Source: Nodularia spumigena CCY9414 (GTDB lineage: Bacteria; Cyanobacteriota; Cyanobacteriia; Cyanobacteriales; Nostocaceae). Taken from it: a DNA stretch of 42,183 nucleotides. The position numbers and the translations under genes are program-made. The stretch covers positions 295,572-337,754 of the forward strand of contig NZ_CP007203.1 of assembly GCF_000340565.2 (NCBI RefSeq). Direction: 5' to 3'. Below the pieces are notes generated by a model. It had not been told where the DNA came from. It made no database searches and saw only the letters and a list, made by a program, of their open reading frames with translations. Position 1 is the stretch's first letter. Every line of letters starts with the position of its first letter. Positions 1 through 42,183 of the stretch are shown one piece after another.

Positions 1-1
1 A

Positions 2-600
2 AATCAATGGTACAACAAACGGGTATCAGTCCTTAAAAAGAATCAACCCCAAGGATTCTGGAGTAAACAATTAGGTGGTATAACCGAGAAACGTAACAGA
101 CAAGTTAGAGATGCAGTAAATAAAGCAGCAAGAATTGTAGTCAACCATTGTTTAGAATTTCAGATTGGTAGTATTGTATTTGGTTGGAACAAGGACACAG
201 ACAAGAGATAAATCTGGGTTCAAAAACTAATCAGAAATTTGTCCAAATACCTACTGCACGATTAAAAGACCGTATTGCCCAATTATGTAAGCAATATGGC
301 ATCAAGTTTATAGAAACGGAAGAATCTTACACTTCTAAAGCATCCTACGTTGATGGCGATTTTCTACCTGTATTTGGTTCCAAACCAGAAGGGTGGAAAG
401 CGTCAGGAAGAAGAGTTAGTCGTGGTTTGTATCAGGCTTCTAGCGGACTAAAAATAAATGCAGATGCGAATGGGGCTGCCAATATTTTAAGAAAAGTAGC
501 GGTAAAACTGGGATTTAATCTCAGTGGAATCAGTAGCGGCGAATTGATAGCGCCTTTGAAGATCCGTTTGTGGACTCTTCAAGAATCCCCGTCCCTTTAG
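2..600 (+). pseudogene. tnpB: IS605-family TnpB, C-terminal part, frameshifted
   Basis: TnpB proteins are RNA-guided, RuvC-like nucleases carried by IS200/IS605 elements. The 5' part lies outside the window. One frame runs from base 2 (NQWYNKRVSVLKKNQ...) to about 211, and a second frame continues to the stop at 600 with EINLGSKTNQKFVQIP and a final RuvC-type DANGAANILRK. Joining the two needs one extra G in the GG at 193-194, giving NKGHRQEINLG, so the copy has a single-base deletion. The usual CxxC zinc ribbon is not visible; the region reads ESYTSKASYVDGDF and RGLYQASSG, as in a cysteine-poor TnpB subgroup. A TTG at 184 could start a short ORF but is only an internal codon of the original gene. 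A sequencing error cannot be excluded. Confidence 0.85.
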
Positions 601-608
601 GGCTGGGG
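587..608 (+). mobile_element. IS605-type right-end hairpin of the TnpB element
   Basis: A stem CCCC-g-TCCC / GGG-c-T-GGGG with loop TTTA overlaps the last codons of tnpB. Hairpins at this place are typical of the right end of IS200/IS605 elements, where TnpA binds and where the TnpB guide RNA (reRNA/omegaRNA) 3' part is made. Bases 587-607 match the reverse complement of the hairpin at 13380-13400 in 20 of 21 positions. The exact cleavage site is not assigned. Confidence 0.6.
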
Positions 609-757
609 AGTATCAAAACTCAATATTACATTTACTACAAAAGCTTTCTGAAAAAGCAAAATCAAAAGTTTTGCTAACAAAAGAAAACTACTGTGTCAAT
701 TTGTGCTAAATAACCATTAATTATTTCGTATCCCTAAATCTTTGTACAAGTGAATAA

Positions 758-2141
758 ATGCTGCTGACAATCACAACGACACATTCCCCAGCAACGGAGT
801 TAGGCTACCTGTTGCATAAACACCCAGACCGTTTTCAGTCTTTTGCCCTAAGTTTTGGAAAGGCGCACGTCTTCTACCCAGAAGCTAGTGTAGAGCGATG
901 TACGGCGGCGTTGTTGTTGGATGTTGATCCTGTGAATTTGGTGCGGGGACGTGGTGCAAGGCTAGAACAATATGTAAGCGATCGCCCTTATGTTGCTTCT
1001 TCTTTTTTTGAGTGTAGCGATCGCTCAAGTGTTTAGCACGGCTTTAGGTGGTCGCTGCCAAGACTTACCAGAATTAGCACAAACCCCCATTCCTTTGGTA
1101 GCAAAACTCTCGGTTTTACCTTGTCGCGGTGGTGAAGAGTTTCTGCGGCAATTATTTGAGCCGTTGGGCTATATTGTCAGTGCCGCAGGTCATATTTTAG
1201 ATGAGAAATTCCCCGATTGGGGGCAGAGCCAATACTTTACCGTCGAACTTCAGCATACCTTACCTTTGAGTGATTTGTTAAGTCATCTCTACGTCCTAAT
1301 TCCGGTGTTGGATGACGATAAGCATTACTGGGTAGGCGATGAAGAAATCGAAAAGTTACTACGTCATGGTGAAGGTTGGTTAACTACCCATCCAGCGCGA
1401 GAACAAATTACCAGGCGTTACCTGAAACGACAGCAACGCTTAACTCGTCTAGCCTTAGCTCAACTAGTAGAGTCAGATCATCCCGATCTCGATAGCGCTG
1501 AAGAAAGTCATGCTAAAGAAGAAGCGGCGGTCGAAAAGCCGATTAGTCTGAATCAGCAGCGATTGGATGGGGTGATTGCGGCTTTAAAACAAAGCAATGC
1601 CAAACGAGTGATTGATTTAGGCTGTGGTCAAGGCAATCTCGTCAAAAGACTTGTCAAAGACGGCTTTTTTGACCAGATTACAGGCGTGGATGTTTCCTAC
1701 AGGGCGCTAGAAATTGCCCAAGAACGATTAGAAAGTCTGCGTCTTCCCCGCAACCAGTGGGAACGCGTACAACTGATTCAAGGCTCACTCACTTACCAGG
1801 ATAACCGCTTTAGTGGCTATGATGCGGCGACGGTAATTGAGGTGATTGAGCATCTTGATTTGCCGCGACTGGGAGCATTTGAGCGGGTTTTGTTCGAGTT
1901 TGCCCAACCGAAAACGGTGCTGGTAACAACGCCCAATATTGAATACAACATCAAATTTGAGAACCTCCCGCCTGGAAAACTGCGACATCAAGACCACCGC
2001 TTTGAATGGACGCGATCGCAATTTCAAAACTGGGCAAACCAAGTAGCAGCAGGCTTTGGTTACACTGTGGAATTTCAACCGATAGGAACGGAAGATCCAG
2101 AAGTCGGTTCACCTACACAAATGGCGGTATTTAAAAGATGA
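758..2141 (+). pseudogene. hen1: 3'-terminal RNA ribose 2'-O-methyltransferase Hen1, frameshifted
   Basis: Bacterial Hen1 2'-O-methylates the 3' end of RNA cut by ribotoxins before Pnkp reseals it. The start ATG at 758 (MLLTITTTHSPATELGYLLH) is the usual Hen1 N-terminus. The first frame covers the N-terminal Pnkp-binding/ligase-activating region to YVSDRPYVASSF, then stops at 1036. The matching continuation, LSVAIAQVFSTALGGRCQD, is in the next frame and runs to 2141. The break is the T7 run at 1003-1009; six T would restore one frame of about 460 codons, normal for the family. The C-terminal SAM methyltransferase is intact: DLGCGQG motif, and the metal-site pattern EVIEH followed by RHQDHRFEW. 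It overlaps pnkp by 4 bp (ATGA). Either real decay, transcript slippage or a homopolymer sequencing error. Confidence 0.88.
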
Positions 2142-4714
2142 AGCTGACTATTCCTGAACTATCCCTAATTGTCCTCATTGGTGCTTCTGGTTCCGGTAAA
2201 TCGACCTTTGCCCATAAACACTTTCAACCTTTTGAGGTGCTGTCTTCCGACTTTTGTCGGGGGTTGGTGTCAAATGAGGAAAATAACCAATCTGCAACTA
2301 AAGATGCCTTTGAAGTGCTGCACTTCATTGCCCAGAAGCGCCTGGCAGCAGGTAAACTCACAGTAATTGATGCTACCAATGTGCAGATGGAAGACCGCAA
2401 ACCCTTACTGCAAATGGCACGACAGTATCATTGCTTTGCGATCGCCATCGTCCTCGATCTACCAGAAGAATTATGCCACGAACGTAACCAACAAAGAAGC
2501 GATCGCCAGTTTGGTTCCCATGTAGTGCGTCGTCATACCCAAATGTTACGGCGTTCTCTGCGCGGTTTAGAAAAGGAAGGCTTTCGCTATGTCTACACTC
2601 TCAAATCTTTAGAAGTCATTGAATCCATTGAAATCGAACGCCAGCCCCTTTGGAACAACCTCAAACACGAACATGGCCCCTTTGATATCATTGGGGATAT
2701 TCACGGCTGTTGTGATGAACTCGAAATATTACTTCAACAGTTAGGCTATCAAAAAAGGTCAGAATTATCTCCTGGACTTTGGGACTACCCCATCTACTGC
2801 CATCCCGAAGGACGCAAAGCTGTATTTCTCGGTGATTTGGTAGACCGAGGGACGCGGATCTTAGATACAGTTAAATTAGTGCGAAACATGGTTGACGCAG
2901 GTACGGCTCTCTGCGTTCCTGGTAATCATGAAAACAAACTATTGCGGAAACTACGCGGTAAAAATGTCCGAGTTAATCATGGGTTAGAGCAAACCTTGAC
3001 TGAAATTGAGGCTTTACCCGATGAGGTGCGCGAACCTTTCACGACAGAACTGCAAAAGTTTCTGGATTCCTTAATCAGTCACTACCTCTTAGACAATGGG
3101 CGCTTAGTGGTGGCTCACGCAGGGATGAAACAGGAAATGCAAGGACGGGGATCTGGTGCTGTGCGCGAGTTTGCTCTTTACGGCGAAAGCACTGGCGAAA
3201 TTGATGAATTTGGTTTACCCGTGCGCTACAACTGGGCAGGAGAGTATCGGGGTGAAGCAATGGTGGTCTACGGACATACCCCTGTGCCAGAAGCCGAATG
3301 GCTGAATAACACTATTGATATCGATACAGGCTGCGTCTTTGGCGGCAAACTTACTGCCCTCCGCTATCCAGAAAAGGAACTGGTGAGCATCCCTGCTGCC
3401 CGCGTCTACTGTGAACCGATGAAACCTTTGGTACAGAACACCGCAACACGCACATCTCAACAGGAATTGGATGATGTCTTGTATATTGAAGACGTTTTGG
3501 GTAAGCGGCTCATCAACACTCGACTGAAGTCTAATATTACCATTCGGGAAGAAAATGCGATCGCAGCTTTAGAAGTGATCAGCCGTTTTGCTACCAATCC
3601 CAAATGGCTGATTTATTTACCCCCCACTATGTCCCCCGTAGAAACATCGCAATTACCAGGATTTTTGGAACATCCAGCCCAAGCCTTCACCTACTACCAA
3701 AATGCGGAAATTACACAAGTAGTATGCGAAGAAAAACACATGGGTTCGCGGGCGGTTGTGATTATTTGCCGAGATGTAGCAGCAGCCGAGAAACGATTTG
3801 GTGTCGTAAATGAAGGTATCGGCATCTGCTATACGCGCACGGGACGGAGGTTTTTCGATGATTCAGCATTAGAAACAGAACTTTTGGCGCGGGTAAATCT
3901 TGCCCTTTCCCAGAGCGGGTTTTGGTCAGAATTTCAAACCGACTGGGTATGTCTAGACTGTGAATTGATGCCGTGGTCAGCCAAAGCACAGGGGCTGCTC
4001 CGACAACAGTATGCACCTGTGGGAGTAGCATCACGCGTTGCTCTTAATGATACTGTTACCTGTTTACAACAAGCAAGCGATCGCGGCGTAGACATCAGTA
4101 CCCAACTTAATCATTACCAACAACGTGCAGAGATGGCAAATCAGTACGTCAGTGCCTACCGCCAATACTGCTGGTCTGTCACTGATATTTCTGGATTAAG
4201 GTTAGCTCCTTTCCACATCCTCGCAACAGAAGCCGCCGTCCATATCGATAAAGACCATCGCTGGCATATAGAGGAAATTGCCAAAATCTGCCAACAAGAC
4301 CCCTCCTTGCTCCTAGCTACTGCCTATAAAGTGATAGATTTGACTGACCCCAGCAGTCAAGCCGAGGGGATTTATTGGTGGGAAAAACTGACCAAAGTCG
4401 GAGGTGAAGGAATGGTTGTCAAGCCTATAGACTTTATCGTTCGAGGTAGTCGCGGTATTGTCCAACCTGCGGTGAAATGTCGCGGACAAGAATATTTGCG
4501 GATTATCTATGGCCCTGAATATTCCACTCCAGAGAATCTGCAACGTCTGCGCCAACGGGGCTTATATCACAAGCGTTCTCTGGCTATGGGCGAGTTTGCT
4601 TTGGGTGTTGAAGCATTGGAGCGATTCGTCGCCCTCACCCCTCTGCGCCGCGTGCATGAATGTGTTTTCGGTATTCTGGCCTTGGAAAGCGAACCCGTCG
4701 ATCCACGACTTTAA
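2138..4714 (+). CDS. pnkp: Polynucleotide kinase-phosphatase Pnkp (RNA repair)
   Basis: This 858-residue enzyme heals and seals RNA breaks together with Hen1. Three modules are readable in order. The N-terminal 5'-kinase has the P-loop GASGSGKST at residues 15-23. The central metallophosphatase has GDIHG at 186-190, then GDLVDRG, GNHENK and HAG. The C-terminal adenylyltransferase (ligase) has the nucleotidyl-acceptor motif KHMG with Lys533. Length matches the family. The ATG overlaps the hen1 stop, so the two are translated as a coupled pair. The best studied homologue pair is from Anabaena variabilis. The Pnkp ligase needs Hen1 for adenylation, so the hen1 frameshift would matter even though this gene is intact. 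Confidence 0.96.
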   Translation: MKLTIPELSLIVLIGASGSGKSTFAHKHFQPFEVLSSDFCRGLVSNEENNQSATKDAFEVLHFIAQKRLAAGKLTVIDATNVQMEDRKPLLQMARQYHCFAIAIVLDLPEELCHERNQQRSDRQFGSHVVRRHTQMLRRSLRGLEKEGFRYVYTLKSLEVIESIEIERQPLWNNLKHEHGPFDIIGDIHGCCDELEILLQQLGYQKRSELSPGLWDYPIYCHPEGRKAVFLGDLVDRGTRILDTVKLVRNMVDAGTALCVPGNHENKLLRKLRGKNVRVNHGLEQTLTEIEALPDEVREPFTTELQKFLDSLISHYLLDNGRLVVAHAGMKQEMQGRGSGAVREFALYGESTGEIDEFGLPVRYNWAGEYRGEAMVVYGHTPVPEAEWLNNTIDIDTGCVFGGKLTALRYPEKELVSIPAARVYCEPMKPLVQNTATRTSQQELDDVLYIEDVLGKRLINTRLKSNITIREENAIAALEVISRFATNPKWLIYLPPTMSPVETSQLPGFLEHPAQAFTYYQNAEITQVVCEEKHMGSRAVVIICRDVAAAEKRFGVVNEGIGICYTRTGRRFFDDSALETELLARVNLALSQSGFWSEFQTDWVCLDCELMPWSAKAQGLLRQQYAPVGVASRVALNDTVTCLQQASDRGVDISTQLNHYQQRAEMANQYVSAYRQYCWSVTDISGLRLAPFHILATEAAVHIDKDHRWHIEEIAKICQQDPSLLLATAYKVIDLTDPSSQAEGIYWWEKLTKVGGEGMVVKPIDFIVRGSRGIVQPAVKCRGQEYLRIIYGPEYSTPENLQRLRQRGLYHKRSLAMGEFALGVEALERFVALTPLRRVHECVFGILALESEPVDPRL

Positions 4715-4835
4715 TAGACGGAATACTGCTCTTGACATACTCCCCATTACCCCTCATATCATATCCGCCTAATTAGTTACGCCTTATGTGCATCTGTACA
4801 AAAACTGCAAAATCCTCTTTCCCCCTGCTCCCCAC

Positions 4836-4916
4836 GGACTACTCCCTACTCCCCCGGTTACTGAGCGTAGTCGAAGTAACTCCCCACTCCCCACGGACTA
4901 TTCCCCACTCCCCTCC
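4836..4916. repeat. Short tandem heptamer-type repeats (ctccccac/ctccctac)
   Basis: Low-complexity units such as ccctactccc and ccccactcccc recur, interrupted by the dispersed unit ttactgagcgtagtcgaagt (similar to tactgagcttgtcgaagta near 7048-7066). These are the STRR-type repeats of Nostocales. They reach into the last codons of the reverse-strand gene at 4898. Confidence 0.75.
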
Positions 4917-6214
4917 TTTAACCGTCTTTGCCATTCCGCATCAATTTGTGCAGAACGGTCAATTTCTTGATCGATTAAGTCGGTTTCACTGGAATATACT
5001 AAATCTTCACTACCGATGACTTTTTCTGTAGCAAACTGCTGTGCGTAGTCAATTTTTCGCAGTAAAGTGTCATCTGGGTTTGTTAATAGTCTAGATCGGG
5101 AAAGGCGATCGCGGTTACGTGCAGCAATCTTTTTATTCCGCCATTGAATCCAAAAATAACGCACTAACGGCACACCCAAGAAACCTGCGCCATAACCCAA
5201 CAACAGCCAATAAATCCCTTCGACAAAAGCGACTAATCCCCCTAATTGGGCAGCTGCTGTACCATCGGCTATCAAACCTCCTAATATTAAAGCCGCCACA
5301 AAGTTGAGTACACCCAAACCAGCCGACAGCATAATCTGTCCTGAACTCGCCGCACTAAAACGCCAAGGATATTCTTCCAGGTGCATTGGAACTGAGTGAT
5401 GAAGTGTCTTAGTTGCTTTGACTTGCAACTCTGGGAAATAATAGACAATCTGCCCTTCAGGACTTACTTCTGGTTGCCCATTAAATCGAATCAGCACCGG
5501 CAGCATATAATCTTCATAGTCTTGTGTATAACTTTCACCAAGATTATCCAAATACGGTGCAATTTGTTCTGCTACTACTGCACCCTGATTATTCCGAATC
5601 ACAGCCCCAATTTCTTGCCATCGGCGTTCTTCTAAATTGGCATTAGGATTACCATCACCAAACAAAAACGAAAATACAGCCTCAAAGAAATTCATATTGC
5701 TTTCTTGGCTGGTTTGTTGGTGTCTTTGGTATTGCCGTTCTTGTTGGCGATCGCGATAATTGGGGCTAAAATACCAAAATAAATCCGGGAATGGGAAAAA
5801 GAATAACCCCCCACCCCTAGAACTGCTACCCCTACTGTTACCGTCCCGGTCTGAGTTGGAGGCAGTAACAATGATAAAGATGGTAATAGTTATGAGGACA
5901 ATAGAAAGAATTAAGAAAATAGCAAAAGAAATCCGAATCAGGTAAAAAAGGACTTCCCAGACCTTTTTCCACCATTCCCGCAACCGCATCTGAAAGTATT
6001 TATTACGTAAAACATCGCGGAAATTTCGCGGAAATTCGTAAACAATATCACCTGTTTCCGCTACTTGTAAATGTCCGCCAGCATCAGAAGCTAGAGCCAA
6101 TAACCCTTGTCCAGCCTCGGCGAGATTCAAGCCAGCCTGACTTGACACATCACCGACGGTAACTCGGTAGCCCAGTTTTTCTACAGCTTGCATGATGGTG
6201 GGATTGGGAGTCAC
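4898..6214 (-). CDS. Conserved membrane protein of unknown function
   Basis: A 438-residue protein. It starts at GTG 6214, chosen because AGGAGGG lies about 6 nt upstream. Residues 1-75 look like a small winged-helix-type domain (GYRVTVGDVSSQAGLNLAEA ... VYEFPRNFRDVL). Two adjacent hydrophobic segments follow at about 88-125, then a Ser/Gly/Arg-rich stretch (DRDGNSRGSSSRGGGLFFF), a middle domain, and two more membrane segments at about 290-345. The tail is charged. I recall homologues across cyanobacteria and in plastids, some labelled iron-sulfur biosynthesis proteins, but I see no motif that proves a function. The last residues GSGE are encoded by the heptamer repeat, so the C-terminus has probably been rewritten by repeat expansion. 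No operon partner. Confidence 0.8.
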   Translation of the reverse strand: MTPNPTIMQAVEKLGYRVTVGDVSSQAGLNLAEAGQGLLALASDAGGHLQVAETGDIVYEFPRNFRDVLRNKYFQMRLREWWKKVWEVLFYLIRISFAIFLILSIVLITITIFIIVTASNSDRDGNSRGSSSRGGGLFFFPFPDLFWYFSPNYRDRQQERQYQRHQQTSQESNMNFFEAVFSFLFGDGNPNANLEERRWQEIGAVIRNNQGAVVAEQIAPYLDNLGESYTQDYEDYMLPVLIRFNGQPEVSPEGQIVYYFPELQVKATKTLHHSVPMHLEEYPWRFSAASSGQIMLSAGLGVLNFVAALILGGLIADGTAAAQLGGLVAFVEGIYWLLLGYGAGFLGVPLVRYFWIQWRNKKIAARNRDRLSRSRLLTNPDDTLLRKIDYAQQFATEKVIGSEDLVYSSETDLIDQEIDRSAQIDAEWQRRLKEGSGE

Positions 6215-6274
6215 TACTCTTCCCTCCTGTTAAAATTTAGTTTAATCTTTCTTAAGTATAAAGTTTTATTTTAA

Positions 6275-6398
6275 CTAGGGAGTAGGGAGTGGGGAGTAGG
6301 GAGTGGGGAGGTGTGGGAGGTGTGGGAGGTGTGGGGAGAAGACAGTAACCTCCCAATGACTAATGACCAATGACTAATGACCAATGACCAATGACCAT
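6275..6398. repeat. Two blocks of tandem heptamer repeats
   Basis: The first block alternates gggagta, gggagtg and ggtgtgg units; the second, from about 6354, alternates tgaccaa and tgactaa units. Both are classic STRR sequences of heterocystous cyanobacteria. They lie between two divergently transcribed genes and may carry little function. Confidence 0.85.
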
Positions 6399-6458
6399 TC
6401 CTTCATGTTATAATTATGCCGCTTGGCTTGGTTCATCAGCAATTTGGCAGTTTTCAAT

Positions 6459-6935
6459 ATGGTTCAGTATACTCTCGCTCAAAGCCCAGAAATTCTGCTC
6501 ACTGTTTCTGGAAAAGATTCAGCCAAAGCCCGTGAGAAAGCGATGGATCAGCTGATGGAATTGATGGATGCTGGTAAGCTTCCCACGGAACTAGAAGAGG
6601 GTTTCGGCCCCCAACAATTAATTGAAGTCAAGGAACCGGCTAACGATTCTCCCAGTGGCGAGGACGGCATTACACAAGCTGTTCAGATTTTAAATAATCT
6701 GGCTACACTCAAACTGAAGGTGCAGGAATCACGGGCTGATGCACTAGAAATTCGTCAGGCTGTGGATGTTCTGTTTTCAGATAATTCAGTAACTGAAGAA
6801 GAAATTGCTCGTCTCAAGGAAGGTTTTAAAGTCTTAAAAAACTTCGCTCAGGCTAATTTGCGTTACCAGGAAGCACGAGCTAAAGCCGAACACGCACGGG
6901 AAGTTTTGGATCAAGCTTTGAAATCTCCTGACTAA
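6459..6935 (+). CDS. Conserved cyanobacterial hypothetical protein (alpha-helical)
   Basis: A 158-residue soluble protein starting MVQYTLAQSPEILLTVSGKDSAKA. I chose ATG 6459 because the upstream in-frame TTG at 6423 would add a non-conserved looking tail (MAWFISNLAVFN). It is acidic, rich in Ala, Glu and Lys, without signal peptide or membrane segment; residues 75-155 look like one long helical or coiled region (ATLKLKVQESRADALEIRQ, ARLKEGFKVLKNFAQ). No family is recognised. Its stop TAA overlaps the ATG of the macro-domain remnant (TAATG), so it was once the first gene of a translationally coupled pair. Confidence 0.75.
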   Translation: MVQYTLAQSPEILLTVSGKDSAKAREKAMDQLMELMDAGKLPTELEEGFGPQQLIEVKEPANDSPSGEDGITQAVQILNNLATLKLKVQESRADALEIRQAVDVLFSDNSVTEEEIARLKEGFKVLKNFAQANLRYQEARAKAEHAREVLDQALKSPD

Positions 6936-7000
6936 TGAATGTCGAAATTGTAGAAGGTGAGATTCTTAAACAAGACACGGAAGTTATAGTTAATAGCTAG
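6935..7000 (+). pseudogene. Remnant of a macro-domain gene
   Basis: The ATG at 6935 opens MNVEIVEGEILKQDTEVIVN, the first beta strand and ADP-ribose-binding start of macro-domain proteins (usual form: ...GDI..Q..D.IVNAAN or VNAWNRN). A TAG at 6998-7000 replaces the residue after VNS; reading through gives NTNII, still resembling VNAWNRNII, and then homology ends. Only about 27 codons survive. Macro domains bind or hydrolyse ADP-ribose derivatives. The remnant overlaps the preceding stop by one base. Confidence 0.6.
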
Positions 7001-7194
7001 AACACAAACATAATTCAGATCATCACCAAGGACGGGCAAGACTTGTACTGAGCTTGTCGAAGTATGCCTATCCCGCAATTGGGGATAATTTATTTTCGGG
7101 TGTTCCCTGAACACAGATTTATCTGTACTTTTTCTCAATGAAACCTGCTGTAAATACAAAAAAGAAGGAGCAGATTACTCTACTCCTTAATATA

Positions 7195-7266
7195 CTGGGG
7201 CGCTAGGATTCGAACCTAGGGATGGCGGGACCAAAACCCGCTGCCTTACCACTTGGCTACGCCCCA
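7195..7266 (-). tRNA. tRNA-Gln (UUG)
   Basis: Read on the reverse strand: acceptor TGGGGCG pairs with CGCCCCA, discriminator G; anticodon stem GCGGG/CCCGC encloses TTTTGGT, giving anticodon TTG; T arm GGTTCGAATCC. Length 72 nt. CCA is not encoded. Confidence 0.95.
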
Positions 7267-7345
7267 TCGATTGACTTGAATCAATATAGCATCTTCTCCC
7301 AGTGTAATGTCAAGTACCTTGAGCATATTTTTAGGAAAAATATTT

Positions 7346-7606
7346 TCAATGCTGATTTGCATCTGCTTTCTGTGGCTGGAAACTCGCTCTAGGTCTACTT
7401 CTGTGTACATCAGGGACAAAAAAAGGGGGAAGAAAAAATTCTTCCCCCTGTCCATAGTTTTTGTTGTTGTTTGGTTTGTTCGCTTCTTTTAGCCGTTGAC
7501 GTAACATCTGTCTTTGCTTTTTGAGTTGCCGTGTTCTTGCTGAACCGCCTCTGCCTTTATCGTTTCTGCCTTGTCTACGGGGAGACTCCCATCTTTTAAT
7601 TTGCAT
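7346..7606 (-). CDS. Possible small basic protein
   Basis: An 86-codon frame opens with MQIKRWESPRRQGRNDKG and is Arg/Lys/Gln-rich for 45 residues, which looks protein-like. However, codons 53-61 (EEFFLPPFF) are encoded by a strong reverse-strand terminator hairpin at 7425-7448, so most transcripts should end before the stop codon. No good ribosome binding site is seen. It lies between two tRNA genes. It could be a real gene whose 3' end was altered, or chance. Confidence 0.3.
   Translation of the reverse strand: MQIKRWESPRRQGRNDKGRGGSARTRQLKKQRQMLRQRLKEANKPNNNKNYGQGEEFFLPPFFVPDVHRSRPRASFQPQKADANQH
7418..7448 (-). terminator. Rho-independent terminator downstream of tRNA-Leu(CAA)
   Basis: On the reverse strand GGGGGAAGAA, loop TTTT, TTCTTCCCCC and then seven T. 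The arms are a perfect 10-bp match at 7425-7434 and 7439-7448. It would end the transcript that starts upstream of the tRNA-Leu gene. Confidence 0.75.
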
Positions 7607-7674
7607 GGTTTTGATTACTCTTAGGTTAGAGAGTATATGTCAAATCTAACATATACTTTCAATATTGTTTAAAG

Positions 7675-7758
7675 TGGGCAGGAGGAGAATCGAACTCCTA
7701 TGACCGCAAGGCCGCCACATTTTGAGTGTGGTGCGTCTACCAATTTCGCCACCCGCCC
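7675..7758 (-). tRNA. tRNA-Leu (CAA)
   Basis: Reverse strand: acceptor GGGCGGG pairs with CCTGCCC (one G-T pair), discriminator A; anticodon stem CCACA/TGTGG with loop CTCAAAA, anticodon CAA; a long variable arm as expected for class II; T arm AGTTCGATTCT. Length 84 nt. CCA not encoded. Confidence 0.95.
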
Positions 7759-7896
7759 TTGGGTGTAACTTTAATAGTATAGCCTATTTAATTAAATTGC
7801 AACAAGTAAATAAAAAAATTTTGTGAAACTATCTGATTTTATCGGTGAAATGTCGGAAATGAGGTGTGTTTAGCTCTCGGAATCTTGCAAGACGAA

Positions 7897-8005
7897 GGAA
7901 TGCGGATTTAATAAAATATAGAACCTCACCCCCAGCCCCTCTCCTTAGTAAGGAGAGGGGAGAGTGTCAAAAACCACATTTGGATGTTATTTAATTAATT
8001 ATTGC
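7897..8005. mobile_element. MITE-like repeat, family A, degenerate copy
   Basis: Starts ggaatgcggatttaata, contains the palindrome ccccTCTCCTTagtAAGGAGAgggg at 7936-7960 and ends tttggatgttatttaatt. It matches the element at 35490-35623 through both outer parts, but its centre is shorter and the right terminal repeat is degraded, so no target duplication can be defined. The palindromic core plus flank also occurs inverted at 30863-30903. Confidence 0.6.
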
Positions 8006-8058
8006 GGTGGGTTGGGTGTTCGGCCGTAATGCAGGCGACTGGAGGAGCAAAGGCAAAG

Positions 8059-8934
8059 CTACCAATTGCGCCATCTACCTTGGGATGCAATTTCATTTTT
8101 AGACTTGAGAGCATCACCTTGCAATAGAGATTGATATTCTGTGCTGCTAGACCAACGGTCAATTTCTCTAGCGCGTAGGACTGGGACTGGATGACTTAAT
8201 TGGGATGTGCGAGCTTCTTTGGCCATTTCACCCAGTTCGGTTTTACTAATATCATCGTAAGCACGAGCTTGGTCAACGAAGGCATCTAAGTTAAGTTGTG
8301 GGGCGAGGATAGGTGAACCACCGGCTAACTTCATTAAGACCGACATCACCACTTTGGGGTCTTGGGTGGCTAGCAATGCGGCGCGATCGCAGGTAAACTC
8401 AGCACAGCGTACCCATTCCAATAACTGCGCCTGTATGGCTTGAGCCAGAAATGTCCCAACGTTGGGTACAATTGAAGCTGCTAACACCAATATATTTACA
8501 GGTGTTAAATAAACGCTGTGGTCACATTTGAGATGCCCTAACTCATGGGCAATTACGGCCTGTATTTCCTCTGGTGTGAGCATATCAACTAAGGAGGTAT
8601 GCATCACAATAAAAGGTTGCTTACCCCGCATAGCAAAAGTATAGGCATTAGGAGCCGGATGTTGGCGGATATATAACTGGGGAGGCTCTATATCCAGAAT
8701 TTTGCAGGCTTCTAACAATAATTTGTGTAAATCAGGCAGTTGTTTTTCACCAACTAGCACACTGGCGGCAATATTTTCGACATAAAAAACCTGTTCTGCC
8801 ATTGGACCGAGCCAATTTCGCACCATCATATCCAGACCTGGAATCTGCTTGAGAGATGTGGTGGCTTGTAGGTCTAATGGATGACGAAAGGAGTCAGCTT
8901 TTAAACCGATGAGCGGAGTTTTAAACAAGGACAT
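8059..8934 (-). CDS. M48-family zinc metalloprotease (HtpX/Ste24-like)
   Basis: A 291-residue membrane-associated peptidase. The zinc site is HELGH at residues 130-134 with the third ligand Glu179 in the AEFTCDRAAL motif, which is diagnostic of family M48. A hydrophobic segment at about 145-170 sits between the two motifs. M48 enzymes degrade misfolded or damaged membrane proteins. Unlike classic HtpX there is no pair of N-terminal membrane helices, so I do not give the htpX symbol. The start at ATG 8934 gives MSLFKTPLIGLKADSFRHPLD, typical of cyanobacterial homologues. Single gene. Confidence 0.9.
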   Translation of the reverse strand: MSLFKTPLIGLKADSFRHPLDLQATTSLKQIPGLDMMVRNWLGPMAEQVFYVENIAASVLVGEKQLPDLHKLLLEACKILDIEPPQLYIRQHPAPNAYTFAMRGKQPFIVMHTSLVDMLTPEEIQAVIAHELGHLKCDHSVYLTPVNILVLAASIVPNVGTFLAQAIQAQLLEWVRCAEFTCDRAALLATQDPKVVMSVLMKLAGGSPILAPQLNLDAFVDQARAYDDISKTELGEMAKEARTSQLSHPVPVLRAREIDRWSSSTEYQSLLQGDALKSKNEIASQGRWRNW

Positions 8935-9000
8935 GATATAGCAAGCTGGAAAAACAAAATATCAACAGCTTCCCCTATTTCAGTATAACGAGTGCTGAGT

Positions 9001-9095
9001 CATGAGGAGAGACGCGATAAATTGCGTCTGTACAAGAGAGTGCTGAGTAGAAAATCTTAGTCCCTACTCCCCACTCCCCACTCCCTACTCCCCTA
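9001..9095. repeat. Dispersed palindrome plus heptamer repeats
   Basis: GAGACGCgataaattGCGTCT at about 9009-9029 is a relative of the GTAGAGACGTT palindrome at 31492. From about 9060 the ccctactccc/ccactcccc heptamers run up to the murA stop. Confidence 0.6.
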
Positions 9096-9096
9096 T

Positions 9097-10476
9097 CTAA
9101 GTCGAAATCGACGCTGGGGGAATACTGCTATTAGAAGTTAATTCTGTATCGGCTGGCACATCGCCAACGCGCAGGATTTTTGCTCCTAGTTGCTGTAATT
9201 TCAGATCAATTCGATCATAGCCGCGATCAAGATGGTGTAATCCCTGAAATGTCGTTTCTCCTTCAGCAGCCAAGCCTGCTAAAACTAAGGCTGCCGATGC
9301 CCGTAAATCTGTGCCGATGACTGGTGCGCCCGATAACTTCGGCACTCCCCGGACGAAGGCGACATTGCCTTTAACGCGAATGTCTGCTCCCAAGCGATTC
9401 AACTCGGAGGCATGACGCAGGCGATTTTCAAAGACGGCTTCGTTGATTAAGCTGTCACCGTCTGCCACACTCAGTAAGGTCATAAATGGGGCTTGCATAT
9501 CTGTGGGAAAACCCGGATGAGGTAAGGTGTCAATGTCCCTAGCTCTGAGAGTTTCTGCGGGCAGGATACGTAAACAGTCTGGTGCATCCTCAATGATGGT
9601 TAAACCAATTTCTCGCAGTTTAGCAATTACTGCAATTAAATGGTTTGGTAACACTGGCGACAGACTAATTTCTGAACGAGTGATAGCTCCAGCAACTAAG
9701 AAAGTTCCCGCCTCAATGCGGTCAGGAATAATGCTGTAGTCAACAGAATGCAATTTGGGAACACCCAAGATTGTAATCTGACTGCTGCCTGCACCCTGAA
9801 TTTTGGCTCCCATCGCGTTACAGAAATTCGCCAAATCAACTACTTCCGGCTCCCGTGCAGCGTTCTCTATAATGGTTTCACCATCTGCGAGGGTGGCGGC
9901 CATCATTAAAGTTTCCGTTGCTCCTACACTGGGGCTATCTAGGTAGATTTTGGCTCCTTGTAGTCTGCCATTACTACCTGGAACATAAGCATTACAAATG
10001 CCATGTTCAATCTGCACTTCAGCGCCCATCGCTTGCAGTCCTCGGACGTGCAAATCAACTGGCCTGGCTCCGATGGCACAACCACCGGGTAATGGCATTT
10101 GTGCGGTTCCTAGCCGGGCTAATATTGCCCCAATGGCAAAAAAACTTGCTCGTAATTGGGTAACTAGTTCGTAGGGAGCTTTTGATGTGGTAATTTCGCT
10201 GGCGTTGATATCTAAAATGTCGCCTTGTCTTGTGAGGCGAACACCTAACGCTGATAAAACCTGACTCATCCGCTCTACGTCCGCCAATAAGGGAACGTTG
10301 CGGATGCGACAATCACCTGAACACAGCAAGGAGCCAGCCATGATTACCAGTGCGGAATTTTTAGCACCACTGATTTTTACATGACCTCGCAAAGGATGCC
10401 CACCCCAGATTTGCAAGACTGAGGAGTCTGCTTCGGGAGAAAGCTTGGCATCTGGTAAACTGCTAGAAGGATTAAT
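9097..10476 (-). CDS. murA: UDP-N-acetylglucosamine 1-carboxyvinyltransferase MurA, apparent AUU start
   Basis: MurA transfers enolpyruvate from PEP to UDP-GlcNAc, the first committed step of peptidoglycan synthesis in the cytoplasm. Visible signatures: [13 protein letters not shown] (substrate-binding Lys-Asn), [15 protein letters not shown] with the PEP-binding catalytic Cys, and [10 protein letters not shown] with the catalytic Asp. Start choice: the first canonical codon in frame is TTG at 10416, which has no ribosome site and begins directly at the fold (LQIWGGHPL). The frame is open upstream as [19 protein letters not shown], preceded by ATT at 10476, and GGAGG lies exactly 7 nt before this ATT, with an in-frame stop further up. 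I therefore propose an AUU start (459 residues); a mutated ATG is the alternative. Confidence 0.93.
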
Positions 10477-10483
10477 AAGCCTA

Positions 10484-10488
10484 CCTCC
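10484..10488 (-). promoter_or_regulatory. Shine-Dalgarno site that decides the murA start
   Basis: GGAGG on the reverse strand with a 7-nt spacer (taggctt) to ATT AAT CCT. No ATG, GTG or TTG is in frame within the right distance, so this site favours non-canonical AUU initiation. Confidence 0.6.
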
Positions 10489-10760
10489 AAAAACAATACA
10501 TAATTTTATAGCTTATAAGTTGGTTTTGATTCTACAGTAAAGAGTTGGTTTGTCTACATTTTGTCTGACATCTTGTATAAATAATTTGGGATTTAGATAA
10601 GAATTAAAGTCTGTAATCAAGCTGTCGCAAGGCTTATGGAGATTTTATATTTTTATCTGGATAAAAATATAAGAAAGATAACAGAATTATTTCGCGATCG
10701 CACTTGACAAAGATAAATATTTAAGTAATAGTAATAAATTGTCGATACAAATCGATGCAA

Positions 10761-10841
10761 GCGGAACTGGCGGAATGGCAGACGCGCTAGATTCAGGTTC
10801 TAGTGCCGCAAGGCTTCCGGGTTCAAGTCCCGGGTTCCGCA
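10761..10841 (+). tRNA. tRNA-Leu (CAG)
   Basis: Acceptor GCGGAAC pairs with GTTCCGC, discriminator A; anticodon stem CTAGA/TCTAG with loop TTCAGGT, anticodon CAG; class II variable arm; T arm GGTTCAAGTCC. Length 81 nt; CCA not encoded. Confidence 0.95.
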
Positions 10842-10873
10842 TATTAATTTGGGTTTAATTCCAAATCGTCATT

Positions 10874-11659
10874 GTGTTAACAAGTCTACAAAACTCTTTA
10901 GTCAAACAAATTCGCAAGCTGCACTCTACTAAGGAGCGTCACAAGCAGCAATTGTGTTTACTGGAAGGAACACACCTGTTGCAAGAGGCTTGTGTGGTGA
11001 ATTATCCCCTGGTGACAGTGTGTTGTACTCCAGAATGGCAAACAGCTCACCCGGAACTCTGGGAAGCAGCTTGTAGCCACAGTGACAGGGTGGAAATTGT
11101 TAGTAAGGAAATTTTAGCAGCGATCGCCACCACAGTCCAACCAGATGGTGTAGTTGCTACAGCCCAAAGGGCGATTAATCAAACTCAAGTCCCTTTTACT
11201 GGTTTAGTTCTAGCCTTGGAAACTATCCAAGATCCTGGTAATCTAGGGACTATAATTCGCACGGCTGCGGCTACTGGTGCAACGGGGTTATGGCTGAGTG
11301 ACGATAGTGTAGATTTAGATAGTCCTAAAGTTTTACGGGCTTCTGCGGGTCAGTGGTTTCGCGTCGCTACAGCAGTTAGTCAAGATTTGAAAGCGACAAT
11401 ACAGCAAAGTCAGCAAGCCGGAATGCAGGTAGTAGCAACTTTACCCACGGCAAATTTAACTTACTGGGATGTAGACTGGCGAAAACCCAGTTTAATTTTA
11501 CTGGGTAATGAAGGGGCTGGTTTGTCGCCAGATTTAGCTAGCATGGCAGACAAGCAGGTGAAAATACCTCTGAGTTCAGGAGTAGAATCTTTGAATGTGG
11601 CGATCGCAGCTGCTTTAATGATGTATGAAGCTCAACGGCAAATAATTCATAATTCGTAG
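10874..11659 (+). CDS. SpoU/TrmH-family RNA 2'-O-methyltransferase
   Basis: A 261-residue SPOUT methyltransferase that would 2'-O-methylate a ribose in rRNA or tRNA. The N-terminal substrate-binding domain reads LTSLQNSLVKQIRKLHSTKERHKQ and LLEGTHLLQEA. The C-terminal trefoil-knot domain shows the three SpoU motifs: ALETIQDPGNLGTIIRTAAA, LILLGNEGAGLS, and IPLSSGVESLNVAIAAALMMYEA. The start is GTG 10874, 32 nt after the tRNA-Leu gene, so it may be co-transcribed with it. The specific target (RlmB-like or TsnR-like) cannot be told from sequence alone. Confidence 0.92.
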   Translation: MLTSLQNSLVKQIRKLHSTKERHKQQLCLLEGTHLLQEACVVNYPLVTVCCTPEWQTAHPELWEAACSHSDRVEIVSKEILAAIATTVQPDGVVATAQRAINQTQVPFTGLVLALETIQDPGNLGTIIRTAAATGATGLWLSDDSVDLDSPKVLRASAGQWFRVATAVSQDLKATIQQSQQAGMQVVATLPTANLTYWDVDWRKPSLILLGNEGAGLSPDLASMADKQVKIPLSSGVESLNVAIAAALMMYEAQRQIIHNS

Positions 11660-11662
11660 ATC

Positions 11663-11911
11663 CTATTTTTGCTCTTTTTTGTCAAGATATTCTTCAATAT
11701 CAGCAACAGCATCCTCTAACTCTGCTAAATCAATATCTGTTAAATCTTCAATGAGTTCGGCTTGATTTCTACTGCTATGAGCAAGTTTTGGTTTCGCTTC
11801 ATCTTCAGTGGCACTTTCTTGTAAGATATTATCTAAATACTCTAAAGATTTCTGCAACTCTTGATCTGCGCCGTGACCCTGTTTGTGCTGATTTTGCTCC
11901 ATAATGATCAT
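11663..11911 (-). CDS. Small acidic hypothetical protein
   Basis: An 82-residue, strongly acidic, soluble protein (DLTDIDLAELEDAVADIEEY). Start could be ATG 11911 or the ATG three codons in (MEQNQHKQGHG). It is predicted helical with no cysteine, signal or membrane segment, and no family is recognised. It converges with the SpoU gene, leaving 3 bp between stops, which is a tight tail-to-tail arrangement with no room for separate terminators. Confidence 0.65.
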   Translation of the reverse strand: MIIMEQNQHKQGHGADQELQKSLEYLDNILQESATEDEAKPKLAHSSRNQAELIEDLTDIDLAELEDAVADIEEYLDKKEQK

Positions 11912-12110
11912 TATTGATGTAAAAATCCTGATTTGGTAGCGTAATCTTGATGGCTATTTCTATAGATGTAAATTTTGTATGATTTATAACTTTAAATTTC
12001 GTTTAGCTGCAAAAAGCCAATGATACTGTATCAAGTCTATACATTAAATATGCGGACGGCAAGTTAAGTCGCATTAAAATGGACTTTAGCTATTAGTGGA
12101 AATATGATGA

Positions 12111-12164
12111 GGGCGGGTTCACAGATATCATTCATGATTAAGCGGGATATTGGTAAACCCGCCC
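12111..12164. repeat. Inverted repeat after the gene at 12165
   Basis: GGGCGGGTT at 12111-12119 pairs with AACCCGCCC at 12156-12164 around a 36-nt loop. It begins directly after the stop of the reverse-strand gene, so it may act as its 3' hairpin, but there is no T tract. Confidence 0.5.
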
Positions 12165-12602
12165 CTAGGTGTTTGTTGGGGAAATATTATGAGCATTCTG
12201 AAGCCGTTCTCTAATTACCATTAGTTGCTCTTGGTTACTAATGGGGGAACGTGGCGCTGGTAGTTCGGTGTTAGGCCAGTTAGGTAAATCGTTGCAAGGA
12301 CATAACAAAGCCGGCATACCAAGGCTTCGCATGGGGACTGGCATTTCACAACGACCACAAGCGGTCACTTCCCAAGCTGGTGTGAGTAGTTCGCGAATGG
12401 TTTCATCAGTACCCTCCAGGTAACAGTCACCTGTGGTGTGGGAGAGAATTGTTTGCCAACATTCTTCAAATTCTACACTATAGCGATCGCCTTTCAAAAC
12501 TGGTTGGGGCAAAAAGGTTGCCTTACCATTGCCAACTACGACTTTCTTACCCAACTGAAACCAGTAGGCAAGATACTCTTTAACTTCTTGTTTGGTTGCC
12601 AT
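12165..12602 (-). CDS. Conserved cyanobacterial hypothetical protein with clustered cysteines
   Basis: A 145-residue soluble protein, MATKQEVKEYLAYWFQLGK. The C-terminal half holds CGRCEMP and, 18 residues on, LLCPCNDLPNWPN, a CxxC...CxC pattern that could bind zinc or a metal cluster. The N-terminal half (QLGKKVVVGNGKATFLPQP) looks like a small beta domain. I do not recognise a characterised family. It is followed upstream by cobU in the same direction with a 51-bp gap, so co-transcription is possible. Confidence 0.78.
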   Translation of the reverse strand: MATKQEVKEYLAYWFQLGKKVVVGNGKATFLPQPVLKGDRYSVEFEECWQTILSHTTGDCYLEGTDETIRELLTPAWEVTACGRCEMPVPMRSLGMPALLCPCNDLPNWPNTELPAPRSPISNQEQLMVIRERLQNAHNISPTNT

Positions 12603-12653
12603 ATCACAATTTTAAATTTTTTACCGGAGATTTTTCAGTTGGAATACTTAATT

Positions 12654-13208
12654 TTAAATTAAATTTTGAGAACTGGGTAATGGTGTCCCCAAAACGCTGA
12701 GATTGAGAACATGACCGCCAGTGACTAAATAAACAGGTTGACAAATAGCACCTAACTGGCGGATGAGAGAACCCAAGCGATCGCGGAACAGGCGACCCAG
12801 AGGATAAGCTGGAATTACGCCCCAACCTGTTTCTTCCGCCACAAATACCAGATCAGCTGCTACCAGTTCCACAGTTTCTAAGAACTCAGCCTGAGTATTT
12901 TTCCAGGTATCCTGATCTTGTTCCAAAAGATTAGCTACCCAAGTACCCAAAGAATCAACTAAAAGGCAGGTATTTGGCTTGGCATCAGCCAGAGTGTCCG
13001 ATAATTGCACAGGGACTAAAAGCGTTAGCCAATCTGAAGGGCGACGTTTTTGGTGTTCTTGAATACGTTTTTGCCATTCGGTATCGGCTGGATTTTCCGT
13101 TGCTGTGGCTACATAAACAACAGTTTTTCCGGACTGTATTGCCAGAGTTTCTGCCCATTCACTTTTACCAGACCTTGCTGGTCCGGTGACTAAAATAACT
13201 TTACCCAA
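12654..13208 (-). CDS. cobU: Adenosylcobinamide kinase / adenosylcobinamide-phosphate guanylyltransferase
   Basis: CobU phosphorylates adenosylcobinamide and then attaches GMP, in assembly of the lower nucleotide loop of cobalamin. At 184 residues it has the family length. The P-loop is GPARSGKS at residues 9-16. Further signatures are VYVATA, RIQEHQKRRPSDW with the His that becomes guanylylated, LLVDSLGTWVANLL, and the conserved VFVAEETGWGVIP and GRLFRDRLGSLIRQL. The start is TTG 13208, supported by AAGGA about 7 nt upstream. No other cob gene and no cobalamin riboswitch is seen nearby. Confidence 0.95.
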   Translation of the reverse strand: MGKVILVTGPARSGKSEWAETLAIQSGKTVVYVATATENPADTEWQKRIQEHQKRRPSDWLTLLVPVQLSDTLADAKPNTCLLVDSLGTWVANLLEQDQDTWKNTQAEFLETVELVAADLVFVAEETGWGVIPAYPLGRLFRDRLGSLIRQLGAICQPVYLVTGGHVLNLSVLGTPLPSSQNLI

Positions 13209-13370
13209 AGCTGTATCCTTCTATCACTGCTATTATTTGTTGCTAATAACGTTCACAAAATAAAATTAGCGCCATCATTATCATTTATGCCAAAATTGGC
13301 TCAAGCGATCAATCTAACCACCCCATGCTGAATTATTCAACAGTGGGGATAACACGTTTGAGGATATGTT

Positions 13371-13778
13371 TGTCAGTAACCCAGCCCTAAAGGGACTGGG
13401 CTTGTAAGAGTAATCAAGCAAGCCGTACTGACCAGACCACCCTGAGCGCAGTCGTAAAGCCTACGGCATAGCTCCCGGCTAGGGTAGCCGTTATTTGAGT
13501 CACGACACCCTGTGGATGCGTAGCTAGTCCCCTGCTCTGTCGCTTGTGATTAAACAGTTCTAAGGTAACAGTTACAGTGTTGCAAGCCTAACAAGCTCTG
13601 ATAACAGGTCAAAGCTAACATTACTGGAACAGCAAGGCAATTCTCGGCATACAGAGAAGATGGTAAATACTGTTCCTCTATTTACCACACCCCGCAAGGG
13701 GACTGCGACTAAAGTCGCTCGTGCCGCTTCCCTCTCAGCACGCTTCGTGACTGAGTTTCCCGCATACCGTGAGGTCTT
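13371..13778 (+). ncRNA. Probable orphan IscB omegaRNA (HEARO-like structured RNA)
   Basis: This gene-free stretch is dense in hairpins. It begins with CCCAGCCC-TAAA-GGGACTGGG (13380-13400). Later stems are TGGTAAATA/TATTTACCA (13661-13669 and 13679-13687), CCCCgcaaGGGG and GCGACtaaaGTCGC. The decisive point is bases 13591-13625, starting acaagctctgataacagg and ending in aacattac, which match the 55 nt just before the iscB start at the right edge of this window (reverse strand) at about 29 of 35 positions. In IscB loci that upstream region is the omegaRNA, also known as HEARO, which carries the guide at its 5' end. Here no iscB follows; instead an unrelated gene begins at 13779. Exact RNA ends are not known, and the guide would lie at or just before 13371-13380. 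Confidence 0.65.
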
Positions 13779-14582
13779 ATGAAAACAGGTTTAAAACGTA
13801 TTGAGGCAACTTTACATGATTTAGGGCATCGTAGCACTGCCCCTAGTGATGCGGGTGATTCCTTAAAGTCGTCTTTTTCCTTTAGAATTAGCGTGGGAGC
13901 AACTGAATCAACAGCCAGTGCAGATGATAGCTCATCGGCAAAACAGACTGAGGAAGTCACTACAGAATCGCCAAATTATGATTCTGGTAATCCCAATTTA
14001 TTTCTTCAGCATGACTCTGTGCAAACCTTTCCCGCACAAGAAATTGGTGGTAAAACACCCAGCCTACCCAAATTCAAAAATCCTAGCTTCAGTAGCCATC
14101 GTCACGGGGCTAATCCGGCATTAGCAATGAATATATTGCAAGAAATTCAGCAACATATCGCCGGTTGGCAGGTAGAATTACAAACGATCTTGCAGCAACT
14201 TCAGGATATTTACTTAGAAGGTCCGATTGTTAATGGCTGGTTAGAATCCAATCTCAAAGAACCAGGACAGGGAGGAACTTCTACACTCCGACATGGGGAA
14301 GTTGTCCACCTGATGGACTATGTGGAAGAAATTTGTACAACAAATAATCAGAAAGTATCTGAGGAATCCACTCGTGCTGGTTATCGCCTTTGTGGTTTGG
14401 ATGCTTCTGGTCAAGTCTGGTCACGTCCTTGTCCATCAGAGCAATTACCGATTGTGAGTATGGCGATCGCTCGTCACCAAAAATTACGCCAACTATTGGG
14501 GCGCAAGCAGTATCTAGAAACCCGCCTGAGTCAATTGGCAGAAACTCTGGTAGTCTTACACAGTAATATTCAACAGGTTTGA
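13779..14582 (+). CDS. Hypothetical protein downstream of the omegaRNA-like region
   Basis: A 267-residue frame. The C-terminal 150 residues look like a real, helical, cyanobacterial protein (MNILQEIQQHIAGWQVELQ, then GYRLCGLDASGQVWSRPCP, then LRQLLGRKQYLETRLSQLAE). The N-terminal 115 residues are Ser/Thr-rich, low in complexity and less convincing. ATG 13779 has GAGG 5 nt upstream, inside the end of the structured RNA, so that RNA would be its 5' leader. An internal start at MNILQEI (14127) is the alternative if the element inserted upstream and supplied a new start. No family recognised. Confidence 0.7.
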   Translation: MKTGLKRIEATLHDLGHRSTAPSDAGDSLKSSFSFRISVGATESTASADDSSSAKQTEEVTTESPNYDSGNPNLFLQHDSVQTFPAQEIGGKTPSLPKFKNPSFSSHRHGANPALAMNILQEIQQHIAGWQVELQTILQQLQDIYLEGPIVNGWLESNLKEPGQGGTSTLRHGEVVHLMDYVEEICTTNNQKVSEESTRAGYRLCGLDASGQVWSRPCPSEQLPIVSMAIARHQKLRQLLGRKQYLETRLSQLAETLVVLHSNIQQV

Positions 14583-14643
14583 GTAGAACCTGAAAACGAA
14601 ATTTTACTCAAGTTGACAAATTACTGAATTGAAAATCTATCCT

Positions 14644-15576
14644 ATGCCAGATAACCAAATCTCTGCCATCATCTGTACTCACAATCGTGATACCTACTTA
14701 GGCGCGGCGATTGATAGTTTGTTGGCACAGGATTTTTCGGCTGAGTTTGAAGTTGTGGTTGTGGATAATGGGTCTAGCGATCGCACTCGTGAAGTTGTAG
14801 AACAAAGACTGGGGAATCCCCGTGTTAAATATGTCTTTGAACCTACCATTGGTTTATCTGTAGCCCGCAATACTGGCGCAAGAGTTGCGAGTGGGGAGAT
14901 TTTGGCTTATTTAGATGATGATGCTGTAGCTAGTGTTTCCTGGCTGCAAGTTTTGTCTGCTGCCTATGAGCATAACTCTCAACTGGCGATCGCTGGTGGC
15001 AAAGTTACTCTTTTATGGCCGCCCAACATCGAACCACCACACTGGCTATCTCCTGGGTTAGCTGGGAATTTAGGAGCATACGATTTAGGCGATCGCATGA
15101 TATACATTCAGCAGCCAGGTTTAACCCCTAGAGGCTTGAATTACTCCCTACGCCGCAGTTTTCTGGAGGAAATAGAGGGTTTTGACCCTCATCTCGGTCG
15201 AGTCGGAAAAAACTTACTATCTAACGAAGAACTGCAAATGACAGAATTTGCCCTCCAGCGTGGTTGGCAAGTTGCATACCTTCCCCAAGCCTTAGTGGCT
15301 CACAATGTCGCTCCCGAACGCCTCAAACGCTCCTGGTTCTTAAATCGCGGCTGGTGGCAGGGTATTAGTGAGTGCTATCGTGAACAACTGGCCGATCAAG
15401 CCGATATGGGTCAGTTACAACGGGGTAGCGAGCGATTGTTGCGGGGTTTATACAAGGCATTAAAATATTATGCCAATCCGGCAGAACGTTTTGACAACCT
15501 TGTATATGCTTATGGGCAAATAGGTTATTTAAATGCAGCTATTCAAGGCTTACTATCCACAAATAAGAAACAATAA
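14644..15576 (+). CDS. Family 2 glycosyltransferase
   Basis: A GT-A fold sugar transferase. Its N-terminus ISAIICTHNRDTYLGAAIDS is typical of family 2; VVVVDNGSSDRT and GEILAYLDDDAVAS hold the nucleotide-sugar and metal-binding acidic residues (DDD), and NEELQMTEFALQRGWQVAYLP is the usual acceptor-side region. Length 310 residues; no membrane helices, so it acts in the cytoplasm or at the membrane surface. I chose ATG 14644 (MPDNQISA) over the TTG at 14629. It likely builds an exopolysaccharide or glycolipid together with the acyltransferase gene 38 bp downstream in the same direction. Acceptor and donor are unknown. Confidence 0.9.
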   Translation: MPDNQISAIICTHNRDTYLGAAIDSLLAQDFSAEFEVVVVDNGSSDRTREVVEQRLGNPRVKYVFEPTIGLSVARNTGARVASGEILAYLDDDAVASVSWLQVLSAAYEHNSQLAIAGGKVTLLWPPNIEPPHWLSPGLAGNLGAYDLGDRMIYIQQPGLTPRGLNYSLRRSFLEEIEGFDPHLGRVGKNLLSNEELQMTEFALQRGWQVAYLPQALVAHNVAPERLKRSWFLNRGWWQGISECYREQLADQADMGQLQRGSERLLRGLYKALKYYANPAERFDNLVYAYGQIGYLNAAIQGLLSTNKKQ

Positions 15577-15614
15577 CCTGTTTCTCATGACCAATGACCA
15601 ATGACTAATAACTA

Positions 15615-16178
15615 ATGATTAATGATGAATCTTTCGTAGATTTACGTAAGTATGACCAATCCTGGTTTGATCGGGGGCGGCCAGGCTGGTATATTTTCTT
15701 ATGGTGGTTTGTGCAGGCGATCGCTTTTCCCCTGACTCCTCATTCTTGCAATAGTTGGCGTTCTACTATATTACGATTATTTGGCGCGAAAATTGGCAAA
15801 AATGTCTTAATTAGACCTACAGCCCGTTTTACCTACCCTTGGAAAGTTACCATTGGCGACTACAGTTGGATTGGTGATGATGTAGTCTTCTACAGTCTCG
15901 ATGAAATTCGCATCGGTGAACACTGCGTAATTTCACATAAAAGTTACCTTTGTACTGGTACTCATGATATTCAAGATCCTGCCTTTGGGTTGAAAACAGG
16001 AAGTATTATCATTGGTAATGGGGTGTGGGTAGCAGCAGATTGTTTTGTGAGTACAGGAGTAAAAATTGGTTCTAACGCCGTGATTGGCGCTCGTAGTAGT
16101 GTTTTTACTGATATGCCACCAGGACAGGTGTGTTGGGGAAGTCCTTGTTCTCCTCAATATGCTAGGCTGAAAAATTAG
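15615..16178 (+). CDS. WcaF-like hexapeptide-repeat O-acetyltransferase
   Basis: A 187-residue left-handed beta-helix acyltransferase. The N-terminal part (RPGWYIFLWWFVQAIAFPLT, then RLFGAKIGKNVLIRPTARF) is characteristic of putative colanic acid acetyltransferases of the WcaF group. Hexapeptide turns follow: VTIGDYSWIGDDVVF, IRIGEHCVISH, IIIGNGVWVAADCF, VKIGSNAVIGARSSV. The catalytic His sits in TGTHDIQDP. It follows the family 2 glycosyltransferase closely, so the pair probably modifies one surface polysaccharide. The interval between them contains ccaatga/ctaatga heptamer repeats. Confidence 0.92.
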   Translation: MINDESFVDLRKYDQSWFDRGRPGWYIFLWWFVQAIAFPLTPHSCNSWRSTILRLFGAKIGKNVLIRPTARFTYPWKVTIGDYSWIGDDVVFYSLDEIRIGEHCVISHKSYLCTGTHDIQDPAFGLKTGSIIIGNGVWVAADCFVSTGVKIGSNAVIGARSSVFTDMPPGQVCWGSPCSPQYARLKN

Positions 16179-16333
16179 CAAATAGCAAAAATTAAACAAT
16201 TAAACATCTTGATTGCTCGCCGGTTCATTATTCTTATCTATATTGATTTACGCCGGGCGCAATGCAGCTATACTAACCTTTGGGGAGCTTCTTTGTGTGA
16301 TCATATCTGTTTTGCTGCTTCACAATCTCAAAG

Positions 16334-17239
16334 CTACTTCATTAATAGCTCAACTAATTTTTGAGTTATGGGGAAACCTGTTTGTTTCTCAAAGTGCAAA
16401 AACATGGGACTAGGATTGGCTTCCAGAAAAATATATTCTCCATTTGGTTTTAAACGCCAATCGATGGCTGTCCATTCTAGCATCAATATCTGAGCAATCT
16501 TTAAACATTGTTGCTCAACAGCAGCAGGTAACTTTACTGGTATTAACTCAGATTGAGTATCTTCCCGAAAATCTAATTGCCTAGAGCGAATTTCCGCACT
16601 ATAGATGGAATGGCCAATTACATAACTACGAATATTAGTACCTGGAATATATTCCTGTATTGTCACTGGAGAAATCCTCAAGACTAAATCTAATCGTTTT
16701 GAGTCTAAATGTTCTGGGGTCAATTTTTTAGTATGTGCGCCTCCATAAACAGGCTTAAAAATAGCTTGATCTAGATAATTAGTAAATTCAATAATTTGGT
16801 CTTTATCATTACTAATTAGTGTCTTGGGAATTGTCACTCCTATATTTTTTACCATATTTAATTGTAAAGGTTTCTCTTTATGAAGTTGATAAGCTTGCCA
16901 GGAATTTACCCACCGAGCCGGACAAGCTTGCATGAGAGAACGCAGAGCGCCCATTGAATCATTAGTAGCAACTATCTGTTGATGTTGATCTGGCAAAGAT
17001 GGCACAGCTACCCCAAAAAAAGTGCGCCAATAGACACTGTGTATATCTGTAATTTCTAATGAATGTCCTGAAGGTAAAATCAAACACCCTGTTGGTGTTC
17101 CTGGCTGCCAAGATAATTTCAAATGTTGCGGAAAAAGTGATGTATCTAAATAATTTGCTGTTGCACCTGCTGCTGTAATCGCCTGCTTAATAGCAACTGC
17201 ATGAACATCTTGAGAATTGCCTAAAATTAAAATATTCAT
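16334..17239 (-). CDS. Graspetide ATP-grasp macrocyclase (MvdD/PsnB-like)
   Basis: A 301-residue ATP-grasp ligase of the class that closes ester or amide side-chain rings in microviridin/plesiocin-type RiPPs. N-terminus MNILILGNSQDVHAVAIKQA is the pre-ATP-grasp Rossmann domain. The ATP-grasp core shows QLNMVKNIGVTIPKTLISND, AIFKPVYGGAHTKK (ATP-binding Lys), TIQEYIPGTNIRSYVIG, and AIDWRLKPNGEYIFLEANPS, where Glu and Asn bind magnesium, ending in KQTGFPI. This order matches the graspetide maturases rather than glutathione-synthetase enzymes. The precursor gene lies 425 bp upstream in the same direction; a MITE occupies that gap. It is convergent with the acetyltransferase gene. Confidence 0.88.
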   Translation of the reverse strand: MNILILGNSQDVHAVAIKQAITAAGATANYLDTSLFPQHLKLSWQPGTPTGCLILPSGHSLEITDIHSVYWRTFFGVAVPSLPDQHQQIVATNDSMGALRSLMQACPARWVNSWQAYQLHKEKPLQLNMVKNIGVTIPKTLISNDKDQIIEFTNYLDQAIFKPVYGGAHTKKLTPEHLDSKRLDLVLRISPVTIQEYIPGTNIRSYVIGHSIYSAEIRSRQLDFREDTQSELIPVKLPAAVEQQCLKIAQILMLEWTAIDWRLKPNGEYIFLEANPSPMFLHFEKQTGFPITQKLVELLMK

Positions 17240-17418
17240 GGGTCGATAAAATTTTTTGATAATTATTTACAACAAAATTAGATCACTGTCATAAGAAGAT
17301 GTGTGAAAATTATTCAGCCAAAATACAGTATTTTACAAGTCAATAAACTACACATTTTCATCTGATAAATCTTGTGCATTGGATACTTGAACAAATAAAG
17401 TCCGCCTGGGCGGACTAA

Positions 17419-17591
17419 GAGGATGTTTTAAAAGTTTTGGGCGAATATAATTCGCTACTACACAGGCCAAGTCCACCTGCGTGGACTGATGAAAAATCAA
17501 GGTTTGTAACCCGCGCAGGCGGGTTTAGTTTGTGTAGCCGCGACTTCTAGTCGCCAGGGCTAGTAATAATCGATACTTTACAAACATCCTC
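17419..17591. mobile_element. MITE, family B, with terminal inverted repeats and TAA target duplication
   Basis: Left end GAGGATGTTTtaaaAGTtt and right end, read inward on the other strand, GAGGATGTTTgtaAAGTat. Flanking bases are TAA at 17416-17418 and again at 17592-17594, a 3-bp duplication of the TNA kind used by some IS5-group elements. Inside are two hairpins, GTCCACctgcGTGGAC and AACCCGCgcagGCGGGTT, and no ORF. It lies between graspetide precursor and maturase genes. A similar palindrome, GTCCGCCtgGGCGGAC at 17399-17414, abuts it. Confidence 0.75.
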
Positions 17592-17664
17592 TAAGAACAA
17601 ATAAACTCAGCTGCTTCGCCGAAAGCTAGCTAATTTTGGTAGTTGACTTGAGTTTTCTAAATAA

Positions 17665-17985
17665 TCAACCTATCGTATCGCCACCTTCTTCACCTACAGC
17701 TAAGGTAGTCACGTCGCCACCTTCTTCACCTACAGCTAAGGTAGTCGCTTGGCCACCGCCACCGTTTCCACCTATAGTGAAGGGAGGTATCTGAAATGAT
17801 GATGCAGGTATCTGAAATGATGATGGACTTGGGTTAGGGAAGCCGCCACCGTTTGCACCTAGATCAAATGTGAAGGTAAAGGTAAGTCCACCTGTAATTT
17901 CAGCAGCTTCTTTATCGGTCACTTCTTGAAACTCTAAATTCAGGGATTGTAGTTCTGTAATTTCTAAATCAAAAGGATGCTTCAT
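17665..17985 (-). CDS. Graspetide precursor peptide, plesiocin-like (two TTxxxxEE cores)
   Basis: A 106-residue precursor. Start ATG 17985 is supported by GGAG about 10 nt upstream; the longer frame to 18033 has no such site. Leader: MKHPFDLEITELQSLNLEFQ then EVTDKEAAEITGG, with a Gly-Gly at 32-33 typical of leader processing sites. A Gly/Pro/Phe-rich spacer follows with a duplicated SSFQIP (55-60 and 62-67). Core: TTLAVGEEGGD at 81-91 and again at 93-103, then TIG. TTxxxxEE is the signature of group 2 graspetides (plesiocin), where the ATP-grasp enzyme links Thr hydroxyls to Glu side chains. No dedicated protease or ABC exporter is visible in the window. Confidence 0.87.
   Translation of the reverse strand: MKHPFDLEITELQSLNLEFQEVTDKEAAEITGGLTFTFTFDLGANGGGFPNPSPSSFQIPASSFQIPPFTIGGNGGGGQATTLAVGEEGGDVTTLAVGEEGGDTIG
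17668..17745 (-). repeat. Tandem duplication of the graspetide core (36-bp period)
   Basis: The 33 bases starting tcgccaccttcttcacctac are repeated exactly after 36 bp. Identity at silent positions shows a recent duplication. Each unit encodes TTLAVGEEGGD. Confidence 0.9.
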
Positions 17986-18253
17986 TTTTTTATTCTCCTG
18001 TGAACATAAATATCGAAGGAAGAAAAAACCCAACTATCTGAAGATCATTAAATACCAAGGCTAAAACTCTCAGCTTCTAAAAACATCGGTTCTATTTGGT
18101 TTTGCTCATCTTCAACAATTAAGTTTTCTCGGTGTATAATTTTTTATTGTATTCGATTGTTGCACAGAAAAGTTGAAGAGCAATCATAATTTTAAAAAAA
18201 TACACAGGTTAAGAAGTTCTTGTAAATTCAGGTAAGTTCAGTGTCACGATGTG

Positions 18254-19108
18254 CTAGGAAAAAAATAACAATGCAATGCCGATGATGGCAATTATGACAC
18301 CAGCTATGGCTCGCCAACTGACTTTTTCCCCCATGCAGATAGCAATCGGAATCACAAACAGGGGGCTAGTCTGTAACAAGGTGGAAGCAATTCCCGCGGC
18401 CGTGAATTTAATTGCTGTTTGTTGTAGCCAAATCCCCAAATAAGTCCCACAAAAAGCGGCAAAGCAAGTAGCAAAAATCACTCGCATAGATTGTCTGTAG
18501 GGAGATGGTAATGCTTGCGCCTGATGCTTGGGTAAGCACATCCACGCCAAGAGTATCAATTCGGCTGCACCCAAGCGCAATAATGCCGCCCAGAGAGATG
18601 TCATGCTGCCAGTAGTAAATGCTACGCGAGAGATAACTGTACCGATGGCATTGGCGATCGCCGCTAATAAGCCCAAGCCGATACCTCGCCATAGGTGCGC
18701 GGGGGAATCGTCGCTGCTACCAGGAACTCGTTCTGTGACTACCCAAGCCACTCCTAAAATTGTGATGAAAATTCCACACCAAGCCCAGATATTTAAAGTT
18801 TCCTGAAGCCAAATCATCGCGGCGATCGCAGTTATGGGAGGCGCAAGAGTACCCAGAAGTAAAACACGACGTGCGCCTAAGTAATTAATCGCCCCTAGAA
18901 AAGCCGTATCACCCCAGCTAATACCGATCACCCCGCTCAAGCACAGTAGCAAAATAGACTGGGGGGCGGAGGTGGGTAAGGATTCCCCTGTGAGCAAAAT
19001 GGTGAAAATTAGCAGGGCGATGGCCACTATTCCCTTCAGAAAATTCAGTCGTAGCGGCGGAATATGCTGCCCCACAATACCATATACCACCGAGGCGATC
19101 GCCCACAA
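18254..19108 (-). CDS. DMT-superfamily (EamA) permease
   Basis: A drug/metabolite-type transporter with about ten hydrophobic helices and two EamA halves (residues about 1-127 and 143-284). Landmarks are GVIGISWGDTAFLGAINYLGA, IWLQETLNIWAWCGIFITI and, in the second half, ISRVAFTTGSMTSLWAALLR and the final AGVIIAIIGIALLFF. The substrate is unknown. The only canonical start is TTG 19108, which cuts into helix 1; sequence NDIFNNSLTNATGELAALAA continues in frame upstream to a GTA at 19177 and lacks ATG/GTG/TTG, so the true start is uncertain or mutated. It lies upstream of the graspetide precursor in the same direction (268 bp), but a role in export is only a guess. Confidence 0.85.
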   Translation of the reverse strand: MWAIASVVYGIVGQHIPPLRLNFLKGIVAIALLIFTILLTGESLPTSAPQSILLLCLSGVIGISWGDTAFLGAINYLGARRVLLLGTLAPPITAIAAMIWLQETLNIWAWCGIFITILGVAWVVTERVPGSSDDSPAHLWRGIGLGLLAAIANAIGTVISRVAFTTGSMTSLWAALLRLGAAELILLAWMCLPKHQAQALPSPYRQSMRVIFATCFAAFCGTYLGIWLQQTAIKFTAAGIASTLLQTSPLFVIPIAICMGEKVSWRAIAGVIIAIIGIALLFFS

Positions 19109-19225
19109 ACCAGCAGCCGCTAAAGCCGCTAATTCACCTGTGGCATTTGTTAAAGAATTATTAAAAATATCATTTACCCTTTAAATATTGCTCAAAACTC
19201 TTTAATAATACAATAAATACCTGAA

Positions 19226-19231
19226 TATATT
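19226..19231 (+). promoter_or_regulatory. Candidate -10 box next to CIRCE
   Basis: TATATT immediately precedes the CIRCE palindrome and would place transcription initiation inside it, the usual geometry for HrcA repression. No strong -35 box is seen. Confidence 0.35.
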
Positions 19232-19258
19232 CTAGCACTCTAATAGGGAGAGTGCTAA
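19232..19258. promoter_or_regulatory. CIRCE operator (HrcA binding site)
   Basis: CTAGCACTC, nine bases, GAGTGCTAA. The consensus is TTAGCACTC-N9-GAGTGCTAA, so 17 of 18 arm bases match. CIRCE is bound by the heat-shock repressor HrcA, normally before groESL. Here the nearest downstream gene on the + strand is the 114-residue protein at 19395; the DMT permease diverges on the other side. Confidence 0.85.
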
Positions 19259-19394
19259 TTTCACTAAACACAAATGAATCTATGTTATAGCCAAATCAAT
19301 TACTTTTTGAGCTAGTCTCAAATGCTGTTTGGCTACAGTTCGTCAGCCGAATCTTGATGATCCACACAACTCATGAATCCTTGGGAGGACTGGA

Positions 19395-19739
19395 ATGAAA
19401 TACACTTTTGACATTGTAGGCGTATCTCCTACTTGGCAATTTTTCAACCATCAACAACAGACCATCAACCAACCAAGTGGAGGTGCGGTAGAATATCTCA
19501 GCACCCACAAATGTACATTAGATGCTGTATTAGAATCTATAGAACCCTTACCAGTTAAATGGGGTTGGAATACTGAACAAGTCCGAGAGACTGTAGTGAA
19601 GTTTTGGTTAAACAACGCCGAAAGTATTCGTTATTGGAAAGTCCGTTTAATTGATGCTGGTAATGAGAATATACTCGTGGCGCGGCTGGCAGATATGACT
19701 TCATTGCAAGCCGAATTTGAGTCTTTATTCAGTAAATAA
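19395..19739 (+). CDS. Hypothetical protein downstream of CIRCE
   Basis: A 114-residue soluble protein, MKYTFDIVGVSPTWQFFNHQ, with GGAGG 7 nt before the ATG. It contains LPVKWGWNTEQVRETVVKFW and YWKVRLIDAGNENILVARLA, an alpha/beta pattern with many Trp and no Cys-rich or signal region. No characterised family is recognised. The CIRCE element 137 bp upstream suggests that it belongs to the HrcA heat-shock regulon, which would be unusual for a non-chaperone. It converges with the TPR gene (8-bp gap). Confidence 0.78.
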   Translation: MKYTFDIVGVSPTWQFFNHQQQTINQPSGGAVEYLSTHKCTLDAVLESIEPLPVKWGWNTEQVRETVVKFWLNNAESIRYWKVRLIDAGNENILVARLADMTSLQAEFESLFSK

Positions 19740-19747
19740 AGAAGCGG

Positions 19748-20590
19748 TTACTGCCCGATTTCTCTCATATTATTCATGACTTGCTGATATAAATCATTGC
19801 TATTTTGTTCTTGAAAAATGGTTGCGGCTCTTTCCAAATCTTGAAGCGCGCCTTCTCTGTCTCCCTGAGCCGCACGAGCATTTCCTCGGTTATTGTAGGC
19901 GGGGCCAAAAGTGGAATTGAGGCGAATGGCTTGATTGTAATCGGCGATCGCCTCCTGTCTATCTCCTTGAGCCGCGCGAGCATTGCCACGATTATTGTAA
20001 GCAATGGCATAGCGAGAATCGAGGCTAATGGCTTGGTTATAGTCATCTAGCGCCCCGTTATTGTCTTTTTGGGCGGCGCGAGCATTTCCGCGATTATTGT
20101 AGGCTTCAGCGTAGCGAGGCGCGAGGCGAATGGCTTGGTTATAGTCAGCGATCGCCCGTTGGTTCTCTCCTAGAGAAGACAGAGCATTTCCGCGATTATT
20201 GTAGGCTTCGGCATCGTCAGGAGCAAGATTAATCGCTTGATTGTAATCAGCGATCGCCCTTTGCTTGTCTCCAGCATCAAAGTAAGCTAGTCCCCGGCTC
20301 TTATAGGCGGTCGCATAATTTGGATCGACATCAATCACTTTAGTATAAGTAGCGATCGCTCCTTGCAAATCACCTTGAAAGTGCTGATTCTTCCCCTGAA
20401 CATAGAGATTACCTGCTGGGGATGTTTGCGCTATCCGACTGCTAGGAGGACTAACACCTATTTCTGTTACCAAGACATCTTGGTTTTGACTACAAGAAAA
20501 GCTGGTAATTGCACTCAATGCGGTAACTACAGCTATCGTCAATCTTCTTTTAACTTTCTCCTGCTCTTGCTCAAATATCCGCAGTTTCAT
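19748..20590 (-). CDS. TPR-repeat protein, probably exported
   Basis: A 280-residue protein. Basic residues KVKRR then a hydrophobic stretch LTIAVVTALSAITSFSC form a signal sequence; Cys33 could be lipidated although the lipobox is imperfect. From about residue 63 there are six 34-residue tetratricopeptide repeats with the consensus AIADYNQAIRLAP.YAEAYNNRGNA. The last repeat diverges (EGALQDLERAATIFQEQNSN). TPR domains bind partner proteins; the partner here is unknown. The near-identical repeats make the DNA internally repetitive over about 19820-20360. Confidence 0.88.
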   Translation of the reverse strand: MKLRIFEQEQEKVKRRLTIAVVTALSAITSFSCSQNQDVLVTEIGVSPPSSRIAQTSPAGNLYVQGKNQHFQGDLQGAIATYTKVIDVDPNYATAYKSRGLAYFDAGDKQRAIADYNQAINLAPDDAEAYNNRGNALSSLGENQRAIADYNQAIRLAPRYAEAYNNRGNARAAQKDNNGALDDYNQAISLDSRYAIAYNNRGNARAAQGDRQEAIADYNQAIRLNSTFGPAYNNRGNARAAQGDREGALQDLERAATIFQEQNSNDLYQQVMNNMREIGQ

Positions 20591-21066
20591 AAGTTACCCT
20601 AAACCGTCATTACACCTGGATTACAATTAGCACTAAATTTAGTTCATGCACTAACACAAAATTGGTTTTAACTCCATTATTTTGTGATTTTACGCCTAAT
20701 TTGTTTATTTCTTTGTTTGTTTCAATTCTTACGCCTCTTATCACTTTTTTAGGCTATAAGAGTTTATTAACCACAGATGAACACAGATGACTTTGTACTT
20801 CACTACTTCCGGAAAGTCTATACCTCCTATCTCTTAATTTCAATTATATTTGCCAGTTCTTAATTCAGTATTCTACATAGGTATGTTTTACCTGGATAAT
20901 TTCTATGTTTGTTATGTGAATTATATTTTAGGCAACTATATGGGATTTTTATGTTTTTCCTTATACTTTATGCACAATTCGCTTGAGAAATCAAAATTTA
21001 ATATTATTTAAACTTCCTGCTCAACATTCACTCAATCTAAATAGTCAATTTGACTATTTCGCAGCT
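20591..21066. other. Gene-free AT-rich interval
   Basis: No ORF of note. It contains the dispersed unit ccacagatgaacacagatga at about 20770, a relative of which occurs near 40060. No other structure is apparent. Confidence 0.6.
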
Positions 21067-21987
21067 TCACTCCTGCGTATCTTCATTTTCTTGATTCTTG
21101 GTAGACAGTCGCCAAGATGTCGTTGTGTCAATATCTACAGCTAATTTCTCCAAATTATCACCTAAATCTTTTTGCATTTTCTGAGTCAATGTAATGGGGA
21201 AATCTAAACTCACATCTTGGTTTTGTAGCAGTTTAACTAATTCTGTCAATGGCACTTTTACAGTTTGACGCTCATAACTAATTAACTTACAAACAGAAGT
21301 TTCCATGACATTTTGAGCCTGCATCGCTTTTTTAAAGCGTTCTTGTAAATGCTCAAATTCTGACTTTAATAACTGCCAATTTTCTGACAATTCTGAATAT
21401 CTGGCATCCAGAGCGGTTAAATCTTCTGTTTTGGGGTCTGGGTTACTTGCTACTTGTAATTCTAATAACTGCAAATGTACTTGAGCCAGATAAATACAAT
21501 CTAAATAAGCATATTCTATCTGCCCTTCAGTTAAAGGTCTTCTCCCCCAATCACTACTTTGTTCCTGTTTATCAATATAATTAAATCTGCACAGTGCAGT
21601 AGCTAAAGTTTTCAGTTGATAATTAGGTAATGGTAAAATATAGTAGGGTATTTTCTGAGCTATTTCTAAAGTACAAGTGATATTTTTCGCTCTCTTCTTA
21701 CCCAGAAACTTTAAATCATAATTGGCATTGTGAAATACCTTCTCAATCTCAGGATTAATCATGATTTGCTCAATAAACTCACCCACCACATCAGGCTGAT
21801 TCAGCACATCTAAAAGGTTGACGCGATCGCCACTCATATCTGTAGGATCATCTAATACCTGAATCAGTGACAGTCGAGGATTACGAGATTTATAATCAGC
21901 CACTTCTGTATCAATCCACAAAGTCTTGGCATTGGTATATTCAGCGACTTTGGCACGAATATTACTAGCAGAATTTAAGTATGGCAT
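21067..21987 (-). CDS. RNase D-like 3'-5' exonuclease (DEDDy)
   Basis: A 306-residue protein. The exonuclease domain fills residues 1-180 and has all DEDDy motifs: Asp26 and Glu28 in LWIDTEVADY, Asp91 in HNANYDLKFLG, and Tyr159/Asp163 in EYAYLDCIYL. RNase D-type enzymes trim structured RNA 3' ends such as tRNA precursors. In place of the HRDC domains of classic RNase D, the C-terminal 120 residues form a coiled-coil-like region (SENWQLLKSEFEHLQERFKK) and a small unassigned domain, so it may have another substrate. Single gene; divergent from the FAD oxidoreductase at 22090. Confidence 0.9.
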   Translation of the reverse strand: MPYLNSASNIRAKVAEYTNAKTLWIDTEVADYKSRNPRLSLIQVLDDPTDMSGDRVNLLDVLNQPDVVGEFIEQIMINPEIEKVFHNANYDLKFLGKKRAKNITCTLEIAQKIPYYILPLPNYQLKTLATALCRFNYIDKQEQSSDWGRRPLTEGQIEYAYLDCIYLAQVHLQLLELQVASNPDPKTEDLTALDARYSELSENWQLLKSEFEHLQERFKKAMQAQNVMETSVCKLISYERQTVKVPLTELVKLLQNQDVSLDFPITLTQKMQKDLGDNLEKLAVDIDTTTSWRLSTKNQENEDTQE

Positions 21988-22089
21988 GAGCGAATATTTC
22001 CTGATAGTTGAGTAAGATAAAGTTAATCACGGTTTTCCAAATTAACATTTTGCATATCCACGCTGATACCTTGAGCGGTTGATATACGC

Positions 22090-23625
22090 ATGAAAACAGA
22101 TTATCTCATCTTAGGTAGTGGCTTGTCAGCATTGGTATTTGGCTCACTGATGGCAAAATCTGGCCATAAAGTTCAAATATTGGAAGCGCATGAACATCCG
22201 GGGGGATTTGGCCACACCTTCACGATGGCAAAAAAATATAAATTCAACGCCCAATTACATTATGTTTGGGATTGTGGCGAAGGACATACAGTGAATCGTG
22301 TCTTGAAAAAACTCAACTTGGATCAAGATGTCACCTTTACTCGATATGATCCTAACGGTTTTGATCATATGAGAATGCCTGGTTACTCATTAAATATTCC
22401 CTCCGAACCCGCAGAGTTAATTCGGCGACTATCTGAACTTTTTCCCCAAAATGCTGAACAAATACGTAAATTTGTCTGGGAAGTGCAAAAAACCAGTCAA
22501 GGAATCAAGAAATTATCACCGCCAATGATTCCGGCGGAAATATTCGCACATTTCGGTGAAGTATCCAGTGCTGTAATGTATCTCAACAGTACGCTGCAAG
22601 ATGTGTTCGACAAATTCAAATTACCGCCAGCAGCGCAAACCCTCTTAGCATTGCAATGGCCTGATTTTTTATTACCTCCAAATCAAGTTTCTTTTTACGC
22701 TTGGGTAATTTTATTTACCGGATATCAACAAGGCGCATTCTACCCCGAACAGCACTTTGATCATGTCATCAATTCATTAGTCAAGGTAATTGAAGATAAC
22801 GGCGGCGAAATTCTGCTAAATCAGGAAGTAACTGATTTTCAAGTTATTAACAAAACTGTCACTAAAGTTAAGGCGATTAATAGAATCACCCATCAAAGCC
22901 GTGAATTCACTGGCGAAAACATTATCTGTAATATAGATCCTCAAAAAGCTGCCCAGATGATTGGAGTAGAAAAGTTTTCCAGAAAAGTCCGCCAGAAGCT
23001 TAATTATGAATATTCCCCTTCAAATTTCATGGCTTACTGCGTTGTCAAAGATATTGATTTGCGTGACTACGGATTTGGAAAATGGAATGTCTTTCATACC
23101 AGTCATCAAGACTTGAATGAAGCATTTTATCAGATGTATGAAAAAAATGATTTTTCTCAGCCTAGTTTTGCCATTACTACACCTTCTTTAATGACAGAGC
23201 AGCCAGACAGTCCAGAAGGATGCCAAATCATCGAGTTTTTGACAGTTGCTAATTATGATTATTTTAAACAGCTTAAAGATACCGATGTCAAGGCTTATAG
23301 ACAGAAAAAAGCCGAAATTTTAGATGCCATTTTAGATGTTGTCGAAAAGCATTATATTCCGAATATTAGAAATCATCTTGACTTTAAAATCACTGGAAGT
23401 CCTACCACTAATGAAAGATATTGTTGGTGTCCTAAAGGAAATTCCTATGGTTCAAATCTCACACCTGGCAATATGGGTATTGGTAGACTCAATTACCAAA
23501 CATCTTTAAAAAATCTCTACTTTTGTAACGCCTCATCTGGCTATCCAGGATTTGCGCCAACATTTTGGACGGGAGCAAGTTTATATCAAAAATTATCAGG
23601 TGATGTAATTTTACCAAAAGGCTAA
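22090..23625 (+). CDS. FAD-dependent oxidoreductase of the carotenoid isomerase/retinol saturase type
   Basis: A 511-residue flavoprotein. The dinucleotide fold is at the N-terminus (YLILGSGLSALVFGSLMAKS) with a Glu at the end of strand 2 (ILEAHEHPGGFGHTF), as in the phytoene desaturase/CrtISO superfamily. The C-terminal FAD-closing motif reads NLYFCNASSGYPGFAPTFW. The central part (GYQQGAFYPEQHFDHVINSL) follows the superfamily pattern for a hydrophobic substrate. It is not one of the standard carotenoid enzymes I would recognise, so the substrate remains open. The next gene, another FAD oxidoreductase, follows in the same direction after a 96-bp gap containing a palindrome. Confidence 0.85.
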   Translation: MKTDYLILGSGLSALVFGSLMAKSGHKVQILEAHEHPGGFGHTFTMAKKYKFNAQLHYVWDCGEGHTVNRVLKKLNLDQDVTFTRYDPNGFDHMRMPGYSLNIPSEPAELIRRLSELFPQNAEQIRKFVWEVQKTSQGIKKLSPPMIPAEIFAHFGEVSSAVMYLNSTLQDVFDKFKLPPAAQTLLALQWPDFLLPPNQVSFYAWVILFTGYQQGAFYPEQHFDHVINSLVKVIEDNGGEILLNQEVTDFQVINKTVTKVKAINRITHQSREFTGENIICNIDPQKAAQMIGVEKFSRKVRQKLNYEYSPSNFMAYCVVKDIDLRDYGFGKWNVFHTSHQDLNEAFYQMYEKNDFSQPSFAITTPSLMTEQPDSPEGCQIIEFLTVANYDYFKQLKDTDVKAYRQKKAEILDAILDVVEKHYIPNIRNHLDFKITGSPTTNERYCWCPKGNSYGSNLTPGNMGIGRLNYQTSLKNLYFCNASSGYPGFAPTFWTGASLYQKLSGDVILPKG

Positions 23626-23641
23626 CAGTCAGATTAAAGAT

Positions 23642-23674
23642 AGATCCCCGACTTCTTGGAGAAGTCGGGGATCT
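23642..23674. repeat. Interspersed palindrome, copy 1
   Basis: AGATCCCCGACTTCT, loop tgg, AGAAGTCGGGGATCT: perfect 15-bp arms. Together with the following ctgagcct it recurs at 34695, and a worn version occurs at about 37085-37118. It may act as a bidirectional terminator between the two oxidoreductase genes. Confidence 0.85.
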
Positions 23675-23721
23675 GAGCCTCGTCATTTTTTAAAATCATC
23701 CCATTAGTTTAGTAATGAGAT

Positions 23722-24942
23722 ATGAAAATAGCAATTATTGGAGGCGGAGCTAGCGGTATGGTGACAGCATACCTGCTCAATAAAAATGGTCATGAAGTCA
23801 CAGTTTTAGAAAAACAACCGATTTTAGGTGGACATATTCGGACATTAAATAAAAACGTTCAACCCAATCAATTAAACTGTGATCAGACTTTAGAATGTGG
23901 TGTACTGGAATTTCCTCTTGTATTTCACAACTTTATCAAACTAATGCAAGAGTTAGAAGTAGAGTTAGAAGCCGTTGATATTGGTTCAGCCTTATTTTTG
24001 CAAGATGGTCGCCGTTTCCTGTCAGCATTGCTCATCCGCAAAAATTGCACAGGAATACAAAGTTTAATTGAATTGTTTAAACTCAATACTCTTTATGCGG
24101 GGGCTGCTAAGTTATGGAGAAAAACCCATTTTATCCCCAAAGAAAATCTTTTTAATCAGCCAATTTCGCAATATTTGCCCAATCAGTGTATCCGAAATGA
24201 TTGGCTAAAACTATTAGCAATGTACAGCTATTCTATGCCCTTTGAGTTAATTGATAATTGTCCGGTAGAATTGGTAATTCCTACACTGCGAGACTATATA
24301 TTTGTCAAGTGGGTGAGGATAAAAGGCGGAGTGTATTCCTATATTGAAAAAATCTTAGCACGCTTTCAGGGAAATATTTGGCTCAACGTAAAAGTTTCAG
24401 GAATTAGCAGACAAAATAATGCAGTTCAAATTAATTTATCTGATGGGGTGACGCATCTTTTCGACAAAGTAGTTTTAGCAACCCCACCTGATCAGGTAAT
24501 GCAATTATTATCAGACCCCACAAATGCAGAAATTAAAAGATTTTCAGCCTGGCAAAAAAACCAAGCCAAAACAGTTATACATACCGACACTTCAATATAT
24601 AATAGACAGGGCATCAAACAACCAGGGGAATTTGATTTTTTCCAAACAGAACAAGGATGGGGATATAACGCTTACCTCAACCAGTTGTGCGGAATAACAT
24701 CACCTCCTGAATACAACTTAGCCTTTAACCTAGATAATCTCATCGCCGAAGATAAAATTCTGCACATACAGTCACACCACACCCCCCTATACACAGTAGA
24801 ATCATTCAAATACAGAAACGAAATTATCAGCAACAACGGTGAAAACAACACCTACCATGCGGGAGCGTACCTTGCAGACGGATTACATGAAGGAGCCATC
24901 ATATCTGCAATACGAGTTGCTCAATTAATTCGTAATTCGTAA
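23722..24942 (+). CDS. FAD/NAD(P)-binding amine-oxidase-like oxidoreductase
   Basis: A 406-residue flavoprotein starting MKIAIIGGGASGMVTAYLLN, with VTVLEKQPILGGHIRT completing the FAD-binding motif of the amine oxidase/protoporphyrinogen oxidase superfamily. The C-terminus (YHAGAYLADGLHEGAIISAI) is the second FAD contact. Middle sequence resembles the NAD(P)-binding 'cyclopropane synthase-associated' type flavoproteins, but I cannot assign a substrate. It lies after a related but different FAD enzyme and before an acyl-activating enzyme, suggesting lipid or terpenoid modification. The stop is followed directly by aattcgt heptamers. Confidence 0.82.
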   Translation: MKIAIIGGGASGMVTAYLLNKNGHEVTVLEKQPILGGHIRTLNKNVQPNQLNCDQTLECGVLEFPLVFHNFIKLMQELEVELEAVDIGSALFLQDGRRFLSALLIRKNCTGIQSLIELFKLNTLYAGAAKLWRKTHFIPKENLFNQPISQYLPNQCIRNDWLKLLAMYSYSMPFELIDNCPVELVIPTLRDYIFVKWVRIKGGVYSYIEKILARFQGNIWLNVKVSGISRQNNAVQINLSDGVTHLFDKVVLATPPDQVMQLLSDPTNAEIKRFSAWQKNQAKTVIHTDTSIYNRQGIKQPGEFDFFQTEQGWGYNAYLNQLCGITSPPEYNLAFNLDNLIAEDKILHIQSHHTPLYTVESFKYRNEIISNNGENNTYHAGAYLADGLHEGAIISAIRVAQLIRNS

Positions 24943-25165
24943 TTCGTAATTCGTAATTAAAGATTCCAACTCTTACTCTCTGCGCCTCTGCGTCTCTGCG
25001 TGAGGCAAATTACTTTAACACTCACCCATTCGGCAGATTATTATTTGAGGTACTAACAAGTAATATATAGCCATCCTATTTGATTTATGAATTTATCGAA
25101 CCGCCAAGTCGCCTTCGCGTAGCGTCTCCCCTTCTCCCAAAGGGAGAGGCTAGCGCCAAGGGAGA
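24929..25165. repeat. Repeat-filled intergenic interval
   Basis: From 24929 four to five units of aattcgt run past the stop codon; then comes the dispersed unit ctctgcgcctctgcgtctct (about 24977); then a palindromic block with cttctcccaaagggagaggc at 25131-25150, whose 31-bp extension is repeated exactly at 30914-30944. No gene is seen up to 25265. Confidence 0.7.
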
Positions 25166-25265
25166 AGGTCGCCAAGTGAAGAAGTAAAGAGATTCAGAAA
25201 TGATTTAGGACTACGATAGTTACCAAGGTGTGGTGCAAGGGGACGCGGTTTATTAGAGGTTTTTA

Positions 25266-27173
25266 ATGAACAGTCCTTCCTTTGTTAGTGCTTCTAGCCT
25301 CACGTTAGAACAGCAAACTGATTACAGTAGTGTCAAAACTCTACCCGAAATTTGGTCAATAGCAGCTCAACGCTTTAGTAATGTTGTAGCCGTACACGAC
25401 CCCCACGCCAAGCCAGATGTAAGTATGACTTACATTGAGTTGTGGGAGCAAATTCAACAGTTTGCGGCTGGTTTACAGTCCTTGGGTGTATCACTAAGGG
25501 CAAAGGTTGGTTTATTTTCGGAAAATAATCTGCGTTGGTTAATTGCTGACCAAGGTATTATGGTAGCTGGCGCTGTGGATGCTGTGCGTAGTTCTCAAGC
25601 CTCTCAAGATGAACTAATATATATTCTCCGTAATAGTGAAGCTACTGCTTTGGTAGTAGAAAATCAAGCTACTCTGAATAAGCTAGTTGAGCAGATACAT
25701 GATTTGCCAATTAAATTAGCCATTGTACTTTCAGATGAGGAAGTGGAGACACATCCGGGGTTGAAGGTGTTAAATTTTTCCCAGATTATGGAAATTGGGA
25801 GTAATCAAACTTTTTCACCAGTTGAGCAAACCCGCGAGAGTTTAGCAACTTTGGTTTACACTTCTGGAACTACTGGTCAGCCGAAAGCAACGATGCTCAG
25901 TCACGGAAATTTGTTGCATCAAGTTAGTAGTTTAGCAGTAGTTGTGCAGTTAGAAGCAGGCGATCGCGTCTTAAGTATTCTTCCTACTTGGCATATTTAT
26001 GAACGGGTGATTGAATATTTTGCTTTTTCCCAAGGTTGCACTCTGATTTATACAAATCTGCGTCATTTTAAGCAGGATCTCAAAGTCCAAAAACCGCAGT
26101 ATTTTGTTTCTGTACCTCGGTTATTAGAATCTATTCATGATGAGGTACACAAACAGTTTCGCCAAGAATCTGCCCAAAAACGGCGTTTAATTAATTATAT
26201 GCTGGCCATGAGCGATCGCTATATTCGAGCTAGGCGAATTGTGCATAGATTAAGTTTAGAACAACAAAACCCTTCTATGTGGCAACGCCAAAGAGCTAGA
26301 ACCCAAACAGCCATACTTTGGCCTATCCATGCACTGGCTGATAGATTAATTTACAAAAAAGTTCGTGAACAAATAGGTGCAGAATTAAAACAGACTATTT
26401 GTGGTGGTGGAAGTCTCAGCCCCAGCTTAGAAACATTCTATGAAATTATTGGTATAGAAGTGCTGGTAGGCTATGGATTAACGGAAACAGCCGCAGCTTT
26501 GACAACCAGGCGACCTGAACATAATTTGCGGGGGTCAGCCGGTATACCAATTCCGGGAACGGAAATTTGGATTGTTGACCCAAAAACGCGCAAAACTCTA
26601 CCCCAAGGAGAAAAAGGTTTAGTTTTAGCACGGGGACCTCAGATTATGCAGGGTTACTATCACAACCCAGAAGCCACAAACAAGGCCATTAATCCCAAAG
26701 GCTGGTTTAATACGGAAGATTTAGGTTTTCTGACCGCACAGCAGGATTTAGTGTTGACAGGGCGAGAAAAAGATACGATTGTTTTAAGTAATGGAGAGAA
26801 TGTAGAGCCAGAACCGATTGAAAATGCGTGTCTGCGTAGTGATTATATAGATCAAATTGTCGTAGTTGGTCAAGACAGGCGATCGCTTGGAGCCTTAATT
26901 GTTCCCAATTGGGATAACCTTGAGGAATGGGCAGAAAATCAGGGTTTGCAACTTAACTTAGATAGCCAACCTGTTCAGAATTTATTTCGCCAAGAACTAG
27001 ATAGAGAAGTTCGTAACAGGCCTGGATATAGTTCCAATGACCGCATTGTTCCCTTCCGCTTAATTTCTGAGCCGTTTTCACAAGAAAATGGAATGTTGAC
27101 TCAAACTCTCAAAATTAAGCGCCATGTTGTCACAGAACGTTACAGCGATTTAATTAACGAAATGTTTGCCTAA
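25266..27173 (+). CDS. aas: Long-chain acyl-ACP/acyl-CoA synthetase (AMP-forming)
   Basis: A 635-residue ANL-superfamily enzyme that activates free fatty acids through an acyl-adenylate. The AMP-binding P-loop is LVYTSGTTGQPKATMLSHGN near residue 200; later motifs are GYGLTETAAALTTRRP, GWFNTEDLGF, LTGREKDTIVLSNGENVEP, and a C-terminal QTLKIKRHVV with the catalytic Lys. The sequence GAVDAVRSSQASQDELIYIL fits the cyanobacterial Aas group, which recycles membrane fatty acids. ATG 25266 has GAGG upstream. It precedes a desaturase on the opposite strand, a plausible lipid neighbourhood. The symbol rests on family likeness. Confidence 0.9.
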   Translation: MNSPSFVSASSLTLEQQTDYSSVKTLPEIWSIAAQRFSNVVAVHDPHAKPDVSMTYIELWEQIQQFAAGLQSLGVSLRAKVGLFSENNLRWLIADQGIMVAGAVDAVRSSQASQDELIYILRNSEATALVVENQATLNKLVEQIHDLPIKLAIVLSDEEVETHPGLKVLNFSQIMEIGSNQTFSPVEQTRESLATLVYTSGTTGQPKATMLSHGNLLHQVSSLAVVVQLEAGDRVLSILPTWHIYERVIEYFAFSQGCTLIYTNLRHFKQDLKVQKPQYFVSVPRLLESIHDEVHKQFRQESAQKRRLINYMLAMSDRYIRARRIVHRLSLEQQNPSMWQRQRARTQTAILWPIHALADRLIYKKVREQIGAELKQTICGGGSLSPSLETFYEIIGIEVLVGYGLTETAAALTTRRPEHNLRGSAGIPIPGTEIWIVDPKTRKTLPQGEKGLVLARGPQIMQGYYHNPEATNKAINPKGWFNTEDLGFLTAQQDLVLTGREKDTIVLSNGENVEPEPIENACLRSDYIDQIVVVGQDRRSLGALIVPNWDNLEEWAENQGLQLNLDSQPVQNLFRQELDREVRNRPGYSSNDRIVPFRLISEPFSQENGMLTQTLKIKRHVVTERYSDLINEMFA

Positions 27174-27467
27174 CTTGAAATTGAATACAAATTTCAAAAA
27201 AAAACTTAGCAAATTCAAAAACCTCTCTTTCCCTCATGACTCTGTGTTCTCTGTGCCTGGAGTGGTTCGTTTTTAAAATTCGCTAATACCGCAACTTAAC
27301 TAAAGAATGTACGGAAAAACTCAAAAATCATCTCAAATGTGCTTTGAAAAATCTTTGAACAAGCCGACGGCACGATCAGCAGTCGGCATGACAATTTTGT
27401 AACTCATTCCCCACAGTTAAATCCGTGGTTTTCCTGTTGTTGATTCTGTAATATTTTGGGATTCCAT

Positions 27468-28325
27468 CTATTTGATTGCGGCGCTATGAGGGGGAACAGA
27501 AACTACTTTTTTGGCTAAACCTAGAGTTTGCAAGAGTTTAATACTCCACCAAGTCATATCAATTTCCCACCAAGACAATCCAGATTTCGCCATGTGGGGA
27601 TAAGTGTGATGGTTATTGTGCCAACCTTCTCCGTAAGTGACTAGAGATACCCACCAAAGATTACGTGCGCCATCGTCAGCATCAAAGGTACGATAACCCC
27701 AAAGGTGTGATGCGGAGTTAACAAACCAAGTGGAATGCCACAATAAAACTGATCTCAAAAATGTACCGTAAATCACAAAAGACCAACCCCCTAAGACATA
27801 CAGCAGTAAGGCCAAGGGAATTTGCAGGAGGAGAAAATAGCGATCTAGCCAGCGATAGTAAGGTTGTCGTGCTAGATCAGGCGCATATTTTTGATAAACT
27901 TGATAATCAAAAAATTCAGAACGTGGGTAAAAAATCCACAGCATATGACTCCACCAAAATCCTCGCTGGGCGGAGTATGGGTCTAGATTGACATCTTCTG
28001 TATGGGCGTGATGCTGGCGGTGTCCACCAACCCAAAAAATCGGACCTCCTTGTAAAGCCAGCGCTCCAATTGTGGCGATCGCATATTCTAACCACTTAGG
28101 AACTTGAAAACTCTTATGGCTCAACAGTCGATGATATCCTAGACAAATACCGATACTTCCGAATAACCAATGGAGAAACACCAGCAAACCTAGTGCTGGC
28201 CAAGAGAAAAACCAAGGAGCTAGGAGAGCTAAGGCATGAAATGCAGCAAAAAATGCCACGTTCACCCACCTAATACTTGGTGGATTTCCTATCTCAGGAG
28301 TGAACGCCAGAAACTTCGCAGTCAT
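27468..28325 (-). CDS. desC: Acyl-lipid (delta-9 type) fatty acid desaturase
   Basis: A 285-residue integral membrane di-iron desaturase. All three histidine boxes are present: HRLLSH, HRQHH (GGHRQHHAHTED) and HNNHH (GWHNNHHTYPH). Hydrophobic pairs lie at about 20-65 and 155-195. It introduces the first double bond into membrane-lipid acyl chains in thylakoid and plasma membranes. I chose ATG 28325 (MTAKFLAFTPEIG) because AGGA lies about 8 nt upstream; the longer frame to 28403 runs through the regulatory region. Divergent from a TetR-type regulator, with matching palindromes in the intergenic region, so it is probably the regulator's target. Confidence 0.92.
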   Translation of the reverse strand: MTAKFLAFTPEIGNPPSIRWVNVAFFAAFHALALLAPWFFSWPALGLLVFLHWLFGSIGICLGYHRLLSHKSFQVPKWLEYAIATIGALALQGGPIFWVGGHRQHHAHTEDVNLDPYSAQRGFWWSHMLWIFYPRSEFFDYQVYQKYAPDLARQPYYRWLDRYFLLLQIPLALLLYVLGGWSFVIYGTFLRSVLLWHSTWFVNSASHLWGYRTFDADDGARNLWWVSLVTYGEGWHNNHHTYPHMAKSGLSWWEIDMTWWSIKLLQTLGLAKKVVSVPPHSAAIK

Positions 28326-28426
28326 AAAAATTCCTGTTGATGGATAATGAAGCGATTTGCTATTTCTTGGCGTAACTCCAGTAGGATTCTGCCCACTCTG
28401 CATAGCAGTTAGTTACAGTAAAGAAA

Positions 28427-28443
28427 AGCAAGTATCACTTACA
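28427..28443. promoter_or_regulatory. Operator-like palindrome 2 between desaturase and regulator
   Basis: aGCAAGTatcACTTaCa: the same unit as palindrome 1 with one arm mismatch. Centre-to-centre spacing to palindrome 1 is 47 bp. Likely a binding site of the TetR-type protein encoded at 28500. Confidence 0.6.
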
Positions 28444-28473
28444 TTTGTTATGCTAACAGACCTGTAACTTTCA

Positions 28474-28490
28474 TGCAAGTACCACTTGCA
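28474..28490. promoter_or_regulatory. Operator-like palindrome 1
   Basis: TGCAAGT-acc-ACTTGCA, a perfect 7-3-7 inverted repeat located just before the regulator ATG at 28500. It overlaps the alternative ATG at 28473, which argues that the regulator begins at 28500 and represses its own promoter. Confidence 0.7.
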
Positions 28491-28499
28491 TTATTCCTT

Positions 28500-29717
28500 A
28501 TGACAGATCAACCCATTTCAGCACGTCAACGTCTGATTCAATCCGCACTGGAATTATTTACAGCCCAGGGAGTTAGCGCCACTACAACCCGCCAAATCGC
28601 TGAAAAAGCAGAAGTCAACGAAGTCACGTTATTCCGAAATTTTGGGAACAAGCATGGGCTGTTATTGTCTGTGCTGGAAGAATCCGCAGCTTTTAAGAAT
28701 TTAGGGGAGTCCCTGGTGCAAAGGGCTACTCCTCCTGGTGACATCTACCAAGCACTCAAAGATTATGCAAGTGACAGCTTATATGCCTTGGAACGGATAC
28801 CGGAGTTAGTTCGCTCTGTGGTGGGTGAAGCTAACCAGTACCCGATGGAAAATCGCCGCGCTTTAGGACGTGGGTTAACTGAAGCAAATCGCTATGTAGC
28901 GGAATATTTAGCCACTGTCATCCAGCAAGGAGATTTAAATACCTATCTCCCCGCACAAAAATTAGCTAGTTTGCTGAATGTGATGATTCTGGGGTATGCG
29001 GTAATTGAATTCACCAGTGAATTTAATGAATTGTGGGTGGATCGGGATGATTTTTTGGAGAATTTAGTGGAGTTATTTTTACACGGTGCGATGTCATCTT
29101 CAGGAACATCAGCAATAGTTCTGGGAAAGGTGCAGGAAGTAGCTGATTTACCTGTGGGTTTAGTTCACCAAATTTTGCAACAAGCTCGAAAGTTGGGAAC
29201 ACAAGATTATGCTTTGGCTTATGTGTTATTTGGTGCTGGTTTATCTGCGAGAGAAATTGTCAGTTTGCAGCAAAACCACCAAATCTGTGATGCTTCTGGA
29301 CACTTCCTCCAAATTACCACCCCAGAATTTTGCCGCCAAGTCCCTGTTAATCAGTGGATTCTGGGTAAACGCTATGGTTCCTACAGCAACAATCCTTTAA
29401 TTAAATGGCTCAAAAGTCGTAAAGATCATCAATCTGCGATGTTTCTCAACCAAATTGGTGAAGCTATGACAGAATCAGATTTATTGCAACATTGGCAAAC
29501 GTGGACAGAAGGATTGTTAACGCCTCAAGGACAACCGCCAGCGATCGCCCAAACCCAACATACTTGGTGTGTAGAAATGTTAATGCGGGGGATGAGTTGG
29601 GAAAATCTGACTATTCTTACAGGATGCGATCGCACCCAATTACAATCCTACGCCAAAAGAGCCAAAGAAAAAGCCGCCCTAGAGCAAGCAACTCGTTTAG
29701 ATCATAAACCGACATAG
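28500..29717 (+). CDS. TetR-family regulator fused to a degenerate tyrosine-recombinase-like domain
   Basis: A 405-residue protein, about twice a normal TetR. Residues 1-55 are a clear TetR helix-turn-helix (SARQRLIQSALELF, TTTRQIAEKAEVNEVTLFRN), and 60-200 the TetR ligand/dimer core. Residues about 215-395 follow the tyrosine recombinase catalytic pattern: YVLFGAGLSAREIVSL (for TGLRxSELLxL), ITTPEFCRQVPVNQWI (for the R-x-VP strand), and TQHTWCVEMLMRGMS followed by LTGCDRTQLQSYAKR (for LRHTFAxxLLxxG...LGHxxxxTTxxY). The catalytic Arg, the HxxR pair and the last His are replaced by Ser249, Ala350/Gln353 and Cys376; only His354 and Tyr384 remain, so the domain should be catalytically dead. Probably a lipid-responsive repressor of the divergent desaturase. 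Confidence 0.85.
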   Translation: MTDQPISARQRLIQSALELFTAQGVSATTTRQIAEKAEVNEVTLFRNFGNKHGLLLSVLEESAAFKNLGESLVQRATPPGDIYQALKDYASDSLYALERIPELVRSVVGEANQYPMENRRALGRGLTEANRYVAEYLATVIQQGDLNTYLPAQKLASLLNVMILGYAVIEFTSEFNELWVDRDDFLENLVELFLHGAMSSSGTSAIVLGKVQEVADLPVGLVHQILQQARKLGTQDYALAYVLFGAGLSAREIVSLQQNHQICDASGHFLQITTPEFCRQVPVNQWILGKRYGSYSNNPLIKWLKSRKDHQSAMFLNQIGEAMTESDLLQHWQTWTEGLLTPQGQPPAIAQTQHTWCVEMLMRGMSWENLTILTGCDRTQLQSYAKRAKEKAALEQATRLDHKPT

Positions 29718-30190
29718 TGTCACCGCCTACTGATGAATCTATCTATTAGCTGATACTTTGGGAATTTTTATTCCCCACCTGTTAAGTTGACAACATTATC
29801 ACTTTAGCTATAAATATCTATAATAAATTTATCAAATCCCATGCAACAAAGTCATTTATTTTGATATAATCATTCAATTTATTCATCTTTGCATAAACTC
29901 GACAATTCATATTGATAAGATTATCACCAACATTGAATAGTAAACCTGTTGCATATGGGTTGCACTTGCATATTAATCAGTTTATTCTCTGTAAATAAAT
30001 AATGTAACTCTATAGTATTGATTTAGCAAAATTGAAATATGTACAACAGTCAACAAAATCCCATAATCACCTCATATTTTCATTTGCTATTAAACTCACA
30101 GAGTTCCAGTGCAATTTAATACTATAAAACTTTGGTGTATAAAGCATTCCACATAATTGGACTCATATAAAAATATCAGAACTTGCTGAC
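29718..30190. other. Gene-free AT-rich interval with promoter-like sites
   Basis: GGGAATttttATTCCC at about 29760 may end the regulator transcript. TTGACA (29787-29792), 16 bp, TATAAA (29809-29814) is a good housekeeping promoter pointing right. TGATAAgaTTATCA at 29913-29926 is a perfect palindrome similar to, but one base shorter than, a Zur box. No ORF. Confidence 0.45.
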
Positions 30191-30511
30191 ATGAAATTAT
30201 CGAAGCTAGATCCACTGATCCCCCTCAAGGAATTAAGCCAAAAACTCATGAAATTGCCACAGGATTATTCGATTCATGAAGATGAATTGATCGAATTTCT
30301 CTCCCGAAGAAGATGGCCTGATAGCAATCGGCGCATTGATCGGACAACCTTTTGGCGGTGGAGGAACGACAACAAAATTGAACAACAGAAAGTATTCAGC
30401 AGATTAGACATTTTAAAACTCTGTCAAATTTGCGACCACTACCGATTAGATGGAACACGTAATCAATACTTGGAGATAGTCAACCAACAAAAAGAGCAAG
30501 TCCTAAGTTGA
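30191..30511 (+). CDS. Small hypothetical protein with possible HTH
   Basis: A 106-residue basic protein, MKLSKLDPLIPLKELSQKLM. The middle (RRRWPDSNRRIDRTTFWRWR) and the following FSRLDILKLCQICDHYR resemble a helix-turn-helix of MerR-like shape, which would make it a small DNA-binding protein. No signal or membrane segment. The ribosome binding site is weak. The promoter-like sequence nearly 380 bp upstream and a TGATAA/TTATCA palindrome suggest a regulated, long-leader gene. I do not recognise a named family. Confidence 0.65.
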   Translation: MKLSKLDPLIPLKELSQKLMKLPQDYSIHEDELIEFLSRRRWPDSNRRIDRTTFWRWRNDNKIEQQKVFSRLDILKLCQICDHYRLDGTRNQYLEIVNQQKEQVLS

Positions 30512-30984
30512 CAATTTAATAGACAAAACTATACTTATATTGACAAAAATCAATATATATTTTAGGAAAAAATCAACTACTTGATATATAATACGGTGAT
30601 ATCAAGTATTGAATTGAGACTATTGCCGACGCGAAAACCAAGCAATGATGGTGGTAGTCTTTTTCAGAAACTTAATTGGAACACAATCGCGTCTGGCTAA
30701 GGCGTGAAAGTCTACTGAGGGATAACTGCTCCCATGCTCCCGTTGAAGTAGAAAGTAAAGTCTAGTTTTGTCTAGGTTTTATATAGCAGTTGTCCATTAA
30801 AAAGTAAATATCTCTAAAAAACTTGAATTACCTCATAAATTGATCGTAATTTGTCAAAATCTCCCCTCTCCTTAGTAAGGAGAGGGGCTGGGGGTGAGGT
30901 TCTTCCTTGGCTTCTTCTCCCAAAGGGAGAGGCTAGCGCCAAGGCGGTTCCTTGATTAAAATAAAGCTTTAATATTTATTTATC
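30512..30984. other. Non-coding interval with inverted repeats and palindromic repeats
   Basis: TACTTGATAT/ATATCAAGTA (30578-30587 and 30599-30608) forms a 10-bp hairpin. Next, GACTAttgc...gcaa...TAGTC (about 30620-30660) can fold. At 30863-30887 lies the CCCCTCTCCTTagtAAGGAGAGGGG palindrome in inverse orientation to 7936, and at 30914-30944 the 31-bp repeat shared with 25131. It may hold a small RNA; nothing codes. Confidence 0.45.
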
Positions 30985-31482
30985 ATGGTGTTTCCCCAAC
31001 GCATTAACCCTGCTCCCGGACAAGAATCAGTATGGGATTACCCCCGTCCCCCTCGCTTAGAAGACACAAGCAAACATATTCAAATCATCTTTAATGGAGT
31101 CACAATTGCTGACACCCATAACGCCAAGCGGGTTTTAGAAACCAGTCATCCACCGGGTTACTACATCCCCCCTGCGGACATCAAAATGGAACACCTAGTA
31201 CGGATGCCAAAATCTAGTTTTTGTGAATGGAAAGGCTCTGCTGGTTACTACACCATCCGCGTGGGTGATAAAGAAGCCCAGAATGCAGCTTGGTTCTATC
31301 CCGACCCCACACCAACATTTGCATCTATTAAAGATTATGTAGCATTTTATGCCCATCTCATGGACGCGTGCTACATCGATGGCGAAAAAGTCCAACCGCA
31401 ACCAGGTAACTTTTACGGTGGTTGGATTACCAATGATATTGTCGGACCCTTCAAAGGTAGTCCTGGCACTTGGGGATGGTAA
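30985..31482 (+). CDS. DUF427-domain protein
   Basis: A 165-residue protein of the small DUF427 (beta-barrel) family, whose biochemical role is not established. Visible family features: IQIIFNGVTIADTHNAKRVL, HPPGYYIPPADIKMEHLV, SFCEWKGSAGYYTIRVGDK, NAAWFYPDPTP and the final FYGGWITNDIVGPFKG. The N-terminal extension PQRINPAPGQESVWDYPRPP is the usual cyanobacterial form. A palindromic hairpin lies 10 bp after the stop. Single gene. Confidence 0.9.
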   Translation: MVFPQRINPAPGQESVWDYPRPPRLEDTSKHIQIIFNGVTIADTHNAKRVLETSHPPGYYIPPADIKMEHLVRMPKSSFCEWKGSAGYYTIRVGDKEAQNAAWFYPDPTPTFASIKDYVAFYAHLMDACYIDGEKVQPQPGNFYGGWITNDIVGPFKGSPGTWGW

Positions 31483-31491
31483 ATTAATACA

Positions 31492-31519
31492 GTAGAGACG
31501 TTCCATGCAACGTCTCTAC
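31492..31519. repeat. Interspersed palindrome, possible terminator
   Basis: GTAGAGACGTT-ccatgc-AACGTCTCTAC, perfect 11-bp arms, 10 bp after the DUF427 stop. A common dispersed palindrome in cyanobacteria; related fragments occur at about 9009 and 38793. Confidence 0.75.
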
Positions 31520-31651
31520 AACGGTTATGTCAGACGCATATTTTATTTCGGTCAATATCTAGTACTTTTAAGTATTTGTAATCAGCACTTTAGTCAAATC
31601 CTGACTACTTTTTTCTATCCCTTCATTTCTGCATCTGTCTATTCATAAAAA

Positions 31652-32050
31652 TTAACTATTCACAGCTAAATATTGTTCTGCTTGTAATTTAAGTTTATCT
31701 CCCTCTAATAGCACTTGGTCAATGTCATCTTTAACATCCATATAAGGTTGTCTTAAGCTGATTTTCTCTGACTGAATAGCCCTCCTTGTGCTTTGTCGTA
31801 TTTGACCAGCAAACTTGCGTTGACCAAACAAATCTAGTCCTAATGAGATAATACTGTCAGGAGTAGTTTGTGTAGCCTGTTGGTTAATTTCTTTAATAGC
31901 CAAATTAACCTCCTTTTTAATAGCTCGTAATTGTTTTTGAATTAAGTTGATATTTTTTATTTGTAACTTAACTGATTTAGGATGATCTAGGGTTAAAATC
32001 ATTTGTTGTCTCAGGTGATAAATTTGCAATTGAGTTTCTTGTAAGTTCAT
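31652..32050 (-). CDS. Hypothetical coiled-coil protein
   Basis: A 132-residue, basic, helical protein, MNLQETQLQIYHLRQQMILT. Heptad-like Leu/Ile spacing runs through residues 5-55 (KSVKLQIKNINLIQKQLRAI) and at 95-130 (DVKDDIDQVLLEGDKLKLQA). No cysteine, signal or membrane helix, and no family recognised. It lies next to a decayed coiled-coil/WD40 gene in the same direction and may have been its partner. Confidence 0.6.
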   Translation of the reverse strand: MNLQETQLQIYHLRQQMILTLDHPKSVKLQIKNINLIQKQLRAIKKEVNLAIKEINQQATQTTPDSIISLGLDLFGQRKFAGQIRQSTRRAIQSEKISLRQPYMDVKDDIDQVLLEGDKLKLQAEQYLAVNS

Positions 32051-32148
32051 AGCTACTCCCCCTTAAAAATCAATCTTCATTTCTCTTGTGCTGATATCCC
32101 AACTACGAAATTAGTGACTATTTCTGAAAAAATAGTTGCATATTTTCT

Positions 32149-33387
32149 TTACCTACAAGGAAACAGTGTAATTGTTTTATCTCCACTTCCAGCAGCTAAA
32201 ATCTGACCATTAGGACTAAAAGCCACAGACAAAACCTTATTTTCGTGACCTTTTAAAGTACCGACAAATACTAAATCTTTTGCTTGATTATCTGATACAG
32301 GTGTAGCGGGAAGTGCTTGAATCAATCCCTTAGTCTCTTGAGAATTAGATATTGGTAACGGTTTGAATAACGCATCAAATAAACCATCTAAAATCTGTTA
32401 AACCATTTAAAATCTGTTAACTTATCTAAAGTGGCTAATCGCTCGTTGATTCTATCAACGACCTGATTAAATTGCGAACTTTCCGCAGCTTGATTTTGTT
32501 GAATTTTCTCTAATTCCTGAAATTTTTCCCCAAGAGTTTGATGCAAATGCTGTATTGATTGCTCAATTTTTTCTAACCGGGGTTGAAAAACCTGAATCTG
32601 TTGATTAACTTGGGAAAACTCTCTGTCTTGATGTTGTTTGATTTTGCTGAATTCCGCCAATTGCTGCTGATTACTTTCACTGCAACTTTGTCCCCCAATA
32701 CTTTCATGCAAATGCTGTAGTGATTGGTCAATTTCTTCTTAACCGGGATTGAAAAACCTGAATTTGTTGATTAGCTTGGAAAAACTCTCTATCTTGATGT
32801 TGTTGGATTTTGCTGAATTCCGCCAATTGCTGCTGATTGCTTTCACTGCAACTTTTGACCGATTTATCAATTTCCTCAACTCGCAAATTCAGGGAGTGAA
32901 ATTGTTGCTCAAATTGTGATAAATCAGTTTGCTTATGCTGTAATTTTAATAATATTTCCTCTTGATTCTGAATAGTGTTGCTCAAATTTATGATAGAATC
33001 ATCCAACTGATTTAAGCGATTATTAACTGTTTGAATTTTTTGATTAACTTCGTCAAAGACGGTACTTAGTTTTTGGATTGACATCTCAATTTTTTGGTCA
33101 ATCACTTGAGTTAACTGTTGTCTCCAAGCTTCAATTTGTTGCAAACGCTGATTAGATGTATCCATAGTTTCCTCAAGATTTTGTAAAGTTGCTTGTAGTT
33201 GGGAAATCTGTTGTTGAGACTGGAAAGAATTCAACTGGGGACGATTAGCTAAATTTAACGCCAAACTTAAAATCAGAGGAACAGCGACATAAATCACCTG
33301 CTGAGTCACTGCGCCTGCGATCGCTCCTAATATTGATAAACTCAACAATACATACTCGCTAATTTGTAGCCATTGACGGTTAATCAT
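32149..33387 (-). pseudogene. Decayed membrane-anchored coiled-coil / WD40 protein
   Basis: Three frames form one broken gene. Frame 1 (33387-32728): two membrane helices (LLSLSILGAIAGAVTQQVIY, VPLILSLALNLA), then a long coiled coil rich in Gln, ending QSRLRRN. A single extra A near 32742 causes the shift; without it the text continues RLEEIDQSLQHLHESIGGQS. Frame 2 (to 32388) repeats the coiled-coil unit CSESNQQQLAEFSKI. A direct duplication of about 19 bp (ttaacagatttta) near 32390-32415 precedes frame 3, LDGLFDALFKPLPISN..., which ends in one WD40 blade, GTLKGHENKVLSVAFSPNGQ, and the stop at 32149. A full WD40 propeller needs several blades, so an internal deletion is likely too. Confidence 0.75.
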
Positions 33388-33542
33388 GTAATTAATGATT
33401 CTAATCTTATTGTAATTATATATACTTTGACCCGATTCAACAACCTGGTTAAAACGCCTATATTTAACTGTTGACTCACCCTACTCACTATGAACTATGC
33501 GCGTGTGCTAAATTAATCACATTAACTTGCTGCTACCAGACT

Positions 33543-34580
33543 ATGAACTATCCAGACTTTTCCCCACAAGGTTATCAGGTCATTAGCGAACTGGGACGGA
33601 ATCGGGAAGGGGGAAGAATTGCGTGGTTAGCGACAGACTTGAAGACAAGTCAACAGGTGGTAGTCAAGCAGTTCTGTTTTGCTCAAATTGGTTCTGACTG
33701 GTCAGCTTATAAAGAACATGAGCGAGAAATTCAAGTGCTACAGGGACTCAATCACCCAGGGATTCCCAAATATTTGGGTGCATTTGAAACAACCGATGGC
33801 TTTTGTTTAATCCAAGAATACAAAAACGCCCCAAATTTAGCAGTTTCGCGCAGTTTTGACCCGGAAGAAATCAAACAAATAGCTGTTAAAGCCTTAGAAA
33901 TTTTAGTTTATTTACAAAATCGGATTCCTCCGGTCATCCATCGAGATATTAAACCAGAAAATATCTTAGTGGATGAGCAAATTAATGTTTATCTGATTGA
34001 CTTTGGGATGAGTCGCATTGGTAGCCAGGAACTAGCTGCTAGTAGTGTATTTAATGGTACTCCTGGTTTTATTCCCCCAGAGCAAATGCGTAAGCCCACG
34101 GTAGGGTCTGACCTTTATGGTTTGGGTGCAACGCTGATTTGTCTACTGACTGGGACAAAATCAACGCAAATGCAAAATTTGACTAATGACTTTGACCCTT
34201 ATGTGATTAATTTTCGTCATTTATTACCTCGGTTAAACCTGCGCTTTCTCAACTGGTTGGAGTTGATGGTGAAACCTCGACTCAATGAACGTTTTGCTGA
34301 TGCACAAACAGCTTTAGAGGCGTTGAAACCTCTTGATTTAGTGCGTGTACCAGAAGTTGAGTTGAGTCCATCAGTGTTGGAGTTTGCAGCAACTAACTTA
34401 GGTGAAAAGCTGAAACAATCTATTAAGGTTGTTAACACCATGTCTGATACTGTCTTAGAGGGTAAATGGGAAGTCGCACCCCATCCCCAAGACCCACCAC
34501 ATACCCCAAATTTTCACCCTTGGATTTTTATAGACTCTGCTCAGTTTAGGAGCTCTGAAGAACGTCTCATCAAGCCATGA
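33543..34580 (+). CDS. Serine/threonine protein kinase (Hanks type)
   Basis: A 345-residue kinase. Signatures: a modified Gly loop (ELGRNREGGRIAWLA), VVVKQF with the ATP Lys, IHRDIKPENILV catalytic loop, LIDFGMSR (DFG), GTPGFIPPEQM (activation-loop end), and SDLYGLGATLICLLTG. Start at ATG 33543 (MNYPDFSPQGY), since the longer frame adds a Cys-rich tail without kinase features. After the kinase domain, KWEVAPHPQDPPHTPNFHPW resembles the opening of the C-terminal beta domain seen in longer cyanobacterial kinases, but the protein stops 22 residues later, so the C-terminus may be truncated. Divergent from the decayed coiled-coil gene. Confidence 0.87.
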   Translation: MNYPDFSPQGYQVISELGRNREGGRIAWLATDLKTSQQVVVKQFCFAQIGSDWSAYKEHEREIQVLQGLNHPGIPKYLGAFETTDGFCLIQEYKNAPNLAVSRSFDPEEIKQIAVKALEILVYLQNRIPPVIHRDIKPENILVDEQINVYLIDFGMSRIGSQELAASSVFNGTPGFIPPEQMRKPTVGSDLYGLGATLICLLTGTKSTQMQNLTNDFDPYVINFRHLLPRLNLRFLNWLELMVKPRLNERFADAQTALEALKPLDLVRVPEVELSPSVLEFAATNLGEKLKQSIKVVNTMSDTVLEGKWEVAPHPQDPPHTPNFHPWIFIDSAQFRSSEERLIKP

Positions 34581-34694
34581 GCATTTACTTTACAGTAATT
34601 CCACAAATTCCTCAGCCGATTTTCTCAACTAACTTGATACATTCTGATCCTAATATAATAATCCTAAATCAGTTACGAACCCAAAGATACCCAA

Positions 34695-34727
34695 AGATCC
34701 CCGACTTCTTGAAGAAGTCGGGGATCT
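34695..34727. repeat. Interspersed palindrome, copy 2
   Basis: AGATCCCCGACTTCTT-g-AAGAAGTCGGGGATCT, perfect 16-bp arms, followed by gagcctc like copy 1 at 23642. The rest of 34581-34899 contains no gene. Confidence 0.85.
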
Positions 34728-34899
34728 GAGCCTCTCGGTGGAAAGCAAATCAGATAGGATTGCTATATAGTAGTTAGCTTACTCAGACCAGCACGACTTA
34801 AATTGTATCATCGGGAATAGGTTCACCCCGGTCTTGCAGAACTTCAACATAGAGAGAAATCGAGCTACAAAACATACAATTAGAAATTGTATGTGATTA

Positions 34900-35729
34900 T
34901 TATTGCAGTATATGTAAACCATGAACTATGCCACCCTCAGCATCAAATCTACTTTGGATAATAGAATAAAATGTACTATCTCCTTTTTCAAAGTATCTGA
35001 AAATAGCGTAAGCAATTATATCCGCAAGTTGAATTAATCTCGAAGCTTTTGAATCCAAAAATAGAGGTACTTCCGAAAAATTTCTGATGACACCCCACTG
35101 GTAGCCAATGGTTCTAAAATCAGTTGCTAGAGATTGAATTGTTGTCTCATAAGTGGATTTATCAAAAATAATAATACCTCTTTGTGTATTATCATTTTTA
35201 TGAAGTCTGATGAGATATCTATCAAATCTACTAGCTAGTTGTTCAAATGCTACTTCTACAGGATCTTTTGGAGAAACTACAGCTTTTTTAATGACACTTG
35301 CAAATAACCTATTACTAGGATGTGATTCTAGAAAAACTTTTAAGATATCTTGTATAGCTTGATATCTATCACTTTTGGGAAAACTTCTCCAGCTACCTCT
35401 ACCACTTACCATTGGACTACCATGTAGTTCTACTGACATGGGATCTGCTGGGTTAAATCTAGCTGCAATTTGCTCTAATTGGTCACTAAGGAATGTGGAT
35501 TTAATAAAATACAGAACCTCACCCCCAACCCCTCTCCTTGCTAAGGAGAGGGGAGACTTGACGCAACTTCTTAGGCGGGGTGAGTTCAAAGACTAAATTT
35601 GGATGTTATTTAATTCATATTCCTAATCCAATATCCTTGACGCTCGAATACACAAAAACCTGCTAATACAAAATATTGTTGATTTGGGTCGTGGGTAGTA
35701 CCTGACTCATCTGCATATAGCAAATACAT
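34900..35729 (-). pseudogene. DUF3800 gene interrupted by a MITE
   Basis: The first exon-like part starts at ATG 35729 and reads MYLLYADESGTTHDPNQQYF, the hallmark N-terminus of DUF3800 (ADESG motif, predicted RNase H-like fold of unknown function). It is cut after QGYWI by the element at 35490-35623. The rest resumes as SDQLEQIAARFNPADP and runs to the stop at 34900 with the usual SKASRLIQLADIIAYAIFRY. Removing the element and one TAA copy gives a continuous frame of 230 residues. The ORF that seems to begin at 35589 takes its first 34 codons from the element, so it is not the native start. Confidence 0.9.
35490..35623. mobile_element. MITE, family A, inserted in DUF3800 gene
   Basis: 134 bp. 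Terminal inverted repeats agree at about 18 of 23 positions: ggaatgtggatttaataa at the left and, on the other strand, ggaatatgaattaaataa at the right. TAA is duplicated at 35487-35489 and 35624-35626. Inside is the CCCCTCTCCTTgctAAGGAGAGGGG palindrome (35529-35553). Because the gene is restored exactly on excision, the boundaries are firm. Related copy at 7897. Confidence 0.88.
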
Positions 35730-35752
35730 TTATTTTGTGTATCCTGAGACAT

Positions 35753-35813
35753 TAAAAATCAGTCAAGGAGAGACCTAGCTCTCGCGATCTGAAAAGGTCA
35801 GACCTCTTGACTG
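35753..35813 (-). ncRNA. Candidate small RNA or terminator hairpin
   Basis: Reverse strand: TATAAT at 35827-35822, then 8 bases, then CAGTCAAG ... CTTGACTG closing a long stem with an inner GACCT/AGGTC pairing, followed by gATTTTT. A -10 box immediately before a hairpin with a T tract suggests an independent RNA of about 60 nt. It may instead be the distal terminator of the ZnuA-like gene. Confidence 0.4.
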
Positions 35814-35918
35814 CTATTTACATTATAGCTCACATTCTGCACTTAAATTTATTGATTTAGTTGAATAATTGTTTTAACTGTGTTGCAGCGATTGGGCGAC
35901 TTCGTAAGAAATGGCATA

Positions 35919-35933
35919 TAATAATCGTTATCA
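35919..35933. promoter_or_regulatory. Zur-box-like palindrome 1
   Basis: TAATAATCGTTATCA; the cyanobacterial Zur box is TGATAATnATTATCA, so 12 of the 14 defined bases match. It sits 20 bp past the stop of the ZnuA-like gene and about 100 bp upstream of the small-RNA candidate, so its target is unclear. Confidence 0.55.
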
Positions 35934-35952
35934 TTATATGCTGACTACTTTT

Positions 35953-36948
35953 TTATTGAGCAGCTTTTGGGGTAAATATTAAGTAAGTTCCTCCCAACCC
36001 TTCCACAATTGTGCGGGTATTAGCAACCATCAGCTTTTGATAGGTATCGGCTTCGCTTCCTGGTTCACTCAGTCCATTAGTATATAGTGGTCTTCTTGAT
36101 ACTCTCACGTTTGCTTCTGTAGCCACATTTTGCATCAATTCGGGGTTAATTGTGGTATCTGCAAAAATTGTGGGTACTTGCGCTTTCTGAATAGTTCGCG
36201 CCCAATTTTTGACTTGTGTATCTGTGATATTTCCTCCACTACTGACACCGTTTAACCCGACTACTAAAGGAATTTTGTAGGCTGTGGCATAATAATTTAA
36301 TATATTACTGGTTGTGACTAATTTTCGTTGATTATCCGGAATAGTATCTATTCTTGATTTTATCCAACTATCGAGTTGAGTTAGTTGATTTTTAATTGCT
36401 GTGGTATTACTACTATATAATGTAGCGTTATCAGGTTGTAATTTTTGTAAATTGTTACTAATTACCTCTACCATTTTGATAGTGTTTTGAGGATTGTGCC
36501 AAATATGAGGGTTAGGTAAATTTTGACCAGATACCTGAAATTGCTGTGGTTGAGTCACCGCAAGTTGATTTACAGCTATTTTGGGGGCAGAATTTTGACT
36601 TTCGGCAACTATTTCACTCAATTCTGGTTTGAAATTATAACCACTATACAGAATTAGATTGGCTTGTGCGATCGCTTCTGGGTCTCCCGGTCTGGGTTGA
36701 TAAAGGTAGGAGTCGTTACCAGGAGAACCCAAGCAAATCAGGTTAATTGTATTTTCGGCTACCTGTCTAGTTAAGTCACAAATTACGGTGGTAGTTGCGA
36801 CAACGCGGGGAAGAGTCTCATCTATTCTAGTGGTTGTTTGAGTGAAGGAAGTGCTTGCTGCTTGATTTCCACAGCCAAAAAATGTAATTGTGAAGACGGC
36901 TAAGGTAGCTCGTAAGGAATTATTTGATAGTAATTTTTTTAGCATCAT
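35953..36948 (-). CDS. ZnuA/MntC-family metal-binding lipoprotein with altered ligands
   Basis: A 331-residue cluster A-I substrate-binding protein of metal ABC transporters. A signal segment (TLAVFTITFFGC) with Cys26 suggests a lipoprotein in the periplasm. Family text: VVATTTVICDLTRQVAENT, QANLILYSGYNFKPEL, NPHIWHNPQNTIKMVEVI, QVPTIFADTTINPELMQNVA, EPGSEADTYQKLMVANTRTI. Of the four classical ligands only the His in NPHIW is obvious. The first, normally PHxY(E/Q)P, reads NDSYLYQP without His, and the last Asp (YVDSLS) reads YTNGLS. It may bind metal weakly, bind another metal, or act as a sensor. No permease or ATPase genes are adjacent. Confidence 0.85.
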   Translation of the reverse strand: MMLKKLLSNNSLRATLAVFTITFFGCGNQAASTSFTQTTTRIDETLPRVVATTTVICDLTRQVAENTINLICLGSPGNDSYLYQPRPGDPEAIAQANLILYSGYNFKPELSEIVAESQNSAPKIAVNQLAVTQPQQFQVSGQNLPNPHIWHNPQNTIKMVEVISNNLQKLQPDNATLYSSNTTAIKNQLTQLDSWIKSRIDTIPDNQRKLVTTSNILNYYATAYKIPLVVGLNGVSSGGNITDTQVKNWARTIQKAQVPTIFADTTINPELMQNVATEANVRVSRRPLYTNGLSEPGSEADTYQKLMVANTRTIVEGLGGTYLIFTPKAAQ

Positions 36949-37084
36949 TAACTTATCAGTGATGTATGAAAATGCTGAAGATTTTAAAATAGTAGATGTG
37001 CTGATTATGTTGGTTATTACTCATACAAATGAATCTAAAGCAATTGTAGCCTTAACTGGAAAAAGTTTGGATACACTATGAACA

Positions 37085-37118
37085 AAAATATCCCCAACTT
37101 TTTGAGAAAATCGGGGAA
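37085..37118. repeat. Worn copy of the ccccgactt palindrome
   Basis: atccccaactttttgagaaa followed by atcggggaaat preserves the stem partially; compare 23642 and 34695. Confidence 0.5.
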
Positions 37119-37145
37119 ATTATTCTAATGATATTAGTTGAACAA

Positions 37146-37200
37146 TTTATGTCTCTTAACTGTTAACTGATAACTGATAACTGATAACTGTTAACTGGTA
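37146..37200. repeat. aactgat/aactgtt heptamer array
   Basis: Units aactgtt, aactgat, aactgat, aactgat, aactgtt in tandem. On the reverse strand they encode the last 11 residues of the small secreted protein that ends at 37163. Confidence 0.85.
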
Positions 37201-37453
37201 ATTTCCCTTGCAAGATTTCAAATTTAGATTGAAAACAAGTGGCGCAATTGCAACCAAGCTGATCCATAATTGGATTAGATGCTTTTGTGGAATGAAGTGT
37301 TGCTAATTCACTAATGGGTTGGGTAGATGCTACAGAAATCATTTGTGTAGCAGATTGAGGATTAAGACTAGATGCTTGTGCTGGATTTGCTACCAATAGT
37401 ATAGAGGTAAGAAATACAGGACAGGCAAGCAAAATCATTTTGGCTATGTTCAT
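37163..37453 (-). CDS. Small secreted Cys-motif protein
   Basis: A 96-residue preprotein. Residues 1-28 are a signal peptide (MILLACPVFLTSILLVANPA) with an AQA-S cleavage site. The mature part is short and ends in DQLGCNCATCFQSKFEILQG, with Cys68, Cys70 and Cys73 in a CxCxxC arrangement suited to binding a soft metal such as zinc or copper. The final PVNSYQLSVIS is encoded by the heptamer array, so the native C-terminus has been replaced. The location between a ZnuA-like protein and a COG0523 zinc GTPase supports a role in periplasmic metal handling; this is inference. Confidence 0.7.
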   Translation of the reverse strand: MNIAKMILLACPVFLTSILLVANPAQASSLNPQSATQMISVASTQPISELATLHSTKASNPIMDQLGCNCATCFQSKFEILQGKLPVNSYQLSVIS

Positions 37454-37660
37454 AATTCACAGATAAATACTATTTCTGATACAGCATAGCCAATTAATTG
37501 ACTACCTTCAACCTAAGTAGGTCGGCGTAAATAAAGTTAACTAGCTACGGTGGTCATTGGTCATTTGTCATTGGTCATTAGTAAGGGTTTGGGTCTTGTT
37601 TACGAGTCGTAACATAGTTTGATTTATTCGGTGCTTACCTACTTACATGATTTGGTACTT

Positions 37661-38722
37661 TTAACTACGTCCGAATCCTTGACCTCGTAACACCTTAGAC
37701 CAAATTAGTAATTCGCCTTTGTCACCACCTGCGGCGAGGAATTTACCTTGAGAATGCCAAGCTAGGCTGGAAAATCCGCCGGAAACTCCTGTCAGCACTT
37801 GGGTTACTTGTTTAGCTTTGTTCCACAAACACAACCAGCCATCACTAGCGGCGGAAGCGAGAAGGAAACTGTTAGGCGCAAAGGCGATCGCCGTGATAAT
37901 ATCAACGTGATTAGTTAAAACTCGTGCTTCCCAACCCAAGGTTTCATCTTCTAGCTTTTCCCAAACTACGATACCTTCAACGCTGGAAGATGCCAAAATC
38001 GGCGCACCCAGTTTGGTGGTAGCTTCTGACCATGCTAATTGCCGGATTTTACCAGGAAAGCCACGCATCACCCAAGGGTCGGGATTGTTCCATTCTAAAA
38101 CGGCGATACTGCGATCCATGTTACCAGAAGCGAGGAATTTGCCATCAGGAGACCAAGCCATTGCTATACTGACACTAGGCATATCTAAAAGATACGGTTC
38201 TTGATCCCAGTTTTGGCTGTCCCAAATCTTCACTCCCTGATAGCCACCAATGGCTAGGTATTGTCCATCACTACGCCAATCAATACCTAATACTGAGGAG
38301 TTATCAAAGTTGAGTGTAACAACAACTTCGCTAGTATCAGCATCCCATACTTGGACGTAACGCCCTAAACTAAATGCTAGTTGGTTACTGGTAGGACTCC
38401 ACGCTAGTTTATCTACCCATGCGGGGGCGTTTTCCAGCGTAGCAATTAATTGAGTATCTTGCCAAATTTTTACCTGTCCATTTTGTCCACCAATGGCTAA
38501 AAATTTGCCATCTGGGGAAAAAGCTACGCAGTCTACTGATGTCCCGTTACCAGTTTGTAGGGTGGTGAGGTTGCCATCATTCCACAGTACCACTTCACCA
38601 GCTGCGGAAGTGGCTCCGAGAATTTTACCATGAGGCGACCAGGCGATCGCAGTCACATAATCTGAAAGCGTCGTTGAAAAGTGTTCTTCAAATTCCTTAG
38701 TTTTGCTAGCTGTGGGATTCAT
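37661..38722 (-). CDS. WD40-repeat beta-propeller protein
   Basis: A 353-residue soluble protein made of seven or so WD40 blades: VTAIAWSPHGKILGATSAAG, VDCVAFSPDGKFLAIGGQNG, VDKLAWSPTSNQLAFSLG, VLGIDWRSDGQYLAIGGYQG, IAMAWSPDGKFLASGNMDRS, ITAIAFAPNSFLLASAASDG, FSSLAWHSQGKFLAAGGDKG. The length is that of one complete propeller with no other domain. It follows the COG0523 gene in the same direction with an 88-bp gap, and I recall this pairing in other filamentous cyanobacteria, so it may scaffold zinc delivery. The gap carries gggagtg heptamers. Confidence 0.9.
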   Translation of the reverse strand: MNPTASKTKEFEEHFSTTLSDYVTAIAWSPHGKILGATSAAGEVVLWNDGNLTTLQTGNGTSVDCVAFSPDGKFLAIGGQNGQVKIWQDTQLIATLENAPAWVDKLAWSPTSNQLAFSLGRYVQVWDADTSEVVVTLNFDNSSVLGIDWRSDGQYLAIGGYQGVKIWDSQNWDQEPYLLDMPSVSIAMAWSPDGKFLASGNMDRSIAVLEWNNPDPWVMRGFPGKIRQLAWSEATTKLGAPILASSSVEGIVVWEKLEDETLGWEARVLTNHVDIITAIAFAPNSFLLASAASDGWLCLWNKAKQVTQVLTGVSGGFSSLAWHSQGKFLAAGGDKGELLIWSKVLRGQGFGRS

Positions 38723-38810
38723 AAGTCAAAGGGAATGGGGAATGGGGAGTGGGGAGTGGGGAGTGGGGAAATTTACCTTACAGATTTAGTTAATCGCGTC
38801 TCTAGCTACT

Positions 38811-39782
38811 TCATACGAAACAAGCCAGAAAATCTTGCTTTAATTGGGCTTCATCAAGATTGCGACCAATGAAAACTAATTCATTTTTCCGATTTTCATT
38901 TGCTTTCCAAGGGCGATCAGGTTTACCATCCAATATCATGTGAACACCTTGGAACACATAGCGGTTATCTTCCCCAGCAATATTTAAAATCCCTTTCATG
39001 CGGAAAATATCTTGTCCTTGGGTCTGCAATAATTCCGAAAGCCAAGCGTTGAGTTTTTTTCCGTCTAGTTCGCCACTTTCTACGAAAGCTATAGAATAAA
39101 CTTTTTCATCGTGTTGGTGAGCATCTTCACCTAAGAAATCCGGGTCAATTTCCAAGGCGCGGGCTAAGTCAAAGGCTTTCACACCCAATAACGCATCCAT
39201 TCCTAGTTGCGCGTTTTCGGTAGGGTAAATTTTAGCGATCGCATTCATCCCCCGAATCCGCTTTTCTAATTCCTCCAACTGTTCTGGCGTTACCAAATCA
39301 GTTTTATTCAGAAGAATTACATCAGCAAAAGCAATCTGTTCTTGTGCTTCGTCTGCATCCCAATGTTGCCAAATATGCTTCGCATCCACAACAGTTACTA
39401 CTGCATCTAAAGACAGTAGGCTTTGCATATCTTCATCGACAAAAAATGTTTGAATTACTGGGGCTGGGTCGGCTAAACCAGTAGTTTCAATTACTAAATG
39501 ATCGAACTTATCTCGCCGCTTCATTAAGTTACCCACAATGCGAATTAAGTCACCGCGCACTGTACAGCAAATGCAGCCATTATTCATCTCAAAAATTTCT
39601 TCGTCTGCATCAATAATCAATTGATTATCAATACCGACTTCCCCAAATTCATTCACAATTACAGCAACTTTTTTGCCGTGTTCGTAGGTGAGGATATGGT
39701 TTAGTAAAGTGGTTTTACCTGCACCCAGGTAGCCTGTGAGTACGGTTACAGGGACGGTATTCGTGATTTCTTCAGTCAACAT
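38811..39782 (-). CDS. COG0523-family metal-chaperone GTPase (CobW-like, zinc type)
   Basis: A 323-residue G3E GTPase. Walker A is GYLGAGKTT at residues 17-25; NEFGEVGIDNQ is switch-like; the metal site is CICC (NNGCICCTVRGDL); VIETTGLADPAPV is the G3E motif; LLNKTDLV gives guanine specificity. A short His-containing stretch (EDAHQHDEK) could also bind metal. Its CobW C-terminal domain reads FVESGELDGKKLNAWLSELL. These proteins hand zinc to client enzymes during starvation; members next to Zur boxes are the zinc type rather than cobalamin CobW. A Zur-like box lies 27 bp before the ATG at 39782. Confidence 0.92.
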   Translation of the reverse strand: MLTEEITNTVPVTVLTGYLGAGKTTLLNHILTYEHGKKVAVIVNEFGEVGIDNQLIIDADEEIFEMNNGCICCTVRGDLIRIVGNLMKRRDKFDHLVIETTGLADPAPVIQTFFVDEDMQSLLSLDAVVTVVDAKHIWQHWDADEAQEQIAFADVILLNKTDLVTPEQLEELEKRIRGMNAIAKIYPTENAQLGMDALLGVKAFDLARALEIDPDFLGEDAHQHDEKVYSIAFVESGELDGKKLNAWLSELLQTQGQDIFRMKGILNIAGEDNRYVFQGVHMILDGKPDRPWKANENRKNELVFIGRNLDEAQLKQDFLACFV

Positions 39783-39809
39783 GGTCTCAATGCCTTTTTC
39801 TCAAAGTTT

Positions 39810-39824
39810 AGATAATCATTACCA
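39810..39824. promoter_or_regulatory. Zur-box-like palindrome 2 (COG0523 promoter)
   Basis: Reverse strand TGGTAATGATTATCT against TGATAATnATTATCA: 12 of 14 defined bases match. It lies 27 bp upstream of the COG0523 start, where binding of Zur would block transcription. Confidence 0.75.
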
Positions 39825-40010
39825 CCCATAATAATTCTTTTTATTTGTTTGTGGTGAATTTACTGTCATTGGTTTTGAGGAGGTAATTCCAGTGCTTCAT
39901 CAAAAGTCAGTTTTGACTGACGCATCTGCAATAAGTCGTAAATATTAAGGGCGTTGAGTTAGGAGTGACAGCAATTTTTTACAATTCTTTAATTGATTAT
40001 CAGATTTTAG

Positions 40011-40025
40011 TCATAATGATTATCG
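40011..40025. promoter_or_regulatory. Zur-box-like palindrome 3
   Basis: TCATAATGATTATCG: 12 of 14 defined bases of the Zur consensus. It lies 228 bp upstream of the COG0523 gene and beyond the 3' end of the hydrolase gene, possibly a second operator. Confidence 0.55.
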
Positions 40026-40126
40026 TTTTTATTATGTGGTGTTGTTGAAAGAATGAGCGACCACAGATGCACACAGATGTAGACGCGTTAGCGGCTTGCC
40101 GTAGGCTACACAGATGAATATGGAGT

Positions 40127-40873
40127 TTATGCGGATAGTAAAAAGTCTTGTACTTGTGTGAATACAAGTTCTGGGTATTCTTCGTGTAGTCCCAGGGAAC
40201 CGGGAACTATGACGCTTCTGACTCCGGGTAATGCGGCTAAGGCGTTCATTTCTTGTCTCGATTTGGGGGGACTTGACTCGCCAATTACTACCATTAGGGG
40301 TATGGACAAGGATTGCACAAGTGTGAGAAAATCAGTTTGCTCTCTTACAGCATCAAGATTACCTGTGACAAAGGCGGCAGATGCAAATCTGGCTCCTGGT
40401 TTTTGCGTGGTTTGCCATTTTTTCTCAATGAAGCTGGGTGTCAGTTTAGCGTCATCTGTAAATACGTGACGGCGATACATCAATGTTAAGAAGGATCGTG
40501 TGGTGTTGAGTTTGTACAGGGCTTGTCCTATTATAGGCGATCGCACTAAACCCTTGACAAAATTCGCTATCTGTGTATTAGCTCCCATCGTTGGTAAGGG
40601 ACCGCGCCAAGTGGGTGCTATTAACAAAATTCGTGTGAACACATCAGGCTGTTTGACAGCGAGTTTTAAGACGTAAGTAGAAGCATGACCAGCAGCGACT
40701 ACAGTAATGGGAGTATTGAAGACTGTTTTGACAAAATCTTCGAGAAATTGCTGATATATTTCTGGTCGATAATTTAAACTCGGACGCGAAGATTGTCCAA
40801 ACCCCGGCCAGTCTTTGCATTTAATCTCATAAAATTGTAGTTGTCCGTAGTCAAACGTAGCTATACCCGTCAC
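40127..40873 (-). pseudogene. Alpha/beta hydrolase lacking its N-terminal part
   Basis: The readable frame gives 248 residues. DWPGFGQSSRPSLNYRPEIY is the strand-4 loop of an alpha/beta hydrolase; VVAAGHASTYVLKLAVKQPD is the nucleophile elbow, which has His in place of the second Gly-flanked Ser pattern (GHAS). VVIGESSPP and LGLHEEYPE carry the Asp/Glu and His end of the fold. The usual first 50-70 residues with the HG oxyanion loop are missing: upstream sequence up to TFDYGQLQ is the end of the iscB gene, with which it overlaps by 23 bp. The GTG at 40873 is thus only a chance start. The lost part should lie beyond the IscB element to the right. Confidence 0.75.
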
Positions 40874-42128
40874 TACAATGAACCTTAGTAATATCTTTCA
40901 TTGTTGAAAATTCAACTCTAAAACCATTGATAACAATCTCACATCCGTTTTTTGTGGGAGTTTTAACACGACTTACATACTTTCCAGAAGTTATGTTTTT
41001 ACGATCTTTGTGCAAAGTAGCCTTAACAAAATCTCCTGTAGAAACATGAGTGAATATTTTTTTAGGCTCAGTGCAAGGAAAACCAAATTTATTGATCCTA
41101 CAGAATCTTCTGCAACTATGCCCCGTGCTTTTTACTGTTAAAATTTTTGTTGTCAGTATTTTGAGAGTTTCAACTTTTCCTACACAAGCAGCATCAATCC
41201 AATGAGTTTTAGGCAATCCTAAACGAGTTCTATTAAACTTAGTTAAACCTCCTGAACCTGTTGTTATAGGTAATCCAGTTTCTTTTAACTTATTAAATAA
41301 AGCCCATCTCGTTGAATTTACAGCAGACGCATCTTTTAGTGGACGCTTGGCTTGGGATAAAATTTGCTTCAACAACTCAGGCTTTTTTGCTAAAAACTTC
41401 TCAATATCTTGAGTACCTTTTTTGATATTGCATTTCTCACAAGCTAGACACAAATTAGAAATTCTATTAGTTCCTCCTTTGGCTTTTGGTTTAATATGCT
41501 CAACTTGTAAAGGGACATTTTCCGCAGTACAGTATGCACATTTTCTATTCCATTTATTCAAAAGATATTCACGGACTTCATACCCTTGTAACTCTCCCTG
41601 TTGATACTCAAAGCCTGATATCTCCGGGTTTTCTAGCTGCTGTAGGTCAAACCTAGCAAGCTCTTGAACTATGTCAGTTATTGGGGCAAAATTACATAAT
41701 CTTTTAACCCAAGTGTTAATAGTTAAAACTCTATGGCTTAAAGAAGGTGCTAACCAACCTTGAGGTTTAGTGCGGTTAAGAAATCTAGCTTGACGATAAC
41801 GAGTATGTCTAGAACGTCTTCCTCGCCTTACTCCTTTTCGAGTTTCTAGGCTTTCTTTAATAGCTAAACCTCTGTGTTGTAATTCCATACCCCAGATGAC
41901 TTTATTATTTTGAACTAACGCAAAACCTGTAGTTTTACTCCCTGGATCTATTTTTAATTCAATCGGTTGAGTTGGAACTTCAGATTTAGGTTCTTTCAAA
42001 ATTATGGTAAATGGAAATCTTCTAAATACAGCAGCTTTTTGTTGATTTAATAAAAAACGTGCATCTCCTGGATGAATTGGAGTAAGTGGTTTTTTGTTGG
42101 TATCAAGAACTAGAACAAAATTAGACAT
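40851..42128 (-). CDS. iscB: IscB RNA-guided HNH/RuvC endonuclease
   Basis: A 425-residue IscB, the nuclease family from which Cas9 is thought to derive. Order of domains: PLMP-type N-terminus (KKPLTPIHPGDARFLLNQQK); RuvC-I with Asp61 (LKIDPGSKTTGFAL); Arg-rich bridge helix (RKGVRRGRRSRHTRYRQARF, 98-116); RuvC-II with Glu156 (VQELARFD); HNH at about 197-238 with two CxxC pairs (CAYC, CLACEKC) and catalytic His211 (VEHIKPKAKGG); RuvC-III with His309/Asp312 (THWIDAACVG); then the PAM/TAM-interacting C-terminus ending CSDGYSYV. All catalytic residues are present and the frame is intact, so it should be active. The omegaRNA lies upstream on the same strand, mostly beyond the window edge. Its 3' end abuts the truncated hydrolase. 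Confidence 0.95.
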   Translation of the reverse strand: MSNFVLVLDTNKKPLTPIHPGDARFLLNQQKAAVFRRFPFTIILKEPKSEVPTQPIELKIDPGSKTTGFALVQNNKVIWGMELQHRGLAIKESLETRKGVRRGRRSRHTRYRQARFLNRTKPQGWLAPSLSHRVLTINTWVKRLCNFAPITDIVQELARFDLQQLENPEISGFEYQQGELQGYEVREYLLNKWNRKCAYCTAENVPLQVEHIKPKAKGGTNRISNLCLACEKCNIKKGTQDIEKFLAKKPELLKQILSQAKRPLKDASAVNSTRWALFNKLKETGLPITTGSGGLTKFNRTRLGLPKTHWIDAACVGKVETLKILTTKILTVKSTGHSCRRFCRINKFGFPCTEPKKIFTHVSTGDFVKATLHKDRKNITSGKYVSRVKTPTKNGCEIVINGFRVEFSTMKDITKVHCSDGYSYV

Positions 42129-42183
42129 TTAAATTTCACCTTTTCAGGGTAATGTTTGCTTCAACCTTGTTATCTGAGCTTGT
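42129..42183 (-). ncRNA. 3' part of the IscB omegaRNA (cut by window end)
   Basis: The 55 nt before the iscB ATG start acaagctcagataacaagg and continue to aacattaccc on the reverse strand. They correspond to 13591-13625. In IscB loci the omegaRNA precedes the gene; the scaffold and guide lie outside the window. AGGTG about 7 nt before the ATG may be the ribosome site. Confidence 0.6.

Follow-up and report, generated by a model that had tools for sequence, protein, structure and literature searches.

The window, by which we mean the whole stretch of 42,183 nt that was analysed, covers positions 295,572-337,754 (forward strand) of contig NZ_CP007203.1 from Nodularia spumigena CCY9414 (assembly GCF_000340565.2). 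Comparison with empty sites in relatives revealed a 407 bp insertion at window positions 13372-13778, which separates the ATG of a gene that starts at 13779 from its old leader. The features discussed below are the following (window coordinates):

13356-13371, + strand: putative 16-nt guide, host sequence directly left of the element, belonging to the original leader of the gene at 13779
13372-13624, + strand: complete omegaRNA (HEARO) scaffold (RF02033, model positions 1-211)
13439-13473, + strand: dispersed repeat in an enlarged omegaRNA loop (search of 60 relatives, query positions 231-265)
13626-13686, + strand: type C 3' domain, a pseudoknot (covariation, 31 sequences)
13626-13632 with 13670-13676, + strand: stem s1 (type C covariation)
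13641-13645 with 13654-13658, + strand: hairpin s2 (type C covariation)
13662-13668 with 13680-13686, + strand: stem s3, crossing s1 (type C covariation)
13690-13701, + strand: s4, a small CCCC/GGGG hairpin (type C alignment)
13702-13778, + strand: right-end module, with terminus CCGTGAGGTCTT immediately 5' of ATGA (similarity search, empty sites)
13734-13755, + strand: subterminal right-end hairpin CTCAG...CTGAG (sequence, fold)
13779-14582, + strand: gene with interrupted leader (267 aa, without a match in Pfam or NCBIfam); the flanking motif of the insertion is its ATGA, and the gene's sequence continues in the empty-site relatives
40851-42128, - strand: resident IscB, 425 aa, from another element family with right flank GAC (ORF, profile, flank comparison)

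The element is absent from all seven homologous loci fetched among relatives. In five of these (G001, G002, G004, G007 and G033) the alignment passes from 13371 straight to 13777, and in the two others (G003 and G014) the break lies no more than a few bases from these positions; the seven fetched loci make up the empty-site set, and other left-flank matches of the 60-relative search lie outside it. The borders are ambiguous by 2-3 nt because TT stands on either side. Judged by these relatives, the span put forward in the original prediction (13371-13778) was almost exact. When 13209-13779 was used as a query against the 60 relatives, it split into a left flank (to 13371), an RNA core (13372-13624), a dispersed repeat (13439-13473) and a right-end module (about 13702-13779); the repeat occurs with 91-100% identity at many other sites in the relatives, separate from the rest of the element. 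As in ISC or IS200/IS605-like elements, the insertion is precise and lies beside a short fixed motif, without a long target duplication, and subterminal hairpins are present at both ends (CCCAGCCCTAAAGGGACTGGG near the left end and CTCAG...CTGAG near the right end). There is no ORF of at least 100 aa within 13371-13778: at that length the stretch is free of ORFs, as had been claimed, and the element has no Y1 transposase of its own. A promoter scan gave 2 sites against 0.9 expected.

The gene at 13779 stays open and now begins right where the element stops, in line with the claim that it uses the RNA end as its leader. The element's GTGAGGTCTT, with GAGG, now precedes the ATG, and the present effect of the element is that the ribosome-binding region of this gene has been replaced. 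A glycosyltransferase gene follows downstream and then, as the second gene after, hpsU (hormogonium polysaccharide acetyltransferase). These two genes occupy window positions 14629-16178, and the element fronts an apparent hormogonium polysaccharide gene group.

A search with the HEARO model (Rfam RF02033), proposed along with the original prediction, returned a full-length match (model positions 1-211) at 13372-13624, scoring 123.4 bits (gathering cut-off 83; E-value 3.1e-25 for the window). No iscB adjoins it, which bears out the idea of an orphan omegaRNA without its own iscB. The predicted similarity between 13591-13625 and the iscB leader at 42149-42183 (reverse strand) was recovered as well, with 30 identical columns out of 36; it is the conserved 3' end of the HEARO match. 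What had been overlooked is that the unit is a whole mobile element, that it belongs to a multi-copy nuclease-less family and that it carries a second RNA domain. The HEARO fold was assessed on 26 aligned iscB-less cores, namely 24 of the 26-core group to which the window copy belongs (see below) plus 2 from just outside. In this alignment 87.6% of cells are paired, against 28-42% when the fold is slid, and 12 pairs are altered on both sides, which 0 of 500 shuffles match; further pair types, one of five covariation measures, do not rise above the shuffles (69 of 500 reach the count), and common ancestry inflates such counts and may account for part of the fold conservation.

In IscB elements the left flank serves as guide and the right flank supplies the target-adjacent motif. 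As IscB guides sit on the 5' side of the omegaRNA, we take 13356-13371 to be the putative guide position of the window copy. Left flanks vary among the 13 copies shown and the start of the scaffold is constant, a pattern consistent with a variable guide. A genome search with the approximately 16 nt that precede the 5' edge, as originally suggested, recovered the own flank as the sole perfect match of GTTTGAGGATATGTTT and no second perfect match. At up to 3 mismatches the genome contains 65 + 59 matches, against 59 + 45 for the reversed pattern, so that apart from its own site no target is clearly above background. One candidate, which has 2 mismatches to the guide and recurs in a transposase-like gene (read in three copies), is followed by AAAGAC, but its GAC is offset by 3 nt.

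These results bear on the suggestion that the window RNA acts in trans, guiding the resident IscB to the flank of 13371 or to sites that resemble it. The resident gene is indeed intact, as claimed (40851-42128, 425 aa, undamaged), and its family has been recently active, with 14 full-length copies in the genome (424-425 residues matched, 100% identity, 425-aa frames) in addition to shorter ones. Both RNAs match HEARO and have the 3' end in common (the 30 of 36 columns given above), they are about 71% identical over positions 281-416 of the 13209-13779 query, and IscBs that are 66-69% identical to the resident one adjoin longer cores in G025:C15 and G031:C11. However, the motif of the resident family is unlike RTGA. 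Its right ends adjoin GAC in 20 out of 21 cases read (the remaining one reads GAAC, and one copy was seen twice), against ATGA for the window element. The window copy of the resident element splits a TAG-ACTGG site found in four same-genus relatives that lack the copy; this is the one clean empty-site comparison for the family, another copy having a left flank unlike the homologues. The 5' part of the resident omegaRNA also differs: it lacks the 5' GTCA stem, and the resident element opens with another hairpin. Neither motif nor scaffold therefore fits the resident IscB, and with no guide match clearly above background and the repeated 2-mismatch site out of register with GAC, the resident IscB appears an unlikely partner; we consider reprogramming of this enzyme very improbable. 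From the original interpretation, then, the HEARO/omegaRNA without its own iscB and the element end before the gene stand, and the reprogramming of the resident IscB is not supported.

Outside the resident family the genome holds a single IscB frame, which stops short at about 240 aa, besides a single weak RRXRR match (31 bits). The broken IscB would be of the RTGA type, since its RNA groups with those of RTGA-flanked elements. Given that the only IscB found outside the resident family is truncated, the window copy is probably idle as a guide at present and probably lacks a working partner in this genome.

In the window copy the place of iscB is occupied by the type C pseudoknot. In the genome collection its motif (13640-13679) turned up in 31 contig stretches, whose titles all name cyanobacteria (Calothrix, Nostocaceae, Nostoc, Cylindrospermum, Tolypothrix and Argonema). 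A HEARO match lies upstream of the motif in 27 of these stretches, at a distance of about 120 nt in two; the four stretches without such a match have merely 21-179 nt of upstream sequence. An alignment of 31 sequences (29 of the 31 stretches, the window and one diverged copy) shows compensated variants in s1 (GGAACAG/CTGTTCC, GGAATAG/CTATTCC, GGGGCAG/CTGCTCC and GGAGTAG/CTACTCC) and in s3 (GGTAA/TTACC and GATAA/TTATC). Overall, 94.9% of cells pair, compared with 41-62% for slid versions, and 8 pairs are altered on both sides, a figure matched by 0 of 500 shuffles; further pair types are not above the shuffles (150 of 500 reach the number), and the outer three s1 pairs are broken in eight rows through one common variant. 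When the window copy is folded alone its stability is modest (z = -1.8) and s1 is not formed, the program being unable to draw pseudoknots. The possibility that the 3' domains belong to a known ribozyme or Rfam family was discarded, as neither the window nor five other loci gave a match close to a gathering score. The right end of the window copy recurs in other iscB-less copies and also in the iscB-bearing elements G031:C12 and G031:C56.

How common nuclease-less elements are was estimated from HEARO matches of at least 83 bits in the own genome and 11 relatives. The sample comprised 98 matches (94 of the 95 relative matches over the cut-off, which were fetched, plus 4 from the own genome), and iscB was called by tblastn with one query, the resident IscB, when similarity started within 400 nt downstream. 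Such similarity was found for 14 matches and none was seen for 84, though 6 of the 84 reach a contig end after 40-163 nt downstream and may not reveal an iscB. The ratio of 84 in 98 applies to the longer RNA type only, because matches under 83 bits were left out; of the 23 matches in the own genome this removed 19, most of which are the 162-nt RNAs that go with the resident IscB family. By pattern, the 84 iscB-less matches comprise 44 of type A, 10 of type B, 4 of type C and 26 unclassified. One of the unclassified, L002 in the own genome, has a type A domain and no iscB, which brings type A to 45 of 84, and an unclassified element of G004 resembles type C. The type A domain has a covarying consensus fold of 30 pairs, 15 of them with changes on both sides (27 sequences). 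Neither the type A nor the type C motif was found by pattern search in any of the 14 iscB-bearing elements of the sample.

In a tree of 105 cores (branch support being FastTree's own values), the window copy belongs to a group of 26 cores, drawn from seven genomes and supported at 0.74, and iscB was seen in none of them, although 2 of the 26 are cut by contig ends. We regard the support for this iscB-less group as moderate. The next larger group contains 65 cores, 5 of them iscB-bearing, and has a support of 0.26. From the window core it is 0.40 substitutions per site to the nearest iscB-bearing core and 0.08 to the nearest iscB-less ones. Since each of the three types (A, B and C) is found with more than one core group, the 3' domains seem to have been swapped among core groups.

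An element that merely lost its iscB by deletion, and was retained because it does little harm, would also lack a nuclease. One genome, G028, seems to show such a path: its 12 unclassified elements start like the start of iscB when read by eye, two of them for a few bases only. The window copy, however, showed no iscB similarity after its core in the tblastn search, and its 3' part is a conserved fold common to 31 stretches, so that we think a plain relic unlikely. What is present at the locus is an insertion placed precisely before ATGA, with multi-copy kin that have the same ends, with RNA folds that have been kept and with no nuclease gene. We conclude, with a probability of roughly 0.8, that we are dealing with a non-autonomous member of the IscB (ISC) class of mobile elements, with an omegaRNA scaffold at the left, structured RNA in the middle instead of iscB and a hairpin at the right, which was presumably moved in trans.

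A further possibility is that the type A and type C domains are functional, by binding a transposase or IscB or by processing the RNA from a messenger, and that their carriers are specialised parasites of autonomous ISC elements and not decayed copies. It would agree with the covarying domains standing in the place of iscB, with their absence by pattern from the 14 iscB-bearing elements, with the spread of type C across several genera and with the occurrence of 3' types on more than one core group. Covariation, however, indicates a kept fold and not the role of either domain, and we regard such specialisation as possible but somewhat short of probable. HEARO RNAs over the cut-off also occur in three relatives (1 in G003, 4 in G004 and 3 in G005) for which RRXRR gave no match at all, and this weakens a present need for IscB. 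Eight Y1_Tnp matches were found elsewhere in the genome in the search for a transposase of the family, none of them linked here to the element ends.

ATGA follows the right end in all 13 copies read, one type C copy has ATGG at its right flank, and RTGA follows in 8 of 11 iscB-bearing elements judged by eye. HEARO elements reportedly precede ATGA or GTGA, with the ORF at times missing. Right ends were located with hand-made patterns in 82 of 112 iscB-less elements (30 gave none); as these patterns mostly require RTGA, the further right ends do not measure a preference for it. Among the 82, 40 abut an ORF of at least 60 codons, against 1675 of 11804 RTGA sites (P ~ 1e-13), where the baseline of 14.2% counts every RTGA site of the loci, gene interiors included, and the copies are not independent. 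One type C subgroup is contrary, with an ORF abutted in 2 of 13. By eye, the abutted genes include ruvA, gatB, cysS, psbZ, glnA, lepA and sqdB, with surE cut by the contig stretch; these names, and that of ftrC, come from reading the N-terminus and are not database-derived. A type C element stands directly 5' of an apparent glnA in two Calothrix genomes (L192 and L219) with near-identical flanks.

The position of the window element, exactly between leader and start codon and supplying GAGG, and the excess of elements abutting ORFs might suggest that the host has recruited it as a leader, so that it now regulates the gene at 13779. SD-like right ends, however, show no association with genes (22 of 40 against 18 of 42, P = 0.38), and hence we do not read the right end as an evolved ribosome-binding site; the ORF-abutting excess also fits avoidance of insertion inside genes; and the insertion is young, since it is missing at the locus from all seven fetched relatives. 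Recruitment by the host is, in our opinion, improbable.

The non-autonomous element that we favour could have spread as follows. IS200/IS605-type elements are moved as single strands by a Y1 transposase that acts on hairpin ends. Here, a single-strand transposase (Y1/IscA type) acting in trans would recognise both ends and insert the element next to RTGA. The omegaRNA would then be transcribed from the leader of the host gene, carrying that leader as its guide; insertion at start codons would place the RNA under the host gene's own promoter. With the guide in the left flank and the target-adjacent motif in the right flank, such an RNA would turn a nuclease against the empty allele: paired with an RTGA-type IscB it would single out the allele of its own site that lacks the element, which would favour the element's persistence. 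The full scenario, in which an omegaRNA lineage has swapped its nuclease for RNA domains (a three-way fold in type A, a pseudoknot in type C), borrows IscB and transposase in trans, enters ATGA start codons and has its guide made by a host promoter, is offered tentatively, as a conjecture that may well fail in part. A limited search of the literature, which included the accessible parts of PMC8730458 and PMC9755519, contained no nuclease-less omegaRNA lineage with covarying RNA domains of its own.

Transposon guide-RNA nucleases are thought to help hold an element in place by cutting the empty allele. A guide scaffold kept without the nuclease would show that the RNA itself is a shareable asset, a mobile guide minus its enzyme. 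As covarying RNA motifs located at the site of the nuclease gene, the type A and type C folds can be tested, and they provide a handle on how an omegaRNA might be excised from a host messenger or an enzyme recruited in trans.

Related RNAs were also observed on phages and plasmids. In Nodularia phage vB_NspS-kac68v162 (L264, 2501-3924) a partial omegaRNA core is followed by a 1278-bp gene annotated as HNH endonuclease and then by a small transposase gene, with an IS607-type transposase before. A Microcoleus phage (L265, 2501-3938) likewise has a partial core and then a 1278-bp hypothetical gene. On plasmid C of Trichormus variabilis (L267, 2501-4019) an omegaRNA and iscB lie between parA and parB, upstream of parB. 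The Dolichospermum plasmid pUHCC0315a (L266, 2501-2942) carries a copy that matches 79% of the window element at 80% identity, with no annotated gene beneath it and an annotated peptidylprolyl isomerase gene 59 nt further. At another locus (L210, 6579-6657, - strand) the photosynthesis regulatory RNA PsrR1 scored above its gathering score.

Four known systems may be compared with the window element. TldR is a nuclease-dead TnpB that acts with a guide as a repressor, and the resemblance lies in a transposon guide RNA placed in the regulatory region of a gene; unlike TldR, the window element has no partner protein that we could find, and its site is not common to the fetched relatives. ORF-less HEARO RNAs and stand-alone omegaRNAs have been reported before. 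With HEARO RF02033, the omegaRNA of IscB, the window copy shares a full-length match in structure and sequence, but it has no adjoining iscB and carries the type C pseudoknot instead. Autonomous IscB (ISC) elements, such as G031:C12:11859 and G002:C2:81540, have the same kind of RNA at the left end, the same right-end classes and an RTGA flank, but they contain a 1.3-kb iscB where the window copy has about 60 nt of structured RNA (about 100-130 nt in type A). Finally, non-autonomous IS200/IS605 elements of the PATE-like kind are similarly small, free of genes and bounded by ends with subterminal hairpins; the window element differs from them in retaining a complete guide-RNA scaffold.
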